Source: Candidatus Bathyarchaeota archaeon (GTDB lineage Archaea; Thermoproteota; Bathyarchaeia; TCS64). Taken from it: a stretch of DNA of 64,000 nt. A program made the position numbers and the translations under genes. Positions 1 to 64,000 of the stretch are shown piece by piece. The stretch spans positions 248,001 through 312,000 of the forward strand of contig JASLYX010000001.1 of the NCBI GenBank assembly GCA_030739585.1, given 5' to 3'. The notes under the pieces were generated by a model that made no database searches, was not told where the DNA came from, and saw only the letters and a list, made by a program, of their open reading frames with translations. The first letter of the stretch is position 1. Each line of letters starts with the position of its first letter.

Positions 1-449
1 TTGCTACACCAGCCACAGGTAACGTACTCGGGATGTTAGAGGCCCTAAGGATCATCCATGAGGAGGGGATCGAGGCTCGGTGGAGACGCCATGAGATCAT
101 CTCCGATGCCTTCAAGGCTGGAATTGAAGCCTTGGGTCTGGGGCAGTTCCCTGCGAAGGACTCGGAGGCCCACACCCTTTCAGTGCCCAAGATCCCAGCT
201 GGGATCGACGACGGTGACATGAGAGGATTGATGAGGACCAAGTACGGGGTGATCATCGCAGGAGGTCTAGGGAAGCTCGGGGGTAAGACGGTAAGGGTAG
301 GCCATATGGGCAACGTAACGAATAATGATATCATCGCGACCTTATCAGCCCTCGAAATGAGCCTCATGAAACTTGGCTATGATATGGAGCCCGGATCTGG
401 TCTGGGTACAGCTGAAAAGATTCTCACTTCGCACAAAACCGAGGCTTGA
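1..449 (+). CDS. Class V aminotransferase, C-terminal part (serine/alanine-glyoxylate type)
   Basis: The reading frame is open from base 3 at the window edge, so the gene is cut off at its 5' end. The visible 149 or so residues begin with ATPATGNVLGM and include the C-terminal small domain of fold-type I PLP aminotransferases related to serine-pyruvate and alanine-glyoxylate transaminases. The GVIIAGGLGKLGGKTVRVGH stretch is typical: a loop, then an arginine that binds the substrate carboxylate, then RVGHMGN. The PLP lysine lies upstream and is not visible. The substrate cannot be fixed from this part. The family assignment is fairly safe and the exact activity is not. Confidence 0.75.
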   Translation, partial: ATPATGNVLGMLEALRIIHEEGIEARWRRHEIISDAFKAGIEALGLGQFPAKDSEAHTLSVPKIPAGIDDGDMRGLMRTKYGVIIAGGLGKLGGKTVRVGHMGNVTNNDIIATLSALEMSLMKLGYDMEPGSGLGTAEKILTSHKTEA

Positions 450-464
450 CGCCTCACTTTTCCT

Positions 465-894
465 TTACAACTTTTCTAGATAAGCCAATACAAAGTCCTC
501 CAGGTCTTGGCCTTGATTTTTCCCAATCTTGGACCTAACAAAACAACCATGAGCCAATCCCACCTGCTCCAAGATATCCTATAAGAGTTTTACGTCCTCG
601 TTGGAAAATGGCTTTCCTAGTCCTGGATACTGGGATGGTTACCCCGACGTTCGCCATGACCATAGGGGAGGCAGCGAGCTGTGTGATGTATTATATTTGG
701 TCTAAATCGCCTGGCTGCCAATCAAATCTCGTTCTCGGATGAGGGAACTGCTGAAGCCTCGCGCGCTGCTCCATGTCTAAGAGGGAGATGTTAAGGGACT
801 CAGACAGGCGTATCACGCTGTGGATATCCTGGGAAACCGGGACGCTTACATCCTGGCGGATGCTATCCATGAAGCCCCTAGATGGATCAATCAA
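465..894 (-). pseudogene. Decayed gene of unknown family
   Basis: On the minus strand a TTG-started frame (from 894) stops with TAA at 691-693, but protein-like sequence continues in the same frame (LAASPMVMANVGVTIPVS). It then moves by a frameshift near 615-625 into a second frame reading LGKPFSNEDVKLL, a TAG stop, DILEQVGLAHGCFVRSK and so on, ending at TAA 465-467. Codon composition stays coding-like across the breaks. Two in-frame stops plus one frameshift suggest a broken gene rather than chance. I do not recognise the family. The rest of the 450-1038 gap shows no other gene. Confidence 0.4.
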
Positions 895-1038
895 TCCTTA
901 TCGTCCACTTCTAACGATTGATTCCTCTCAACCAAACTGGGCCCGGGTCAGGTGATGTCTGGAGGGATTTTCTTAAAATAGTAAACTCGAAGGCCTCAGA
1001 CATGCTTGTAATCAGATCCAATCCTATAGGTACTAGAC

Positions 1039-1473
1039 TCAGGTGTCCAGGACGACCCTGAGGTTCCAGCCTTCATCCGTCTGCTCAATTTTCATCATGT
1101 GAAAAGTGACTGCCTTTATTGCGATTCCTTGGGTATGGCGAGTCAGGTCAAAGGACTCACCGTGACAGACCGCCTTGAGGGTAAATCTTTCCTGGTCGAT
1201 CTCCAAGTCAAAACCCGAGAATACAATAAGGTCTATCTCCTGAAGGTATAGAAGCTCATCTAAGAAGTTGAAGAGGAGGGCCTCAAGATCGTGTCCTTCT
1301 ACCTCGAATTCTCGAGTCTCATTTCTGCTGATCCCCTCAATGGGGGTGATCGCGTTGAACAGCGCGATTGCGGACTGCTGGAAGACGTCGTCCAGAGTCC
1401 CTCCCCATGCATCAACTGTGAGATCAGCTGTGGGACCATCCTCGGCATAGCTAAAGCCTGGTGTCATTCCCAC
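1039..1473 (-). CDS. Archease
   Basis: 144 residues, the usual length of archease, a small metal-binding protein that activates the RtcB RNA ligase by helping its guanylylation and multiple turnover. The visible family pattern is an N-terminal TADL segment with WG shortly after, a central LEALLFNFLDELLYL helix, GESFDLTRH, KAVTFHMM, and the C-terminal RVVLD whose acidic residue binds calcium in characterised members. The start overlaps the end of guaA by 10 bases, so the two are likely cotranscribed, with guaA first. The gene for its partner RtcB lies about 4 kb away in this window. Confidence 0.88.
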   Translation of the reverse strand: MGMTPGFSYAEDGPTADLTVDAWGGTLDDVFQQSAIALFNAITPIEGISRNETREFEVEGHDLEALLFNFLDELLYLQEIDLIVFSGFDLEIDQERFTLKAVCHGESFDLTRHTQGIAIKAVTFHMMKIEQTDEGWNLRVVLDT

Positions 1474-3026
1474 TCTATTGTAGCGGGTGGTTTATGAGTG
1501 ATGTCATAAACAACCCGGGTGACCCCTGGGATAGAGTTGGTTATACGGGTAGATATTCGCTCTAGGACTTTCCAGGGGGCCTTGGAGAAGTTCGCGGTCA
1601 TCCCGTCGACGCTCTCCACGATGCGGACTGCGCAGGTGAGGCCGTAGTCTCTTTCGTCCCCCTTAACCCCCGTGCTTCTGGTGTTCGTGAGGATGGCGAG
1701 ATACTGCCAGGCAGAATCCCTGAGGCTTGAGGTCTCTACTTCTTCACAAACTATTGCATCGGCCAGTCTTACGGCTTCAACCTTCTCTAAAGTAACCTCC
1801 CCTATGATCCTTATGGCAAGGCCGGGTCCCGGGAAGGGAGGCCGCTCGATTATGAAGGGAGGCATGTTGAGGCGGGCTCCGAGGGCTCGGACTTCATCCT
1901 TATAAAAGTCTCGGAGGGGTTCGATGATCCCTTTGAACTTGATATCTGAAGGGATGCCACCGACGTTGTGGTGGGTTTTAATTGTGTCTGATCCGCTACG
2001 AAAGCCTGACTCTATCCGGTCAGGGTAGATAGTGCCTTGGATTAGGTACTCTGCGCCGGTGCGCATCGCCTCGGCCTCGAAGACCCGGATGAACTCCTCC
2101 CCAATGATCTTTCGCTTCTCCTCGGGGTCTAAGACTCCCTTAAGTTTCTCTAGGAAGCGCTCCTGGACCCTCGCCACGACGAGATCGACCCCCATCTTGT
2201 TGAAGGTCTTCTCAACGGCGTCGGATTCGTTCATTCTCATGAGGCCGTGGTCTACATGGACCGCGACAAGCCTGTCCCCTATGGCTTTGGCTGCAAGGGC
2301 AGCGGCAACGCTGGAGTCAACTCCGCCACTCAGGGCAATGATGGCACTTGAATTTCCTATGGTGTCCTGGATCTCCTTGACAGCCGTCTCTATAAAGTCG
2401 GCGGGCCTCCAGTTCCGTTCGCTCTGGCAGATGTCAAGGAGAAAGTTCCGGAGCATATGTTTCCCCTTGTTGGTGTGAACTACTTCGGGATGCCACTGGA
2501 GGCCGTGGAGGGGCTTCGTCCTGTGCATGAATGCCGCCACAGGGGAGGTCCGAGTGTGGGCGAGAACCTGGAAATTCTCAGAGAGACTGAAGACGGTGTC
2601 ACCGTGGCTCATCCAGACCTTTTCTACCGGGTCCAGTCCATTTAGGATTCCGATTGGAAAATCGATGGTGGCCTCTGTGATACCGTACTCCCTCTGCTTT
2701 CCTCGTCGAACATCGCCATCATGCATGTGGGCCATAAGCTGGTGGCCATAGCAGAGGCCAAGGACTGGGACTCCAGTCTCTAGGATTCCATCGCTCAGTC
2801 TAGGCGAGTCCTTAATACTGAGGCTGGCAGGGCTCCCGGATAGGATGATTCCCTTGAGGTTCATTACGTCCTGGAGCTTGTTGAGCTCCGAAATGGTGGC
2901 GTCGTATGGGAGGATCTCGGAGTAGATGTTCATCTCCCTGACCCTGCGGGCAATAAGATGGCAATACTGGCCGCCAAAGTCCAAGATGGCGATGCCGTCT
3001 GGTTTCCCTAGCTTGGAGGTCCCCAT
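1464..3026 (-). CDS. guaA: GMP synthase (glutamine-hydrolysing)
   Basis: 520 residues covering both domains on one chain. The class I glutamine amidotransferase domain comes first: the nucleophile Cys92 is in LGLCYGHQ and the His-Glu pair is in WHPEVVH. The ATP pyrophosphatase domain follows with the PP-loop SGGVDSSVAA, and the C-terminal dimerisation domain ends in THKPPATIEWE, the classic GuaA tail. It converts XMP, ATP and glutamine to GMP in the cytoplasm. Many euryarchaea split this enzyme into two genes; the fused form is seen here. An ATG with an AGGGAG ribosome site supports the start. Archease overlaps its end. Confidence 0.96.
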   Translation of the reverse strand: MGTSKLGKPDGIAILDFGGQYCHLIARRVREMNIYSEILPYDATISELNKLQDVMNLKGIILSGSPASLSIKDSPRLSDGILETGVPVLGLCYGHQLMAHMHDGDVRRGKQREYGITEATIDFPIGILNGLDPVEKVWMSHGDTVFSLSENFQVLAHTRTSPVAAFMHRTKPLHGLQWHPEVVHTNKGKHMLRNFLLDICQSERNWRPADFIETAVKEIQDTIGNSSAIIALSGGVDSSVAAALAAKAIGDRLVAVHVDHGLMRMNESDAVEKTFNKMGVDLVVARVQERFLEKLKGVLDPEEKRKIIGEEFIRVFEAEAMRTGAEYLIQGTIYPDRIESGFRSGSDTIKTHHNVGGIPSDIKFKGIIEPLRDFYKDEVRALGARLNMPPFIIERPPFPGPGLAIRIIGEVTLEKVEAVRLADAIVCEEVETSSLRDSAWQYLAILTNTRSTGVKGDERDYGLTCAVRIVESVDGMTANFSKAPWKVLERISTRITNSIPGVTRVVYDITHKPPATIEWE

Positions 3027-3133
3027 ATGGTTACTCCCTTTCGAAGGCGCATTAATTGGTTTCGTTGCATGTTTAAATATACTTTACACGGAGGTGAACC
3101 CTTTAACCATCCTAGGCTAGACTATTTCATAAT

Positions 3134-4363
3134 ATGAGGCTTTTCGTTCCCGCCTATGAGTGGTACGGCTGGGAGGATGTAGCGCTCGAGTTTCCTGAGT
3201 CTTGGGATGTTAGGGAGATCAGGATGGAAGGCCACAACGAAAAGTCTCTCAATGGAGGTGATCTAGCCAAGAGGTTGAGACGTCCCGTTGGAACTCCGCC
3301 CCTCAGCGAGCTCGCCCGCGGTAAGAAAAGGTGTGCCATTGTCTTCGATGGCATGACCCGGCCCACTAAGGTCTTTCAGATGCTCCCCGCGGTCCTTAGT
3401 GAGTTATGGGAGGGGGGTATTGAAGACGATCACATCGTCTTCATGATGGCGAGCGGGGCCCAATCGGGGCCGATGCTCTTCGACTTCCAGAAAAAACTGG
3501 GAGCGGAGATCCTGAAGAAGTATTTGGTTTTCAACCATAACCCTTATGATAATCTGGTAGAGCTCGGGGAGACCAGTAACGGGAGCCCAATTCACATCAA
3601 TAAAGAGGTGATGGGATGCGACCTCAAAGTCACTATTGGGGCCCTATTGCCACATCTCGGTTACGGCTTTAGCGGTGGCTCCGAAATGATCCTTCCGGGG
3701 ATCGCTGGCATCGAATCCATCATCCACAATCACCGGATCAGGGAAGGGACGGGATCTGGGAGCGTTGAAGAGAACATGAGGAGGCTAGATTCAGAGGAGA
3801 CCGCGAGAATGGTTGGGGTTGACTTCGTTGTTAATGCCATCCTGAACGCCCGGTGCGACGTCTCGGATCTAGTCTGCGGGGATGTTGTCAATGCCCACAG
3901 AGAGGCGGTAAAACGGGCCCGTAAGCATTATGTTACACAGCTCTGGCACGGGGCTGATGTAGCGATAGGGAACGGCTACCCTATGGCCAACGAGGGTTAC
4001 ACGGCTTATAGGATCGCCGAGGAGTCCGTTCGGGACAAGGGGGACCTCGTGTTTCTCCTTTATACCCCAGAAGGATGTAGGGTCAACTATTATAACGGGC
4101 GTTTCGGGACGGAATATGGGGGGAGGGGATGGAGACCTGACATCTACATCAAACAGCCCTGGAAGATGAATAGAGTGTTAGTGGTTGCCCCCGAGATCCA
4201 AAAGTCGGACGGGTGCTACTACGGGAATGGCTCTGTCTGGGTAAATGACTGGAGGATTGCCCTGGAGCATCTCATGGACAGGAACGGTAGGGATGCCAAG
4301 ATCGCCGTCTATCCTACGGCGGCGATGCAGATCTCGGAGAGGATCTCCAAACAAAGAATCTAG
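3134..4363 (+). CDS. LarA-superfamily protein (DUF2088) lacking cofactor-binding lysine
   Basis: 409 residues with the overall pattern of nickel-dependent lactate racemase LarA: TRP near residue 75, an ASG segment near 108, PH at 173-174 and GFSGG at 178-182, then PGI and a histidine at 200. Known LarA uses Asp72, Arg75, His108, His174, Lys184 and His200; Lys184 carries the nickel-pincer cofactor. Here Lys184 is Glu184, the GTH histidine is Gln110, and the Asp before TRP appears replaced by Gly or shifted. His174, His200 and the Arg remain. It is therefore unlikely to be a standard nickel-pincer racemase, and its substrate is unknown. It stands alone, divergent from guaA. Confidence 0.8.
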   Translation: MRLFVPAYEWYGWEDVALEFPESWDVREIRMEGHNEKSLNGGDLAKRLRRPVGTPPLSELARGKKRCAIVFDGMTRPTKVFQMLPAVLSELWEGGIEDDHIVFMMASGAQSGPMLFDFQKKLGAEILKKYLVFNHNPYDNLVELGETSNGSPIHINKEVMGCDLKVTIGALLPHLGYGFSGGSEMILPGIAGIESIIHNHRIREGTGSGSVEENMRRLDSEETARMVGVDFVVNAILNARCDVSDLVCGDVVNAHREAVKRARKHYVTQLWHGADVAIGNGYPMANEGYTAYRIAEESVRDKGDLVFLLYTPEGCRVNYYNGRFGTEYGGRGWRPDIYIKQPWKMNRVLVVAPEIQKSDGCYYGNGSVWVNDWRIALEHLMDRNGRDAKIAVYPTAAMQISERISKQRI

Positions 4364-4422
4364 TTCGCCTAACTCAAAACTTGTGTGGCTTTTTTATGCG
4401 GTTCATCATAAGGATAAAGACG

Positions 4423-5121
4423 TCACTCCACCGTCGCTGGCGTAGACGCCACCATAGGGAAGGTGAGTTTCACCAGATCCCCGTCCTCCAACCCAAACCT
4501 TTTCCGGAGCTCAATCGGAGCGATTACCTCCATCACCGACAGGTCGTACCTAGACCGATCTGCCACGATTAACGCTCCATCCACCACCCCATTCACCATC
4601 AACGGATAACACTGGGCACCCCCGAAAGCCCGATCCTCAGATTGGAACCCCTTTAAAATCACCACAGGCCATCCCTCCAACGCCAGCCTAGACCCCCGGT
4701 AATCCCCTACTAACCGCACGTTTAAGGTCCCCGGGAAAGGATTAAACCCTAACAACTCCCGGATCTGATCTCGATAACCGGGCTGAGAGATATAGTAGCC
4801 CCCCTGATACATGCCACTGAAGATCGCCCCCTCAAACTCGATATCCCCTACGCCTCCCTCAAGTCCCTCTCTCAACCCGTAATAGACCTCCTCAAGTCTT
4901 CCCAGACCATCCCCTGTGATCCTGATCGTACTACTCCCAAAACCTCTCTGCCTCACTACCAACCCCCGCTCCTCCAACAACCGCAACCGCCGAGAAGAAG
5001 ACTGTTGAGATACCCCCATCACCACCGCAAGCTTCCCCGTTGAGACCTGTACTCTACCAGCACCAGCTCCTAGCCTAAATAGTTTGTATAGCGTGAACCA
5101 GAGAAACGGCTTTAACGACAA
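4423..5121 (-). CDS. ribK: CTP-dependent riboflavin kinase with N-terminal HTH (RbkR-type)
   Basis: 232 residues. Residues 1-85 or so form a winged helix-turn-helix (QVSTGKLAVVMGVSQQSSSR is the recognition region). The rest is the archaeal CTP-dependent riboflavin kinase domain (DUF120), with GMYQGGYYISQPGY, the GFNPFPGTLNVRL loop and a C-terminal ELRKRFGLEDGDLVKL strand. It phosphorylates riboflavin to FMN. In several archaea the two-domain form, RbkR, also represses riboflavin biosynthesis genes. Palindromic repeats lie directly upstream (5142-5181), which fits autoregulation. The gene follows rtcB on the same strand, 60 bases away. Confidence 0.92.
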   Translation of the reverse strand: MSLKPFLWFTLYKLFRLGAGAGRVQVSTGKLAVVMGVSQQSSSRRLRLLEERGLVVRQRGFGSSTIRITGDGLGRLEEVYYGLREGLEGGVGDIEFEGAIFSGMYQGGYYISQPGYRDQIRELLGFNPFPGTLNVRLVGDYRGSRLALEGWPVVILKGFQSEDRAFGGAQCYPLMVNGVVDGALIVADRSRYDLSVMEVIAPIELRKRFGLEDGDLVKLTFPMVASTPATVE

Positions 5122-5141
5122 ACAATCGACCAGACAAATAA

Positions 5142-5181
5142 ACGGGTAGAACGATAAAAACCCTACCCGTAAACGGGTAGG
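5142..5181 (-). promoter_or_regulatory. Palindromic operator candidate over the ribK promoter
   Basis: Three copies of an 8-base element occur in alternating orientation: ACGGGTAG at 5142-5149, CTACCCGT at 5163-5170 and ACGGGTAG at 5173-5180. The last two form the palindrome CCTACCCGT-AA-ACGGGTAGG (5162-5181). Read on the minus strand, a TATA-like TTTTTATC (5152-5160) lies between the first and second copies, 30-40 bases upstream of the ribK start. A regulator bound here would cover the promoter. RbkR itself is the obvious candidate. The palindrome could instead act as an rtcB terminator hairpin. Confidence 0.6.
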
Positions 5182-6630
5182 CTATCCCTTCGCCACAGCC
5201 ACAGGCACGGACATCATCACCTTACGCCCGATCCCCAAACGGTGACTCACATCTGCTACTCTATGCACGTCCTTATAGCTTCCTGGGCTCTCTTCTTCTA
5301 CTATCCGCCCACTCGCAGCTTTTACAACGATCCCCTTGCGCTTCAACTCCTGGACGATGCTCCGGGCGTCGAATCGTCTCCGGGCTCCCGTCCTCGACAT
5401 CACCCGCCCTGCACCATGAGCAGTACTCGCGAACGAGATCTCCTCACCCCGTTCCGTACCCTTCAACAAGTAACTTGCAGTCCCCATAGTCCCTACCAAG
5501 AGCACTGGTTGACCTACCGACCTATAATCCCTAGGCAGATCGTCCCTACCAGGCCCGAACGCCCGAGAGGCCCCCTTACGGTGCACCATGAGATCCATAC
5601 GTTTTCCATCCACAACGTGCTCTTCCTTCTTTGCCGTATTATGTGTCATCCCATACACCAAGTCCATCCCCATACTGTCCGCAGATCGTCCCATCACCTC
5701 TTCGAAGGCTTGCCTTACACGATGCATGATGATATGCCTGTTCAGGAACGCCCAGTTCACCGCGCAACTCATAGCTTCGTAATAGTCATCCGCCTCCCTA
5801 CTTCCCAGTGGAGCGCACCCTAGCTCCCGCACCGGGATTTTGAGTCCATGATTCCTCACAGCCCGATCCATCACTCGGATATAATCCGACGCAACTTGAT
5901 GTCCAAAACCCCTAGAACCCGTATGAACCCAGACCACGATCTGATCCCGTTCCGTGATGCCAAATGACTTTGCCGCCTTTTCATCTAATACATCTTTGAC
6001 TCGGGCAATTTCTAGGAAATGGTTACCGGCACCCAACGTTCCTAACTGTGTCGAGCCCCGTTTCATGGCCCTAGGCGAGACCTTTTCCGGATTGGCCTCC
6101 TCCATACAGCCCCCCTCCTCCAGATGCACCGAGTCACCCTCCCATCCAAAGCCCTTTCCAATCGCCCAGTTTACCCCCTCGGAGACCGCTCTAGCAAGTT
6201 CACGGACTGAGAGACGGACATCACTTCCCACACCTACTCCACAGGGGACCAACTGAAAGATCCTCTCAATGAGTTTCCGGGCAACGGGTTTAATCTCATC
6301 ATAGGTTAGATCCGTTCTCATCAGCCTGACGCCGCAGTTAATATCATACCCTACACCCCCTGGCGTGATAACCCCCTCGTCCAGATTGAAACCTGCCACT
6401 CCCCCGATAGGGAACCCATATCCCTGATGCCCATCAGGCAAAATGATACCATACTTTTGGATCCCCGGAAGCTGAGTAATATTAATCCCCTGATATAACG
6501 TCTCATCTCGTTTCATCCCGTCCAGAAGAGACTCATCCGCATAGATCCTAGCGGGCACCTTCATATACCGGTTATACTCCACAGGGACCTCCCATGTCTG
6601 GTCGTTAATCTTCTTAATTGGTACCTCCAT
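5182..6630 (-). CDS. rtcB: RNA-splicing ligase RtcB
   Basis: 482 residues from the ATG at 6630; the frame is open further upstream, but MEVPIKKINDQTWEVP matches the usual N-terminus. Metal and guanylate-binding signatures are present: GGVGYDINCGVRL, GAGNHFLE, HTGSRGFGHQV, THNTAKKEEH, HRKGASRAFGPG and the HGAGR motif whose histidine becomes guanylylated. RtcB joins tRNA exon ends (2',3'-cyclic phosphate to 5'-OH) after intron removal, using GTP and manganese. Archease, its activator, is at 1039-1473. No intein is present. Its start is 48-72 bases from the divergent gene at 6679/6703. Confidence 0.96.
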   Translation of the reverse strand: MEVPIKKINDQTWEVPVEYNRYMKVPARIYADESLLDGMKRDETLYQGINITQLPGIQKYGIILPDGHQGYGFPIGGVAGFNLDEGVITPGGVGYDINCGVRLMRTDLTYDEIKPVARKLIERIFQLVPCGVGVGSDVRLSVRELARAVSEGVNWAIGKGFGWEGDSVHLEEGGCMEEANPEKVSPRAMKRGSTQLGTLGAGNHFLEIARVKDVLDEKAAKSFGITERDQIVVWVHTGSRGFGHQVASDYIRVMDRAVRNHGLKIPVRELGCAPLGSREADDYYEAMSCAVNWAFLNRHIIMHRVRQAFEEVMGRSADSMGMDLVYGMTHNTAKKEEHVVDGKRMDLMVHRKGASRAFGPGRDDLPRDYRSVGQPVLLVGTMGTASYLLKGTERGEEISFASTAHGAGRVMSRTGARRRFDARSIVQELKRKGIVVKAASGRIVEEESPGSYKDVHRVADVSHRLGIGRKVMMSVPVAVAKG

Positions 6631-6702
6631 AAGGGTCAAGCCCCATATTCTCCGAGAGGATAATAAGACTTTTTTGGTGTGGATACCAATAATTCTAGAG
6701 AG

Positions 6703-7170
6703 ATGCAACTCAGAATAGTTAGGAGAATCCCCCTTAGAGAGGTTATCGACAAAATAGAACAGTACGAAATACAATTTGGATCGAGCCTCGACGACTTGTC
6801 AAACCAATTCGCAAAGAGAACCTTTGATTCAGAGGCTTTCGACATCTACGTGGAATGGATAGCCATGGAATACGCTCTTGGGGCCTACGTAGAGGGCGAA
6901 GCATTCGACTATCTCACCGAAGAGATTCTAGAACTTGGACCCCAAGACCTCTCAAAACTCACCCCGAAGAGGCTTGAACTCCTAGACCTAATGTCAAGGC
7001 ACAATGCAGATTCCATAAACGGGCTCGCGTCGAGCATCGGGAGAGATGTCAAAAATGTCTACAACGACCTCAAGACCCTAGAGAGCCTCGGATTTATCGC
7101 GCTAGTTAAGGACGGACGCCGGATGATCCCAGACCTCCTAGTGAAAGAGATCACATTCTTGACATGGTAG
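6703..7170 (+). CDS. Winged-helix DNA-binding protein, HVO_A0114-like
   Basis: 155 residues from the ATG at 6703 (a GTG at 6679 would add eight). The C-terminal half, from KLTPKRLELLDLMSRH onward, is a winged helix with a recognition segment around SIGRDVKNVYNDLKTLESLG. This matches the predicted archaeal DNA-binding family typified by HVO_A0114, often described as antitoxin-like. The N-terminal part is helical and acidic (IEQYEIQFGSSLDDLSNQF) and I do not recognise it. No toxin gene is adjacent. It is divergent from rtcB, with a 48-72 base shared promoter gap. The domain call is sound and the role is unknown. Confidence 0.65.
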   Translation: MQLRIVRRIPLREVIDKIEQYEIQFGSSLDDLSNQFAKRTFDSEAFDIYVEWIAMEYALGAYVEGEAFDYLTEEILELGPQDLSKLTPKRLELLDLMSRHNADSINGLASSIGRDVKNVYNDLKTLESLGFIALVKDGRRMIPDLLVKEITFLTW

Positions 7171-7207
7171 TTCAGACCTATCACCATTAAACGCGTGCAT
7201 AAGTTCT

Positions 7208-7336
7208 TCATCTATGGTCCTCTGCGGTAGAATTGATCTTAATGGGCGTTATCAGCCAATCCTTACCCCTCACTGGCCAAGTCAGAAGACCATAATACTC
7301 GATTTCATTATTCTCTAATAGGCATAGGAAATCCAT
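7208..7336 (-). CDS. Possible small ORF or gene remnant, 42 residues
   Basis: A minus-strand ATG at 7336 opens a 42-codon frame reading ENNEIEYYGLLTWPVRG and then DWLITPIKI, ending in TGA at 7208-7210. The composition is protein-like. The frame one step over just upstream also reads plausibly (RSIIRFLMKKDGFPMPIRE), so this may be the tail of a frameshifted gene rather than an independent small gene. No family is recognised and there is no clear ribosome site. Confidence 0.25.
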   Translation of the reverse strand: MDFLCLLENNEIEYYGLLTWPVRGKDWLITPIKINSTAEDHR

Positions 7337-7662
7337 CTTTTTTCATTAGAAACCTAATGATAGATCTTTTTATCTCGTTTGCCAACCGCCACACTGTTCA
7401 AGAAAAGTCTTAACTTAGCAGTCTGAGTTTCTGTCGTAGTATTTTTCCTCGCGCACTGGAGTCTCATTATTCGCTTTTGTAATCACAAAACTCGAGTAAA
7501 CATATCTATCTAACCTCGTAACTCCCATGGTCCTTCTCTCAGAGCCATTGTGATGCTGACTAACGTCCTAGCCCCAGTCCGTTTGAGCTATGAAAGGGAA
7601 TGGTGTTAAACGCAATGGTTTTGAATACCAGCTTAATGATCTCCTCCCCGACAACAAACAAT
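7337..7662. other. Non-coding gap, no clear gene
   Basis: The stretch between the possible small ORF and the HD-domain gene is AT-rich with stops in all frames. It contains a TCGCGCAC element at 7449-7456, one of several CGCG-core elements found in the gaps of this window. I see no RNA gene or repeat. Confidence 0.4.
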
Positions 7663-8211
7663 TCACAGCCCTATCTCGTCACTAACCGACTGCATCGCCT
7701 CGATACTCAATGCGAGGAACGTATTAAGGTCCAGCCCTATCTCTTCGCACCTAATGATATTTTCTCTATTCACCTTACGCGCGAAAGACTTGTCTTTCAT
7801 TCGCCTCCTCAGGCTCTTTGGTTTCATGCCCTCGAGTCTAGTAGGCCTTACAAGGGCACCAGCAACTATCATGCCAGAGATGGCATCAGCTGCAAAGAGA
7901 CTGATCTCCATCCTACTCTCCGCTTTAACCCCTGTCATAGGGTTATGGGCCCTGATGGCCTTTAGTCCTATTTCGGGCAGGAAATTTTCCACTATCGAAG
8001 CAGATAGGAGTCCATGTCTGAGGAAGTCATTGCTGGTCCTTTCGTAGTCAACGTCATGGAGCATCCCTACAGCCTCCCAAAGAGTTGGGTCCTTGCCAAA
8101 ATGATTTGCCATACTTTTCATGATTGCAGAGACTGCAATCATATGATTCACGAGATTCCTATTCTTAACATGATTCTTAACTAGCCTCAGAGACTCTTCT
8201 CGTGAGATCAT
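7663..8211 (-). CDS. HD-domain phosphohydrolase
   Basis: 182 residues. The HD metal-binding pattern is visible: a first histidine in NLVNHMIAVSAIM, then the HD doublet in GMLHDVDYE, then histidines in FLRHG and RAHNP, and a final aspartate in FAADAISGMI. This is the small HDIG-type family often annotated as predicted hydrolases acting on nucleotides or phosphates. The substrate cannot be inferred. The gene is monocistronic or first in a minus-strand run; the next genes downstream are convergent or unrelated. Confidence 0.8.
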   Translation of the reverse strand: MISREESLRLVKNHVKNRNLVNHMIAVSAIMKSMANHFGKDPTLWEAVGMLHDVDYERTSNDFLRHGLLSASIVENFLPEIGLKAIRAHNPMTGVKAESRMEISLFAADAISGMIVAGALVRPTRLEGMKPKSLRRRMKDKSFARKVNRENIIRCEEIGLDLNTFLALSIEAMQSVSDEIGL

Positions 8212-8305
8212 ATTTGAGAATTCGGAGCCATCCTCGTTTAAGCCTTAGGTCTCTGGTTTTTATTCATAACGAGCTGCGTGAGATTTTTAGCTAAAGGCTG
8301 AGAAA

Positions 8306-8599
8306 TTAGAAGTTTGATATCTCACTGATCCGGGACCGAATCTCAAGTGCCCTTGATGCAAAAATCATTCTGAATTCTTCCATCTCACTCTCGCTGATCT
8401 CCTGCCTAGCCCTTGTCTTAACATCGACAAGAGCAGTGATCACGTTATTCCAGACCGCCCCAAACAAGGCACTTTCTACTGAGGTGATCACCCCTTGTTT
8501 CTTGTATAGCCTCAGAATCTGATACTTTTTCCTCAGGCTCTCCTCATCGATGTTTATGTCGATGATCTTTTCGACGCTCCCTCTTAAGGCAGGCTCCAT
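8306..8599 (-). CDS. Small helical hypothetical protein
   Basis: 97 residues, highly charged and predicted all-helical, with no cysteines and no membrane segment. The middle reads SVESALFGAVWNNVITALVD. I do not recognise a family. It lies between the CODH/ACS operon end and the HD-domain gene, on the same strand as both, with about 100 bases on each side. The length and coding-like composition suggest a real gene, but there is no homology evidence. Confidence 0.5.
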   Translation of the reverse strand: MEPALRGSVEKIIDINIDEESLRKKYQILRLYKKQGVITSVESALFGAVWNNVITALVDVKTRARQEISESEMEEFRMIFASRALEIRSRISEISNF

Positions 8600-8705
8600 C
8601 TTAAACGCTCAACTTCATAGAATCAATTCATTGGTATTTGGGATTTTCTCTATTTTTTTTGTTTACAGACTCATTTTCATGTTAATAGTTCTGAACCTCG
8701 GATAA

Positions 8706-9572
8706 TTAATCTTCAACTCTGAGAATAGCAATTGGATAATGATCAACGAGTCTTAGCATATCCCATGTGACCTCTGTCAATCCGACCCCGAATCTCTTTG
8801 CCATATCCCAAACGGTTCTTCCTGCTCCATGTCCTCTAACCCTATGGGAGACATTTGCCAGCGTTAGAACTAAATCAGGATTTCGAAAGACTCCTGTTTC
8901 AACCAAAGGCGTGGACCTTGCAGTGAAGTTGAGTTTCCGCCCTATTAGAAAGGTCAAGAAACCTCCTATGTAGAGGATCCCGGAGATTGGGACATTCCGT
9001 GGACCTATGTGAAGATTTCTTCTAGAGAATGTAGTATCTCCGTCGACGATAATTACGGATAGATGGTTCCTAACATCATCTAAAGCAATTTGGATGGAGT
9101 CCGCGATTCGTTTTGGATCCTTAAGTGGGAGGCAGACGTAGGAATAGGGTAGATTGCTCGCGTCGATCCCACCCTCTGAATAATGTCTTAGAGCATGAAT
9201 GAGTCCTACATGATCGAGGGCCACCTGTTTGTGTGCAGCTCCCTCACTGATAGGATATTTTTTCAACCTTTCGATGGTATGATCTCTCAGTTTAGCGAGT
9301 TTCCCGAAAGGACCCCCCCATAACCGCCTCATCCAGAATGATGTCAGAAGTTTAGCAAGTCTCCCAGGTTCGATCTGAGATTCATCGATAAGGTTACCCA
9401 TGGCTGTAGAGATAGCCTTCTCTGAAATAGTGACAATATCACCGTCTTGAAGAATATTTTTAACCGATTCGACAATCTCGTTAACATAGTTTGTACCGGG
9501 TAGCCAGTACTTGGTCTTGATCCTTATCGCTGTGATCTTCACTTGGTGCACTCGACTATTTCTTTCTTCCAC
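8706..9572 (-). CDS. CofE-like glutamate ligase family protein
   Basis: 288 residues starting with GTG. Family features of F420-0:gamma-glutamyl ligase (CofE) are visible: DGDIVTISEKAISTAMGNLID near residues 45-65, later VIIVDGDTTF, and the C-terminal DPDLV-like NPDLVLTLANVSHRVRGHGAGRT. CofE adds glutamates to coenzyme F420 using GTP. As the last gene of the CODH/ACS operon, this paralogue could act on F420 or on the pterin or corrinoid side of the pathway. It is about 40 residues longer than typical CofE, so I call it CofE-like only. Confidence 0.65.
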   Translation of the reverse strand: MEERNSRVHQVKITAIRIKTKYWLPGTNYVNEIVESVKNILQDGDIVTISEKAISTAMGNLIDESQIEPGRLAKLLTSFWMRRLWGGPFGKLAKLRDHTIERLKKYPISEGAAHKQVALDHVGLIHALRHYSEGGIDASNLPYSYVCLPLKDPKRIADSIQIALDDVRNHLSVIIVDGDTTFSRRNLHIGPRNVPISGILYIGGFLTFLIGRKLNFTARSTPLVETGVFRNPDLVLTLANVSHRVRGHGAGRTVWDMAKRFGVGLTEVTWDMLRLVDHYPIAILRVED

Positions 9573-9608
9573 TTTATCAGTTTTTATTGATAAACGAATT
9601 GAGGATTC

Positions 9609-10415
9609 TTAAAAGGAATATCGGGTTTTTAGGCATTCTTTGAGTTTAAACAAGGCCGAGATAGCAGGTGAGCTATCATCACGGTCAATAGGCGCTATAC
9701 CCTCCATGTCAGCCTCGACAACTGCTTCATCGTAAGGAACATACGCCGCTATTTCTACGCCGATGGCTCTCATCTTCTCTTCTATGAAGAGACGTTCTCT
9801 TTCGGAGCGGATCTTGTTCCCGACGGCGAGGACCTCTCGGACTTCAATCTCTTTAGCAAGTTTGATGACTCTCTTCACGGTCTCTACAGACTTCATCCTA
9901 GGCTCTATAACTGCGAGCATCGTGTCCATCCTCCTCGCTGTACCCCGGCCAAGGTGCTCAAGTCCAGCCACCATGTCCATGACTAAGATATCTTTCCTCT
10001 GGATTAGCAGGTGTTGAACAAGGACTCTCAAAAGGGCGTTTGAGGGACACATACAGCCGGCACCTCCATCATTCACTGTTCCCATCACAAGCAGTTGAAC
10101 GCCATCGGGACCTATGACCCCGAATTTTTCGACGATATCACTAACATTTGGGGTTAGCCGAAAGACCTTGGTGCTGAATTTATTTGGGGGGACTCCTGTT
10201 TTTTCCTCGATGAGTCTCTTGTTCTCCGAGAGCGGAATGATTTTTTCAGCGATTTCTGAGGGTACACCCAGCGAGGAGGCAGTGTTAACGTTTGGGTCTG
10301 CATCGACAGCTAAGACGTTGTAGCCTTCCCTAGCTAACAATCTAGCAAGAGTCCCAGAGATGAAGGTCTTACCTACTCCTCCTTTCCCAGCGACTGCGAT
10401 CTTCAAATCATTCAT
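9609..10415 (-). CDS. cooC: CooC-type nickel-insertion ATPase (first copy)
   Basis: 268 residues. The deviant Walker A motif GKGGVGKT is at 10-17, followed by the switch DADPNVNTASSLG. A central GCMCP motif (GGAGCMCPSN) matches the two cysteines CooC uses to bind nickel at its dimer interface, and VMDMVAGLEHLGRGTA is the Walker B region. CooC hydrolyses ATP to load nickel into the C-cluster of CO dehydrogenase. It lies one base after the second copy and downstream of cdhE in the same operon, which strongly supports the role. Confidence 0.9.
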   Translation of the reverse strand: MNDLKIAVAGKGGVGKTFISGTLARLLAREGYNVLAVDADPNVNTASSLGVPSEIAEKIIPLSENKRLIEEKTGVPPNKFSTKVFRLTPNVSDIVEKFGVIGPDGVQLLVMGTVNDGGAGCMCPSNALLRVLVQHLLIQRKDILVMDMVAGLEHLGRGTARRMDTMLAVIEPRMKSVETVKRVIKLAKEIEVREVLAVGNKIRSERERLFIEEKMRAIGVEIAAYVPYDEAVVEADMEGIAPIDRDDSSPAISALFKLKECLKTRYSF

Positions 10416-10416
10416 C

Positions 10417-11193
10417 CTATTTACTGGTTAAGCCTATCTTTTTAGCGAGTTTTTCAATTGCTTTGTAAGCAGGTGAATCGTCAGGGATGCCTAACAAGGG
10501 CTTGCCAGTTAAATTGTAAGTGGACACATTATTGTCTACCGGGATTAAACCTCCGTACTCGAGTCCAATATCATTTGCGCTCTTCATTAAGAGGTCCTCC
10601 AAGTCCGAAGTGAATCTATTGCCTACAAGATAAATGTGCTTTACATCGATATGAACCTCATCTACAATCTCCTTGATCCTTCTAGCGGTCTCTAGGCCCA
10701 TTTTTGAGGGATCTGTAACAACAATCATGGAGTCGACGTCTCTGTCGGTCCTTCTGCTAAGATGTTCTAGACCAGCTTCCATGTCAAGGAAGGCCACCTC
10801 ATAGTTCATCATTAGAGTGTCCAAGATTCTAGTGAGCATATTATTGACAAAGCAGTAGCATCCTTCTCCCTCTGATCGCCCCATCGCGAGAAGGTCGAAA
10901 CTGTCCTCCTCGACGAGGGTCTGAAAGACATTAGCCTCAATAATGTCTTTTTTAGAAAGCATCGGCGAGAGCGTGCCATTCTCGATATTGTCTTTCAACT
11001 CTCTCGAGGACTGTCCTACTGTCCGTTGAATCTTAATTCCCAGGACATCAGGGAGGTTTGTGGCGGGATCAGCATCTACTACGAGGGAAATCTTTTCCGA
11101 ATTCTGGATGAGCCATTTTAGCAGGAGGGCAGTGACTGTAGTTTTACCCGTTCCGCCCTTGCCAGATACCGAAATAACCAGTTTCGTTGCCAT
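10417..11193 (-). CDS. cooC: CooC-type nickel-insertion ATPase (second copy)
   Basis: 258 residues with the P-loop GKGGTGKT at 11-18, DADPATNLPDVLG, and a central GEGCYCFVNN motif in place of GCMCP, still a C-x-C pair. FLDMEAGLEHLSRRTDRDVD is the Walker B region. It diverges clearly from its neighbour, so this is an old pair rather than a recent duplication. One copy may serve the CODH C-cluster and the other the acetyl-CoA synthase A-cluster, but this is inference. It follows cdhE by 41 bases. Confidence 0.88.
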   Translation of the reverse strand: MATKLVISVSGKGGTGKTTVTALLLKWLIQNSEKISLVVDADPATNLPDVLGIKIQRTVGQSSRELKDNIENGTLSPMLSKKDIIEANVFQTLVEEDSFDLLAMGRSEGEGCYCFVNNMLTRILDTLMMNYEVAFLDMEAGLEHLSRRTDRDVDSMIVVTDPSKMGLETARRIKEIVDEVHIDVKHIYLVGNRFTSDLEDLLMKSANDIGLEYGGLIPVDNNVSTYNLTGKPLLGIPDDSPAYKAIEKLAKKIGLTSK

Positions 11194-11234
11194 CAGGAAA
11201 CTCTATAAATCATCGAAGAAAAAGGTTGGGTAAA

Positions 11235-12680
11235 TCACTCGGACTCAGGGGGCCAAATATCCTCAATGAATTTCGCGATTCCTGATGAGTCGTGAGGTCC
11301 CACCGAAACGTTCCACCCGGAGGTCTCCTGGATCTCTCCACTGAGGCGTGCTGCTCTACCGGGGATTATAAGATGTCTGTGCTTTACCAAGTCCCCTACT
11401 TTTGTTTCGCTGAGGGCTTCGGCGACAGTGTCGGCGGTAAGTTGTCGTCCAGCCACTGCGGTATCCACCGAGAGTCCTTCACTGTCTACGACCACAAGGT
11501 AGCAGTCCAGCTTTGATCCTTCGATATCTGAAGCGACTGTATAAAATGTCAAAGCGAAGTTAGTGGTAAGAAGTACAGGGGAGTTTTCATCGGGCTTCCC
11601 GTAGGTTAGGACTCCCGCCTCGACGGCCAGTGGTGTCCTTGGGTCGGTGTAAATATTTTGCCTCAGGAAGACAAAAGGTAGTAATGCCCACCCGCTCACA
11701 CTATGAACTATTAGTATGTCCGCGTATCTTGCGATGAGGGCGGATGCGAGCATGGCTTCGTTCCATTCGTTAATCAGGGGATCCTCCGTTTTCTCTGTCC
11801 AAGCCACGATGGGTGTGCCCAATAGGGGATAGCCAAGGTATTCCTCCTCTTCATTGATTGCGTTCCACCGCAGGACTGTAAAATTGTCAAGAGTCCTGCT
11901 AATACCTTCGTCCCCCTGGGTCCCCGGGTCAAGAACAATATTCTCCACACCATACTCTGTGAGAGTTCTAGCAATGCCTTTGAGGGAATTAAGGTCAAAT
12001 GGAGCCGAAGCAACGATGGGGCAGTTGTACATTATGGCTAGGTCTGCCATCTCTTTCCAGTTTTCTTTCGTGGCGGCGTAGATGAGAGGCTTCCTGTTTC
12101 CAACTGCAGAAAGCGCATACTCCATTACAACAGGATTATGGGAGCACAAGAGGAGAGGCATATCCGTAAGTTCTGATGCCTTCTTCACTGCAGCCTCGAA
12201 CTTTTTGGGGTCGTTTGATGTAGATCTGACTGCGACCATGTCAAGGGTAAGCTTCATGCCAATATACTCAAACTCAAACTCGTCGGCAATCTTGATTCGG
12301 GCCTCAAACTCCTCATTGGACATTTCGTCACTCACATCAATTGCAATAGGCGGGAGGTTGAAATATGTGAACTCATGGCGGTAGAGGACGTACTCACCAC
12401 CAACTGTGACCGCTTTGTCTCCGGTGCCCACTTGTACCGCTTGTACAGCAGGCTTTAGTAGGACCCAGAGCTTGTTGTGAGCTTCTGTGAACTTGGGCTT
12501 GAGAAGCGGCGGACACTTTTGAAGGACTGCCTCTCGGTTAACTAGCTTAGCTGCGAAGGCCATACAATTGTTCTCCCCACACTCTTTGCAATTTGTCCCA
12601 GGGAGTATCTTATAGACCTCAATTGGGCTTAGTTCCTTTGCAGGCAAACATACACCTTCTATAGTTTGAGGGACACCCAA
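11235..12680 (-). CDS. cdhE: CODH/ACS corrinoid Fe-S protein, large (gamma) subunit
   Basis: 481 residues. The N-terminal 4Fe-4S motif, Cys31, Cys34, Cys39 and Cys56 (TNCKECGENNC then KCPPL), is diagnostic of CdhE/AcsC. A TIM-barrel follows, with VLDPGTQGDEG, then the C-terminal corrinoid-binding domain (GRAARLSGEIQETSGW). With CdhD it carries the methyl group from methyl-tetrahydropterin to the A-cluster of acetyl-CoA synthase; the cluster reduces the corrinoid to the Co(I) state. The TTG start overlaps the end of cdhD by 22 bases, indicating coupling. Confidence 0.96.
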   Translation of the reverse strand: MGVPQTIEGVCLPAKELSPIEVYKILPGTNCKECGENNCMAFAAKLVNREAVLQKCPPLLKPKFTEAHNKLWVLLKPAVQAVQVGTGDKAVTVGGEYVLYRHEFTYFNLPPIAIDVSDEMSNEEFEARIKIADEFEFEYIGMKLTLDMVAVRSTSNDPKKFEAAVKKASELTDMPLLLCSHNPVVMEYALSAVGNRKPLIYAATKENWKEMADLAIMYNCPIVASAPFDLNSLKGIARTLTEYGVENIVLDPGTQGDEGISRTLDNFTVLRWNAINEEEEYLGYPLLGTPIVAWTEKTEDPLINEWNEAMLASALIARYADILIVHSVSGWALLPFVFLRQNIYTDPRTPLAVEAGVLTYGKPDENSPVLLTTNFALTFYTVASDIEGSKLDCYLVVVDSEGLSVDTAVAGRQLTADTVAEALSETKVGDLVKHRHLIIPGRAARLSGEIQETSGWNVSVGPHDSSGIAKFIEDIWPPESE

Positions 12681-13864
12681 TCTTGGGCATCACTCGGGTC
12701 TTTTCCGCTCATCAAGTTGTTGATAAGCGTCTTTATTGCCCGTACAGCGGCAGGGTGCATCATCATGAAGTAATCTACTCCCGCCATCAACAAGGTTTGT
12801 GCTGTTATAGTTTCCCAAATAGGCCCCCTAAGCTCTCTGGGTGCCCACTCTGCTCCCATTTTCATCCACGCTTCCCTAGCCGCCCAAGCGTTGGTGGCGC
12901 CTGATGAGATGGGATGGTTGAGCTCGGGGTCACCCTTTAGGGCTGCTAGTCTTGACCTTTCCATGACGGTGTATGCGTAGTCGAGCCCGTAACCTAGGGC
13001 CGCCGTAGTTGTGTCCATTAGTATATCCTCCTTGGGTAGGAAATCGTAGAGCTTCCGGTTTAGCTCCCGGGCTTTGTTGACATCCATGGATGTAAAAGCG
13101 ATAACCGTATGGCCATTTTCTCTGATGATATCTGCTGTAGCCTTAATATCCATGTCTAAGGTAACTGAATTGAAAAGGATCCTCTCACCTGCTGTGGCCT
13201 CAGCAACGACCTTGAAGACCTCTAGATCCTTCTTTGGATCCCCGCAACCTCCAAAGGCGATTGGTACGTCAACGGCCTCAAGTACGTCCTCCATCGTCTT
13301 TAGGGCTGATTTTGGAGAAGCGTCCTCGATAAGCGGGTCGATTGTCAGCATATGAAGGTTGATCATGTCTGCGTCATACTTTTCAACGCACATTTTTGCC
13401 CACGCAGCCGGATCTGCCACTACTTCCCTAAAGTGCATCTTGACGGCCTTTGCCAAGGGGATTTTTTCCCAGTCAAAAACATCCATCGCAATTATAGGCC
13501 TATTTGGCGTCTTTGCTTGGAAATTATAAAATGCAGGGGCGGTCTCGCCACCGATGACAAACGATCTGTCTCTGGTACCTCCATCGGCTTTTGTGGCTCC
13601 AAGCCTAACCTCTACGACTTCTCCATTATATATGTGGGAAGGAAACCCGACTTTTTCCTCCTGGATTTGTGTTGGTTTAATGTTATTTATGATCCCTTGG
13701 GATGGAGTTACCGCAGGGGGACCCGTTATCATCCCAGGGGAAATTCTAAGCTCCAATTCGTCAAAACTAAGCTCAACATCTTCAAACTCTATTTCTTGGA
13801 ACTTCGCGAGAGCTTTTAGCATGTCAAAGCTAATTGGGAGGTTCTCCTTCTTTTTATCCACCAT
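12659..13864 (-). CDS. cdhD: CODH/ACS corrinoid Fe-S protein, small (delta) subunit
   Basis: 401 residues, close to the usual size of CdhD. The N-terminal 70 or so residues are acidic and variable. A TIM-barrel follows, with KTPNRPIIAMDVFDWEK, HLMTIDPLIED, AFGGCGDPKKD and ATAALGYGLDYAYTVMERSR, all characteristic of the delta subunit. It pairs with CdhE to form the methyl-carrying corrinoid protein. It lies six bases after cdhC and overlaps cdhE. The ATG is preceded by a purine-rich AAAGGTAGT site. Confidence 0.95.
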   Translation of the reverse strand: MVDKKKENLPISFDMLKALAKFQEIEFEDVELSFDELELRISPGMITGPPAVTPSQGIINNIKPTQIQEEKVGFPSHIYNGEVVEVRLGATKADGGTRDRSFVIGGETAPAFYNFQAKTPNRPIIAMDVFDWEKIPLAKAVKMHFREVVADPAAWAKMCVEKYDADMINLHMLTIDPLIEDASPKSALKTMEDVLEAVDVPIAFGGCGDPKKDLEVFKVVAEATAGERILFNSVTLDMDIKATADIIRENGHTVIAFTSMDVNKARELNRKLYDFLPKEDILMDTTTAALGYGLDYAYTVMERSRLAALKGDPELNHPISSGATNAWAAREAWMKMGAEWAPRELRGPIWETITAQTLLMAGVDYFMMMHPAAVRAIKTLINNLMSGKDPSDAQDWVSLKL

Positions 13865-13870
13865 TATGGA

Positions 13871-15265
13871 CTAACTACCTTTATTGGCCTTTATGATCAT
13901 CTTCTCTGCTTTGATCTTTGCGTTCTTCAGGATTATAGTAAAGCCCATACCTGAAGGGAACCCTTGATTTGGAAAGGCCGATGCCGGCACTTCAAGGGTC
14001 GGCACAGTGATCTCTTCAATCTCTGCTGGGGCAGAGTCAGGCTCCTCGCGCCATCTTTCTATTATTGGATGTTTCTTTTCTATGAGCCAAGATTTCAACT
14101 CATCGAGATCGGAAACATCGGATTCGGTTGCGATCATGGAAACTATTTCGGGTGGTATGAACTCCTGGACTCGTTCCTTTATCTCTTGGGGCATCCAGAC
14201 CACTCTTTCCCAGCCTCCGTCTGCATCAAGGAATTTCAGGCTTCTCATGTATTCTATAGATAGGCCGTGGAATCCGTCCACTTGTTTACCGCCAGCGGTT
14301 AAGTCAGAGATTGTAACGAAACTGAGGCCGTTGACTGTATCTCCTTTAAAGTTTCGGTGAACTATTCCAAATCCATCGACCTCTGGGATTAAGAACGCGC
14401 ATCCTTCGAAACAGCCACAACTAGTGTGGGGATTACCAAAGGTTGTGTATAGTTGTACTCTCTCTATCTCTCCAAGGGATTTCTCTTGCATGACCTTGTT
14501 GACGCCCACATACTCGCCCGTGTCAGCGTTGATAACCTCACCTTTTGGGATCTCAAAGACCGGCCCTTTTGGATCTACTTTAGCGGTTGCTTTTCCATCA
14601 AACCAACTGATAGCCCCGCAATTTGCGTATCTTTGAGGTGTGATAACGCAGAGATGGGAGGGAGCAAAGCTCTGGCAAAGCTGGCACCCATAAAAGACAT
14701 CGACATCATTGTCGCTCATACCTCTTGCCTTTGCATCTCGCGCTTCATATATCTCTAAGGCTTTGTTGTACCCTTCCTTTACGAGGCCTGGCTCAGTGAT
14801 GAAAGTCATTTGGATCTTCTCGATGAATGACATCTCACTCTTAATGAGTCGCTTGAGGACCTCGCCCATATGTTTAAAGCTATTGAAACCTTTCTCGAAG
14901 GACTTTTTACTTATCCTCATTTGGATATCGTATCGCTGGTTGAGGTGCATGAAACCCTCTATAAAGTTACAGTATTCGTGGATTCGGCGCTCAATGACGC
15001 CTTCAATATCTTTTTCAGCCTCTTTTCCCGCGACCTCAATGAGGAGACCGAATGGCGTGTTTGTTCTCTCGGGTAAACCAGATATATCTTGACCGTTTAT
15101 CATGATTTTTCCATCCTCAATCTCATCCATCCCTCTGACTTGGACCAGTTCGAATTTATATTGCTCTCTGGGGCCACCAAGCTCGAGGCGCATATCACGG
15201 CCTCTAATGCGTTCGCCCTCGTATATGATGCCGACATCCACGGGGATATCTTCAAACATTGACAT
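13871..15265 (-). CDS. cdhC: Acetyl-CoA synthase (ACDS beta subunit)
   Basis: 464 residues, the short archaeal form without the bacterial N-terminal domain. A-cluster cysteines are visible: Cys194 and Cys197 (YGCQLCQSF), Cys206 (HLCVITPQR), Cys216 (NCGAISW), and the CGC pair Cys283/Cys285 in TSCGCFE that holds the distal nickel, followed by PEVDGFGIVHR. It condenses a methyl group, CO and CoA into acetyl-CoA. The start overlaps the cdhB stop by one base. The C-terminal tail after the catalytic domain is hydrophobic and ends with MIIKANKGS, as in other archaeal CdhC. Confidence 0.96.
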   Translation of the reverse strand: MSMFEDIPVDVGIIYEGERIRGRDMRLELGGPREQYKFELVQVRGMDEIEDGKIMINGQDISGLPERTNTPFGLLIEVAGKEAEKDIEGVIERRIHEYCNFIEGFMHLNQRYDIQMRISKKSFEKGFNSFKHMGEVLKRLIKSEMSFIEKIQMTFITEPGLVKEGYNKALEIYEARDAKARGMSDNDVDVFYGCQLCQSFAPSHLCVITPQRYANCGAISWFDGKATAKVDPKGPVFEIPKGEVINADTGEYVGVNKVMQEKSLGEIERVQLYTTFGNPHTSCGCFEGCAFLIPEVDGFGIVHRNFKGDTVNGLSFVTISDLTAGGKQVDGFHGLSIEYMRSLKFLDADGGWERVVWMPQEIKERVQEFIPPEIVSMIATESDVSDLDELKSWLIEKKHPIIERWREEPDSAPAEIEEITVPTLEVPASAFPNQGFPSGMGFTIILKNAKIKAEKMIIKANKGS

Positions 15266-15819
15266 TACGACTTGTTCTCCTCTAATGCAGTTAGTATTTC
15301 ATCTAAAGATTCTTCCCATCTGCCTTCTGGCAACGTCCCTAGGCTCCAGCTCGCATTGGGCTGATAGGTCTTTTCAAGACTTATTATTCTAAGATCCGGT
15401 GCAAAGTTCTTTAAACCAGACTGAACGAGCCACTCGATATAATAAGCGAAGCCCGCAAAGATCACTAGGTCGTATATACCTGCTCCGTCAAAGCCCCCCC
15501 AGCTTGGATCTCTTAGCCTGTCCCCAAGATTCATGACTTGGATACTGAAGGCGCTTTTGGAGCCCCTCTTTAGGAACTCTTTTATTATATGCCCTGTAGC
15601 TGCCACCGAAATATTTCCATTTTTAGACATCCTTATCGCTGAGTCGACAAGGTTCCCGTCCTTAGTTGTTGTAAAAGGTGCTTTCGAACCCACAACAAGT
15701 AAACACCTTTTCGACTTTTTCACCATCGCAGCCACGACTGTTGGCTTTGGAAAGATATTGGCCTTTTTCGGCCCGGGGATCATCGCTGTCTGACCCAGAG
15801 TTGTTTTAGCTGATATCAC
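15265..15819 (-). CDS. cdhB: CODH/ACS epsilon subunit
   Basis: 184 residues. This is a Rossmann-type fold with VVGSKAPF, SVAATGHIIKEF, LGDRLRDPSWGGFDG and the late DLVIFAGFAYYIEWLVQSGLKNF region typical of CdhB. The epsilon subunit forms the alpha2-epsilon2 CO dehydrogenase component with CdhA and is restricted to archaeal complexes. It overlaps the cdhA stop by four bases and the cdhC start by one base, so translation is likely coupled through all three genes. Confidence 0.93.
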   Translation of the reverse strand: MISAKTTLGQTAMIPGPKKANIFPKPTVVAAMVKKSKRCLLVVGSKAPFTTTKDGNLVDSAIRMSKNGNISVAATGHIIKEFLKRGSKSAFSIQVMNLGDRLRDPSWGGFDGAGIYDLVIFAGFAYYIEWLVQSGLKNFAPDLRIISLEKTYQPNASWSLGTLPEGRWEESLDEILTALEENKS

Positions 15820-18161
15820 TCATGCCTCCTAACCATCCGATCCAGCATAGTCGGGTCAGGGAATGCAATCTTGTCCGCATTCCAGTTCTTTTCTATGAGG
15901 TATTTCTGAATTTCGTCTTTCATTGTGAAGGGTATATCCGCCTCCATTCTCACGAAGAGCTGGAGATCGTCCGGCATACAACCGTAGTGTCTCTTATGGA
16001 GGTCAATATAGTGACTTAGTTTAACCGCTCTTCCCTTGGAAGTGTCATTAGGGCGCATCGTGAGCTTAGCGATCATCACCATTGCCTCCTCAACAGTCTC
16101 TGCAGCATAGAATAGATGCTCAGGGACCGGGCCCACATAGACCTCTTTTCCTGTTCGGGCGTCTTTGACAGTCCAGTCATCGTCGTTCTCCTTCCTACCT
16201 AACAACATACGTCTATACTTGGCTCCATGAGGACCCACTACGACAGGGATTCCCAGCCTCCAGCATCCTGCAGCAATGGAGGCAGCTTTCTGGGACATGG
16301 CTCCCCAAGCAAGTCCAACGGCTCCGACCCTGTTATAAATATAGTCCGCAATCTCCTCGTAGTTTCCCCTTAGGGGACGTTTTGCAAATATGTTAGCGAT
16401 CTTTATAGCGGCTCCAGTGATGTGAGCATTCGAGACACAGCTGCCTACATTCACTAAGCCTCCTGCGTCAAAGATCCCAGGATAAGTCTGATAGAGGTTC
16501 TCCCCATCCTCATTTTTCACCATTGCTATGCTCATTGCAGAGCAGCCAGAAGCGACTGTAATGAAGCGGCGCCTTATGAACTCGTCTGCTATTCTGGCTA
16601 CATCGTCCCCTCCAGCGGGGAAGTTTGCGCAACCGACGAGGGCCAGGACTCCTGGGATTTCTCCAAAAACTATTGCCCGCCCTACTTCCCTGATCTCAGT
16701 GTCCTGGATAGCACCTCTTCCAATTCTCATGGAATACTTTTCCTTGAGGATGCTCTCTTCAGCTCCCACGTTAAAAAATGAAATAATCGGGAAATTCTCG
16801 GGGCAGGCACTCTCACACCTAGCACATCCAACACAGGCCTTGTAAAGACTGGCGAGAAGTTCAAAATCTCCATTTGCTGCTGCCTGAACTGCATCCCTAA
16901 TTTGGAGATTATGAGGGCAGGCCCTTATGCACTCAGAGCAGGATCTACAGGTCTTTGACATCTCAGCGACTTTTTCACGTGTAAGTTTCGTTGTTATTAC
17001 TCTTTTCGGCCTAATTGCCATCGCAGTCTTGACTGCAACCTCGCCCACCTTTCTCGGGTCTAGTATGAGGGCACCTGGAGCCCCGTCCTCAAGCATTGAA
17101 GCGATAATTTTCTCTGGGGCCTCATCAGTCATATCGGGGAGACCCTGGCAGCTTTTCATAGTCGTGGCGATGATGGGTGCCCCGATTTTCTGTGCCTCAG
17201 TGAGTATGTCGGTTCTGAGGCATTGGGCATCTATGACGATGAGGTCAGGGATGCCGGACCTGACGAATCTTAGTTGCCAGGAAATCGGGCCTATGATCTT
17301 TGCTCTTTTATCATACCGTGTCATGTCGTGGGCAGTGCAACAAATGCCCCCTATCTCGACCTCCCCAAAGAGATCATGATCCATCAAGTAGTCTATGATA
17401 TCGATGCTTGGGAGGACGTTATGACCGATGCATAGAATAACGGGCTTTGTCGGGTCTACAGAGCTAAAGCCTATATCCGCTAAAGGGGCCTGTGGATCTC
17501 CTTTTGGGAAGCCAAGGGTGGCTATCTGTGCAATGTCCGCTGCCTCGAGTGCCAGATGATCGAGCATCCCTGCATGGAAGGTCTTCGACTCAAAGTCAAG
17601 AGGATCTCCCTCCTGGCCTGTATGGGTCACTGCTATCAGCTCTATAAGTTGTGTCTCAATGTAATCTAAAACATCCTCAAGATCCTTCAGGGTTTTAGGT
17701 CTTAGACCGCAAATAAGCCTAATGTGGGGGGCCTCTACATTAGTATTCATCGCCACCTCGAGAGGACTTTCTCTCCCGTACAGCTCTATGAGGTTTTCAA
17801 GCATGTGCCTTGCGTGAGCTGTATGAGTGGAGGCTCCAATACAAGCTGCGAGAAGCACAATCCTCGACTGCTGACCCGCCATGGTTATGCCACAGGCGCC
17901 TTTCTTGTCACCCGTTAAATCACATTTGCCGTAGGTACAGAGGCAACATAGGTCACAAAAAGGCATATAGAAAGGTTTGTAACGCTCCAAGAGCCTCCTG
18001 TCCCAATTTCGAAAGGTACCAAGACCAGGAAATGGGGTTGGACCCAACTTTTCTTCCCAATCTTCTTCAAAGATCCTTCCGACCTCGATTTCAACCCCTT
18101 TGAAGGTGCCAATTGCCGATGAAAGCTCGCTAAATTTAAGTTTTAAATCTCTCTTAGACAA
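15816..18161 (-). CDS. cdhA: CO dehydrogenase, archaeal alpha subunit
   Basis: 781 residues, matching archaeal CdhA. N-terminal cysteines for the B and D clusters are in CDLCCLCTYGKCDL. Two ferredoxin-type 4Fe-4S motifs unique to the archaeal form follow in the middle (CRSCSECIRACP and CVGCARCESACP). C-cluster ligands appear in ASGCSAMS and VGSCVSNAH. It interconverts CO2 and CO for acetyl-CoA synthesis. TTG is the only sensible start, 40 bases downstream of a TATA element at 18201-18212. It is the first gene of the cdhABCDE-cooC-cooC-cofE-like operon. Confidence 0.97.
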   Translation of the reverse strand: MSKRDLKLKFSELSSAIGTFKGVEIEVGRIFEEDWEEKLGPTPFPGLGTFRNWDRRLLERYKPFYMPFCDLCCLCTYGKCDLTGDKKGACGITMAGQQSRIVLLAACIGASTHTAHARHMLENLIELYGRESPLEVAMNTNVEAPHIRLICGLRPKTLKDLEDVLDYIETQLIELIAVTHTGQEGDPLDFESKTFHAGMLDHLALEAADIAQIATLGFPKGDPQAPLADIGFSSVDPTKPVILCIGHNVLPSIDIIDYLMDHDLFGEVEIGGICCTAHDMTRYDKRAKIIGPISWQLRFVRSGIPDLIVIDAQCLRTDILTEAQKIGAPIIATTMKSCQGLPDMTDEAPEKIIASMLEDGAPGALILDPRKVGEVAVKTAMAIRPKRVITTKLTREKVAEMSKTCRSCSECIRACPHNLQIRDAVQAAANGDFELLASLYKACVGCARCESACPENFPIISFFNVGAEESILKEKYSMRIGRGAIQDTEIREVGRAIVFGEIPGVLALVGCANFPAGGDDVARIADEFIRRRFITVASGCSAMSIAMVKNEDGENLYQTYPGIFDAGGLVNVGSCVSNAHITGAAIKIANIFAKRPLRGNYEEIADYIYNRVGAVGLAWGAMSQKAASIAAGCWRLGIPVVVGPHGAKYRRMLLGRKENDDDWTVKDARTGKEVYVGPVPEHLFYAAETVEEAMVMIAKLTMRPNDTSKGRAVKLSHYIDLHKRHYGCMPDDLQLFVRMEADIPFTMKDEIQKYLIEKNWNADKIAFPDPTMLDRMVRRHE

Positions 18162-18200
18162 GTCAACACTTCCAGTAGTGATCTTTACTCATCTTTTGTC

Positions 18201-18228
18201 ATTTATAATAAATCTTTTTGCGCAAAAA
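18201..18228 (-). promoter_or_regulatory. CODH/ACS operon promoter with adjacent 14-base palindrome
   Basis: Read on the minus strand, the perfect palindrome TTTTTGCGCAAAAA (18215-18228) is followed after two bases by a TATA-like TTATTATAAAT (18201-18212). About 25 bases further is the expected transcription start near 18180, with the cdhA TTG at 18161. The palindrome occupies the place where TFB contacts DNA upstream of TATA, so a bound regulator would interfere with initiation. Position and symmetry are seen directly; the function is inferred. Confidence 0.55.
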
Positions 18229-18248
18229 TTTATTCATATAAACCATAA

Positions 18249-18281
18249 CTCTAAAGTGAACTAATCGGGACCGCTTTAGAG
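18249..18281. repeat. Inverted repeat with 8-base arms
   Basis: CTCTAAAG (18249-18256) and CTTTAGAG (18274-18281) are perfect inverted arms separated by 17 bases, between the ygbA-like stop and the cdhA promoter. It could be a two-half-site operator for the CODH/ACS operon or a weak 3'-end hairpin for the ygbA-like transcript. Confidence 0.45.
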
Positions 18282-18291
18282 AATAGCTTTT

Positions 18292-18663
18292 TCAGATAAA
18301 ATGAGTGATTATCTCCCAACTCTCTTTGAATAGGCCGTGTCTAAACGCGAATATTAAGAAGTGCTTCCCCGAGAACCTCATAACCTCCCTTATCCTATCC
18401 CTGAAATCATCCTGGTAACAATGAATCTTACACTTTTTGCATGTGGGTTTAGGGTCCAAAGGGCAAAGCATTCTTCGCTCCGCTGAGTATTCTAGCAAAT
18501 CGAGGCAGTCTTTACACAGAAGAGGGGCGGGGAGCGCCCCCAGCATCCAAAACTTCTCCGAAGGTTCCCAGTGAAACTTTTCAGACAAACTATGTTGTTT
18601 TCCGCAATAGACCCGAATGAACAATATAAGGATCTTGACATCTATATCTACTTTTCTACTCAC
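18292..18663 (-). CDS. YgbA-family protein (nitrous-oxide-stimulated promoter family)
   Basis: 123 residues from a GTG start. The conserved core is clear: LLCKDCLDLLEYS, then RRMLCPLDPKPTCKKC, then IHCYQDDFRDRI, then EVMRFSGKHFL. These match the small cysteine-rich YgbA family, whose enterobacterial members are induced by nitric oxide through NsrR. The cysteines (C-x2-C, C, C-x2-C, HC) suggest metal or cluster binding. The biochemical role is not well known to me. It lies 130 bases upstream of cdhA on the same strand, with its own stop and an inverted repeat in between. Confidence 0.8.
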   Translation of the reverse strand: MSRKVDIDVKILILFIRVYCGKQHSLSEKFHWEPSEKFWMLGALPAPLLCKDCLDLLEYSAERRMLCPLDPKPTCKKCKIHCYQDDFRDRIREVMRFSGKHFLIFAFRHGLFKESWEIITHFI

Positions 18664-19101
18664 AGGGAACCCTCATTCGTTATTAATCGATATCCACAGT
18701 AGTCTCGTCATTTTAAATCTCCCGCTTGGTTACTTTAAAACATCCAAAGAAACTAAACCTATCAGAAAAATAATGATCCCCGTTTCCTTGTGATTATTCG
18801 TCGCATGTGCTTTCCTATCTACGGTTATAATATTTACATGCTATCGACCAAAAAAACAGACTAATCCCACATCAGAAGAGAAGAACTCATCACTCGCGCG
18901 CCAAAAGACTAACCCCTTGAATTAACCAAGTGAAATCCATTTCGTCGATAAAGTAGATAATCAAATTGACTGTTAAGGCATATTACCCTACAACGTTAAT
19001 GAATATCTGACAATGCTGCAAAACCTTCGTAAAAGAAGACAATTATTCCCTTCACAAATTGAACAATTTTGAACGATCCCCCTCTCCTTGAAGCCGTATA
19101 G
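18664..19101. other. Non-coding gap upstream of the POR operon
   Basis: An AT-rich gap between the divergent ygbA-like gene and the POR operon, with stops in every frame. An ACTCGCGCGCC element sits at 18892-18902. No RNA gene or repeat was found. Confidence 0.4.
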
Positions 19102-19110
19102 TTTTTATAA
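19102..19110 (+). promoter_or_regulatory. POR operon TATA element
   Basis: TTTTTATAA at 19102-19110 lies 37-45 bases upstream of the first POR start codon. Transcription would begin near 19132-19136, with a short leader carrying the GAGG ribosome site. Confidence 0.5.
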
Positions 19111-19146
19111 TTAATGTAGTATGCCTAACCAATTCACAGAGGCTTT

Positions 19147-19968
19147 ATGATGTTAGGTATCAGAATACACGGCAGGGGCGGCCAGGGGGCTGTAACAGCA
19201 TCAAGACTGCTGGCTGACGCATCCTACAGGGACGGCAAGTTTTCCCAGGCGATCCCAATGTACGGCACCGAGAGACGGGGAGCCCCCCTAGTCGCCTTCG
19301 TTAGGATCGATGACATCCGAGTAAGGGAGCGTGAACTGGTCCACGAACCTGATATTGTAATTGTTCTTGACCCTCTGCTGAGCAAAGAGCAGAGCGTGGC
19401 ATCTGGGATTAAGAAAGGCGGACTCCTTATCGTTAACTCCCATCTGCCTCCGGAGAAGGTACCGATAGCCGGAGACATCAGAATCGCCTCGGTTGATGCT
19501 ACGAAGATCGCACTTGAGACCTTGAAACGCCCCATAACAAATACTGCGATTCTGGGTGCCTTCAGTAAGGTTGTCGGTTTCCCCTCTATGGAATCTATAG
19601 AGACGTCTATCCACAACCAGTTTCCTGGGAGGATCGGGGAGATGAACATCGTAGCCATCCGCCAGTCATATTCTGAGGCTAGTCTTCCTGTGCAGGCTAC
19701 TCATAAGGAAGCAGAACTTGATGCGCCTGAGGTCGGAGTCCCCGGTTATGGGGTTCTTAAAGACGTCTCTTCATGGAGGGTCTTTACCCCCATTATCGAT
19801 CTAGACCAATGTACAGGGTGTAAGGCATGCTGGCTCTTCTGCCCTGAGACCGCTATAAAATGGGAGAACCTCCTACCGGAGATCGAGTACCGTAAGTGTA
19901 AAGGCTGTGGAATCTGCGTTGAGGAGTGCAACGTTAAGTGCATTTCGTTCGAGAGGGTCCTTGTATAG
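19147..19968 (+). CDS. porCD: Pyruvate:ferredoxin oxidoreductase, fused gamma-delta subunit
   Basis: 273 residues joining two usually separate subunits. Residues 1-180 or so are the gamma domain (RIHGRGGQGAVTASRLLADA and YGTERRGAPLVAFVRI). The last 70 or so are the delta ferredoxin with two complete 4Fe-4S motifs (CTGCKACWLFCP and CKGCGICVEECNVKC). It takes part in reversible pyruvate decarboxylation to acetyl-CoA, passing electrons from TPP to ferredoxin. It starts the operon, with porA 12 bases downstream. Related 2-oxoacid enzymes share this layout, so the substrate rests on porA and porB and on the CODH/ACS context. Confidence 0.92.
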   Translation: MMLGIRIHGRGGQGAVTASRLLADASYRDGKFSQAIPMYGTERRGAPLVAFVRIDDIRVRERELVHEPDIVIVLDPLLSKEQSVASGIKKGGLLIVNSHLPPEKVPIAGDIRIASVDATKIALETLKRPITNTAILGAFSKVVGFPSMESIETSIHNQFPGRIGEMNIVAIRQSYSEASLPVQATHKEAELDAPEVGVPGYGVLKDVSSWRVFTPIIDLDQCTGCKACWLFCPETAIKWENLLPEIEYRKCKGCGICVEECNVKCISFERVLV

Positions 19969-19979
19969 GAGGCGATGAA

Positions 19980-21143
19980 ATGTCATTTGAAGTAATGGTT
20001 GGAAACAAAGCCACCGCCACTGCGGTGAAGCTAGCAAGGGTCAATGTTGCATCCGCGTTCCCTGTCACACCCCAAACCACCATTACCGAGTATCTTTCAG
20101 ACATGATTGCAAACGGGGAGCTGGATGCAGAGTTAGTCAACGTTGAGGGGGAGCTCAGCTCTCACGTCGTTGTCCAAGCCGCATCTAGGGTCGGAGCCCG
20201 CACCTTCGTTTGTACCTCTGGCCCAGGGCAGCTATATATGCATCACCCGATGCACCAGACCTCATCAGATAGACTCCCGGTAGTCATGGCCACAGTTCAC
20301 AGGGGAAACAAGAGCATGCAGCCAGATCATACTGACCTCATGTCCCAACTTTGGACGGGGTGGATACAGCTTTACGTGGAGCACAACCAGGAAGCTTTGG
20401 ACACCTGTCTTATGGCCTACAAGATCGCCGAGGATGAACGGGTCCGGCTGCCAGTTGTCTTCGGATACGACGGATACGTCCTGAGTTACACGGCTGAGCC
20501 TGTGGAGATCCCCCAACAAGAGGACGTGGACGAATGGCTGCCACCCAACAGGCCTATGCCAAGTATTCTTCCTGACGAGGTCGACTCAAATAGCTTCGGT
20601 ATGAACATCAGGGAAAACGACCCCCAAATGCGTTGGAAGGTCCATCATGAGGCGATTTTGGATACCAAGGATATTATCACTGAGGTCAACGAGAGCTTTG
20701 GAAAAAAGTTCGGGCGAAATTACGGCAACGGGCTCATCGAGGAGTACAAGACGGATGGTGTGGAAGCCTTTATTGTTGCTATGGGATCCCTCGCGGGAAC
20801 TGCTAGAGCAGCTGTGGATAGGCTCCAAAACGATGGTAATAGTGTCGGGCTTCTTAAGCTCAAATGCTTTGTGCCCTTCCCCACAGAGGAAATCCAGAAA
20901 CTCGCTGCGAATGTTGGTGCTATAGGCATGATCGATAGAAATGTTTGCCTTGGCCATGGTGGGGCCGCATATACACAGATTAGGAACGCTATATATGATA
21001 TTAAGGACAGGCCTTCCGTGCTTGAGTTCTTCGCAGGGATGGGGGGAAAGGAGGTCCGGGTGGATGATATCTACAATATCGGCTTGAAGACGCTAAATGC
21101 CGCAAAAGACGATAAGGTACATACCGCTGAGGTGTGGGTTTAA
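19980..21143 (+). CDS. porA: Pyruvate:ferredoxin oxidoreductase, alpha subunit
   Basis: 387 residues from the ATG at 19980, which has a strong AGGAGG ribosome site; the open frame extends 14 codons upstream into porCD. The N-terminal domain shows AFPVTPQTTITEYLSDM, VEGELSSHVVVQAASRVGARTF and TSGPGQLYMHHPMHQTSSDRLP, the pyrophosphate and substrate domain of PorA. The C-terminal domain has VGAIGMIDRNVCLGHGGAAY. It forms the catalytic core with PorB. Pyruvate is the likely substrate given CODH/ACS upstream, though other 2-oxoacids are possible. Confidence 0.93.
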   Translation: MSFEVMVGNKATATAVKLARVNVASAFPVTPQTTITEYLSDMIANGELDAELVNVEGELSSHVVVQAASRVGARTFVCTSGPGQLYMHHPMHQTSSDRLPVVMATVHRGNKSMQPDHTDLMSQLWTGWIQLYVEHNQEALDTCLMAYKIAEDERVRLPVVFGYDGYVLSYTAEPVEIPQQEDVDEWLPPNRPMPSILPDEVDSNSFGMNIRENDPQMRWKVHHEAILDTKDIITEVNESFGKKFGRNYGNGLIEEYKTDGVEAFIVAMGSLAGTARAAVDRLQNDGNSVGLLKLKCFVPFPTEEIQKLAANVGAIGMIDRNVCLGHGGAAYTQIRNAIYDIKDRPSVLEFFAGMGGKEVRVDDIYNIGLKTLNAAKDDKVHTAEVWV

Positions 21144-21169
21144 GAGGAATTAATTGAGGTTAATGCGTA

Positions 21170-22063
21170 ATGAGTCAGAGAATCAACAGATTTCAGATAC
21201 CCATGGAGGAGATCACCATCACCCCTGGCAGCGCGTGCTCGGGATGCGGTGCTTCCCTCGCTGCGAGGCTCGTGTTCAAGGCTATTGGCCCCAATGCTAT
21301 CAGGCACAGGATTCCCAGCTGCCCCGATGCCGTCACCAGCCACCCTATGGCAAGCTCAGTGTTCGAGGGAGGTGGTGCAATGCTCACAGGTACGTGGAGG
21401 GCCCTAAAGGCTATAGGAAGGACAGACGTCCAAGTGGTGGGCCTCTTCGGAGACGGTGGAACTTATGACATTGGATTTCAGGGTATATCAGCAGCCGCCG
21501 AAAGGAACGAGAACGTCTGGGTCATTGTAAAGGACAATGAGGCTTATATGAACACGGGGAACCAGAGGAGCGGGTCGACTCCCATTTTCTCCTATACCTC
21601 GACTACTCCAGTAGGATCGGTGATAAAGGGGAAGCAGATGAGGAAGAAGAATATCGCAAAGATCTTTGCAGCCCATGGGATACCCTACCTTGCAACTGCC
21701 TCGGTGGCATACCCCGAGGACCTCATCTCTAAGATCAACTACGGGAAGACGGTGGAAGGCTTTAAGATGCTCATCATCCATGCCCCTTGTCCCGTAGGGT
21801 GGCGCTTCGACGAAGCCAAGACCATCGAAATAGCCCGCCTCGTGGTCCAGACCGGCATCTGGCCTCTCTTTGAGATCATTGACGGCGAGAGATTCAAGCT
21901 GAACTATAAACCTAGGGAGCTGAAGCCTGTAACTGAGTACTTGAAGCCACAGGCGAGGTTCAGGCACCTCACCGACGATAACATCTCCGTGATCCAGGAG
22001 GAGACCGCAAAGGAGTGGATGACTCTCCTTAAATCTGAAGAGCTCGGACGAGTTCTACTATAA
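21170..22063 (+). CDS. porB: Pyruvate:ferredoxin oxidoreductase, beta subunit
   Basis: 297 residues. The cluster-binding motif CSGCGASL is at residues 23-30 or so. The thiamine diphosphate motif begins at GDGGTYDIGFQG and continues to KDNEAYMNTGNQRS, and the late HAPCPVGW holds the fourth cluster ligand. This is the TPP-binding half of the active site. It follows porA by 26 bases. A T-rich tract right after the stop (22078-22096) probably ends the transcript. Confidence 0.95.
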   Translation: MSQRINRFQIPMEEITITPGSACSGCGASLAARLVFKAIGPNAIRHRIPSCPDAVTSHPMASSVFEGGGAMLTGTWRALKAIGRTDVQVVGLFGDGGTYDIGFQGISAAAERNENVWVIVKDNEAYMNTGNQRSGSTPIFSYTSTTPVGSVIKGKQMRKKNIAKIFAAHGIPYLATASVAYPEDLISKINYGKTVEGFKMLIIHAPCPVGWRFDEAKTIEIARLVVQTGIWPLFEIIDGERFKLNYKPRELKPVTEYLKPQARFRHLTDDNISVIQEETAKEWMTLLKSEELGRVLL

Positions 22064-22077
22064 GCAGGAGAAAAACT

Positions 22078-22096
22078 GTCTTTTTTTCTTTTCTTC
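22078..22096 (+). terminator. T-rich terminator after porB
   Basis: A run rich in T (CTGTCTTTTTTTCTTTTCTT) starts about 15 bases after the porB stop, the usual form of archaeal intrinsic termination. There is no strong hairpin. Confidence 0.5.
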
Positions 22097-22179
22097 CTAG
22101 TTCTGTTACTATTTCATGGAGAGTTAGGGTAGTCGTAGTAAGAAATGCCTTTAAAACCTTCAAACTGGATGTTAGGAAG

Positions 22180-22713
22180 ATGGCTCAGAGAGGCAGAAAG
22201 ACGGAGGCATACATCCTGATGGCCCTGGCTATCGTCATCAATGTCCTTATCGTCTACGGGTTCATCACCAGACCTGTGGTAGCATACCACCTCTCAACGC
22301 CCCTGGAGTATAACGGGACCATCGATCTGAGCTTGGAGGATCTCACCGTTGTCTTAAAAGCGAGGAATCTAGGAGGCACTCCTGCCCGTATATCTTATAG
22401 CGTGAGGCTCTACAACATGACTCTGACCCGCCCTTGGGCCCTCGAGGTTTCTCCATTTAACGACTTTACATTGATCAGAGTTCCCTTGGAATTCCCGCTT
22501 AAGGCCTCAGGAAGGGACGAGAGTGTCATCACCCTCAACAGGAAGGGAGACCCAGATTATCTGGTTCTCATCTTCTCCTTGGAGACCTATAGGAACCTTA
22601 ATCCTGTCACCGGATTCTTTGACAGCTTCGAGGTACAGCAGCCCGAGCGTCCAACGGCACTATTGCTCAAGCGGCTCGAACCGGGCGTCTATAAGCGGGT
22701 CACCAAAAGATAG
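22180..22713 (+). CDS. Membrane-anchored protein of unknown function
   Basis: 177 residues. A single N-terminal membrane segment (AYILMALAIVINVLIVYGF, residues 10-28) follows a positively charged start, so the rest should face outside. The outer part is beta-rich with repeated hydrophobic strands (LTVVLKARNLGGTPARISYS) and resembles an immunoglobulin-like surface domain. No enzymatic motif is seen. A TATA-like CTTTAAAAC lies about 30 bases upstream of the ATG. It stands alone between porB and the convergent mptN-like gene. Confidence 0.6.
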   Translation: MAQRGRKTEAYILMALAIVINVLIVYGFITRPVVAYHLSTPLEYNGTIDLSLEDLTVVLKARNLGGTPARISYSVRLYNMTLTRPWALEVSPFNDFTLIRVPLEFPLKASGRDESVITLNRKGDPDYLVLIFSLETYRNLNPVTGFFDSFEVQQPERPTALLLKRLEPGVYKRVTKR

Positions 22714-22922
22714 TTGAATTAACCCCTGGGTAACTCATTTTCAAGCTTTGACAAGGAAGATAGGTTTGAGAGGGTTATGGCTGAGGAATCATAGGAGAAT
22801 TAGTGTTGTAGTGGGGCACTATGAGGGAGTCGCGTCCCCCTCTGCTTATAACGTGATTATCTGCCCTACATTCGCGCGCGGAAGTAGCCATCCAGAAGAA
22901 GTTACCAGAGCCCATCCGCATT

Positions 22923-23801
22923 TTACTGCATTTTGGATAGAAGATAGTCCACAACCAACGCGGTAATGTCCTTCTCCGTGACGGATTGGAGTCCCTGCCA
23001 TCCTGGTGTGCTGTTAAGCTCAATGACATATGACTCGCCGTCGTCCTCTGACCGGAGGATATCAACGCCGGAGTACTCTAGGCCTACCGCTGCTGACGCC
23101 TCAACGCTGAGAATAACCAACTCCTCCTCGAGGTCATATGGCTCAGCTCGACCTCCCGCTGAGATATTGGTCTTCCAGTCGTTCGCCATCCGCTTCATGG
23201 ATGCAACAACCTCCCCACCGATGACAAAGGCCCGTATATCCTCGTTACCATGGGGGATGTATTCCTGAATGTAGTAGACTCCATGGGTCAGCTCAAGGGC
23301 CCTGAATATTCTATAGGCGACGTCCTCATGGCTAACCCGACTTATCCCCAATCCAAGGCTTCCGAAAAGGGGCTTTACCACGACGTCTCCTCCCAACTCA
23401 CTGAAGGCTTTCATCGCTTCGTCAAAACTCTCTGTCACAACTGTCCGGGGGGTCTTGATTCCGGTGTCTTCGAGTCGGGCAGAGGTGTAGTATTTGTCTA
23501 CGGCGATCTCGATAGCATCAGCCGAGTTGAGGACGTAGACCCCTAAGTCTTCAAGGCGGTGGAGGGTGTCCATCCTGTAAAAGACCCGCTCAGCAGTTCC
23601 TCCGGGGACTTTGCGGACGATAATGGCGTCATAGTCATCAATGGAATAGCCTCGGACCGAGAGTCCTGGCTTCAGCCCAACCCCTGACCGGAAACGGGTG
23701 GCGGGGAGAATGTAGGCCTCAGCGCCCCTCGCTTTGAGCTCGGACATAAGTCTTTCAACGTGCCACTCTTTTGGATCTGACGCGACTATTCCTGTCTTCA
23801 A
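22923..23801 (-). CDS. RimK-type ATP-grasp ligase, probably tetrahydromethanopterin:glutamate ligase
   Basis: 292 residues with the RimK ATP-grasp layout: an N-terminal preATP domain, a DAIEIAVDKYYTSARLEDTG hinge, VVVKPLFGSLGLG (ATP loop), YYIQEYIPHGNEDIRAFVIGG, and the metal site VIELNSTPGWQGLQ. The family includes MptN, which adds glutamate to tetrahydromethanopterin, CofF and RimK itself. It is the last gene of a run containing fwdC, ftr, fwdA, fwdB and fwdD, 14 bases after fwdC, so MptN-type pterin glutamylation is the best guess. Sequence alone does not exclude CofF-like activity. Confidence 0.75.
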   Translation of the reverse strand: MKTGIVASDPKEWHVERLMSELKARGAEAYILPATRFRSGVGLKPGLSVRGYSIDDYDAIIVRKVPGGTAERVFYRMDTLHRLEDLGVYVLNSADAIEIAVDKYYTSARLEDTGIKTPRTVVTESFDEAMKAFSELGGDVVVKPLFGSLGLGISRVSHEDVAYRIFRALELTHGVYYIQEYIPHGNEDIRAFVIGGEVVASMKRMANDWKTNISAGGRAEPYDLEEELVILSVEASAAVGLEYSGVDILRSEDDGESYVIELNSTPGWQGLQSVTEKDITALVVDYLLSKMQ

Positions 23802-23815
23802 ATCTTCAGCCCGGC

Positions 23816-24610
23816 TTATGTTTCAGTTATCAATATCTCCCCGTTTCCGCCTACCGCGTTATCCCCTCGATATCTCCTGAAAGAGGTATCTAGGTACTTC
23901 CCGGCTGACTTGATCCCAAATTGGTCTCGAAGCTGTCGTAGGTAGAGTTTCATAAAGTCAGGGCGGAAAGTGCCATCATAAACGTAAGTGGGTAAGAGGG
24001 AATCAACCCCTCCGAAGCAGGCAATAAATCCCCCGTTCCCTTTTGCCCCAGCCCCAACCCTCTTCGCGACCCTCCCAAAGACGAATATTTCACCCCCGTT
24101 CATATGGACTCCTAGGAAGGGGGCAGCATTCCCCTGAATCACGAGCATCCCCCGGCGCATGAAGGCCCCGGCTTCTAAGCCTACACCTCCACCCACGATG
24201 ATTACCCCCCCTGTTATTCCCTTGGTGCCACCTCGGTAGGCCGCTCCGAGCTGGTGACCCGCATCTTTATGGATCTTCAGAAGCCCCCCCTTCATCTCGG
24301 CCCCGGCCCAGTTAGATGCAGAGCCCGTTACAATCAGCTTCCCTCCCTCCATCTTAGCCCCAACATGCATCCCGACGCTACCCTCTACGATTATGTGACC
24401 AGCCGTCATACCATAACCGATGTACTTGACGTTTTCACACTCCCCTTGGATTGAGATTAGTTGGTCGGACGATATCTCAGCTGTTTTTCCATTCACGTAG
24501 AAGTAGTCTTCGAGCATTTGAATAGTGTTACCAATGTAGACAGGGAGTGAGCGGACCTCCTTGATGGTTTTCCCAATCACTGAGTCGGGGGTGATAACCT
24601 CAGCTTCCAT
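23816..24610 (-). CDS. fwdC: Formylmethanofuran dehydrogenase subunit C
   Basis: 264 residues. Residues 80-210 or so are a right-handed beta-helix of short glycine-rich repeats (GAKMEGGKLIVTGSASNWAG, GAYMRRG-like segments and so on) shared with glutamate synthase C-terminal domains and diagnostic of FwdC/FmdC/FhcC. The structural subunit holds the FwdA-FwdB assembly together. It follows ftr by 45 bases. No extra domain is seen. Confidence 0.93.
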   Translation of the reverse strand: MEAEVITPDSVIGKTIKEVRSLPVYIGNTIQMLEDYFYVNGKTAEISSDQLISIQGECENVKYIGYGMTAGHIIVEGSVGMHVGAKMEGGKLIVTGSASNWAGAEMKGGLLKIHKDAGHQLGAAYRGGTKGITGGVIIVGGGVGLEAGAFMRRGMLVIQGNAAPFLGVHMNGGEIFVFGRVAKRVGAGAKGNGGFIACFGGVDSLLPTYVYDGTFRPDFMKLYLRQLRDQFGIKSAGKYLDTSFRRYRGDNAVGGNGEILITET

Positions 24611-24655
24611 GGACAGATCAGTTAGATTTTTCGGCTTAAGTTTGAGTTCTTTTAT

Positions 24656-25591
24656 CTACTCCACCCCCAGGGCCTCCCTCAGCCCTAACTTGAATTTCCC
24701 TAGCTTCCCCCCAAAGTTGACGGCGGTGATCCACTTCACACCACCCACTTCAGTTGCGGCCCTTATACCTGCCGCCATGGCCTTTATCACAGAGGGCTCG
24801 TCGAGGCCATTGAGGATTACCTCAATGACCGAGTTGCATCCAACGGGGACCTGGGAGTCTGGGAAGGTGTGCTTGATTGTGGGACAGAATGGGGTGTTGG
24901 TGGATGCCTTCAGGAAGGCATAGGTACTCCCTACCTTGCTCCCGCTCCTACAAAGCCCCCCGGGGAACGGGGCGATAACCCCTGGAACTTTCAAGATCGC
25001 CTCAACCGCCCTCTCCGAGGCCTCTAGAGTTACATCCTCGTTCTCCCCCATCACCAGAAAGTTGCCTCCGGCCACGGCTTTCACTGCCCCAAACTTGGCT
25101 TCTACTAGGAACTCTCCCGCCATCACCGGGATCCTCCAGAACCGCTGGCGCTTTCCCCATCCGTCCCCCATCCTCATCTTAACCTGATATCCGTCTCCGA
25201 AGAACCTGAGGCTCGTTCCCACGTCAAGCATGTCATCTGCCTCTTCCTCTGGGATCCCGTTAAAGATCGCAGTGGTGGGGCAGGTGAGCACACATTGCCC
25301 AATCCTGTTGAGCATCGACTTTGAAAGCCGTTTCTTGGAGAACCCAAAGATAATCACAGAGACCCCGGGACGTCCGTTGGGGGTCTCCTCAGAGGGGATC
25401 TCCCGCTCTATCCCGGCCTCGCAGTCGCACGCGATAACACTTGTCGCGAACCCTGTCATCTCCCTTGCAGCGATGTTCGCCCATTTCAGATTCTTCGCGG
25501 TGATAATAATCCTGGCGCCCCACATCCTAAAACCTTCAGCAAAGGTATCCTCGATATCTACGCCGTTTAGCGCGAAGCTCATCAGATCCAC
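24656..25591 (-). CDS. ftr: Formylmethanofuran:tetrahydromethanopterin formyltransferase
   Basis: 311 residues (308 if it starts at the second Met). The N-terminus (ALNGVDIEDTFAEGFRMWG) matches the typical Ftr start, followed by ITAKNLKWANIAAREMTGFA, CVLTCPTTAIFNG and the C-terminal NGLDEPSVIKAMAAGIRAAT. Ftr moves the formyl group from formylmethanofuran to the pterin, the second step of the archaeal methyl branch. The start overlaps the fwdA stop by about ten bases (or abuts it), showing coupling. It sits between fwdA and fwdC, a gene order also known from C1-metabolising bacteria (fhc). Confidence 0.95.
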   Translation of the reverse strand: MDLMSFALNGVDIEDTFAEGFRMWGARIIITAKNLKWANIAAREMTGFATSVIACDCEAGIEREIPSEETPNGRPGVSVIIFGFSKKRLSKSMLNRIGQCVLTCPTTAIFNGIPEEEADDMLDVGTSLRFFGDGYQVKMRMGDGWGKRQRFWRIPVMAGEFLVEAKFGAVKAVAGGNFLVMGENEDVTLEASERAVEAILKVPGVIAPFPGGLCRSGSKVGSTYAFLKASTNTPFCPTIKHTFPDSQVPVGCNSVIEVILNGLDEPSVIKAMAAGIRAATEVGGVKWITAVNFGGKLGKFKLGLREALGVE

Positions 25592-27285
25592 TTTCCATTA
25601 GACTTCAAAGGGACCCCTCTTGGGAGGTATGTATCCTCCACCGGATAGTTCCTGAATCCCACCGTGTAGTAATTTTCGAAATCTTCCTTGATCTCCTTCA
25701 TCACTTCTGCCTTCAGTTTCTCCGGCACCCAAGAGTCCACCCAGAAGGTGGAGCCTAAGGGTGTGGCCGTGACTTCGCCGTCTTTTACCACGATCTCGCC
25801 TCCCTTGATGGTATATGCTGCCCGTGTTAGGGCCTTCTCAAGGTCCTTGTACATTGAGGGCCTCCAGGTCGTGGGATCCAGATGATAGACGGAGACGTCT
25901 CCATCGGAGTTAACTCCTAAGTGGCCCTTGTCATCGAGTCCAAGGGCTTTCGCGGGGGCGGCCCGAGTAACCGTGGCGATTTCGCCGAAGGAGTACTCCC
26001 TGTAAATGTTTGGGAGTGTGGTCCTACGGAGTACCGACTTGTTCATCTCCCTCATGATGTCGGTACGGGCCTGACGACTCATGAGCCAGGCGATCACAGT
26101 TGGGTAGAATGTGAAGGGCCCTCCGTTAGGGTGGTCTGTGGTCATGTAGACCCTCCACGGATCTTCAATGAGGAGAGCCAGCTCCAGCCCGATGCCCCAT
26201 TGGATAGCATTGGTTGGATTGTCTTTCTCGAAGCTGTATGGGACGACTCCTGCGCCAGCCTCCATCTCCACATCACTGTTAACCCACTTATTTCCAGTGA
26301 TGTTCCATAGCCTAAACTGCCAGGGACCGTCCCCTGTCATCGTCGTGGTGTCCGTGAATATAACCTGACCTAGGTCGATGGTTACGTGTTCATTGGCGTT
26401 GACGTATTTTGCCACCTTTTTGGCCCCAGATTTTACATTCATCCAGTTATCTCCATCCAGGGAGTTGAACTGACAGTGTACCACGTGGACCGTCGCCCTC
26501 CTCCCGTCAGCTGGCTTAATCCCCTTCACGGCCTCCATAGTTTTGATGGTGGTCTCACAGTTCCCCGGCACCCCTAGATTATTGCAGTGCAGATTGATGG
26601 TGTGGGGTAGCCCTAACTCTTCGTTCGCCTGGGCCAGCATCGTTATGATCCGTCTTGGTGAGACCTCATAATTGTAGACCAGGTCGTCTAGACCCCCGAC
26701 GTTGCTGCCCCACTTCCAGTTTTCGACGCCTCCCGGGTTCACAAGCTTAATAGCGTACCCCTTCGTGGCCTTGAGGAGCCAGGAGACGAAAGCCTTGAGC
26801 TTTTCGATGTCCCCCTCTTTGACGTATTTTAGAGTGAAGTGGTTATTCCCAAACAGGGTGAATGCCCCATTATCGATTATTGGTGTGTCGTTGAGCTCTT
26901 CATGGACATGGCGGGCTCCCATAGGGGACATCGCAGGCTCCATCACTACTGTGTAACCCATCTGGGCGTACCTGTAACCGGTGATAAATGTGCTAGGACA
27001 GCTATATCCCACCCCAGCCCGAGTCACCGTGGTCCTAGGGACCACGTCCCTTCTGTGGTCCTCGGGGCGCATAAGACGCCCTATATTGATCTTGGAGCCC
27101 GCAATGTGGCTATGGATGTCCACGCCCCCCGCCATCACAATCTTCCCTTTAGCATCTATGACCTTGGCGTTTCTGTCTACTTTCTCCACGACCTTCCCGC
27201 CACTGATGAGCACGTCCATTGCATCTCCATCGACACCGTTCAGTGGATCGTAGACATATCCGCCCTTGATCCTTAGGTCTCCTAT
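25582..27285 (-). CDS. fwdA: Formylmethanofuran dehydrogenase subunit A
   Basis: Amidohydrolase-superfamily subunit that hydrolyses or forms formylmethanofuran from formate and methanofuran. The metal motif GGVDIHSHIAG, HTINLHCNN, HVVHCQFNS and the late TTDHPNGGPF are all present. The first ATG in frame is at 27219, but 22 well-matching codons precede it (DLRIKGGYVYDPLNGVDGDA), which align with the normal FwdA N-terminus. In that alignment the usual initiator Met position is an ATA codon at 27283-27285, nine bases after a strong AAGGAGG site (27295-27301) and one base past the fwdB stop. I extend the gene to this codon; initiation there is inferred. Confidence 0.93.
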   Translation of the reverse strand: MGDLRIKGGYVYDPLNGVDGDAMDVLISGGKVVEKVDRNAKVIDAKGKIVMAGGVDIHSHIAGSKINIGRLMRPEDHRRDVVPRTTVTRAGVGYSCPSTFITGYRYAQMGYTVVMEPAMSPMGARHVHEELNDTPIIDNGAFTLFGNNHFTLKYVKEGDIEKLKAFVSWLLKATKGYAIKLVNPGGVENWKWGSNVGGLDDLVYNYEVSPRRIITMLAQANEELGLPHTINLHCNNLGVPGNCETTIKTMEAVKGIKPADGRRATVHVVHCQFNSLDGDNWMNVKSGAKKVAKYVNANEHVTIDLGQVIFTDTTTMTGDGPWQFRLWNITGNKWVNSDVEMEAGAGVVPYSFEKDNPTNAIQWGIGLELALLIEDPWRVYMTTDHPNGGPFTFYPTVIAWLMSRQARTDIMREMNKSVLRRTTLPNIYREYSFGEIATVTRAAPAKALGLDDKGHLGVNSDGDVSVYHLDPTTWRPSMYKDLEKALTRAAYTIKGGEIVVKDGEVTATPLGSTFWVDSWVPEKLKAEVMKEIKEDFENYYTVGFRNYPVEDTYLPRGVPLKSNGKWI

Positions 27286-27286
27286 C

Positions 27287-28576
27287 TCAGGTATCCTCCT
27301 TGAGAGACTTTACCCTCTTTATTATCATCTCCAGCACCTCTCTGTCTGATTTTATACCGGTATGGGGCTCAACAACTTTCTTCAGACTCAGGCTAAATCC
27401 ATCCATCCGATAAGCAGTGCCCGCGACCTCGATGCCGGCAGTGGCCACGGGAATTACTACCTTGCTTAACATAGTTGTAGGTGTGACTTTTTGGTCTAGG
27501 GTGATCGTGGGGATCTTAGCAAGGTGCTTTGCCGCATCGGAGGGGAATGTCGATACGGGGTCCGACGCAATAATGATCGCTGCATCGGGTTCTCCTCTCG
27601 CGAGCATGTCCACGGCAGTGTATTCCCCTGGGTTGTAGCGAGGATATCCCCTGGCAAAGTCGACGGCATAGGGGTAGCCTGTCTGCCAGGTGGTGACGGC
27701 ATTGGCCCCGGCGACATTAAAGTGGCCTCGCATCGGCGTGAGAACGAACTTGGTGTGATGATTGAGCTCGGAGACGAGGCCCACAGCAGCATCAATATTC
27801 ATGTGTCTCCCTTCACTCTGAGTAAGCCCGAGTCCGAAGAAGATCACGCCCATCTTAGCTTTTTTCATTCTCTTCACGAGAACTCTAATCACTTCTGCGG
27901 GGACCCCTGAGACATCTTCTGTGATCTTGCTGCCCCTCACAACAGCCCTAAGGGCTAAGAGGAGCTCAAAGTCACCTCCGTGGTCTACCTTGACAAACTG
28001 GTCGGCGATCCTGGATGTCTTAGTCTCCCGGACGTCCAACGAGACGATATAACGGCCCCTCCTTCCATCAGGAATATAGAGTCCCTTTGGTGTCACGGAG
28101 TAGCGCACAAAGTGCCGGATATGAGAATCACTTGGATTAGCCCCCCAGAACACGACGAGATCGGCCCTGTTCTTTACTTCTCCAAGGCTAGCTTTGGACT
28201 CTCCCACCTGCTGAAGCGCGAGGATTGTGGGTCCGTGGCAGACGGAGCTGGTGTTATCGAGAACTCCGCCCGTGATTTCCGCGAGCTCTACGCAGGAGGC
28301 AACAGCGCCGCACTCTGTAGAACTGAGACCATAGATGATTGGCCTCTTGGCGGAGGCGAGGGTCAACGCAGCCATTTCAATAGCGTTATCTAGGGAGGAC
28401 TCCTTCCCCCCAACAGAGGAGATATTTATACGGTTCATATTGTGACTCATGAACTTGGCTCGGGAGACGGTACAAGCATTTTTGGTCTTCTTGATCTTAT
28501 TCCCCTCTACCGTGACCTCAAGGTCGTCGCAGAGGCAGCCACAGAAAGTACAGACGACATCAGTGATGACCGCCAT
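27287..28576 (-). CDS. fwdB: Formylmethanofuran dehydrogenase subunit B
   Basis: 429 residues, a molybdopterin-family catalytic subunit that reduces CO2 to formate. The N-terminal cluster motif comprises Cys9, Cys12, Cys14, Cys16 and Cys35 (CTFCGCLCDD then NACTVS). Cys113 in SSVCHGPT is the metal-binding residue, a cysteine and not selenocysteine. VFWGANPSDSHIRHF and the pterin-binding C-terminal region follow. Whether tungsten or molybdenum is used cannot be told. The start overlaps fwdD in a TAATG arrangement. Confidence 0.95.
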   Translation of the reverse strand: MAVITDVVCTFCGCLCDDLEVTVEGNKIKKTKNACTVSRAKFMSHNMNRINISSVGGKESSLDNAIEMAALTLASAKRPIIYGLSSTECGAVASCVELAEITGGVLDNTSSVCHGPTILALQQVGESKASLGEVKNRADLVVFWGANPSDSHIRHFVRYSVTPKGLYIPDGRRGRYIVSLDVRETKTSRIADQFVKVDHGGDFELLLALRAVVRGSKITEDVSGVPAEVIRVLVKRMKKAKMGVIFFGLGLTQSEGRHMNIDAAVGLVSELNHHTKFVLTPMRGHFNVAGANAVTTWQTGYPYAVDFARGYPRYNPGEYTAVDMLARGEPDAAIIIASDPVSTFPSDAAKHLAKIPTITLDQKVTPTTMLSKVVIPVATAGIEVAGTAYRMDGFSLSLKKVVEPHTGIKSDREVLEMIIKRVKSLKEDT

Positions 28577-28968
28577 TAGGTCTCCTCCTTCAGGGTCGCG
28601 ATGAGGTCAGTCAGAGACAAGACCCCCGTCACGGATGAACTAACCTCAGCCTCAACCCCCTTGAAGTCAGGAACCCCTGTTCCATAAGTCTCTGAGCCGA
28701 AGACCTGATTTGCCCAGAGGCTATACGGAAAAAAGGAGGACCCAGGCTCCAGTTTAGCGGAGACCCTTGCGGATACGACCACGGAGCCGTGGGCCGTCTC
28801 GATCTTGACGGGATCACCTTCCCCGATCCCGAGCATTCCAGCATCCGCAGTACCTAGCTCGATGTAAGTAACGCTCCTAAAGTACTCTTCAGATGTCTTC
28901 CCTATCTCGAGGCCTACACCTTGCTGGGAGGTCCTGCCGCTATTGAGGATGACTTTGATCTTCTCCAT
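28576..28968 (-). CDS. fwdD: Formylmethanofuran dehydrogenase subunit D
   Basis: 130 residues, a molybdopterin dinucleotide-binding beta-barrel. Visible are ILNSGRTSQQGVGLEIGK, YIELGTADAGMLGIGEGDPV, and the SLWANQVFGSETYGTGVPDFKG stretch that binds one pterin. It completes the active site built with FwdB. It is the first gene of the operon. The ribosome site GAGGTAG precedes the ATG, and a TATA-like element lies at 29014-29022 on the minus strand. Confidence 0.92.
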   Translation of the reverse strand: MEKIKVILNSGRTSQQGVGLEIGKTSEEYFRSVTYIELGTADAGMLGIGEGDPVKIETAHGSVVVSARVSAKLEPGSSFFPYSLWANQVFGSETYGTGVPDFKGVEAEVSSSVTGVLSLTDLIATLKEET

Positions 28969-29319
28969 AGCTTCTACCTCGAATCAACCTAATTTCACAG
29001 GGAACAGACTTAACATTTATGAAAAAGATTACTAACTCTGAAAGCCATTTCTAGCGTGCTCATAGTAGACTTTAATTGTTTTTTCTAGTTGTCCTGGTTC
29101 AGTTTAGATGGGGGCGAAGATTGTGTCTTCGTGCCTTTCCTTCTTTATTGTAATAAGAATCCGTTCTCAGAATTTTATTTAGGTTTATGTATTAATCCTA
29201 AAAATGTAACAATCTGCTGGCGAAGAAATCCACGTTTATAATCAGCCATGATAATTTCCAACGTGGGTCCTCTTAGAAAAGTGGTATACACGTGCGCTCG
29301 GATTTCATGTGAATTTGCC
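28969..29319. other. Promoter region of the fwd operon and non-coding gap
   Basis: On the minus strand TCATAAATG at 29014-29022 lies about 46-54 bases before the fwdD ATG, giving a likely start of transcription near 28990. The remainder, up to the DUF1385 gene that is read in the same direction, is AT-rich without a convincing frame or RNA gene. Confidence 0.45.
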
Positions 29320-30210
29320 TCATCCACTGGGATCGATCTTATTGAGTCTCTTTACCTCCTTCAGAGCCGCCAAGGCTACCTCGATCATGCTGGGCTCCGG
29401 TTCCTGGGTGGTGAGGCGCTGCATGGCGAGACCTGGGGTTATGACCAGCTGCATGACGGGGGAGTCTCGGTACTTATCGCTGACTTTCAGAACTTCATAT
29501 GATATGGCCCCCAAGACGGGAATAAGGATTATCCTGTAGGCGATCCTCATCATGAAGCTAGACCGGGGGAGAACCGAGAAGACCAGAATGCTGATGATCA
29601 TCACAATGAAGAGGAAGCTGGTCCCGCACCGGGGGTTGAGCCTCGAGAACTCAGCAACGGTCTCGGTGTCCATGTTGGCCCCTGCCTCATGGGCATTGAT
29701 AGCTTTATGCTCCGCCCCATGGTATTGAAGCACCCTCCTAAACTCCCCCCACCGAGAGACGAAGAAGAGGTATAGCCCGAAGAGTGTGAGGCGTACTGCG
29801 GACTCGGTGATGTTGAGGAAGAACCCGGTTAAGCCGAGATAGTTGGCTAGGAGGAAGGGGGTCACCATGAAGAAGCCGATCATGCCGACCACAGCAACTA
29901 AAACTAGTACGTACTCCTTCCAGGTGAATTCTTCATCATCATCCAGGGCCACATTAGCTGAGTGGAATATTCCTTTGATCCCAAAGTACATGGTCTCGAA
30001 GAGGATAATGATTCCACGTATGAAGGGGAGCCCCAGTACCCGTCCCTGCTTTACCCTTGAGTTTATCTCCTGGTTGTAGGTAGAGATACCGCCATCGGGC
30101 TGTCTGACGCATATCACCACATGGTCGCCTGATCGCATCATTATTCCCTCAATGAGGGCTTGGCCGCCGAACGCAAGGGACTGCTCCTTCTTTCCAGTAG
30201 ATTTAGCCAT
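29320..30210 (-). CDS. DUF1385 (YqhQ-like) membrane protein
   Basis: 296 residues. The family opening GGQALIEGIMMRSGDHVVI is clear, then GLPFIRGIIILFETMYFGIKG. Four or so membrane helices follow (EYVLVLVAVVGMIGFFMVTP, SAVRLTLFGLYLFFVS, FLFIVMIISILVFSVLP, IAYRIILIPVLGAISYEVLK). The conserved polar segment YHGAEHKAINAHEAG with its histidines and glutamates could bind metal. DUF1385 is widespread in bacteria and has no settled function that I know of. The gene is alone, downstream of no obvious partner. Confidence 0.85.
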   Translation of the reverse strand: MAKSTGKKEQSLAFGGQALIEGIMMRSGDHVVICVRQPDGGISTYNQEINSRVKQGRVLGLPFIRGIIILFETMYFGIKGIFHSANVALDDDEEFTWKEYVLVLVAVVGMIGFFMVTPFLLANYLGLTGFFLNITESAVRLTLFGLYLFFVSRWGEFRRVLQYHGAEHKAINAHEAGANMDTETVAEFSRLNPRCGTSFLFIVMIISILVFSVLPRSSFMMRIAYRIILIPVLGAISYEVLKVSDKYRDSPVMQLVITPGLAMQRLTTQEPEPSMIEVALAALKEVKRLNKIDPSG

Positions 30211-30988
30211 GAGGTGATTTATGATTCCTCAGCGGTAATTAAAAACTATCCCACTTTACACATTTGATGGACCATAGATTTGGATTCCAAGATAATGGAA
30301 GTAACTCCTAACCGATTGGATGTGGATGATAGAACTGTCTTTTTATCTAAAAACCCAGACAAAAGGGTCTGGCTAGCCACTGTTTTTTTTGGAGCCTATA
30401 GCTGAGAGACTTACTACGCCCTGGACCCCTATTGCCTTGAGGATCTCCAGGGTGAACGCTATAATGATGGTATTGCTCTGGCTCTTGCTCACGTCATTCA
30501 CCGTAGAGAGGATTCTTAACTGCATGGCGTTGGGAGTATCACCCGACGTCCTATGCCCAGTTTCCGGCGCTGATTTTCCAGACACCTTTCGCAAGCTTAT
30601 TGGGGGAGATCTGCTTCAAGGCATTGTATGCCCCCTGATCTTAAAGGATCTGATGGGTTTTTATTTCTCCAGCTTAAGGTAATTCTCAGCGGGGGCGTTC
30701 TCGATGTTAAGCCTGACTAGGGGGCTGGGGATAACTTCCAAGTGATCGTTTCTGAGCCACCCTATTTTCTTCGGGGGTGATAGGTTCCTAGTTTTTCATG
30801 GAGATCATGAACAAATGAGATTACCTAGGGCGTTAACTTTTTCCGATTATCGGTTCACTCTGAACAGGTCATTATAGGGCTTTAAATGATTATACCCGTT
30901 TTTATCCCAATACCTCTTATCCTCGTTAATGGAACCACGCGTGGGTTTTAAAAAATGGGTGCGTAAACTTGCGAGAGGCGAATAATCT
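30211..30988. other. Long gap with a palindromic promoter for the next gene
   Basis: No gene is firmly supported. Overlapping frames exist on both strands near 30373-30682; the minus one (NTIIIAFTLEILKAIGVQG) is protein-like but matches nothing I know. At 30935-30944 the palindrome CCACGCGTGG lies immediately upstream of an AT-rich TATA-like stretch (30945-30955), with the next start at 30989. This suggests a regulated promoter for the membrane protease-like gene. Confidence 0.4.
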
Positions 30989-31726
30989 ATGTTGGCCACA
31001 CTTGGATTAGTTTTCGTCGTCTCAGGTCTTCTTGGAATACTCATCCCTGTCGCGGTGGGATTCTCTATGATACGAAGATTCGGCACGAGTTGGAGGAGCT
31101 GGGTTTTCGGCGCGTTGATGTTCTTAGTAAGCCTGATCAGCAATCCCATCCATCGATATGCTTCCCAACTTATACTCTCCAGTGCGTTCACTCCCATAAT
31201 AGTTAGCCTAATGACGCTTGTGCCCCCTCTCATCTTGGGGATATCCGAGGAGACGGCTAGATACGCTGGATTCAAGCTACTGGTTAAAGACCCCTCATTC
31301 GGAGAAGGGTTGACATATGGGGCTGGGCATGGGGGGATCGAGTCCTTGTTGCTGGTGGGATTTAACGTATTAATGATTGGGGTACTCCTATTGACTAACC
31401 CAGAAGCGCTGCCCCCAGACCAGCTTTTGCAGATTCTAGGTATACCTATCTATCAGCCCCTTCTCTGGATCTACGAGAGTATTATGAAAATGATCGTCCA
31501 TATCGGCCTCTCAATTGTGGTGCTGGAGTCGATCAGGAGACCAGATAAACGCTATCTGTTAGCGGCTATCGGAATTCACACACTACTAAATTTCCTTTCA
31601 ATCTCCTCGGCTGGAAAGGGAATAATCATCTCGGAGATGACGGTTACTGGTTTCGCCATCGGTTTGGCGTATTGGACGTACAACCAGTTCAATTTTGGCA
31701 GCAAAAAGATTGGAAGCCAAAGTTAA
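30989..31726 (+). CDS. YhfC-family intramembrane metalloprotease
   Basis: 245 residues with about seven membrane helices. The putative metal site is visible as ISEETARYAGFKLL (EE-x2-R, residues 87-100 or so), YGAGHGGIESLLL (residues 109-121) and a later IGIHTLLNFLS histidine. These match the YhfC/PF10086 branch of CAAX-protease-like membrane enzymes. The substrate is unknown. The ATG follows GAGAGGCG and a palindrome-TATA promoter. Confidence 0.75.
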   Translation: MLATLGLVFVVSGLLGILIPVAVGFSMIRRFGTSWRSWVFGALMFLVSLISNPIHRYASQLILSSAFTPIIVSLMTLVPPLILGISEETARYAGFKLLVKDPSFGEGLTYGAGHGGIESLLLVGFNVLMIGVLLLTNPEALPPDQLLQILGIPIYQPLLWIYESIMKMIVHIGLSIVVLESIRRPDKRYLLAAIGIHTLLNFLSISSAGKGIIISEMTVTGFAIGLAYWTYNQFNFGSKKIGSQS

Positions 31727-32060
31727 AATAGGCTCGCACATGGCTCCTTTCTATTACCTAGAAATGGAGATATGTGCTCCAAGCATGCAATCATTCAGTA
31801 AATTTTCAATTTCTATTTGACACTTTTAAATAGAGGCTCGAAATAACGAAACCATAAACGTATAAGAGTAATATTTAAATCGGTTTTGTGTCAGATGTGT
31901 GCGAGAATATTCCCATGCGCAATTTTGTTCTTGAAAGACGGGGATTCCTATGCAAAGTTCCCTTTCGGGTACACCTGTATGCCGTCTTGAACGATTTATT
32001 CTTGGCGTTCACCATTCATGGCCTTGCGCGTGTCCTTATCTCATTAAATGAAAAAGACGT
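31727..32060. other. Leader and promoter region of the molybdoenzyme operon
   Basis: A TATA-like ATATTTAAAT at 31871-31880 predicts a transcript start near 31900-31906, giving a long leader of about 155-160 bases before the GTG start. A second weaker AT-rich candidate lies near 31990. A CGCG-core element (TTGCGCGTG) is at 32024-32032. A 31-codon frame from 31893 exists but starts too close to the TATA element to be convincing. Confidence 0.4.
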
Positions 32061-35000
32061 GTGATTAAAATAACTAGTAAAGAACAGACGAAAAAAGGGT
32101 TTACCATAACTAGGCGGGATTTCCTTAAACTAGTTCCTCCAGCGACTGCCGTTATTCTCATGGAGATGTATCTCCCTAAAGAGGTCCTTTCGTTTACCTA
32201 CGTTGAACCCATAGAGCACGATCTGAATCCACTTGAGTCTTATCCAAACAGGGACTGGGAGGGGGTCTACCGAGACCTTTACTCCTATGACTCCACATTC
32301 CACTATCTTTGTGCACCCAACGACACCCATGGATGCCTCCTAAACGCGAAAATGAAAAATGGTGTCATCAAGTGGATTGACCCTAGCTTTGGATACCACA
32401 AGGCCACCGACCTCTACGGCAATACCGCTACAGCAAGGTGGGATCCAAGAATATGTGTCAGCGGGGTCGCTTATCTTCGACGGTTCTACGCGGCAGAGAG
32501 ACGGGTTAAAGGTGCTTTTATTCGCACTGGATTCAAGGCTTGGGTGGACGCGGGATACCCCAGAGACCCAGATACAGGGGCTATGCCGATCCAGTATACT
32601 GTGGGGCGAGGAAAAGAGGACTGGTTGAAAGTCTCGTGGGATGAGGTCTTTGGTATTATCGCTAGAACCATGCTAAACACTGTAGAGACGTATAGTGGCC
32701 CTGACGGTGCAGCTCTTCTCGCTAAGCAGGGATACGATCCTGCAATGATTGAGGCAATGAAAGAGGCCGGTACCCAGACTACCAAAACACGCGGGGGGAT
32801 GCCATTTCTGGGAGTTAGGAGAATTATTTCAAACTATCGCTTCGCGAACGGACTCGCATTGCTTGATTCCTATGTTCGTGGTGTAGACCCCGAGTCTGCT
32901 TTGGGAGGTAGAGGCTGGGATAATTATGCTTGGCATACAGACCTGCCCTCGGGCCACACCATGGTCATGGGAAATAAAACCTCAGACTTTGATCTGTACT
33001 CGGTGGAGAACGCTAAAGTCATAGTGACTTGGGGTAAAAACATGATAGTTAGTAAGATGGTGGACTCTCATTGGCTCACTGAGGCACGCCTCCATGGAGC
33101 TAAGGTGATAACCATCGCGACAGAGTACCAGTCAACTAGCAACAAGGCGGACCAGGTTGTCATTCTTCGACCCGCGACGGATTGCGCTCTTGCTCTAGGC
33201 CTAGCATATGTGATGATCGGAGAAAAGATCTACGATGCCGATTACGTAAAGCACTCAACAGACATGCCATTCCTGCTCCGGATGGACACCCTAAAATTAC
33301 TGAGGGCTCGAGATATTATTCCAGATTATACCCCAGCAGAGCTTACCAACTACATCAAGACGTTGAAACCTGGGGAAAAGCCACCCTCAATCGCCCGCCA
33401 GGGAATACAATACGTAACTGAGGAGATTAGAAACGAATGGGATGACTTCGTCGCTTGGGATCTATCTACTGATTCGCCTCAGGTTGTAACGAGGGATGAT
33501 GTAGGCGACCACTTCTCTAAACTTGGGATCAACCCAGCCTTGGAGGGCACATATGAGATTACTACCGTTCAGGGTGAAACGGTGAGAGTTAGACCCGTCT
33601 TTGACGTCATAACGGAGTATCTTATGGATAACTGCGATGTCAAGACAACGTCAGAGATCACCGGGGTTCCGGAAGAAGGGATTGTAAGCCTTGCCCATAC
33701 CATGGCGGAAAACCTTGGTTCAGTGCTCTCCATTACGGGGATGGGTCCGAACCAATATTGGAACGCAGACCTCAAGGATCGGGCGATCTTTTTGGTTGCA
33801 GCTTTAACGGGAAACGAAGGACACTTCGGTGGCGGAGTGGGTAGCTATGCCGGGAATTATCGCCTAGAGATGTTCGCCGGGGTTCCCCAGTTCGCAGTCG
33901 AGGATCCTTTCAACATAGAGCTCGACCCAACGAAGCCAGCTAAATTGAAAAAATATCTAAAATATGAATCGGCTCACTATTATGGTTACGGAGACAGGCC
34001 CCTAAGGGTTAACGGCAAATTATTCACGGGCATCACACATATGTCGACTCCTACCAAGACATGTTGGTGGGCTAACACGAATTCCATCTTGGGGAATGCC
34101 AAGTGGTCCTATGATATTATCATGAATACCCTGCCCAAAATTGAGATGATAATTAACCAAGAGTTTCATTGGACGATGACCTGCGAGTATTCAGACATCG
34201 TTTTGGGCGTTGATTCGTGGCCGGAGCGTAAGATCCCTGATATTTACGGCTCAAGCACCAACCCCTTTTTCCAGGCGGCTCCAGATACCCCACTCCCCCG
34301 CATGTTTGATACAAAGGACGACATGGAGATGCAGATAGGAGTCGCTAAAAAATTAGCGGAGATAACTGAAGATGATCGCTTTTTGGACTATTGGAAATTT
34401 GCCATCGATGGAAATTCAGATGTTTATATCGATAGAATCATTAACGCCAGCAATGGCCTGAAGGGATACAAATTTGAGGACATCCTAGAAAGCTGCAAAG
34501 ATGGCACCCCCTTCTATCACATGTCTCGGACAAGCCCACGGGTCGTGGGCTGGGAGCAGGTCAATGAGAGCAAGCCTTGGTATAGTATGACTGGCAGACT
34601 TGAGTTCTACAGGGAAGAAGACGAGTTCATCGATGCAGGGGAGAATATGCCGGTCTGGCGCGAGACCGTTGATGCAACCTTCTATGAACCAGCGGTAATA
34701 TCAGCAAAACCGGGACATCCGGCGATAAAACCGATGGGTCCCGAGGATTACGGGATAGATCTCAATGACTTGTCCGCAGAGACACGCCAAGTACGCAATG
34801 TTGTCAAGCCTTGGAGCGAAATAAAACTCACAGTGCATCCCCTTCGGGAACAGGAGTATAGCCACATAATGTATACACCGAAATACCGACATGCATGTCA
34901 CACCGCAGCGTCGACTCCAGATATAGAGGCTGTGTATTTCGGTCCATTTGGGGACTTTTACAGGCACGATATCCGCAAGCCCCATGTATCTGAGGGGTAT

Positions 35001-35576
35001 GTAGATCTCCATCCCCTGGATGCCAAGGAGCTCGGAATTGATGATGGAGACTATATCTGGATCGATGCCGATCCTACTGACCGTCCCTTTAGGGGTTGGC
35101 AGGAAAAGCCAAAGGACTTTAAAGTAATGCGGTGGATGGCCCGTGCACGATATTATCCAAATATAATCAGGAAGACTGCTCGAGCTTGGTTCCACATGTA
35201 CCAGGCCACCCATGGATCCGTTGAAGGGCATGAGAATAGACCAGATAAGCTAGCTAAGAATCCTAGAACAGGCTATCAGGCTTTATACCGATATGGTGGT
35301 CATCAATCCACTGTAAGGGCTTGGTTAAAGCCAACACTTATGACAGACAGCCTAGTGAGGAACGAATACTTCGGGCAGGTCATCGGTAAGGGTTTTGAGG
35401 TAGACGTACACACCGCAAATGGCGCCCCAAAGGAGTCTTTTGTGAAATTTACGAGAGCTGAGGCCGGTGAGCCCGATGGCCAACTATGGCAACCGGCAGC
35501 AGCAGGGTATAGGCCGACTTACGAAAACGCTGAGATGAAAAAGTTTCTGAGAGGAGACTACATTACGGAGGGGTGA
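32061..35576 (+). CDS. Type II DMSO-reductase-family molybdopterin enzyme, catalytic subunit
   Basis: 1171 residues from a GTG start. A twin-arginine signal (ITRRDFLKLV, Arg18-Arg19) directs export of the folded enzyme. Cluster ligands near the N-terminus read Cys84, Asp88, Cys92 and Cys132 (LCAPNDTHGC then RICVSG), where nitrate reductase NarG has His, Cys, Cys, Cys. Asp294 in WHTDLP is at the position of the molybdenum-ligating aspartate of NarG-type enzymes. GNEGHFGGGVG and the C-terminal pterin-binding domain follow. The class includes nitrate, selenate and perchlorate reductases, dimethylsulfide and ethylbenzene dehydrogenases; the substrate cannot be deduced. It begins a five- or six-gene operon. 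Confidence 0.88.
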   Translation: MIKITSKEQTKKGFTITRRDFLKLVPPATAVILMEMYLPKEVLSFTYVEPIEHDLNPLESYPNRDWEGVYRDLYSYDSTFHYLCAPNDTHGCLLNAKMKNGVIKWIDPSFGYHKATDLYGNTATARWDPRICVSGVAYLRRFYAAERRVKGAFIRTGFKAWVDAGYPRDPDTGAMPIQYTVGRGKEDWLKVSWDEVFGIIARTMLNTVETYSGPDGAALLAKQGYDPAMIEAMKEAGTQTTKTRGGMPFLGVRRIISNYRFANGLALLDSYVRGVDPESALGGRGWDNYAWHTDLPSGHTMVMGNKTSDFDLYSVENAKVIVTWGKNMIVSKMVDSHWLTEARLHGAKVITIATEYQSTSNKADQVVILRPATDCALALGLAYVMIGEKIYDADYVKHSTDMPFLLRMDTLKLLRARDIIPDYTPAELTNYIKTLKPGEKPPSIARQGIQYVTEEIRNEWDDFVAWDLSTDSPQVVTRDDVGDHFSKLGINPALEGTYEITTVQGETVRVRPVFDVITEYLMDNCDVKTTSEITGVPEEGIVSLAHTMAENLGSVLSITGMGPNQYWNADLKDRAIFLVAALTGNEGHFGGGVGSYAGNYRLEMFAGVPQFAVEDPFNIELDPTKPAKLKKYLKYESAHYYGYGDRPLRVNGKLFTGITHMSTPTKTCWWANTNSILGNAKWSYDIIMNTLPKIEMIINQEFHWTMTCEYSDIVLGVDSWPERKIPDIYGSSTNPFFQAAPDTPLPRMFDTKDDMEMQIGVAKKLAEITEDDRFLDYWKFAIDGNSDVYIDRIINASNGLKGYKFEDILESCKDGTPFYHMSRTSPRVVGWEQVNESKPWYSMTGRLEFYREEDEFIDAGENMPVWRETVDATFYEPAVISAKPGHPAIKPMGPEDYGIDLNDLSAETRQVRNVVKPWSEIKLTVHPLREQEYSHIMYTPKYRHACHTAASTPDIEAVYFGPFGDFYRHDIRKPHVSEGYVDLHPLDAKELGIDDGDYIWIDADPTDRPFRGWQEKPKDFKVMRWMARARYYPNIIRKTARAWFHMYQATHGSVEGHENRPDKLAKNPRTGYQALYRYGGHQSTVRAWLKPTLMTDSLVRNEYFGQVIGKGFEVDVHTANGAPKESFVKFTRAEAGEPDGQLWQPAAAGYRPTYENAEMKKFLRGDYITEG

Positions 35577-35582
35577 TGAAAG

Positions 35583-36731
35583 ATGGTTAAAGTGAATAAT
35601 TGGCAACTCGGCCGAGACATGGACTATATTTATGAAGAGAGTAGGCCCCAGCGGCAAATGGCTGCCGTGTTTGATATTAACAAGTGTATAGCCTGCCAAA
35701 CGTGCACCATGGGGTGCAAAACTACTTGGACCGTTGGGAAGGGTCAGGAGTACATGTGGTGGAATAATGTTGAGACAAAACCTTGGGGGAACTATCCTAT
35801 GGCTTGGGACATAAAGACTCTGGAGTTGTTAGGCACTCAAGGTTGGCAGAAAGAGGGAGATAAAAACGTCTATGCTGGCAAGACTATCTTCGAAGCAGCT
35901 CCTCCAGGGGAGCGAGCCGTCGGCTATCTTCCTAAGGACATCGAATGGGCCTATCCTAACAGGGGAGAGGACGAAACAAACGAGCCTTTACAAGAGAACA
36001 TGCACTGGATGGATGCTGTTCACGCGATCTGGAACTACTATCTCCCACGTCTTTGCAATCACTGTTCATTCCCAGCTTGCGTCGCAGCCTGTCCAAGGAA
36101 GGCTATATACAAGAGATCCGAAGATGGCATCGTACTAGTAGATCAGCAGAGATGTAGGGGTTATCGGGAATGCGTTAAAGCATGCCCCTATAAGAAGACG
36201 ATGTACAACCACGTGACCAGGATCTCTGAAAAGTGCATTTTTTGCTACCCCGCAGTGGAACAGGGTATAGCACCTAGATGCATGCGCAATTGTATAGGGA
36301 AGATCAGGACAGTGGGAACAGTGAACACGCCCGATAAAATTGATCCCGAGAACCCAATCGATTTCTTGATTCACGTAAAGAAAATCGCGCTCCCTCTCTA
36401 TCCCCAATATGGCCTTGAGCCTAACATATACTATATTCCTCCAATACACGTACCAACAAAGTTTACAAGGCAGATGTTCGGACCTGGAGTTGACGAGGCT
36501 ATTGAGACATACCGTAGAGTCCGTGCTGGCGATGAGCCAGAGATCAAGGGCATTCTCATGCTGAACGTCAGTACGGATCGCCTGATTTCAAAGTTTAAGG
36601 TAACCAGCAAAGATGCCATCGGATATAACGCCGATGGAACAGAGATAGTCCGCGTGGCTCTGAAGGAGCCCACAATCATTAGAGAATACTACGATGCGAG
36701 TAGAGATGTTTTTCGACACAATATTAACTAA
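35583..36731 (+). CDS. NarH-like four-cluster Fe-S electron transfer subunit
   Basis: 382 residues. Four cluster motifs are in the order seen in NarH and EbdB: CIACQTCTMGC, CNHCSFPACVAACP, CRGYRECVKACP and CIFCYPAVEQGIAPRC then NCIGK. In the third motif the second cysteine is Tyr, so that cluster should be 3Fe-4S, as in NarH where it is Trp. There is no signal peptide, so it is probably carried out by the Tat signal of the catalytic subunit. The ATG lies six bases after the catalytic gene, with GGTGA as ribosome site. It links the molybdenum centre to the haem subunit. Confidence 0.92.
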   Translation: MVKVNNWQLGRDMDYIYEESRPQRQMAAVFDINKCIACQTCTMGCKTTWTVGKGQEYMWWNNVETKPWGNYPMAWDIKTLELLGTQGWQKEGDKNVYAGKTIFEAAPPGERAVGYLPKDIEWAYPNRGEDETNEPLQENMHWMDAVHAIWNYYLPRLCNHCSFPACVAACPRKAIYKRSEDGIVLVDQQRCRGYRECVKACPYKKTMYNHVTRISEKCIFCYPAVEQGIAPRCMRNCIGKIRTVGTVNTPDKIDPENPIDFLIHVKKIALPLYPQYGLEPNIYYIPPIHVPTKFTRQMFGPGVDEAIETYRRVRAGDEPEIKGILMLNVSTDRLISKFKVTSKDAIGYNADGTEIVRVALKEPTIIREYYDASRDVFRHNIN

Positions 36732-38238
36732 AATCCGGAGGGAGTTCAAATCCCTCTTCATCTTGTCCCTGATCTTAGTGTCAGCTCTCATGGCCATGAA
36801 CGGGTACGCATTGGTTGCGCCCGGTTCTGGCTTAACATCGGTAAACGTGGGAGACTCCCTGCCGATCACTGACCCCGATTCCCTCCAATGGAAAAAGACG
36901 ACTGCTCTGGAGATACCCCTTTCAGGTCAAAACGATGTGGCGCCTATTCGCCTCAAACTCTTCACACCGTCGTTAAGGGTCAAATCGTTGAATAACGGTA
37001 GTTGGATCTCGTTTCTTATCGAGTGGTCTGACCCATCGATAAATGATAGAACGATAAAGACCGAGGAGTTCCGTGACTCAGTTGCAATACAGTTCACTGA
37101 CTCTGATCAGCCTTTCATTTGTATGGGAACCAGAGATCAAATGGTCCACATCCTTCACTGGAAAGCGGATTGGCAGGCAGACATCGAGGAAGGGTTCCAG
37201 GACCTCGAGGCGGCTTTCCCTAATTTCTGGAACGACGTTTATCCCTTTGCCATTGGTGATCCACCATATAGGGTTCCAGAAAATTTCAAAGGTCTCGCCA
37301 AGGTATACCTTCCTGGGTGGTATGTGGGGAACCCGTTCTCAGAACCCTTGAAGGTGACCCCCGTTGAAGACGCGGAAGCTACCGGTTTCGGCTCAATTAC
37401 CACACAGGAGAATCAGGATGCCTTAGGCAGGGGAGTATGGAGCGACTCAACATGGAAGGTCGTTATCACACGCAGAATGGAGACCGGAGACCCCAACGAC
37501 GCTACGATAAGGGCCGGCGCTGAAACTCCTATAGCCTTCGCAGTGTGGGATGGGACGAGCGGCGATAGAGGGGGTCGTAAATCCGTTAGCTCATGGGTCA
37601 CATTGAACGTGGACATCTCCGTTCTTAACACACCCCCGGTTGCATCCTTTGACTTTTTCCCCTCCTCTCCTAAAAGTAATGAAGAGATAACCTTTTCCGA
37701 CAGGTCAGTTGATACTGAGAGTGAAATCGCGTCATGGAGTTGGAATTTCGGGGACGGAGCTAAGTCAGATGAAAGAAACCCCGTCCATGAATATTCTGGT
37801 GAGGGGTATTTCTCTGTAACTTTGGTAGTGACCGATTCTGAAGGAGGCCAAAATACGGTATCTAGACTTGTGAAGATTGAGAAATCGCCTCCAACAGCAG
37901 ATTTCTCATATTCACGAATGAGTCCGACGGTGGATACTGATATCCAGTTCACCGATAAATCCTCAGACTCTGACGGAACAATTGTATCATGGGACTGGGA
38001 TTTCGGGGACGACTATCACTCCAACATACAGAGCCCGACTCACGAATACGTTGATCCCGGTCGCTACACCGTCACTTTGAAGGTTCTCGATGATGATGGG
38101 CAGGAGGACACACATAACATAAGAATAAATGTTCAGCAGATTCCATCTCTGATCCGAACGTCCATATCTCTAGTATTGTTCACCGTGATCGGAGTCATTT
38201 TACTATACCTAGGCCTCAGTTTAAGCGAAAAAAAGTAA
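36694..38238 (+). CDS. Ethylbenzene-dehydrogenase gamma-like haem subunit fused to two PKD domains
   Basis: 514 residues. The N-terminal helix (residues 20-38 or so) acts as a signal. Residues 40-305 match the haem b domain of type II DMSO-reductase gamma subunits: WISFLIEWSDPSINDRT, FRDSVAIQFTD, MGTRDQMVHILHWKADWQ (candidate axial Met) and WKVVITRRM. Two PKD domains follow (312-396 and 399-482, with WNFGDG and WDFGDD motifs), then a membrane helix at 486-509 and a short basic tail. Ordinary gamma subunits are soluble and end after the haem domain. The start overlaps the Fe-S gene by 38 bases (ATG at 36709 is also possible). Confidence 0.85.
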   Translation: MRVEMFFDTILTKIRREFKSLFILSLILVSALMAMNGYALVAPGSGLTSVNVGDSLPITDPDSLQWKKTTALEIPLSGQNDVAPIRLKLFTPSLRVKSLNNGSWISFLIEWSDPSINDRTIKTEEFRDSVAIQFTDSDQPFICMGTRDQMVHILHWKADWQADIEEGFQDLEAAFPNFWNDVYPFAIGDPPYRVPENFKGLAKVYLPGWYVGNPFSEPLKVTPVEDAEATGFGSITTQENQDALGRGVWSDSTWKVVITRRMETGDPNDATIRAGAETPIAFAVWDGTSGDRGGRKSVSSWVTLNVDISVLNTPPVASFDFFPSSPKSNEEITFSDRSVDTESEIASWSWNFGDGAKSDERNPVHEYSGEGYFSVTLVVTDSEGGQNTVSRLVKIEKSPPTADFSYSRMSPTVDTDIQFTDKSSDSDGTIVSWDWDFGDDYHSNIQSPTHEYVDPGRYTVTLKVLDDDGQEDTHNIRINVQQIPSLIRTSISLVLFTVIGVILLYLGLSLSEKK

Positions 38239-38272
38239 AGACTGTTCTGAATAAAAGAGGGATGTGGAAAGG

Positions 38273-38398
38273 ATGACAAAATCTAAATTCAAGTGTCACT
38301 TTTACGCTCGCGTTCTCAGCATTCATGGTACCATGGTCAATGCTCTGTGGGTAGACTTACGTTCATTCCCAATAAATATGGGACTTGTTTGGTTTTGA
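38273..38398 (+). CDS. Possible small ORF coupled to the chaperone gene
   Basis: A 41-codon frame from ATG 38273, preceded by GAGGG and GGAAAGG purine runs, ends with a TGA at 38396-38398. That stop overlaps a TTG codon (38395) which is a good start for the next gene, forming TTGA. The product is mostly uncharged (VNALWVDLRSF and INMGLVWF) with one cysteine, and I recognise no family. The arrangement suggests translational coupling, but the frame may also be only a leader. Confidence 0.3.
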   Translation: MTKSKFKCHFYARVLSIHGTMVNALWVDLRSFPINMGLVWF

Positions 38399-39018
38399 CA
38401 TCACAAAGTAGCCTCGTTTCATCATTGACCTACCGAGCCACCCTCTACAGCCTCCTAGCCAAATCCTTAGGCCCTCCACAGCAATCTCTATCCGATTTAG
38501 GGTTTCTCCAGGATCTATTCAAAACCTTTGAGACAACGGATATTCTTGCACTTGAGAAAGAGATGGAGACCGTAAAGTTTGAACTCGGTCAGGAAAGCAT
38601 CACGGCTGATATGTTGAACGGTGAATATACTCACTTATTTCACAGAGGTGCATGCCCTCCATACGAAACATCCTATAACCCTGAGAGAAGCTTCTCCAAG
38701 ACCAACGATCTGGCAGACATAGCCGGATTCTATATGGCCTTCGGGATTAAACAAAAAAATGAGACTCCAGACCATATTATCTCCGAACTGGAGTTTATGG
38801 GGCTGCTTTGCCTCAAGGAGGCCCTCGCCGTGGCCAACTCGTTGCAGGATGAAGCAAAGATATGTTTTGAGGCTAGAAAAATTTTTTTATCTGAACATCT
38901 AGGAAATTGGATATCTAAATATAACATACGGATGAGAAAAGAGGCTCGTCTCGGAATTTATCCCTCCATCGCAGATCTGGTTTATGCCCTCGTCACCCTT
39001 GATGCTGCTAGCAAGTAA
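38395..39018 (+). CDS. TorD/DmsD-family molybdoenzyme chaperone
   Basis: About 207 residues from the TTG at 38395; the open frame extends to a GTG at 38293, but those extra 34 residues do not look like the family. The all-helical pattern is typical: LTYRATLYSLLAKSLGPP at the start, EYTHLFHRGACPPYETSYNPE in the middle (the family's E-Y-x2-LF and PPYET signature), and a late DLVYALVTLDA helix. These chaperones hold the apo catalytic subunit and its Tat signal until cofactor insertion. The place in the operon fits this role. Confidence 0.82.
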   Translation: MTSQSSLVSSLTYRATLYSLLAKSLGPPQQSLSDLGFLQDLFKTFETTDILALEKEMETVKFELGQESITADMLNGEYTHLFHRGACPPYETSYNPERSFSKTNDLADIAGFYMAFGIKQKNETPDHIISELEFMGLLCLKEALAVANSLQDEAKICFEARKIFLSEHLGNWISKYNIRMRKEARLGIYPSIADLVYALVTLDAASK

Positions 39019-39035
39019 CAAGAGGGCCTTAGATC

Positions 39036-39959
39036 ATGATTAAGGGGATGCTAAACGATCGATTCCCCATCGAGACTCAGTATAACGTTCTCAGATGGAC
39101 GATTCGTATACTTCTTGTCTCCGCATTGATGGAGTTCTTACTCCTAAGGATATTCATGCGTATGGGCATCGTGCTGCCAAGAGGTGGACTGGCCGACGCG
39201 ATATACAACCTCCTAGTCTTCTTCTTCGGGATTGCATCATTCAATTTGGCCTTTATTTTATCCTCAGTATCTTTAGGCCTAATATCGTTTATAATGACCC
39301 AAAAAGCCTACTTAACTTCAGTGATTTCTCTAATCATTTTCTGTGTACTTTTAACTGGTGGAATGCTGATTTCTGGTCCAAATCCTAGAATCTCGTTGAT
39401 TTATTATTTCTTATCTAGCGCTATCCTTGTAACATCCATCCTATTCTCCATACAGAGGAAAATAGCGCATACATCCTTCACATTGTCTGTAGTTGCAGGT
39501 TTTTCAGGTTCATATTATTACATGGTAGCCTCCTCAATGGGTGAATTCGGTTTCACCCTCCCGTTCGTCTTAGAGATATTCAGTCTGGGCGAACTCATAG
39601 CGTTGATTGTGCCCTTGATCGCTTTTTTCACCCTTAAGTCTGAATGGGATTGGCGATGCGCCATTATCGCCTTTGTCCTGGTACCCTTTTTTATCATTGC
39701 CACAAGGAGTCCTCTTCTCGCTCCCATCGCGACGTGGTCTGTGTATTTCACGCTCCATCTACCTGCCCCCTTCTATGTGGTCGCCTTATGGTTCTATATC
39801 TATATGATTGTCGATCTCTTCCAACAAAGGTCTCCTATAGTGTTCTCGTTTCTTTTTCTCTTGCTGGCCGGGCGGATGTTAAACACTATCTATCTCAACC
39901 AACTGGCCCTCCTCAGCGTTTTGGTGTTGATCATGCCCCTGTATCAAGGTTCCTCATAA
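39036..39959 (+). CDS. Polytopic membrane protein of unknown family in molybdoenzyme operon
   Basis: 307 residues with about nine to ten membrane helices (IRILLVSALMEFLLLRIFM, LLVFFFGIASFNLAFILSSV, LTSVISLIIFCVLLTGGMLI and more). There are only two histidines (KIAHTSF and FTLHLPA), so it is not a four-histidine dihaem cytochrome b like NarI, and no NrfD-type pattern is seen. It follows the chaperone gene by 17 bases. It may dock the exported complex, pass electrons to or from quinones by another means, or help assembly. Function is unknown. Confidence 0.7.
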   Translation: MIKGMLNDRFPIETQYNVLRWTIRILLVSALMEFLLLRIFMRMGIVLPRGGLADAIYNLLVFFFGIASFNLAFILSSVSLGLISFIMTQKAYLTSVISLIIFCVLLTGGMLISGPNPRISLIYYFLSSAILVTSILFSIQRKIAHTSFTLSVVAGFSGSYYYMVASSMGEFGFTLPFVLEIFSLGELIALIVPLIAFFTLKSEWDWRCAIIAFVLVPFFIIATRSPLLAPIATWSVYFTLHLPAPFYVVALWFYIYMIVDLFQQRSPIVFSFLFLLLAGRMLNTIYLNQLALLSVLVLIMPLYQGSS

Positions 39960-40073
39960 GAACCACCGCGTGCGTCTCTTGACCAGTTCCTTAACAAAAA
40001 ATAATTAGATATCCCCCATTTTAAACGCGCGGGGCATAACTCTAAATGGATACTAGCCTTGGGAGAAGGGAGA

Positions 40074-41060
40074 TTGAAGATCGCGCAAGTGGGTTTGGGC
40101 TCCTTCGGGAGGAAGTGGATGAATGTCATCCTCAGAGATGGAGAATGGGAATACTCGGCCATCGCGACTAGAAACGACAAAGCCCGTGAGGTAGCAGGGG
40201 ATTGTTGCGGCCTCCCTGAGAGCGCTAGATTCTCTAACTTCGAGGAGATGCTAGAACACTCAAAAGATACAGACGCCGTTCTGATCACGACGCCCTACTT
40301 TATGCACACCGAACAGGTCTTGATGTCGTTGAGCCATATGAGGCACGTTCTTGTGGAAAAGCCTCTCTGCGCTTCCCTGGAAGAAGCTCAGAGCATTAGA
40401 GATGCAGTAAGGGACAGCAGGATGACCCTCATGGTTGCCGAGAACTACCGTTTTAGTCCAGGATCCATTTTGATGAGGGACCTGATCTCCACGGGTAAGA
40501 TTGGAGAACCCGAGGCGATATTCATCCAGTACTTTGTAAGACACAGGTTCTCGGAATCCGACTGGAGGAACCAATACCAATACCCCCTACTTGTTGAGAA
40601 TGCCACCCATCACTTTGACATGCTGAGATATATCACTGCGACGGAGCCCGTCACCGTCATAGGTTCGGCGTTCGGATCAAGGTTGACCGATCACTGGGAG
40701 TATCCGACTGTAAGTGCCCAGTACGAGATGACTGGCGGCCTCAACGCCCATTTTGCAGGAAGCTGGGCCTATGATGGCTTCAGGACGCCGTGGGAAGGGA
40801 TCTGGCGGGTTCACGGCACCAAGGGCTCGATCCTCTGGGATGGAGATATCACGATATCAAAGGGAAACACTAAGCAAACGATACCGGTGGAGACCTTTCC
40901 CCCCAGCCATTCACTGAAAAAAGTATTGGATGAGTTCATGGGTGCCTTGCTGGAAAAGAGGAGACCGGCTATAGATATAGAGGATAACATCCAGACTCTT
41001 CGGATGGTCTTCTGCGCTATCGAATCTATGGAAAACATGACCCGCGTAACCATCGCGTAA
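40074..41060 (+). CDS. Gfo/Idh/MocA-family NAD(P)-dependent oxidoreductase
   Basis: 328 residues from the TTG at 40074, chosen because GGGAGAAGGGAGA precedes it (another TTG at 40059 adds five residues). The Rossmann motif GLGSFGRKW is near the start, then the family catalytic loop VEKPLCASLEEA with EKP, and the GxxxD/H region of the C-terminal beta-sheet domain (NATHHFDMLRYI). Members oxidise or reduce sugars, inositols and related hydroxy compounds. No sugar-related neighbours indicate the substrate. A CGCG-core element (40024-40033) lies upstream. Confidence 0.9.
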   Translation: MKIAQVGLGSFGRKWMNVILRDGEWEYSAIATRNDKAREVAGDCCGLPESARFSNFEEMLEHSKDTDAVLITTPYFMHTEQVLMSLSHMRHVLVEKPLCASLEEAQSIRDAVRDSRMTLMVAENYRFSPGSILMRDLISTGKIGEPEAIFIQYFVRHRFSESDWRNQYQYPLLVENATHHFDMLRYITATEPVTVIGSAFGSRLTDHWEYPTVSAQYEMTGGLNAHFAGSWAYDGFRTPWEGIWRVHGTKGSILWDGDITISKGNTKQTIPVETFPPSHSLKKVLDEFMGALLEKRRPAIDIEDNIQTLRMVFCAIESMENMTRVTIA

Positions 41061-41314
41061 GAAATATTCTTTCAAATATCCACAGCAAAAGGGGATCACA
41101 CGTTTGCTTGACTTCGATCACATTGAACTTCAACTCCGCGAGCTGATTTCTCTCTCGACGAGAGATCTTTGAATATTACGCGTGCTTCAAAATATACACG
41201 CATTTGTAGTGGTATTTCAGTAGATTTTTATCTTAGGCTTTGGGTCTAGTGAAGGTAAGTCTAGAAAAGCATAAAGACCCTATAACGCGCAGAGAGAAAA
41301 TCATGAATTAATAA

Positions 41315-41324
41315 GGTTTTTATG
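41315..41324 (+). promoter_or_regulatory. Probable TATA element of the ribosomal protein operon
   Basis: GTTTTTATGC at 41315-41324 lies about 36-45 bases before the uS13 GTG start; transcription would begin near 41345, just before the GGGAGGA ribosome site at 41347-41353. The preceding 250 bases (from 41061) are AT-rich and hold two CGCG elements (41176 and 41285 regions), with no gene. Confidence 0.4.
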
Positions 41325-41359
41325 CTTTATGTTAACCTACAAAGTCGGGAGGATTCGGC

Positions 41360-41821
41360 GTGTCCAAAGAATTTAACTATATCGTACGGCTGCATGGTTC
41401 CAATCTAGACGGAACTAAGCTTCTACCCTATGCCATGACTGATCTTAAGGGCATAGGTATTCGTGTGGCTAGGACTATGATCAAAAAACTGGCCCTCGAC
41501 CCATCCGAGAGGCTGGGAAACCTGTCGAAGGGTGACGTGGGAAGGCTCGAAAACATCATCGACAATCCGTCTTCCCATGGGATACCCCTTTGGATGCTTA
41601 ACAGGCGGAAGGACCCCCAGACTGGCCTTGACCGTCACCTGCTTGCCTCCGATCTCACCCTTGCTCAGAGGCAGGATATCGACGTCATGAGGGAAACCCG
41701 GAGTTGGAAGGGGGAGCGACACGCCCGGGGTCTAAAGGTAAGGGGGCAGCGAACCAAGACGACGGCTCGTAAAGGCCGGAGCGTCGGCGTCAGCAGAGCA
41801 AGAATTCAACAGAAAAGCTGA
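41360..41821 (+). CDS. rps13p: Ribosomal protein uS13
   Basis: 153 residues from a GTG with a GGGAGGA ribosome site. The family signatures are IVRLHGSNLDGTKLLPYAM, LKGIGIRVARTM (helix-two-turn-helix), and the C-terminal basic RHARGLKVRGQRTKTTARKG loop that contacts rRNA and tRNA in the head of the small subunit. It is first in the uS13-uS4-uS11-RpoD-eL18 cluster, the standard archaeal order. Confidence 0.97.
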   Translation: MSKEFNYIVRLHGSNLDGTKLLPYAMTDLKGIGIRVARTMIKKLALDPSERLGNLSKGDVGRLENIIDNPSSHGIPLWMLNRRKDPQTGLDRHLLASDLTLAQRQDIDVMRETRSWKGERHARGLKVRGQRTKTTARKGRSVGVSRARIQQKS

Positions 41822-41833
41822 GGTGGATAATAT

Positions 41834-42385
41834 ATGGGTGATCCTAAGAAAAAGCATAAGTTGTATACGACACCAAAACGCCCTTGGGATTTCGCGAATC
41901 TAGAGGCGGAGCTCAAACTGGTAGGTGCGTACGGTCTCAGGAACAAGAGGGAGCTTTGGCGTCATAAGACAGAGTTGAGCACTTTGAGACGAAGGGCTAG
42001 GGAGATCGTCTCAATGGGGATCACTGAGAGGGAGCAGTTAGAAACCGATCTTCTCGGTCGGCTCCACAGGCGGGGACTCATTCAGGAGAAAGGTAACCTT
42101 GACGATATCCTAAGTCTGAACGTACAGGATCTTATGGAACGGAGGCTCCAGACAGTCGTGTTCAGGAAGGGGATAGCAAAGTCCCTTTTTCAGTCGAGGC
42201 AGCTGATCTCACACGGGCACATCAGCATAGCGGGACGCAAGATGAAGGCTCCTAGTTATATGGTAACACGGACCGATGAAGGGAGCCTAGACTACGCGGA
42301 GTCTAGCCCTTTCATCATTAAGACACATCCGCTGAGGCAAGATCTAATCATAAAAGAGGATGTGGAGGCAGCCCCTGTTGAGTGA
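41834..42385 (+). CDS. rps4p: Ribosomal protein uS4
   Basis: 183 residues. The archaeal uS4 start [18 protein letters not shown] is seen, followed by [18 protein letters not shown] and the S4 RNA-binding domain ([11 protein letters not shown] onward, with [22 protein letters not shown]-like spacing). It binds the 5' domain of 16S rRNA early in assembly. It lies 12 bases after uS13 and its end overlaps uS11. Confidence 0.97.
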
Positions 42386-42770
42386 GGGCGAAAGGTGGGC
42401 CGTGGTCCACATTCACAGCAGTTTCAATAATACGATTATTCACATGACGGATCTCACCGGGGCCGAGACCATCGCGCTCGCCTCTGGGGGCAGGTTCGTG
42501 AAAGCTGATAGGTTAAAGCCCTCGCCGTATGCTGCAATGAAGGCGGCTCAGCACGTCGCTGACGTCGGCCGAGATCGAGGCATTACATCCATTCATATCA
42601 AGGTCCGGGCTCCTGGTGGGTCTGGCTCAAAGACTCCAGGCCCAGGGGCCCAGGCAGCCATCCGGGCCCTTGCAAGGAGTAATTTCATGGTAGGTCGAAT
42701 TGAGGAGTCGACCCCCATCCCCCATGACGGGACTCGTAAGCCAGGGGGCAGGCGGGGTCGCAGGCCTTAG
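42360..42770 (+). CDS. rps11p: Ribosomal protein uS11
   Basis: Up to 136 residues from ATG 42360; a TTG at 42378 would give 130 and a smaller overlap with uS4. The family core is clear: [58 protein letters not shown] and the C-terminal [17 protein letters not shown]. It sits at the platform of the small subunit. The order in the operon is the standard one. Confidence 0.96.
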
Positions 42771-42786
42771 CAGGTCTTATGGAAGT

Positions 42787-43818
42787 ATGGTGTTGAAGGT
42801 CAAAGTTCTCAACGTTGACGAGGACAGCGTAAGCTTTCTCGTAGGGGGTGTGGATGTGGCATTTACTAACGCCCTAAGGAGGACCATGATCATGGATGTG
42901 CCTTGCATGGTAATCGATGACATTTTCTTCTTTGATAACTCGTCGGTGGTTCCAGATGAGAATCTATCTCAGAGGATCGGGTACCTGCCTCTAAAGACGG
43001 ATCTAGATAGGTACATTCTCCCGGTGGATTGTGACTGCGGAAGCGAGTTGGGATGCGAAAAATGTCGTGTGGTGCTCACTTTGGATGTGGAAGCGGAGAC
43101 CGAGACCATCACCGTATACTCGGGAGATTTTATCTCAGAGGATCCTTCAGTGGTTCCCGTGTCTCCTGGAATCCCCTTAACCAAGATCACCCCCGGTCAG
43201 GCGGTGAGGCTGGAGGCCTATGCAAGGCTTGGGACAGGTAAGGAGCACTCAAAGTGGCAGCCAGTCTCCATGGCGGTATATCAACACGTTGCTGAGATTG
43301 AGATAGACGAGGACCGGTGCACTAACTGCGCAGAATGCATAAGGGCCTGCCCTCGGGACGTGTTCATCCTCGATGATGGTAAGCTAAAGGTAGTGGATGT
43401 AAATGCGTGCACCATCTGCGGAGAGTGTGAGAAGTCGTGCCCCGTGGAGCCCATAGCAGTGAGGGCGAGACCTATAGATGACCTGTTCCTATTCACCGTC
43501 GAGTCGACGGGTTGTATGGAGCCAGCGAAGCTTGTAACCGAAGCGGTACGGATCCTGTCGGATAAGCTGGACAAGTTCGCGAATAAAGTAGAGCTGGGGG
43601 AGACGGCGGATACTCTCAACATCTTCCAAGTGGATCAAGTAGAGCAGGACAGGCTCTACAAAGGGGGCGTCGAGGATATCGATGATGATAATGAGGATTC
43701 TACCTCTGGCCTTGATGGCGCAGCTTCTGAGGATGCAGACGGAGACAAGGAGGAGGAAATCGTCTCAAAGGTCGACTTGGACGAAGAGAGAAATGGTGTT
43801 TCTAATGTTGAACAATGA
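42787..43818 (+). CDS. rpoD: RNA polymerase subunit Rpo3 (RpoD) with two Fe-S clusters
   Basis: 343 residues from the ATG at 42787; the frame is open upstream inside uS11, but MVLKVKVLNVDED is the normal start. The alpha-like dimerisation domain (FTNALRRTMIMDVP) is interrupted by a ferredoxin-like domain with two complete motifs: Cys178, 181, 184, 188 (CTNCAECIRACP) and Cys208, 211, 214, 218 (CTICGECEKSCP). It should thus carry two 4Fe-4S clusters. The last 50 or so residues form a highly acidic, low-complexity tail not typical of the family. It nucleates polymerase assembly with Rpo11. Confidence 0.96.
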   Translation: MVLKVKVLNVDEDSVSFLVGGVDVAFTNALRRTMIMDVPCMVIDDIFFFDNSSVVPDENLSQRIGYLPLKTDLDRYILPVDCDCGSELGCEKCRVVLTLDVEAETETITVYSGDFISEDPSVVPVSPGIPLTKITPGQAVRLEAYARLGTGKEHSKWQPVSMAVYQHVAEIEIDEDRCTNCAECIRACPRDVFILDDGKLKVVDVNACTICGECEKSCPVEPIAVRARPIDDLFLFTVESTGCMEPAKLVTEAVRILSDKLDKFANKVELGETADTLNIFQVDQVEQDRLYKGGVEDIDDDNEDSTSGLDGAASEDADGDKEEEIVSKVDLDEERNGVSNVEQ

Positions 43819-44152
43819 ACTGAAGATGGCTATCAGGGTCCTCAAGGCAGCCTCCCGTGGGGGAGGTAAGCCGATCTGGGGTGCCCTTGCTGATGAACTA
43901 GATAAGCCAAAGCGGCGGAGGGTCGCGGTGAATCTGAGCAGGATCGGCAGGCATAGCGGGGAGGGGGATGTGGTCGCTGTGCCGGGTAAAGTTCTGGCAT
44001 CAGGGTTGCTGGGTGCTGGAGTGACAGTTGCGGCGTACTCGTTCAGCGAGAGTGCTAAAACTAAGATAATTGCAGCTGGTTCCCGGGCTGTGTCTCTTAC
44101 GGATCTGCTAGATGAGGGCGTGGCGCCTTCCCGGATCAAGATACTGAAATAG
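43793..44152 (+). CDS. rpl18e: Ribosomal protein eL18
   Basis: 119 residues from ATG 43793 (ATG 43805 is an alternative), overlapping the rpoD end by 26 bases. The eL18 pattern is seen: IRVLKAASRGGGKPIWGALAD, RRRVAVNLSRIGRHS, DVVAVPGKVLASG, KIIAAGSRAVSLTDLL. It is a large-subunit protein. In most archaea the cluster continues with uL13, uS9 and RpoN; here it stops, and an unrelated oxidoreductase follows after a 124-base gap. Confidence 0.95.
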   Translation: MVFLMLNNELKMAIRVLKAASRGGGKPIWGALADELDKPKRRRVAVNLSRIGRHSGEGDVVAVPGKVLASGLLGAGVTVAAYSFSESAKTKIIAAGSRAVSLTDLLDEGVAPSRIKILK

Positions 44153-44276
44153 TTTCTCCGTTTAGTTCTGGGAGGGGGATGGATCCTCTCAATGGGGGTC
44201 TTACGCGCGAGCGCGGGAATCCAAAAACCTCCTCCGCGTTAAAATCCCTAAATATCTCTGTCCACCCTCTTTAGGT

Positions 44277-45221
44277 ATGGAGTTCGGATATTACATCAGG
44301 CCCGCTGAGACCTACGAGGGTATGGTAGAGATGGCTAGGCACGCTGAGGAGCTAGGGCTATTCGGAGTCTTCCTGAACGATCACGTTCACTCAATTGGTG
44401 AGGGGGGCAGAGAGCCTTACCTCGAGGCTTGGACGGCCATGACTGGGATAGGCGTACAGACGAAGCGGATCAGGCTGGGTCACATCGTTCTCTTCAACTC
44501 TCTAAGGAACCCCGCGTTCTTGGCCAAGTCTGTGGCCACCTTGGATCGGATGTCCAGGGGCCGATATGAGCTCCTTGTTGGTGCAGGCTGGAACGAGGCC
44601 GAGTACTTGGGCTACGACCTGATGGAGGGGGGACGGGGGATGCCATCCCCTGGAAAGAGGGTGGATAGGTTCAAGGAGGCACTTCACATCCTCAGGGGAA
44701 TGCTCGAAAATCCGGTTTACTCCTACGAAGGAAAGTATTGGGTCCTCAAGGACGCTATTAACCTCCCCCCACCTGTTCAGCATCCCATAAGGATTTCCGT
44801 AGGGGCCAGCAAGCCTAGGATGATCAATATAGCGGCAAGATACGGTGACGGACTAAACCGCGGAGGGGGACTAGCCTCCCTGGAGAGGACCCAGAAACTC
44901 TTGGTACCCGCCCTTGAGAGGAACGGGAAGCGTATTGAGGACTATTTCTTCTCAGGTTTCGCGTCTCAGCTCATAATCAATGAGAGCGACGAGGAATATA
45001 ATGTATCGGCGAAGAGGCTAGCGAAGAGGTCGAACAGATCATTGGAGGAAGTGAAGCGGGACGGCTTCTTCGGGACGCCAGAGACTTTAGTGGAAAAGTT
45101 TAGGAAGGCGAAAGACCTCGGCGTAAAGATGATCGTGGTTTTTGTCAGACCGGTCGCGACCCTCGATGAGATGAAAGAAAGCCTTTCCAGATTCAATGAT
45201 GATGTCATCAATGAGTTGTAA
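44277..45221 (+). CDS. Luciferase-like F420-dependent oxidoreductase
   Basis: 314 residues. This is a TIM-barrel of the bacterial luciferase-like family: the N-terminal GYYIRPAETYEGMVEMARHA, GVFLNDHVH near residue 35, RIRLGHIVLFNSLRNPAFLA, MSRGRYELLVGAGWNEAEY, IRISVGASKPRMINIAARYGDG and a late TPETLVEKFRKAKDLGV. Archaeal members usually use F420. Substrates range from methylene-tetrahydromethanopterin (Mer) to alcohols and unknown metabolites; the sequence does not look like canonical Mer, so the substrate is open. It has CGCG elements upstream (44203-44215) and a T-rich terminator downstream. Confidence 0.88.
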   Translation: MEFGYYIRPAETYEGMVEMARHAEELGLFGVFLNDHVHSIGEGGREPYLEAWTAMTGIGVQTKRIRLGHIVLFNSLRNPAFLAKSVATLDRMSRGRYELLVGAGWNEAEYLGYDLMEGGRGMPSPGKRVDRFKEALHILRGMLENPVYSYEGKYWVLKDAINLPPPVQHPIRISVGASKPRMINIAARYGDGLNRGGGLASLERTQKLLVPALERNGKRIEDYFFSGFASQLIINESDEEYNVSAKRLAKRSNRSLEEVKRDGFFGTPETLVEKFRKAKDLGVKMIVVFVRPVATLDEMKESLSRFNDDVINEL

Positions 45222-45242
45222 GAGATGCTCTCAAACATGTGA

Positions 45243-45272
45243 TCTTTTTTTAACTATTACATATTTTTTCTT
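45243..45272 (+). terminator. T-rich terminator after the luciferase-like gene
   Basis: Two T-runs (TCTTTTTTTAAC and ATTTTTTCTTTAA) occur 20-50 bases after the stop, consistent with archaeal intrinsic termination. No stable hairpin precedes them. Confidence 0.45.
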
Positions 45273-45332
45273 TAATCACGATTCATAAAAATTTCTAAAT
45301 GAATATAAATAGTCCTTTTAATGGACCCTTAG

Positions 45333-47435
45333 TTGTCTGAACAAGGTGGCCCTTTGACCTATTCAAATCCGAACAGGCTGATCCATGAGAAGAGTCCATA
45401 CCTCCTTCAGCATGGCAACAACCCGGTCGACTGGTTCCCTTGGGGCCCTGAGGCATTCCAGAAGGCGGAGAAGGAAGACAAGCCCATCTTCCTTTCCATC
45501 GGCTACTCCACGTGTCACTGGTGCCACGTCATGGAGAGGGAGTCTTTTGAGGATAAGGAGGTCGCCGATGCCATGAATGACGCCTTCATCTCCGTAAAGG
45601 TGGACCGAGAAGAGCGCCCTGACATCGACGCTACCTACATGAAGGTCTGCCAGATGATGACTGGGAGCGGGGGCTGGCCACTTACTATCATAATGACCCC
45701 GGACAGACGCCCCTTCTTCTCTGGTACTTACTTTCCCAAGGAAAGCAGGTCGGGGATGACCGGGATGTTGGGCCTCATCGCCCATATAAAGGCGCTTTGG
45801 GGAAGCAACCGTGAGCGGGCGCTGGACGTGGCGAGCCGGGTTATAGAGAGCCTCCGACTGGAGCCTGAGACGATATCCCACTCTCTGGGAGGAGAAACCC
45901 TCAGGTTCGCTTATCTCCAGCTCTCCCAGTCCTTTGACCCAAGGCATGGGGGTTTCGGGAACACCCCTAAGTTTCCTACCCCCTTTAAACTCCTTTACCT
46001 CTTGAGATACTGGAAGCGCACTGGTGAAGGGAACGCTTTGGGAATAGTGGAACGGACCCTGCGAGCCATCCGGATGGGGGGAGTCTACGACCAGATCGGT
46101 TTCGGTATTCACAGATACTCCACTGACGCCCACTGGTTGGTTCCCCACTTTGAGAAAATGCTCTACGACCAGGCGCTCATCGCCATGGCTTACACAGAGG
46201 CATACCAGGCTACAGGAGATCCTTACTATAGACAGGTAACTGAGGAGATCCTCGAATACATAACCACCGAGATGGTCTCTCCCTGCGGAGGGGTTTACTC
46301 TGCTGAGGACGCGGACAGTGAGGGGGAGGAGGGCAAGTTCTACATCTGGACGAAGGACGAGATCATGGGGATACTCTCCCCAGAGGAACTAGACATCTTC
46401 AACACCGTGTACAACATCTCCAAGGGTGGCAACTACATGGATGAGAAGACTAGAAAGAAGACAGGCAATAACATACTTCACATGAAGAAAACCGTTTCCG
46501 TGCACGCCTCTGAGCTGAGCATCCAAGAGGAGTCTCTAAAGCATATTATGGAGCGGTCCAGGATCAAGCTCCTTGAGGCTCGGGACAAACGAATCAGGCC
46601 CCTCCAGGATGACAAGGTCATTACAAGCTGGAATGGTCTAGTGATAGTTGCTTTGGCGAAGGCTAGTCGCGCCCTAGGTGAACCTCAGTTCATAGTAGTG
46701 GCGTCTAGGATCGTTGATTTCATAATGTCTGCATTGAGGACACCGGGGGGTAGGCTCCTCCGCAGGTACAGGGATGGAGACTCCGCGATCCCAGGGTTCC
46801 TTGAAGACTACGCTTTCCTAGTCTGGGGACTCCTAGAGATGTATGAGTCTACATTCGATGTAGATTACCTCAGACTCGCGGTCGAACATAATGTTGCAAT
46901 GATCGATCTTTTCTGGGATCAAGCAGGAGGGGGCTTCTTCTTCACCGCCGAAGACTCTGAGGAGGTGCTTGTGAGAGGGAAGGATGTCTATGACGGGGCT
47001 CTCCCGTCGGCTAATTCCGTGGCGCTGCTAAACCTCATCCGTATAGCCAAGCTGACGAGGGACCCGGACCTAGAGTTAAAGGCATCCGTCCTTATGGATC
47101 GGTTCTCAGAGATGGTCTACGCCTCGCCGGGTTCCCACTCGTTTTTCATGACTGCCGTCGACTTTGCTAACGGGCCCTCCTATGCGGTCGTGGTAGTAGG
47201 TAAGCGGGGCGCTGAGGACACGGAGGCAATGCTCAGGGCATTGGGTGAGAGCTTCACGCCAAACAAGGTGGTCTTGTTTTTGCCCGACGGTGAGATTCCT
47301 AAGATCACTGAGATCGCCAGCTTTGCAAATGACTATGTTAGTATTGGAGGGAGGGCGACGGCCTATGTGTGTGTCGACTTTAGTTGTCATCTACCGGTAA
47401 CCAGCGTAACTGAGATGCTCAAGCTCATGGAGTGA
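45333..47435 (+). CDS. DUF255 thioredoxin-domain protein (YyaL/SSP411-like)
   Basis: 700 residues from a TTG start. Residues 10-170 or so are the DUF255 thioredoxin-like domain with Cys61-His-Trp-Cys64 in [16 protein letters not shown] and the downstream [12 protein letters not shown]. The rest is an alpha/alpha six-hairpin barrel resembling glycoside hydrolases ([60 protein letters not shown]). The C-terminus returns to a small domain. The family is widespread, and a firm enzymatic role is not known to me. It is a single gene, convergent with the VWA gene. Confidence 0.92.
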
Positions 47436-47982
47436 TCTCGCGCACAAGGGATGTTCATGGTACATTCAGGAACCTTTCTGCACTCAGATGCTTAGATCCA
47501 GTTCAAGCTAGAAGACATACTATGAATTTGCATGATTGAATAGGCTCTTAGGTCCAAAAGCCCCTACTATATCCACAGGGGTATCATCTCATCCACTTGG
47601 ACGCTCGTCCTATGCGCGCAAACACAGACACCTTAGACTAGAGAAAACTATCTGGTAACAGGAATAGTCAATATAAAATAACTCCGACCAAACCCTCGTG
47701 AGATACCTAGGGGCACGGTTCGACTCCGCGCGCGTGGTAACGATGCTGTTCCAAGATCCGGATCAACTGTTTCATCCTGCTCGTTCCAGACTATGAGAGG
47801 CTCGAGGGACAATTGACCGCATCCTCGATTAAGGCCTCCATGTAGTCTGATCTATCGCTGTGACTGTAAGCTTCCGGATGCCTGCATCCAATAAACGAGC
47901 GTGAAACGATTCAGAAAAACTAGGCTACATTTCTAGGAGAAGTAAAACTATCACGGATGGCGGAAGAAAAGGTGATTAGATT
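47436..47982. other. Non-coding gap between convergent genes
   Basis: The 547-base space has no supported gene. It contains three CGCG-core elements: TCTCGCGCAC right after the stop (47436-47445), TATGCGCGCA (47611-47620) and TCCGCGCGCG (47725-47734). A T-loop-like GGTTCGACTCC at 47718-47728 is not part of a foldable tRNA. Confidence 0.4.
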
Positions 47983-49350
47983 TCACAGGCGTTCCATGAA
48001 GGCCCGCACTTCCTCGAGGAACCCAGATGGCTTCACCGTATCAATGATTGTACCTCCAGCCTCTCTCACTCTTTTCAGGGTTTCCCTAGTATACGGGGAA
48101 AATATTTTCCCACTGGCAAGGGGGGAGACGCATGCTATCACATGGATCCCTTGGCCTACCATTCTCTTAATGATGGTGATGTACTCGAGCTGAGGATCGC
48201 TTCCGGGTTCTTGAAGCACAAAGTCGCTGAAGTAGAAACAGATCCTTTCCTCCCGCTTTGCTGAAGCCTCCAGTTGTTCCATAGCCCACCTAAGGCTCAT
48301 CTGGGGTACAGTGCCCCCCCAGGTCTGAACGCCGTGCTTTCCCCTAATGATACTCTCCACGTCCCCCGTCGTCGAAGTCACTAGAATGAGAAGGTTATCG
48401 ATGATCTGATCGATGTCCTTCTCTTCATGGAGGTCCTTCTGGATGTGGCTGTTGCTTTCATAGAAGATGAGCCCATACCTTTCCTTCCGGAGGCTCCAGA
48501 GTAGCGGGATCAGGCTAAGCACTGAATAGTGGATTGATGTGAGCCCTTCCAGCTCGTAAAACATGGTGTTGCTGATATCTAGGATAAAGACGATGGCCTT
48601 TTTCTTCTTGCGCCTCTTTCGGATTAGGAAGTCCCGATACAATACCTCCTCCATACTCTTTCCTTGGCTGAAGATGTTCTCCAAGCTCCTCTCCTCATCG
48701 ATGTCGTCAGTGTCATCCCCCCGCTCGAAGGGCCTTAGCAACGGTTTCATCGAGACCTCGGCGCTCCTTTGGAAACCCCGCCCCAGCTTTAGGAGATTCC
48801 TTTTGAGGTACTCGGCGAGGCGCTTTCTAGGGAAGTTATCCCGTTTCCCCTTGTACTTCCTGACGGCGACCTTTAGGAGTTCGTCGTTCCCCGGCCCTAC
48901 CCCGATATCCGGTTGCCCGAAATGCTCCTTGAGACTATCTATGTTGAATCCAAGAACCGCCTGGGGCTCCCCCTCATCTGGCTTTTCCGAATCGCTCGGG
49001 TTATATTTTATGAGGTCATCGCTCCTCTGGCTCAAGAGACTTAGATACTTTTCTTCATTCATATCCAAATCCACTCCCGCTTCATCCGCGTAGAGGAGTA
49101 TCGCGTGGGCAAGGCGTTCGGCGAGGTTCTGATTCTCCACCTTTGAGGTAGAGACGGCGATTCTCATCAGGTCCCCAAAGGACAGGAATCCCTTCCTGAG
49201 GTAGGCGGGGAGCAGGAGTGAGGTCATTGCTATGCCCTGCCTGTAGCTGGGTTTATCAGTCACCTCCTCATTTCGTCTGAGCTGGGTGATGAATTCAGGG
49301 ATGAAAAACTTGATGATGCTAAAGGGGTACCGGAACTCATCCCGTTGCAT
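47983..49350 (-). CDS. VWA-domain (CoxE-like) protein
   Basis: 455 residues. The N-terminal two thirds are helical and charged. The last 200 or so form a von Willebrand A domain with an altered metal-site motif, DISNT (FILDISNTMFYE) where DxSxS is usual, a threonine in TSTTGD, and IFSPYTRETLKRV near the end. It pairs with the MoxR ATPase three bases upstream. Such MoxR-VWA pairs act as chaperones that insert metals or assemble cofactors or membrane complexes. The client is not evident nearby. Confidence 0.85.
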   Translation of the reverse strand: MQRDEFRYPFSIIKFFIPEFITQLRRNEEVTDKPSYRQGIAMTSLLLPAYLRKGFLSFGDLMRIAVSTSKVENQNLAERLAHAILLYADEAGVDLDMNEEKYLSLLSQRSDDLIKYNPSDSEKPDEGEPQAVLGFNIDSLKEHFGQPDIGVGPGNDELLKVAVRKYKGKRDNFPRKRLAEYLKRNLLKLGRGFQRSAEVSMKPLLRPFERGDDTDDIDEERSLENIFSQGKSMEEVLYRDFLIRKRRKKKKAIVFILDISNTMFYELEGLTSIHYSVLSLIPLLWSLRKERYGLIFYESNSHIQKDLHEEKDIDQIIDNLLILVTSTTGDVESIIRGKHGVQTWGGTVPQMSLRWAMEQLEASAKREERICFYFSDFVLQEPGSDPQLEYITIIKRMVGQGIHVIACVSPLASGKIFSPYTRETLKRVREAGGTIIDTVKPSGFLEEVRAFMERL

Positions 49351-49353
49351 GGA

Positions 49354-50253
49354 CTACCCCAACCAGTCCTCCAGGATCTCCTCGACGATGCCTTCCACCG
49401 TCTTTTGGGGGTTTCTCACTCTCATCTCTTTTGTAAGAACCGAAGGCGCGAAGAACCGGATAGTTTGATCCAAATCGTCAAACCTCCCCCTGTGTCTATC
49501 TACGAGCCGGGTTAGGTAGATCCCAGCCCGGGGCGAGGCGGGTATCTCTAGGTCGGGGTTGGCCCTGGTGGCGTTCAAGATCTCGTAGATCTTGTGTAGG
49601 GCGTCCTCGGGGAGGTCGTAGGCAGGGGCGTTTACCTTGAGGATCTCGATCTCAATCTCCCTAGTTGGATATCCCAAGCGAATCCAACACCCTATCCTAT
49701 CCACCAGCACCCGGGATATCCTGTAGGTCCCAGATGTCTCGACTGGATTCTGGGTGGCTACAAACGCGAACTCGTCGTTGGCTTTGATCATCCCGAAGGG
49801 GTAAAGGTTGTAGTGGCGCTCCTCAAGGGGGGCGATGAGGCTGTTCTGGCAGAACTCTGTTGCTCTATTTAACTCATGGGCCACAAAGAGCCCCCCCTCA
49901 ACCATGGCACTCATCAAGGGGCCCGGCTCAAAGCTCTCAATCGTCCTCCCCCTCCGCACCACAAGAGCAGGATCGAAGGCGCCAACTAGACGGGAGGGGG
50001 TGATATTCTCATCAAAGAAGACCTCATAGAACCCCCTGGCTGAGTCCTCTGCGACTTTCCTCGCCAGAAGGGACTTTCCCACCCCTGGGGGCCCCACAAT
50101 GCACGGGGTAACCTCCGCGTCTATACTGTCCTTTAAGAGGTCGTAGGCGCGAGAATACTGCCCTTTGAGTATGACGGATTTCTTGATCTGGATGCCATCC
50201 ACAATGCTCCTCCGGAGGAGTTCTCGGAAGCTGAGTTCACTGTCTCCCGACAT
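49354..50253 (-). CDS. MoxR-family AAA+ ATPase
   Basis: 299 residues. Walker A GPPGVGKSLLARKVAE near residues 53-68, Walker B region GGLFVAHELNRATE (where the usual DE is HE), sensor 1 FVATQNPVETSGTY and an arginine-rich C-terminal lid (ASPRAGIYLTRLVDRHRGR). It works with the adjacent VWA protein. The histidine replacing the Walker B aspartate (FVAHEL against FLADEI) is unusual and may slow ATP turnover. A TATA-like TTTAAAAT (minus strand, 50281-50288) precedes it. Confidence 0.88.
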   Translation of the reverse strand: MSGDSELSFRELLRRSIVDGIQIKKSVILKGQYSRAYDLLKDSIDAEVTPCIVGPPGVGKSLLARKVAEDSARGFYEVFFDENITPSRLVGAFDPALVVRRGRTIESFEPGPLMSAMVEGGLFVAHELNRATEFCQNSLIAPLEERHYNLYPFGMIKANDEFAFVATQNPVETSGTYRISRVLVDRIGCWIRLGYPTREIEIEILKVNAPAYDLPEDALHKIYEILNATRANPDLEIPASPRAGIYLTRLVDRHRGRFDDLDQTIRFFAPSVLTKEMRVRNPQKTVEGIVEEILEDWLG

Positions 50254-50472
50254 GGAATCATTCCCTAAGCTATCGAACTACATTTTAAACCTTTGACTTA
50301 GCCTGACGTGGCTCAAATCAGGATATTTTTTCTATGCTTTCACACAAATAAAACTCCTTGATCCCGCGCTCGACACCAGCAAGTATCGTCCGAGGAGGCC
50401 AGGTTAGTTCAGCGCTCATTATCCCGTGTATGGATCCTAGAAGGACAGGCGTAGCCCTTTGAACAGGACAAA

Positions 50473-50809
50473 CTAGAAGCTGATTACCTGTTCGCTATCT
50501 CGGATCCACTTGAAGAGGATATCTATAGAGCCCTCTTCACCCGCTCCGTGATAGCGAAGTCCCGGGCGTTTATATAGGCACTGCACGCCTTGTACTCCAC
50601 ACCGTGTTGATCATAGTAACTAGCATCTTTTCTATATTATAGAATCCGTTAGGGGTTCGCTGCTTGGTCTTGACTGAGGTCACAGAGTCGCCCATGAGGA
50701 AGAGGCACAGCTCAATGCCCTGAGAGGTTGCTTTGGAGACCCGTCTTAATACGTTAGAGGTCTTCTCACTCTTGTAGGCGGCGTTATTTACTATGAATGC
50801 CCACGCCAT
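50473..50809 (-). pseudogene. Frameshifted DsrE-family gene
   Basis: The minus-strand frame from 50809 reads a DsrE-like domain (GIELCLFLMGDSVTSVK then QRTPNGFYNIEKMLV) but ends early at TAA near 50570. The family's expected middle part continues in another frame (HGVEYKACSAYINARDF) and the expected end in the third frame (GAGEEGSIDILFKWIRDSEQ), closing at TAG 50473-50475. Two frameshifts thus separate three good pieces of one gene of about 110 codons. It may be a real pseudogene or reflect assembly errors. DsrE-type proteins carry sulfur on a cysteine, here in KACSAY. It is divergent from the hemerythrin gene. Confidence 0.65.
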
Positions 50810-50968
50810 ACATGGAAAAGAAAGGAGGAATGGGTGTAAATCGCTTCCCCGTCTATTAGGGGGAATATTTTTATATCCATGATATGTCTCTCATATGAAA
50901 TATTCTTCAGATAACGTGTAAAAAACGTGGTTTGTAGAAGAAATCAAAGCTTGAAAGAGGAGTTTGAT

Positions 50969-51796
50969 GTGACAACAAATGAAACTGATCCAATCCCGTT
51001 AGCTGGCTTGGATGATTACATGGAAAGGGGTATCAAAGAGATCATCAGTGAACGCCCCGAGATCGAGGCGATCTTAGAGGACTACGATATTGGGTGTGGT
51101 CCCTGCACTGTAGGGCAGTGTCTCTTGAAGGACATCATGGAGGTGCACGCAATACCCCCTGAAGAAGAACTTGAGATGATAAGGAGAATCCACCAGGTAA
51201 TAGATCCAGATAGCCCATTCAAGGCAAACAAGATACGGAAAAAAAAGTCCACCCAGAAGGTGGTGATCTTTTCTCCACCTATGCAGAAACTTGTGGATGA
51301 GCACAAGTTTATCAAGAGACTCGTCGCCCATATCCCCCATATCATCACGTCTATGGACTTAGGGACCGAGGAAGGAAGACAGCGGGTTCTAGACGGGATC
51401 GATTTCATCCGCAACTACGCGGACCGATACCATCACGCTAAGGAGGAGGACCTGCTTTTCAAATATTTCGACGAGGATTTGGATATAATCCAAGCTATGT
51501 ACGAGGATCATAAGAACGCCCGAAATCACGTAAAAAACATAGTCATGGGTATAGAGACCAGGAACTGGGATAATGTAATCACGAACTTGTCCGCGTATCA
51601 GGAGCTCCTCACCGACCATATCCGGAAAGAGGACGATATACTATACCCCTGGATGGATCGGAGCATCACCACCGCCCAAGTGGGAACGCTCTTCTCGGCC
51701 TTCAACGAGGTTGATCAGAGGTTCGGGGATGCCCCTACGAGATATGAAAAGTTTGTTAATGAACTAGAGAGAGACTATCAGTCAAATGAGGAATGA
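50969..51796 (+). CDS. Hemerythrin-domain protein
   Basis: 275 residues from the GTG at 50969, chosen for its AAAGAGGAG ribosome site (an upstream GTG at 50927 lacks one). The N-terminal 100 residues hold a helical domain with a cysteine cluster (YDIGCGPCTVGQCLL). The hemerythrin bundle follows: VDEHKFIKRL, RYHHAKEEDLLF, YEDHKNARNHV, TDHIRKEDDILYPWMD, giving the His/Glu set for a di-iron site. Such proteins sense or scavenge oxygen or nitric oxide. It overlaps the next gene (ATGA) and has TATATCC and inverted ATATG/CATAT elements upstream near 50871-50896. Confidence 0.85.
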   Translation: MTTNETDPIPLAGLDDYMERGIKEIISERPEIEAILEDYDIGCGPCTVGQCLLKDIMEVHAIPPEEELEMIRRIHQVIDPDSPFKANKIRKKKSTQKVVIFSPPMQKLVDEHKFIKRLVAHIPHIITSMDLGTEEGRQRVLDGIDFIRNYADRYHHAKEEDLLFKYFDEDLDIIQAMYEDHKNARNHVKNIVMGIETRNWDNVITNLSAYQELLTDHIRKEDDILYPWMDRSITTAQVGTLFSAFNEVDQRFGDAPTRYEKFVNELERDYQSNEE

Positions 51797-52275
51797 AGTA
51801 TATGAAAAGAATTGATGGATGTCCAGGGTCCAGGATATTGGAACTCGGGAACGATGAAGAGAAAACGGAGAATACGGGGAGCATGGGGTCTCAGCTTCGC
51901 CAGTGGCCCATTCAATTACACCTTGTCTCTCCTATGGCACCATACTATCAGGGCGCTGATGTGCTTATAGTCGCGGACTGCGTCGCGTACGCAATTGGAG
52001 GATTCCATTCGGAGCACCTGAAGGGTAAGGCCATCGGGATCGCCTGTCCAAAGCTCGACTCTAACCAGGAGAGTTACGTGGAGAAAATTTCCATGATGAT
52101 CGATGATGCCAAGATCAACACCCTTACTGCGATGATCATGCAAGTCCCATGTTGCAGGGGTCTCCTGAATTCTGCTATGGCCGCTCAGAATAAGTCTAAG
52201 AGGAAAGCCCCCCTGAAGGTTAAAGTGGTCGGACTAAAAGGTGAGATTCTGCAGGAAGAATGGGTTGCCACCTGA
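51793..52275 (+). CDS. Short Cys-rich protein, C-terminal half of an Fe-S protein family
   Basis: 160 residues, coupled to the hemerythrin gene through an ATGA overlap. The recognisable core is SQLRQWPIQLHLVSPMAPYY, GADVLIVADCVAYAIGGFH, GKAIGIACPKLDSNQESYVE and IMQVPCCRGLL, with cysteines that could bind a cluster. Homologues I recall carry one or two ferredoxin motifs at the N-terminus; here there is only CPGSRI, so it looks like a reduced form. Its coupling to hemerythrin suggests redox or nitric oxide handling. Function is uncertain. Confidence 0.7.
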   Translation: MKYMKRIDGCPGSRILELGNDEEKTENTGSMGSQLRQWPIQLHLVSPMAPYYQGADVLIVADCVAYAIGGFHSEHLKGKAIGIACPKLDSNQESYVEKISMMIDDAKINTLTAMIMQVPCCRGLLNSAMAAQNKSKRKAPLKVKVVGLKGEILQEEWVAT

Positions 52276-52306
52276 CCCCTATCTGCGATATTTTTGTTTT
52301 GCCCGG

Positions 52307-52425
52307 TTTTTTTATACGTATATCTATATTACCCGAATTTAGCCAACTCCGCTAAGGAGCGGGATCCTTTAGTCCCCCGAGTGTATGACCGGTGAATAAA
52401 CATATGCTCTTTATTTTGATTCCCT
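52307..52425 (+). ncRNA. Candidate small RNA with its own promoter
   Basis: A clear TATA-like TTTTTTTATACG (52307-52317) follows the Cys-rich gene, yet no plus-strand gene starts for the next kilobase. From the predicted start near 52340 there are two short hairpins (CTCC-GCTAA-GGAG at 52348-52359 and GGGA...TCCC at 52361-52376), then GACCGGTGAATAAAC and a T-rich end (CTCTTTATTTTG, 52408-52419). This could be a small RNA or the end of a decayed IS605/TnpB-type element, whose ends carry similar hairpins. There is no coding potential. Confidence 0.35.
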
Positions 52426-52821
52426 TAACCATAATATTGTAGGTATCAAAATTGCTATCCCTAATAGGATCGACTCGTAAGGGAAGCCGGGAATGCCTTT
52501 CTTGGAATTAGAGTCTGGATCTCCTGGGAATGTCCCCGCCTTGAGTTCCTCTGCGTTAGAGAATCCATCACTGTCCGAATCCTTCTCTTCTATTCCTTCG
52601 AAGATGTTTTTGTTTTCCTCAAAATCCTTGCCAAAGTCGTTGAGTTTCCCCCCGCCAGACGCACTGAGATGGCAAACTCTGCAGCTGCCTCCGAATACTG
52701 AGGGAAGGTCATCTGCATATTCTGGACGAGCGTCTATCAACATAAATGGGGAAAATGTGGTGATGCCTAACAGAACCATGCTGATGACCATCAAGCTCCT
52801 TAACCTTGCTTTAACCATCAA
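52411..52821 (-). CDS. Small secreted or anchored c-type-haem-like protein with Ca-binding motif
   Basis: 136 residues. An N-terminal membrane/signal segment (9-28) is followed by one CxxCH motif, Cys47-Arg-Val-Cys50-His51, which would bind haem c. An acidic EF-like segment DSDSDGFSNAEELKAG (81-96) resembles thrombospondin-type calcium repeats. A C-terminal GIPGFP then hydrophobic helix and basic tail resemble a PGF-type sorting anchor. It may be a surface electron carrier. It stands alone. The single CxxCH could be chance, but its place just after the signal, in an otherwise cysteine-free protein, supports it. Confidence 0.7.
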   Translation of the reverse strand: MMVKARLRSLMVISMVLLGITTFSPFMLIDARPEYADDLPSVFGGSCRVCHLSASGGGKLNDFGKDFEENKNIFEGIEEKDSDSDGFSNAEELKAGTFPGDPDSNSKKGIPGFPYESILLGIAILIPTILWLRESK

Positions 52822-53390
52822 ATCTCAAACATTTTTTCTTACGGTCACTCAAAAGAATTCCTAGTTTTTCCACTTAATTTTTCGAAAAAGGTATTTTTTT
52901 CAGGTTTTAACACTCGTGCGTGCAAAGGACCGATACAGAAACTAATCCCAAGCATCTGAAATTCCATAATAATACACTAAGTAATGATATTCATCGTACA
53001 TACAATCAGTCTAGAATCAGAGAACAGCTAGCGGACTTTTAGTCTCCGGCCATCACAATAGTGCCGGTTTGCGGATGTGGAAAGTTCTAGGATTGATGGC
53101 ACTTTCGTCCAAATGATCTTGACCAAAGAGATCCAAGTTAAACTACTGTCTATGGAATCCGAAATATCTATCAAACTACTCTAGGAAAAATATGTCGCAC
53201 GCGACCCGGGGTCGCTTTTACTCTTTTTGTATGTACCGTAGGTCCTCCATGTATTCCTCCGATGAGTAGAATAGTTTGTTGAATGATATTCTGCTTGCAC
53301 TGGGGAAAGCGCAGTCAATTGAATTATAATAAAATGCGGTATCTTTTTTTCTTCTTAGGACAACCAATTCACATGTCCCATAAAAGAGCA
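52822..53390. other. Non-coding gap with palindromes
   Basis: No gene is supported between the haem-like protein and the NicX-like gene. The gap holds a hairpin-forming stretch near 53047-53070 (CCGG...CCGG with inner CAC/GTG) and the GC-rich palindromes described at 53194-53220. The open frame from 53283 upstream of the NicX-like start does not look like part of that family. Confidence 0.4.
53194..53220 (+). terminator. GC-rich hairpin followed by T-run
   Basis: GCGACC-CGG-GGTCGC (53201-53215) is a perfect 6-base stem with a 3-base loop, directly followed by TTTT and, a few bases later, CTTTTTG. GTCGC at 53194-53198 can pair with the same GCGAC, giving an alternative stem. It looks like an intrinsic terminator, about 170 bases before the next gene, so it could also be an attenuator-like leader element. 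Confidence 0.45.
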
Positions 53391-54404
53391 ATGACGAATC
53401 CATCCATACTTCCAGAACTTATCGATGTATTCAAACACCAGTTAACGTATTGTAATCTAAAACCCGGAGAACTATGTCTCGCAATAACCGACCTTGCCTA
53501 CAATCCGATATACGCAGATGCTTGTATTGGGTCTGCATTGAGTATCGGAGCTGAAACGATAAAGTTAACTCTTCCATACAATAGACCCCTTCCCCGAAAG
53601 GGGTGGGGGGCTGCTCTACAGGAAGCAGACCTGATAGTTTACAGCACAACTCACACCCTCCACTACACAGAAGAAATCAAGTTAGCTTTGAAGGCCGGGA
53701 AAAGGGTGCTAATGGTGGTTCAGCCTCTTCACACCCTTTATCGTTTAAAGGCTGACCCCTTGGTTATATTTCGTACCAAGAACGCCGCAGAATATTTGAA
53801 AAAATCTGATCAAATACGTATGGTATCCAACGCAGGAACAGACCTGATTATGGAAAGAGGAAATAGGCCTGTTCTTTCCCATTATGGGGTCGCTGATGAA
53901 CCAGGTCATTCTGATTTCTGGGGTACAGGAATGATCGAGACAGCACCCTTAGAGGACTCTCTCGAGGGAACTATGGTGCTGGATACAGGCGATCAAATGT
54001 TCTATATGGCGCGTTACGTGGAGAATCCTGTCAAAATTACTTTCCGAAAAGGGCGGATTACAAAAATAATGGGGGGACTAGACGCATTCTTGATGCGCAA
54101 ACACATTGAATCCTTCAATGAGGAGAACGCATGGAGGGCAGGACACATAACTTTTGGTACAGATAAAAGGGCTTTATGGACCGCTCAGGCGGTTCAGTTC
54201 CCTGAACTGGGTTTCTCTGGGGGCGATGCTGAGTCATATTATGGCAATGTTCAAGTCGAGGTCGGGAGCAATAACGATGTGTATTTTTGTGGAAAAAACA
54301 AATCGAAGGCACATCTTGGACACTGCATGTTAAAAACCAGTGTATACCTTGATGACGATCTATTCATTGATAATGGAATGTTTGTACCAAGAGAACTCAA
54401 TTAA
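53391..54404 (+). CDS. NicX/M29-aminopeptidase-like metal-dependent enzyme
   Basis: About 337 residues from the ATG at 53391 (ATG 53373 is possible). It resembles the family containing 2,5-dihydroxypyridine 5,6-dioxygenase NicX and M29 aminopeptidases. The N-terminal domain has GELCLAITDLAYNPIYADAC and ADLIVYSTTHTLHYTEEIK. The C-terminal metal domain has SHYGVADEPGHSDFWGTG, EENAWRAGHITFGTD and KAHLGHCML, with the expected Glu and His residues. The exact reaction cannot be told. Formamidase and two amidohydrolases lie just downstream of the next gene, which fits catabolism of a cyclic or formylated nitrogen compound. Confidence 0.6.
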   Translation: MTNPSILPELIDVFKHQLTYCNLKPGELCLAITDLAYNPIYADACIGSALSIGAETIKLTLPYNRPLPRKGWGAALQEADLIVYSTTHTLHYTEEIKLALKAGKRVLMVVQPLHTLYRLKADPLVIFRTKNAAEYLKKSDQIRMVSNAGTDLIMERGNRPVLSHYGVADEPGHSDFWGTGMIETAPLEDSLEGTMVLDTGDQMFYMARYVENPVKITFRKGRITKIMGGLDAFLMRKHIESFNEENAWRAGHITFGTDKRALWTAQAVQFPELGFSGGDAESYYGNVQVEVGSNNDVYFCGKNKSKAHLGHCMLKTSVYLDDDLFIDNGMFVPRELN

Positions 54405-54586
54405 AAACCGCGCGCGATAAGCTCAAATGAATGTCGGGAATAAAGATTAGCCTTCGCAATCACCTCACCTCAGAGCAGTGATTCAAAAAGGAAATGCAAT
54501 CTACCCATATTTCCAAAGTATTATGCTTAACGTAAATAAACTCGTAATAGAAAAAAACAAATATTTAGACTCAATAGTTTTTTTGT

Positions 54587-56278
54587 TCAGATATACCTGG
54601 CGAACGATGGGTTTCTTTTTGAGTAAAATAGGATGAGAGATACCAGTGAAATACCTATAGCGATCGCGGGTGTAGGGAATCCGGGGATCTCGCCACCAAA
54701 ATTATTCTCAGTCTCAACAACCTCCACCATGTGTACATGTACACCGTCGCGTGCGCTATTGAATTCTGTTACACTATTGTTTTTGTCATAAGTCCAACCT
54801 TCATCCGAATAGTGCCCGAGGCTCGCCTCGAGGGACCAAGTGCTCGCTTTCTCTGGTGCCGTCAGCTCGAGACTATATGTTTTAGTACCATTGCCCTCAA
54901 GAGTCTCATGGCTTCCCGTTATCCATGTCTCAGATTCTAGATCGTAAACAACAGGACCTATTTCCGTGGGATTAGTGAATCCATAAGAGATTGTGACCTC
55001 CATGGTGAAGGACTCTCCGGCGAACACTTGGGATGGAGCCTTTACATCCGATATGGACGCAAAATAAGACTCCGCTGCACTACTCTGAGAATCCACCTTA
55101 AGGAGGTAGACATCGTATCCACCGGCTCCGAATGAATCTGTATATCCCCCTATGACATATTCTCCGTCCCGGGTTATTAAAACGAAACCCCCATAATCCT
55201 GTGTTGGGCCTCCAAATGTCATGCCCCAATCCTCCTCCCCTTGAGAATTCGCCTTTACAAGATAAACATCAAACCCACCGGCACCAAAAGAATCAGTATA
55301 TCCCGCTATGACATATCCTCCGTCCCTAGTCTGCTGAACCGATACCCCCACATCCCAACTGGAGCCCCCGAAAGTCTTACTCCACTCCTCCTCCCCATTC
55401 AAACCTATCTTCACAAGATATACATCTGCTGCACCAGCACCGTATGAATCTGTATGCCCGGTTATGATGTATCCTCCGTCCCTAGTCTCCTGAACCGACC
55501 ATCCTGCCTCATTGTTGGGACCCCCGAAGGTCCTACTCCACTCCTCCTCTCCCTCAGATCCCACCTTCACAAGATAAACATCATACCCACCGGCACCAAA
55601 TGACAAAGTTTTTCCCGCTACAATAAATCCCCCGTCTTTTGTCTCTTGAACAGAATAACTCTCATCCCAATTGGATCCCCCAAAGGTTCTGTTCCAAATC
55701 TCTGTCCCCTGAGAGTCCGTCTTTAAAAGATAAACATCAACCTCACCGGCACCAAAAGAATTTGTCACTCCTGAAATTACGTATCCTCTGTCGCTAGTCT
55801 CCTGAACCGAATAACCCATCTCACTTCCGGAGCCGCCGAAAGTAACGCTCCACTCCTCCCCCCCCTTAGAATCAGTCTTCACAAGATAAACATCCCAGAA
55901 ACCTGCACCATAAGATTCTGTATATCCTGCTATGATGTATCCTCCATCGCTAGTTACCTGAACCGATTCTCCATAATCATTTTTAGAGCCTCCAAAGATC
56001 TTATACCACTCCTCCCTTCCCTGAGAGTCCGTCTTTAAAAGATAAACATCCGACTCACTGGCACCGAAGGAATAGGTATGCCCTATTATGATCTGTCCTC
56101 CATTGATTGTCTCCTGTGCGAACCATCCAACATCCAAGCCGGATCCTCCATAGGTCTTACTCCACTTCTCTGTTGCAGGCAGTTTGTCTGCTGAAGCCCA
56201 TGATAATGATGTTAACAACACTGAAAAGATCACAAGTGAGATGACTGCAAATTTTCGCAGTCTTTTTTGTTTTTCCAT
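54587..56278 (-). CDS. Surface seven-bladed beta-propeller protein with C-terminal anchor
   Basis: 563 residues. A signal segment (residues 9-30) precedes seven repeats of about 52 residues between 36 and 400, each built as EEWSKTFGGS, then GYSVQETRDGGYIIAG, then SFGAGGYDVYLVKTDSQG. Seven such units would close a propeller. An immunoglobulin-like domain (PSQVFAGESFTMEVTISYG, 405-520) follows, then IPGFP and a membrane helix with basic tail, the same anchor type as the gene at 52411. It should be held at the cell surface; ligand unknown. Neighbouring DNA repeats of about 156 bases give this gene strong internal similarity. Confidence 0.85.
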   Translation of the reverse strand: MEKQKRLRKFAVISLVIFSVLLTSLSWASADKLPATEKWSKTYGGSGLDVGWFAQETINGGQIIIGHTYSFGASESDVYLLKTDSQGREEWYKIFGGSKNDYGESVQVTSDGGYIIAGYTESYGAGFWDVYLVKTDSKGGEEWSVTFGGSGSEMGYSVQETSDRGYVISGVTNSFGAGEVDVYLLKTDSQGTEIWNRTFGGSNWDESYSVQETKDGGFIVAGKTLSFGAGGYDVYLVKVGSEGEEEWSRTFGGPNNEAGWSVQETRDGGYIITGHTDSYGAGAADVYLVKIGLNGEEEWSKTFGGSSWDVGVSVQQTRDGGYVIAGYTDSFGAGGFDVYLVKANSQGEEDWGMTFGGPTQDYGGFVLITRDGEYVIGGYTDSFGAGGYDVYLLKVDSQSSAAESYFASISDVKAPSQVFAGESFTMEVTISYGFTNPTEIGPVVYDLESETWITGSHETLEGNGTKTYSLELTAPEKASTWSLEASLGHYSDEGWTYDKNNSVTEFNSARDGVHVHMVEVVETENNFGGEIPGFPTPAIAIGISLVSLILFYSKRNPSFARYI

Positions 56279-56461
56279 ATTGATGGCTGATGATATAGGT
56301 GTGTATGTTGAAAAGATATCGTAAATATTATCATAATTAGTAGAGTTCTTCAGGAATCATAGCAACTTAGTTTCAGGTTTTTTTACTCTTCAAACCAAAT
56401 TAACTTTGCTGTTCTCTATGGCGGTACAACTCTTATAACTAAAACTTTGGACGTATTCTCT

Positions 56462-57430
56462 ATGTTACACGAGCTCAAAGTGAGCCCCAAGACCATCCAC
56501 TGGGGTCATTATGACGCCTCCCTCGAACCCGTCCTAAACGTGGACCCCGGTGACACCATAAAGATCAATACAATAGGCCTCCCAAAAGGACATGGCACCG
56601 ATTTTACTCCCTTTGGGCTCACGCAAGATGAGATACCTCTGGAATTCATCAGGGCCTTGGAGACTGAAACATCTCGGGGGCCAGGAGCGCACACCCTTAC
56701 GGGTCCAATCTTCGTTAAAAGCGCAAAGCCTCAGGATGTCTTGGAGGTAGAGATTGTGGATATAAAACCCCTCCTTGCCTTCGGGTACACCGCCTTTAGG
56801 CCGGAATCGGGGACTATCCCCTACCGCTTTCCCTACGCGAAAACCAAAATTATACGATTCGATACAAAGAAAATTACAGCTGAGCTCCCTGGGGGAGCTA
56901 GGGCCTCGTTGAAGCCTTTCTTCGGCTCTATAGGCGTAGCTCCTCCGCCCACAAGCGGCCGAATAAATAGTGGGCCCCCAGGGATTCATGGCGGAAATAT
57001 GGATAACAAGGAATTAATCCAAGGTTCCAAAATTTATCTCCCCGTCCACGCTGAGGGGGCCCTCCTCTCCCTAGGAGACGGACACGCCCTCCAGGGGGAC
57101 GGAGAGGTCTCTGGCACCGCGATTGAGACCAGCCTTACGGGCACTATCCGACTTTATTTAAGAAAGGACATGCGGTTAAAATGGCCAATGGCTGAGACCC
57201 CCACCCACATTATCACAATGGGTTTCCATAGGGACCTATACAAAGCCACTAAGATGGCTATTCACAACACAATAGACTATCTGACAGAACACCAGGGTAT
57301 GGCAGAGGACGACGCCTACATGCTATCAAGCATCGCAGTGGACTTCCACATTACCCAGACTGTTAACGGTGTCAAAGGAATCCACGGTCTCTTGGAGAAG
57401 ACGATTATTGGACAGACTTTTAAAACCTGA
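56462..57430 (+). CDS. Acetamidase/formamidase family protein
   Basis: 322 residues from the ATG at 56462. A TATA-like CTTATAACT (56431-56439) lies just 23-31 bases upstream, so the transcript may be leaderless. The family pattern is GLPKGHGTDFTPFG, GPIFVKSAKPQDVLEVEI, GFYTAFRPESG-like FGYTAFRPE, PPTSGRINSGPPGIHGGNMDNKEL and LPVHAEGALLSLGDGHALQGDGEV, covering the metal and catalytic region of formamidases. It hydrolyses formamide, acetamide or related amides to ammonia and acid. It is followed by two amidohydrolase genes on the same strand. Confidence 0.92.
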   Translation: MLHELKVSPKTIHWGHYDASLEPVLNVDPGDTIKINTIGLPKGHGTDFTPFGLTQDEIPLEFIRALETETSRGPGAHTLTGPIFVKSAKPQDVLEVEIVDIKPLLAFGYTAFRPESGTIPYRFPYAKTKIIRFDTKKITAELPGGARASLKPFFGSIGVAPPPTSGRINSGPPGIHGGNMDNKELIQGSKIYLPVHAEGALLSLGDGHALQGDGEVSGTAIETSLTGTIRLYLRKDMRLKWPMAETPTHIITMGFHRDLYKATKMAIHNTIDYLTEHQGMAEDDAYMLSSIAVDFHITQTVNGVKGIHGLLEKTIIGQTFKT

Positions 57431-57518
57431 AAGAGTTTTTTTCACGCACACTGTTGCAGCGTTATTATCTTACTATTATTTTTGCGCGGTAAAGGGATAA
57501 GTATAAAATATTACAGAA

Positions 57519-58364
57519 GTGAAAAGTATCTTCATCGGGTCAAGGTGGTTCAATCTGATTATAGATATGCATGTACATTTGAGTAATTCACTACCTGACA
57601 AGCAATGGATCAAACTTCAATGGCCAGGGACACGAGAATTCATACTAACAGCAGAACAATTTCTTAAAAAAATGGATAAATGCGTTCCATATATTGACAA
57701 GGCCGTTATTTTTACGTTCAGATCTTTGCATAGTGAGTCTATGGATGCGATGAAACGTGAAAACGATTATATCCTAAATGTGGTCGAAAAATATCCGGAT
57801 AGGTTTATTGGTGCTTGCTTAATCGACCCCAGCTGGGATGATAGGGCAATCGATGAATTAAACAGAGTGACAAAGAAGGGGCTACGGATAGTCAAGATAA
57901 AATTCTCTTCAGTTCACGTTCCCGCAAACAGCCCCCTGGCCATTAAAATATTTAAGGAGGTAGAAGACCTCGGAATACTCCCAGTTCTCCATAGTGATTG
58001 GTCATATTGGACAAATCCATCAATACTTGGAGACCTCCTTCAACAATTCCCTGACACAAAAATTGTCATGCAGCACTTTGGTCTGACCCAGAGCCATGAA
58101 GCGCTAGGTGTCGCGAAAAATAACGATAATATCTATGTGGACACAAGCGCCGTCATTCATCCCAAGAACATTTGCTCATTTATTAATGACGTTAGTCCAG
58201 ACCGGCTGATGTTCGCTTCAGATACGATAAAGGGATACGAAGAAACGATGCCTCAAGAAGAAATGGACAGAGTGACACAGCTGAACCTCCCAGATGAAAT
58301 AATGGTCAAGATATTAGGAACAAATGCACGTCAACTGCTTAAATCAGTGGGGTTAACACTTTGA
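57519..58364 (+). CDS. Amidohydrolase-family protein (ACMSD-like, PF04909), first copy
   Basis: 281 residues from a GTG. The metal-binding pattern of TIM-barrel amidohydrolases is present: DMHVH near residue 16-20, LHSDWSYW near the middle (His on strand 5), MQHFGLTQSH, YVDTSAV, and the final aspartate in FASDTIKG. These belong to the branch that includes ACMSD decarboxylase and 4-oxalomesaconate hydratase relatives. Substrate unknown. Its TGA overlaps the TTG start of the next, related gene, so the two may form one unit. A CGCG element and TATA-like AGTATAAAATA lie upstream. Confidence 0.85.
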   Translation: MKSIFIGSRWFNLIIDMHVHLSNSLPDKQWIKLQWPGTREFILTAEQFLKKMDKCVPYIDKAVIFTFRSLHSESMDAMKRENDYILNVVEKYPDRFIGACLIDPSWDDRAIDELNRVTKKGLRIVKIKFSSVHVPANSPLAIKIFKEVEDLGILPVLHSDWSYWTNPSILGDLLQQFPDTKIVMQHFGLTQSHEALGVAKNNDNIYVDTSAVIHPKNICSFINDVSPDRLMFASDTIKGYEETMPQEEMDRVTQLNLPDEIMVKILGTNARQLLKSVGLTL

Positions 58365-59080
58365 TTCACGATTGCCACAATCATATTGGATATGACCCGA
58401 TCTATCAAAGAGAGCGTAGAATAGACGAGCTCCTGAGTGAGATGGATGAAAATAACGTAGATAGCGCCACCGTTTTCCCGTTCCTCAGTAATCCCGATGT
58501 GATCAATCAGAACAAGTTAGTGTTTGAAGCAATCAAACTTTATCCAGAACGATTCGTTGGATTCTTCTCAATGAATCCAAAGCTCCCTACAAAGATAGAG
58601 TTAATGCACGAATATAGAGAGCAGGGCTTCAAGGGAGTAGTGATAGACCTCCGTTTTGGACCCAGATTCGGGGACCGACAAACCCACGAAGTAATAGAAT
58701 GTGCATATTTACTTGGCTTCAAGGTTTGGATCCACTCGGATCAGAAAGATGCCCCAATAGGAATTGGGGCATTTGAGATGCTGCTTCAAAAATTCTCAAG
58801 AGTACAATTTATACTGAGCAGTATGTATCGGGATGCCTATTACATTGCAAAAAAATATAACAATGTTTACCTTGATACAGCCGTTTTTGAGCTAGGCCAA
58901 GATATGACAAAACTTCTACACCCCCTTGGGGCACATAGAATCTTGATGGGATCAAATACACCAAGTGGAATGATCCACCACGAGATGAATAAAATAAAGG
59001 GTTCTCCCGAACTCACCTGGTATCAGAAGGAGTTAATATTAGGCAAAAATGCTTCATTCTTTTTACATTTAGACATCTAA
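58361..59080 (+). CDS. Amidohydrolase-family protein (PF04909), second copy
   Basis: 239 residues from a TTG that overlaps the previous stop (TTGA). The metal motif DCHNH comes at residues 4-8, then FVGFFSMNPK, GFKGVVIDLR, FKVWIHSD, NVYLDTAVF and the late LMGSNTPSG, where the usual catalytic aspartate (GSD) reads GSN. It is shorter than its neighbour and has lost that acidic residue, so it may be inactive or form a heteromer with the first copy. Coupling of a full copy and an altered copy points to a paired subunit arrangement. Confidence 0.78.
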   Translation: MIHDCHNHIGYDPIYQRERRIDELLSEMDENNVDSATVFPFLSNPDVINQNKLVFEAIKLYPERFVGFFSMNPKLPTKIELMHEYREQGFKGVVIDLRFGPRFGDRQTHEVIECAYLLGFKVWIHSDQKDAPIGIGAFEMLLQKFSRVQFILSSMYRDAYYIAKKYNNVYLDTAVFELGQDMTKLLHPLGAHRILMGSNTPSGMIHHEMNKIKGSPELTWYQKELILGKNASFFLHLDI

Positions 59081-59210
59081 CATAAAGAAAGACGAAGACT
59101 AAACAGCAAGATGTGAATATCCAAAATGGATTTTTTTCACTCGCGCGCGATATATGTTTAATTAACTTAAATTCTAAATAAACACCATGGATATCCAGAA
59201 AGAAGAAAAC

Positions 59211-59219
59211 CTTTATATT
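59211..59219 (+). promoter_or_regulatory. Thermosome promoter TATA element
   Basis: CTTTATATT at 59211-59219, preceded by a purine-rich BRE-like AGAAGAAAAC, lies about 50 bases before the thermosome ATG. The predicted start near 59243 leaves a short leader with GGAGA. TCGCGCGCGA at 59141-59150 is a perfect 10-base palindrome upstream of it. Confidence 0.55.
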
Positions 59220-59267
59220 CCAATTATAGCTGAATTTCGTACTTGAATCTAATTTGGAGAAGATAAA

Positions 59268-60914
59268 ATGGCATATTTGACAAGACAACCTATCTTGATT
59301 TTGAAAGAAGGGACTGAGCGGAGCCGTGGTCGCGACGCCCGAAAGTCGAACATGACTGCAGCGCAGGTCATCGCCGAGGTGCTCAAGACGACCTTGGGAC
59401 CAAGGGGTATGGATAAGATGCTCATTGACAGTCTCGGGGATATCACCATCACCAATGACGGCGCCACCGTGCTCGAAGAGATCGATGTTCAACACCCTGC
59501 CGCGAAGATGATGATTGAGGTCGCTAAGACCCAAGACGATGAGGTTGGTGACGGAACCACTACTGCTGTGATTTTCGCCGGGGAGCTCCTAAAGAAGGCT
59601 CAGGAACTATTAGAGCAGAATATCCATCCATCCATCATCATCGCAGGATATCAAAAGGCATCTGAAAAAGCTCTAGTCAAACTCGAAAATCTGGCAATTG
59701 ATGTTGATCTCGACGACAGGGAGACCCTCATGAAACTCGCGAACACTTCTATGAGGAGCAAGACGGTCTCTAATGTCAGGGACCACCTTTCCGGCATTGT
59801 TATTGACGCTATATTACAGATTATCGAAGAAAGGAACGGTGAGATCATTGCTGACGTAGAAAACGTTCAGATCGTCAAGAAAGAAGGAAAGAGCCTGAAT
59901 GAGACGAAGCTCGTTAAGGGCATCATCATTGACAAGGAGGCAGTCCATGATGGGATGCCTAAGAAGGTGGAAAATCCAAAGATCGCCCTTATCGACGCCG
60001 CTATCGAGGTGGAAAAGACAGAGTTCGACGCCGAAATCCGGATCCGGAGCCCTGATGCTATCAAGGCATTCCTTAACCAGGAATCTGAAATGCTAAAGGC
60101 AAAGGTGGACTATATCGTATCAAGCGGTGCAAAAATACTCTTCGCCCAGAAGGGTATAGACGATGTCGCCCAGCATTACTTAGCTAAGGCTGGTGTGCTC
60201 GCTGCGAGGCGGGTTAAGAAATCCGATATGGAAAAGCTGGCCAAGGCAACAGGCGCCAAAATCGTTTCCAACCTTAGCGACCTCAAGGATGCCGATCTGG
60301 GGTCCTGCGAGATCGTCGAGGAAAGGAAAGTGGGGGATGACAAGATGATCTTCGTAGAGGGTTGCGATGACCCTAGGGCCGTCGCAATCTTCATCCGTGC
60401 GGGACTTGAGCGTATGATTGACGAAGCCGAGCGGGCCCTGAATGATGCACTCTTTGTTATCAGTGACGTTGCAGAGCTTCCCAAGATGGTTCCTGGAGGT
60501 GGAGCCATTGAAATGGAACTTTCAAAGGCCGTACGATCCCACGCGACCCAGATTGGGGGCAGAGAGCAACTCGCTATTGAGGCATTCGCGGACGCCCTTG
60601 AGGTTATCCCCAAGACTCTGGCTGAGAATGCAGGGCTTGATATCCTCGATTCTATGGTTGCCATCAAAGCAGCCCACGATAAGAAGGGGGGATCAGCTAT
60701 GGGGGTCAACGTTTATGACGAAGGAGTCATCGACATGCTCGAGCAAGGCGTGGTCGAGCCTATGGCTGTAAAGCTCCAGGCAGTAAAGTCGGCAGTTGAG
60801 GTGTCCTCTATGATACTAAGGATTGACGACGTTGTTGCCGCAACTTCCCCAGCGGGCGGTATGGGCGGCCCAGGTGGTCCCCCCGGTGACATGCCCGACA
60901 TGGATGACATGTAG
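59268..60914 (+). CDS. Thermosome subunit (group II chaperonin)
   Basis: 548 residues. The classic motifs are [46 protein letters not shown] and, near the end, [12 protein letters not shown] and the nucleotide-binding [14 protein letters not shown]. The C-terminus is a Gly-Gly-Met-rich flexible tail ([19 protein letters not shown]) inside the folding chamber. It forms double rings that fold proteins with ATP. It is the only thermosome gene in the window. A perfect hairpin and T-run end the transcript. Confidence 0.97.
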
Positions 60915-60930
60915 CACCGACCTTAGATAA

Positions 60931-60961
60931 TCGGGTTTTTAACCCGAACACTTTTTCTTTT
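60931..60961 (+). terminator. Intrinsic terminator of the thermosome gene
   Basis: TCGGGTT-TTT-AACCCGA (60931-60947) is a perfect 7-base stem with a 3-base loop, followed by CACTTTTTCTTTTT. It lies 17 bases after the stop. Confidence 0.75.
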
Positions 60962-61000
60962 TAACTACTATTATGGTTCATTGGAATCTAGGTGTAGCTT

Positions 61001-61891
61001 TTGTTGAAAACAAACAAGGATAAGCTAGTAAAGATGTCAGTTATCGGCGAGGTAGTTAGCCCTGTGGTGGGCGCCGCCGTCTACAAGGTCTCTGCCAACG
61101 GAGAACCCATGATCCTCCCCGGGGTGGGGGGGATCACCTACAACGTGAGGGTAGGTGACCTTGCAACGGGTTGGATGGCAGATCACGTAGAACCCGGTGT
61201 AAGCCTAGAGAACAGGGTCTCAGACTCCAGGATGCCCCACGCCCAAAGCAGGGCCCTAAACGTGTTGAGCTGTGTTGGGAACGAGGCAACCGTGGTTACG
61301 GGAGATGCCAAGGGGGAGAAAGGCACCGTTGTAGGGAAGCATGGGGGCATCGAGCATGTGATGACCGATTTTCAACCAGAGATCATGGAGAAGCTCGTAA
61401 TTGAGGACAAGGTCATGATTAAGGCTTACGGGGTGGGGCTCAAACTTCTTGACCTTCCAGAAGTAAGAACCTATAATCTCAGCCCCAGATTTTTGGAGGC
61501 CATTAATGCCGATGTCTCTAGTGGGAAGCTGGAGATCCCAGTTACCCATATGGTGCCCGCGGCCGTCATGGGGTCGGGGCTGGGACGGAGTCATGTCTCA
61601 TCAGGAGACTATGATATCACATTGTTCTGTGAGGAGACTGTAAAAGAATTTGGCCTTGAGGACCTTAGGCTGGGGGACTTGGTCGCGATTGTCAACGCCG
61701 ACCACAGTTACGGCCGGATCTACAGAAAGGGCGCCATGAGCGTGAGTATCGTGACCCACAGCGACTGCATCAGTGCCGGCCATGGACCAGGGACAACGAC
61801 CCTCTTCACATCGAAAACAGGTATTATTAAACCCGTGATTGATGCTAATGCCAACATAGCAAAAATTCTTGGACTCAGAGATGACCTTTAG
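61001..61891 (+). CDS. DUF4438 family protein
   Basis: 296 residues from a TTG with AGGTG six bases upstream. It matches DUF4438, a family seen in archaea and anaerobic bacteria, by SVIGEVVSPVVGA, ILPGVGGITYNVRVGD, DWMADHVEPGVS-like segments, GNEATVVTGDAKGEKGTVVGKHGG, LKLLDLPEVRTYNLSP, THMVPAAVMGSGLG and HGPGTTTLFTS. No function is established that I know of. The beta-rich glycine-turn composition suggests an oligomeric barrel. No operon partner is seen. Confidence 0.85.
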   Translation: MLKTNKDKLVKMSVIGEVVSPVVGAAVYKVSANGEPMILPGVGGITYNVRVGDLATGWMADHVEPGVSLENRVSDSRMPHAQSRALNVLSCVGNEATVVTGDAKGEKGTVVGKHGGIEHVMTDFQPEIMEKLVIEDKVMIKAYGVGLKLLDLPEVRTYNLSPRFLEAINADVSSGKLEIPVTHMVPAAVMGSGLGRSHVSSGDYDITLFCEETVKEFGLEDLRLGDLVAIVNADHSYGRIYRKGAMSVSIVTHSDCISAGHGPGTTTLFTSKTGIIKPVIDANANIAKILGLRDDL

Positions 61892-61903
61892 CCCCGTCCC
61901 ATT

Positions 61904-62191
61904 TCAAGGTACGTTTGTCTCATCGAACTTTTTTCGAACAACGATCTTCCATTCCGTCCCGTCGAACGGAGCGACCTCCGTATTATACCCCCGTTTCTCA
62001 AGAGCTTCAGGGATGTCCTTTACTGATGGAGGGTTATCAAGGACAACCTCGAGGACGTCATCTGAAGAGAGGTCCTCCAGAGCACCCTGTGCCAGGAGCT
62101 GGGGATAGGGGCACACAAGCCCCGTGACGTCTATAGAGTATAGTCCGTCTTCGAGTTTGGTAAGCCTTGAATTTTCGTCTTGACTCGTCAT
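61904..62191 (-). CDS. TusA-family sulfur carrier
   Basis: 95 residues. The N-terminal signature SIDVTGLVCPYPQLLAQGAL contains the CPxP motif, with Cys as the persulfide-carrying residue, followed by DVLEVVLDNPPSVKDIPEALEKRGYNTEV. It overlaps the siroheme reductase stop by four bases, so the two are cotranscribed, reductase first. TusA-like proteins donate sulfur for tRNA modification, cofactor synthesis or dissimilatory sulfur metabolism; here a link to sulfite or nitrite reduction is likely. Confidence 0.92.
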   Translation of the reverse strand: MTSQDENSRLTKLEDGLYSIDVTGLVCPYPQLLAQGALEDLSSDDVLEVVLDNPPSVKDIPEALEKRGYNTEVAPFDGTEWKIVVRKKFDETNVP

Positions 62192-63735
62192 TTTATCTCT
62201 ACCTCAGTGATCTTTAGATATTCTTCTAGCTCCGCCTCAGTGTGGCGCAAGCAGAACTCCTTTAATTTCTCCTCTGGAACTCGGTTTTCCCTGTATTTTC
62301 GTAGGAGCGATTCGATCCTAGAGCCGAGCTCCTCATGTTGAACGCTTCGTAGGATACGCCTCCCGAAAACTGGCTCTGGGCCGAATCCACCCCCAAGGAG
62401 AATATCGTAGACTTGGACCATCTGACCGTCCTTTCTTGCCGATTTTCCTAGGAGACCTATCTCCGCGATGTTGCTTGGACAGCAGTTATTAGGGCAGCCG
62501 CTGGAGTGAAGAACGAAATCTGCAGAATCTAGGAATGTGACTTCGAACACTTCCTCAAGGTGAGCCGTAAGTCTTTTCACAATCTCCTTTGCATGTGGGC
62601 TCTGGGACTTGCCACAGAAATCCGAGGCGCATCCCATCCCCATCCAATGGATATTAGGAACGCTGAAGTGAAATCCCATCTCTTCAAGGACTCTTACCAG
62701 AGGTTCACTATCCACTACATGGGGGATAATGATGTTCTGAGATGGAGTCAGTCTCAACTCTCCCGAACCGTATTCATCTGCAAGCCGAGAAAACTCAATC
62801 ATCTCTCTGCTCGTGAGTCGCCCCCCTAAGACAGGGATAGTGACGTAGTGATGCCCTTTTTGGCTTTGGGGATTTATACCAAAGTGCTCCCCCCTGCCGT
62901 TAAAGATGGGCCCAATGTATTCCTCAAAACTTAATCCAAGTTTCGTCTCGAGGACTAATAGGAACTTTTCGAGTCCCCATTCGTGGAGAAGCCACTTAAA
63001 ACGTGCTTTTGCCTTGCTTTCTCGGTTCCCGTTGTCTCTGAACAGCTCAGCTGTGGCGACGGCAAAGTTAAAGGCATCCTCAGGCCGGATGAAGATTCCC
63101 GTGGGCTGAGCAAGTCGAGGACCTGGCTGGGTCCTTCCCGTGCTGCCCCCCAAGAGAGGTGTGTAGCCTGCTTCAGCGTTTTTCTTTACTGCGATGAAGG
63201 CGAGATCGTTTATCTGGGCCCGAGTACAGTCATGACCGCATCCGGAGATCGATATTTTGAACTTTTTTGGCATATCTAAGAAGTCGGTGTTCCCGTTAAA
63301 GAACTTGGTAAGCTTCTTCATCAGGGGGCGCCCGTCCAGCACCTCATCCTCCTCGACCCCAGAGGCTGGGCAGCACACAACGTTTCTCACGTCTCCATGA
63401 CCAGCTCCCCTAAAGCCCTGTCCACACATATCCGTGTTGAACCCAATCTGATCCAATTCACGGAACACCTCGAGAGCCTCATCAGCCTCAATCCAGTGGA
63501 GCTGGATGCCCTGGCGATTAGTAATCTCTATTTTACCCTTTCCATATAACTCAGATATCTCCGCAATCCGACGGAACTGATTTGAGGTCAGAAAACCCCC
63601 GGGGATCTTTACGCGAAGGAAATGCGGAGAACCCGTGGAGTTGAAGGGATTGCTATCTCTACCTAGGGAAAATCGTGTGGAAAACTTTTCTATTTCTGAT
63701 ATGATTCTCGTTTGTTCCCTTTTTTGTCCAAACAT
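62188..63735 (-). CDS. Siroheme nitrite/sulfite reductase (NirA/Sir type)
   Basis: 515 residues with two ferredoxin-like and two siroheme-type halves: GGFLTSNQFRRIAEISELYG, ITNRQGIQLHWI, GQGFRGAGHGDVRNVVCCP, SISGCGHDCTRAQINDLAF, then the second half with LRLTPSQNIIIPHV. Cluster and siroheme ligands appear as GCASDFCGK (Cys369, Cys374) and SSGCPNNCCPS. The first pair is spaced Cx4C where the family has Cx5C. It reduces nitrite to ammonia or sulfite to sulfide with ferredoxin-like donors. Pairing with TusA favours sulfite, but nitrite is not excluded. Confidence 0.88.
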   Translation of the reverse strand: MFGQKREQTRIISEIEKFSTRFSLGRDSNPFNSTGSPHFLRVKIPGGFLTSNQFRRIAEISELYGKGKIEITNRQGIQLHWIEADEALEVFRELDQIGFNTDMCGQGFRGAGHGDVRNVVCCPASGVEEDEVLDGRPLMKKLTKFFNGNTDFLDMPKKFKISISGCGHDCTRAQINDLAFIAVKKNAEAGYTPLLGGSTGRTQPGPRLAQPTGIFIRPEDAFNFAVATAELFRDNGNRESKAKARFKWLLHEWGLEKFLLVLETKLGLSFEEYIGPIFNGRGEHFGINPQSQKGHHYVTIPVLGGRLTSREMIEFSRLADEYGSGELRLTPSQNIIIPHVVDSEPLVRVLEEMGFHFSVPNIHWMGMGCASDFCGKSQSPHAKEIVKRLTAHLEEVFEVTFLDSADFVLHSSGCPNNCCPSNIAEIGLLGKSARKDGQMVQVYDILLGGGFGPEPVFGRRILRSVQHEELGSRIESLLRKYRENRVPEEKLKEFCLRHTEAELEEYLKITEVEIK

Positions 63736-63923
63736 CTTTCTTGACTCGATTGCTATCTTTTAGCATTAATTATTAATGGTGTACGGAATAGAGTTCATAG
63801 CGCTAAATATATAGCTTTATTACTCTAGCCATTTTGGGTTTCAACAGACAAGATGGTGGATTAATTCTACACAACTCTTATGCAATATTTTTATTTCAGG
63901 CGATGATAGTCTGGTTAACCTGT

Positions 63924-63999
63924 GCTCCCGTCGTCTAGTCCGGCCAAGGATGCGGGCCTCTCGAGCCCGAGATCCCGGGTTCAAATCCCGGCGGGAGCA
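63924..63999 (+). tRNA. tRNA-Glu (anticodon CUC)
   Basis: A full cloverleaf reads from GCTCCCG (63924) to CGGGAGC plus the discriminator A (63999). The anticodon stem CGGGC/GCCCG encloses the loop CTCTCGA with anticodon CTC. The T arm is CCGGG-TTCAAAT-CCCGG. No intron is present. A TATA-like ATATTTTTAT lies near 63885. The gene ends at the window edge. Confidence 0.95.
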
Positions 64000-64000
64000 C

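Follow-up and report, generated by a model that had tools for sequence, protein, structure and literature searches.

A LarA-family protein with a partly lost active site in a Candidatus Bathyarchaeota genome

A LarA-family gene next to guaA

The DNA analyzed here (the window) is a 64,000-nucleotide stretch of a Candidatus Bathyarchaeota genome (contig JASLYX010000001.1, positions 248,001 to 312,000). On its forward strand, at positions 3134 to 4363, lies a gene with an ATG start that encodes a LarA-family protein of 409 amino acids, the active site of which is partly lost. The source genome (G000) is in 28 contigs, with 95.09% completeness and 2.67% contamination, and the gene is located on a contig of 443,538 bases. 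Its divergent neighbor is a gene that we take to be GMP synthase (guaA; 1464 to 3026, reverse strand), adjoined by what is presumably an archease-like gene (1039 to 1473, reverse strand), and these two genes served as synteny anchors; positions 33 to 449 presumably hold the end of an aminotransferase-like gene. The neighborhood with guaA and the archease gene is common to genomes G254, G253, G250, and G255, and the six named relatives are Candidatus Bathyarchaeota MAGs. A paralog with an intact site (L003; contig C1, 245932 to 247158) is divergent from this putative aminotransferase-like gene, which is likewise present on the guaA contig of G237, together with a LarA homolog that has L003-like motifs (L077). 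Ten neighboring proteins from five ortholog loci comprise CBS-domain, DUF7347, receptor-family ligand-binding, MutL, DUF362, amidohydrolase, and MFS proteins and two proteins without a match. As no partner gene shared across these five loci was found, we propose no substrate for the protein.

By homology, the protein is a member of the LarA superfamily, as indicated by a Lar_N match (PF09861) with an E value of 3.6e-46 and a score of 157.4 bits against a Pfam cut-off of 23.3 and by a predicted two-domain LarA fold. The AlphaFold model has a mean pLDDT of 93.5, and in VIA-align it shares its fold with the lactate racemase LarA of Lactobacillus plantarum (Z of 45.4 over 388 residues for 8ezf and 43.0 for 5huq) and with the malate racemase Mar2 (36.3 for 6d6z), the best non-LarA row having a Z of 5.1; since the underlying alignment consists mostly of relatives with intact sites, the model means that the sequence fits the fold and is not proof of folding. 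The nearest PDB entry by sequence is Mar2 (4.5e-40). The protein falls below the cut-off of every listed NCBIfam LarA model, the best being the LarAH6 malate racemase model NF052593 (214.7 versus 500 bits), for which two orthologs with intact sites are likewise under 500 bits (246.1 and 231.2).

Replacement of active-site residues

Among 256 genomes of the class, 74 places in 43 genomes matched at an E value of ≤1e-40, and 72 of these places were retrieved (G215:C152 and G222:C131 were left out); with the divergent homolog L004 and an incomplete copy of the window gene added, 74 distinct frames were aligned. Eleven orthologs from ten genomes of the same family are 60 to 65% identical to the window protein, followed by G217 at 52% and G255 at 48 to 50%, and these sequences align with it over their full length, except where G255 is cut by a contig end and G237 has a TGA. 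The second half of the G255 relative also diverges sharply from the others, as that of a recombinant would, and G253 carries two near-identical ortholog copies on two contigs.

Residues are numbered here after L. plantarum LarA (PDB 5huq) and were placed by alignment with LarA and Mar2. According to a passage of PMC7583248, binding of the nickel-pincer cofactor (NPN) is assigned to R75, K184, and H200 and catalysis to D72, H108, H174, and K298. In the window protein, the tether lysine K184 is replaced by Glu (codon 184, GAA, positions 3683 to 3685; AAG or AAA in the 11 orthologs), the catalytic His108 by Gln (codon 110, CAA, 3461 to 3463; CAC or CAT in the orthologs), and Asp72 by Gly (codon 73, GGC, 3350 to 3352; GAC or GAT in the orthologs). 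Retained are the arginine that contacts the cofactor phosphate (Arg75; codon 76, 3359 to 3361), the second catalytic base His174 (codon 174, 3653 to 3655), and the nickel ligand His200 (codon 200, 3731 to 3733), all on the forward strand. The original prediction, that Lys184 is Glu, that the GTH histidine is Gln, and that His174 and His200 remain, is thus borne out by the alignment with LarA and Mar2, which also excludes a misreading of these residues. The prediction had further described the Asp of the DxTR motif as lost or shifted; it is lost and not shifted, because the orthologs read D-D-M-T-R and the window protein reads D-G-M-T-R, the first Asp being an ordinary neighbor.

Four further polar positions that are invariant among the orthologs are altered as well: K290T (codon 290, ACG, 4001 to 4003, aligned with LarA Gln295; Lys in 11 of 11 orthologs), H293R (codon 293, AGG, 4010 to 4012; His, encoded by CAC or CAT, in 11 of 11, at least three base changes apart), H318N (codon 318, AAC, 4085 to 4087), and E360G (codon 360, GGG, 4211 to 4213). 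The residues at 318 and 360 are His and Glu, respectively, in the 11 orthologs and in G217, G229, L002, and L003, and their loss adds to what had been predicted. All 11 orthologs thus keep D72, H108, K184, K290, H318, and E360, and the window protein has lost all six. The Lys298 loop is missing from the window protein and from the orthologs alike and is therefore uninformative on the window gene alone. Lysines that occur in the window protein and in no more than two of the 11 orthologs are located at positions 46, 65, 128, 264, 302, and 406; as judged from their sequence positions, none of these six falls within an NPN motif, and a substitute tether lysine was rejected at the level of sequence. 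Compared with LarA and Mar2, the protein shares Arg75, His174, and His200 and is missing Lys184, His108, and Asp72. Among the features of an NPN-dependent racemase or epimerase, it therefore has His200, Arg75 (R76 in its own numbering), and a genome with larB, larC, and larE, and it lacks the K184 tether, the H108/H174 pair, and Asp72.

The changes are concentrated in the active site, and their combination is so far seen once

Among 69 other Bathyarchaeia LarA homologs (of the 74 rows, L007, a part of the window gene, the partial L102 and L103, and the divergent L004 were left out), 31 columns have the same residue in at least 90% of the sequences. The window protein deviates at exactly three of them, D72, H108, and K184, each of which is conserved in 69 of 69 homologs elsewhere; the deviations thus comprise three of six known LarA site residues versus none of the 25 other conserved columns. 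The chance of this three-column result is 0.0044, and that of a test with an eight-residue site is 0.0041; because the gene had been singled out for its K184 change in the first place, these values are softened to 0.023 and 0.020, respectively, when conditional on K184. The three-residue deviation is more than chance. The window protein also differs at 16 of the 156 columns that are invariant among the 11 orthologs (G217 and G255, which are less similar or partial, were omitted, and both keep the three residues). This is the most of any member, with leave-one-out deviations of 0 to 12 in the others, the 12 being those of G237. Columns of D, E, H, K, or R make up 9 of the 16 changed columns versus 30 of the 140 unchanged ones (P = 0.005), and some of the 16 changes are conservative ones (two of V to I, one of T to S, and one of A to T).

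All three residues are kept in 13 of the 13 nearest readable relatives (48 to 65% identity); a further one, L102 from G216 (51% over 136 residues), keeps D72 and H108 and has masked bases at position 184. In a tree of 33 proteins, the window protein is nested in a clade of 13 rows (support of 100/99), the other 12 of which keep all three residues, and its end branch of 0.49 is the longest in the clade except for that of the partial G255 (0.8). As the gene is nested among relatives with intact sites, the loss of D72, H108, and K184 is derived and so far seen once. The original prediction had proposed a separate branch, for which conservation of Glu184 in close relatives would have been a marker. 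Neither idea holds, since Glu184 is not conserved (Lys is present in 13 of the 13 nearest relatives readable there) and, among the sequences read, no other gene has this set of residues.

Other LarA-fold proteins with altered sites occur in the group. A family homologous to LarA and typified by L004 and L104 (G000, C4:104040-105344) is present in 33 of 256 genomes of the class (E ≤ 1e-60); it has no Lys184, and it has Asp at position 174 and Arg at position 200 in 20 of 20 members read and, at position 108, Arg in 17 and His in 2 of the 20. Judged from this residue pattern, the L004-type active site is a conserved but replaced one; both this family and the window protein are LarA homologs without Lys184, with the L004-type family representing a separate loss. 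A search of 398 genomes of the phylum with the DNA pattern G-[FY]-x-G-G-x-E-x3-P-G, which admits only Phe or Tyr at the second position and only Glu at 184 and would therefore overlook other losses, yielded seven matches: the window gene, L124, L125, L126, and L128, plus L129 and L130, which have no LarA match. L124, L125, L126, and L128 (from G014, G163, G164, and G354) are divergent LarA-fold proteins that have Glu184 and keep His174, and they lack Arg75 (4 of 4), His108 (4 of 4), and His200 (3 of 4). With these further site residues lost, they were ruled out as the same case as the window gene. These sequences suggest that Glu184 has more than one origin.

Cofactor genes and LarA homologs with intact sites

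The genes larB, larC, and larE, which it had been suggested to seek in the genome, are all present, together at C4:64976-67902 and each over its cut-off. The genome also encodes two LarA homologs that keep D72, H108, and K184, namely, L002 (C4:23389) and L003, the latter some 4 kb away from the window gene. With its own larB, larC, and larE and homologs with intact sites, the genome did not force the loss in the window gene through lack of the cofactor.

Among the 27 genomes of the family (f1), LarC was detected in three (G000, G238, and G249), LarB over its cut-off only in the same three, and LarE over its cut-off only in G000. The LarC match starts at base 14 of its contig in G238 and ends at base 3225 of 3292 in G249, so larE may have been cut off in these two genomes. 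When any match is counted, including those below the cut-off, LarB is found in 25 and LarE in 26 of the 27 genomes; these weaker matches probably represent related enzymes of other function, and one such LarE match in G000 falls in guaA. The ten family genomes that carry an ortholog with an intact site yielded no larC, and neither larB nor larE reached its cut-off in them. Their completeness ranges from 74 to 96% (G232 is one contig at 92%, and G237 is at 96%), and missing sequence is an unlikely cause in ten genomes at once. Class-wide, LarC occurs in 83 of 256 genomes; of the 43 that have a LarA homolog matching the window protein at an E value of ≤1e-40, 10 have LarC and 33 have no detectable larC, distant LarA types being uncounted here. 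The orthologs with intact sites in the ten family genomes either obtain the cofactor via another route or use something else. The lack of detectable larC, and in the family of larB and larE over the cut-off too, raises the question of the cofactor source, which is arguably a larger puzzle than the window gene itself.

A probably retained fold with a lost site or, possibly, a gene in decay

The reading that we favor, with a confidence only somewhat better than even, is that the gene encodes a LarA-fold pseudoenzyme retained for a noncatalytic role, whether residual or newly acquired. It would descend from an ordinary LarA-type enzyme in which the nickel-pincer site was lost, with the tether lysine, one catalytic histidine, the catalytic aspartate, and other polar residues replaced. 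Such a protein would be unable to racemize or epimerize 2-hydroxy acids by the proton-coupled hydride mechanism and would lack covalent NPN. It may act by binding, e.g., of a 2-hydroxy acid, or as a partner or regulator of one of the LarA homologs with intact sites. The frame shows no gap relative to 7 of the 11 orthologs and one missing residue relative to the other 4. In a codon model written for this analysis (11 of the 12 group rows, with the near copy G253b omitted, and 406 codon columns), omega was 0.031 on the window branch versus 0.030 for the background, values that are rough because synonymous sites are saturated, and fixing omega at 1 on the window branch was worse by 30.1 lnL units. 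The frame and the predicted fold are intact, and selection on the branch was on average of the same strength as among the orthologs; the fold therefore stayed under selection during the loss of the active site.

The main rival, which we consider unlikely although well above negligible, is a recent inactivation in which catalysis was unneeded and the residues drifted while the frame is not yet broken. Losses elsewhere in the genus lend it weight. At the syntenic place in the sister species G237, there is a remnant over 46 codons that is 56% identical to residues 1 to 48 of the window protein; it is divergent from guaA and near the archease and aminotransferase genes (L140, about 3497 to 3634, reverse strand). 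A second copy in G237 (L056, about 7221 to 8216) has an intact site and an in-frame TGA in place of the Trp codon conserved in the other 10 orthologs. No ortholog was found in G235 and G236 (best matches of 1e-13 and 4.9e-38 in genomes that are 70 and 76% complete, respectively). The gene is therefore dispensable in the genus, which is in the process of losing it. The 16 deviations from invariant columns, the highest number of any member, point the same way. When a neutral tail was added to a two-class model on the same 11 rows and eight tails were tried, the best was 0.05 changes per codon, with a gain of 1.07 lnL units that is not significant; this tail fits G237 equally well. Tails of 0.15 and 0.2 were 2.8 and 5.8 lnL units below the best, and by interpolation the data are compatible with a neutral tail of at most some 0.13 changes per codon.

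Against decay stands the concentration of the deviations in the active site. In neutral simulations from the G246 gene (2,000 runs for each of five tails from 0.02 to 0.2, with indels uncounted), no more than 0.3% of the runs for any tail showed changes at three or more of the six site residues without a stop. In addition, codon 293 is at least three base changes from the orthologs, which is unlike a very recent event.

Comparison with known LarA homologs

A third possibility is that the enzyme was re-purposed, with Glu184, His174, and His200 forming a new metal site or with untethered NPN supporting a one-histidine reaction. This is in the spirit of the original prediction of a different metal site or reaction, and we regard it as rather improbable. 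In its favor, the fold is predicted to be intact, and the replacement of Lys by Glu leaves Arg75, His174, and His200 in place. There are also known LarA homologs that have just one catalytic histidine, LarA Sp and LarA Bw (PDB 9q3k and 9q3j), one of them solved with NPN, as described in part of PMC12611868. In that group, however, His174 is the residue replaced, by Asn, and the NPN-linking lysine is marked in the alignment legend of the same source, whereas the window protein keeps His174 and has lost His108 and the lysine; it thus does not belong to the one-histidine subfamily as defined by Asn at 174. Moreover, the new residues are shared by no other ortholog, and two conserved C-terminal residues, H318 and E360, are missing as well, which looks like loss and not rebuilding. 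The specific version in which the NPN site was rebuilt as a mononuclear H174/H200/E184 metal site, giving an NPN-independent enzyme beside NPN-making genes, seems less probable still. Both decay and a loss of catalysis in a retained fold explain the data with fewer assumptions than a different metal site or reaction does.

Loss of K184 alone need not stop NPN binding, by analogy with the LarA of T. thermosaccharolyticum, which is stated in a section of PMC11796402 to hold NPN noncovalently; its sequence retains the lysine in our alignment (2yjg). A passage of PMC11851776 describes the tether lysine as universally conserved, and for LarAH groups 12, 13, and 16 (Desguin 2020) an excerpt of PMC7583248 remarks that catalytic and NPN residues are not conserved. 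This remark is the nearest precedent in the accessible portions of the open-licence literature, in which we found neither a LarA with a substitution at this lysine nor any account of LarA in Bathyarchaeota or of a pseudoenzyme among LarA proteins.

An assembly or sequencing artefact is very improbable: although the genome is a draft in 28 contigs of the completeness and contamination given above and the only assembly available for the species, the changes are several separate in-frame substitutions on functional codons of a long contig with no frameshift, and errors would not favor catalytic codons.

If the favored reading of a retained, noncatalytic LarA-fold protein is true, the window protein would provide a natural control for the roles of NPN tethering and of the His108/Asp72 pair, and it would represent a case of the birth of a pseudoenzyme that can be compared with close relatives whose sites are intact.
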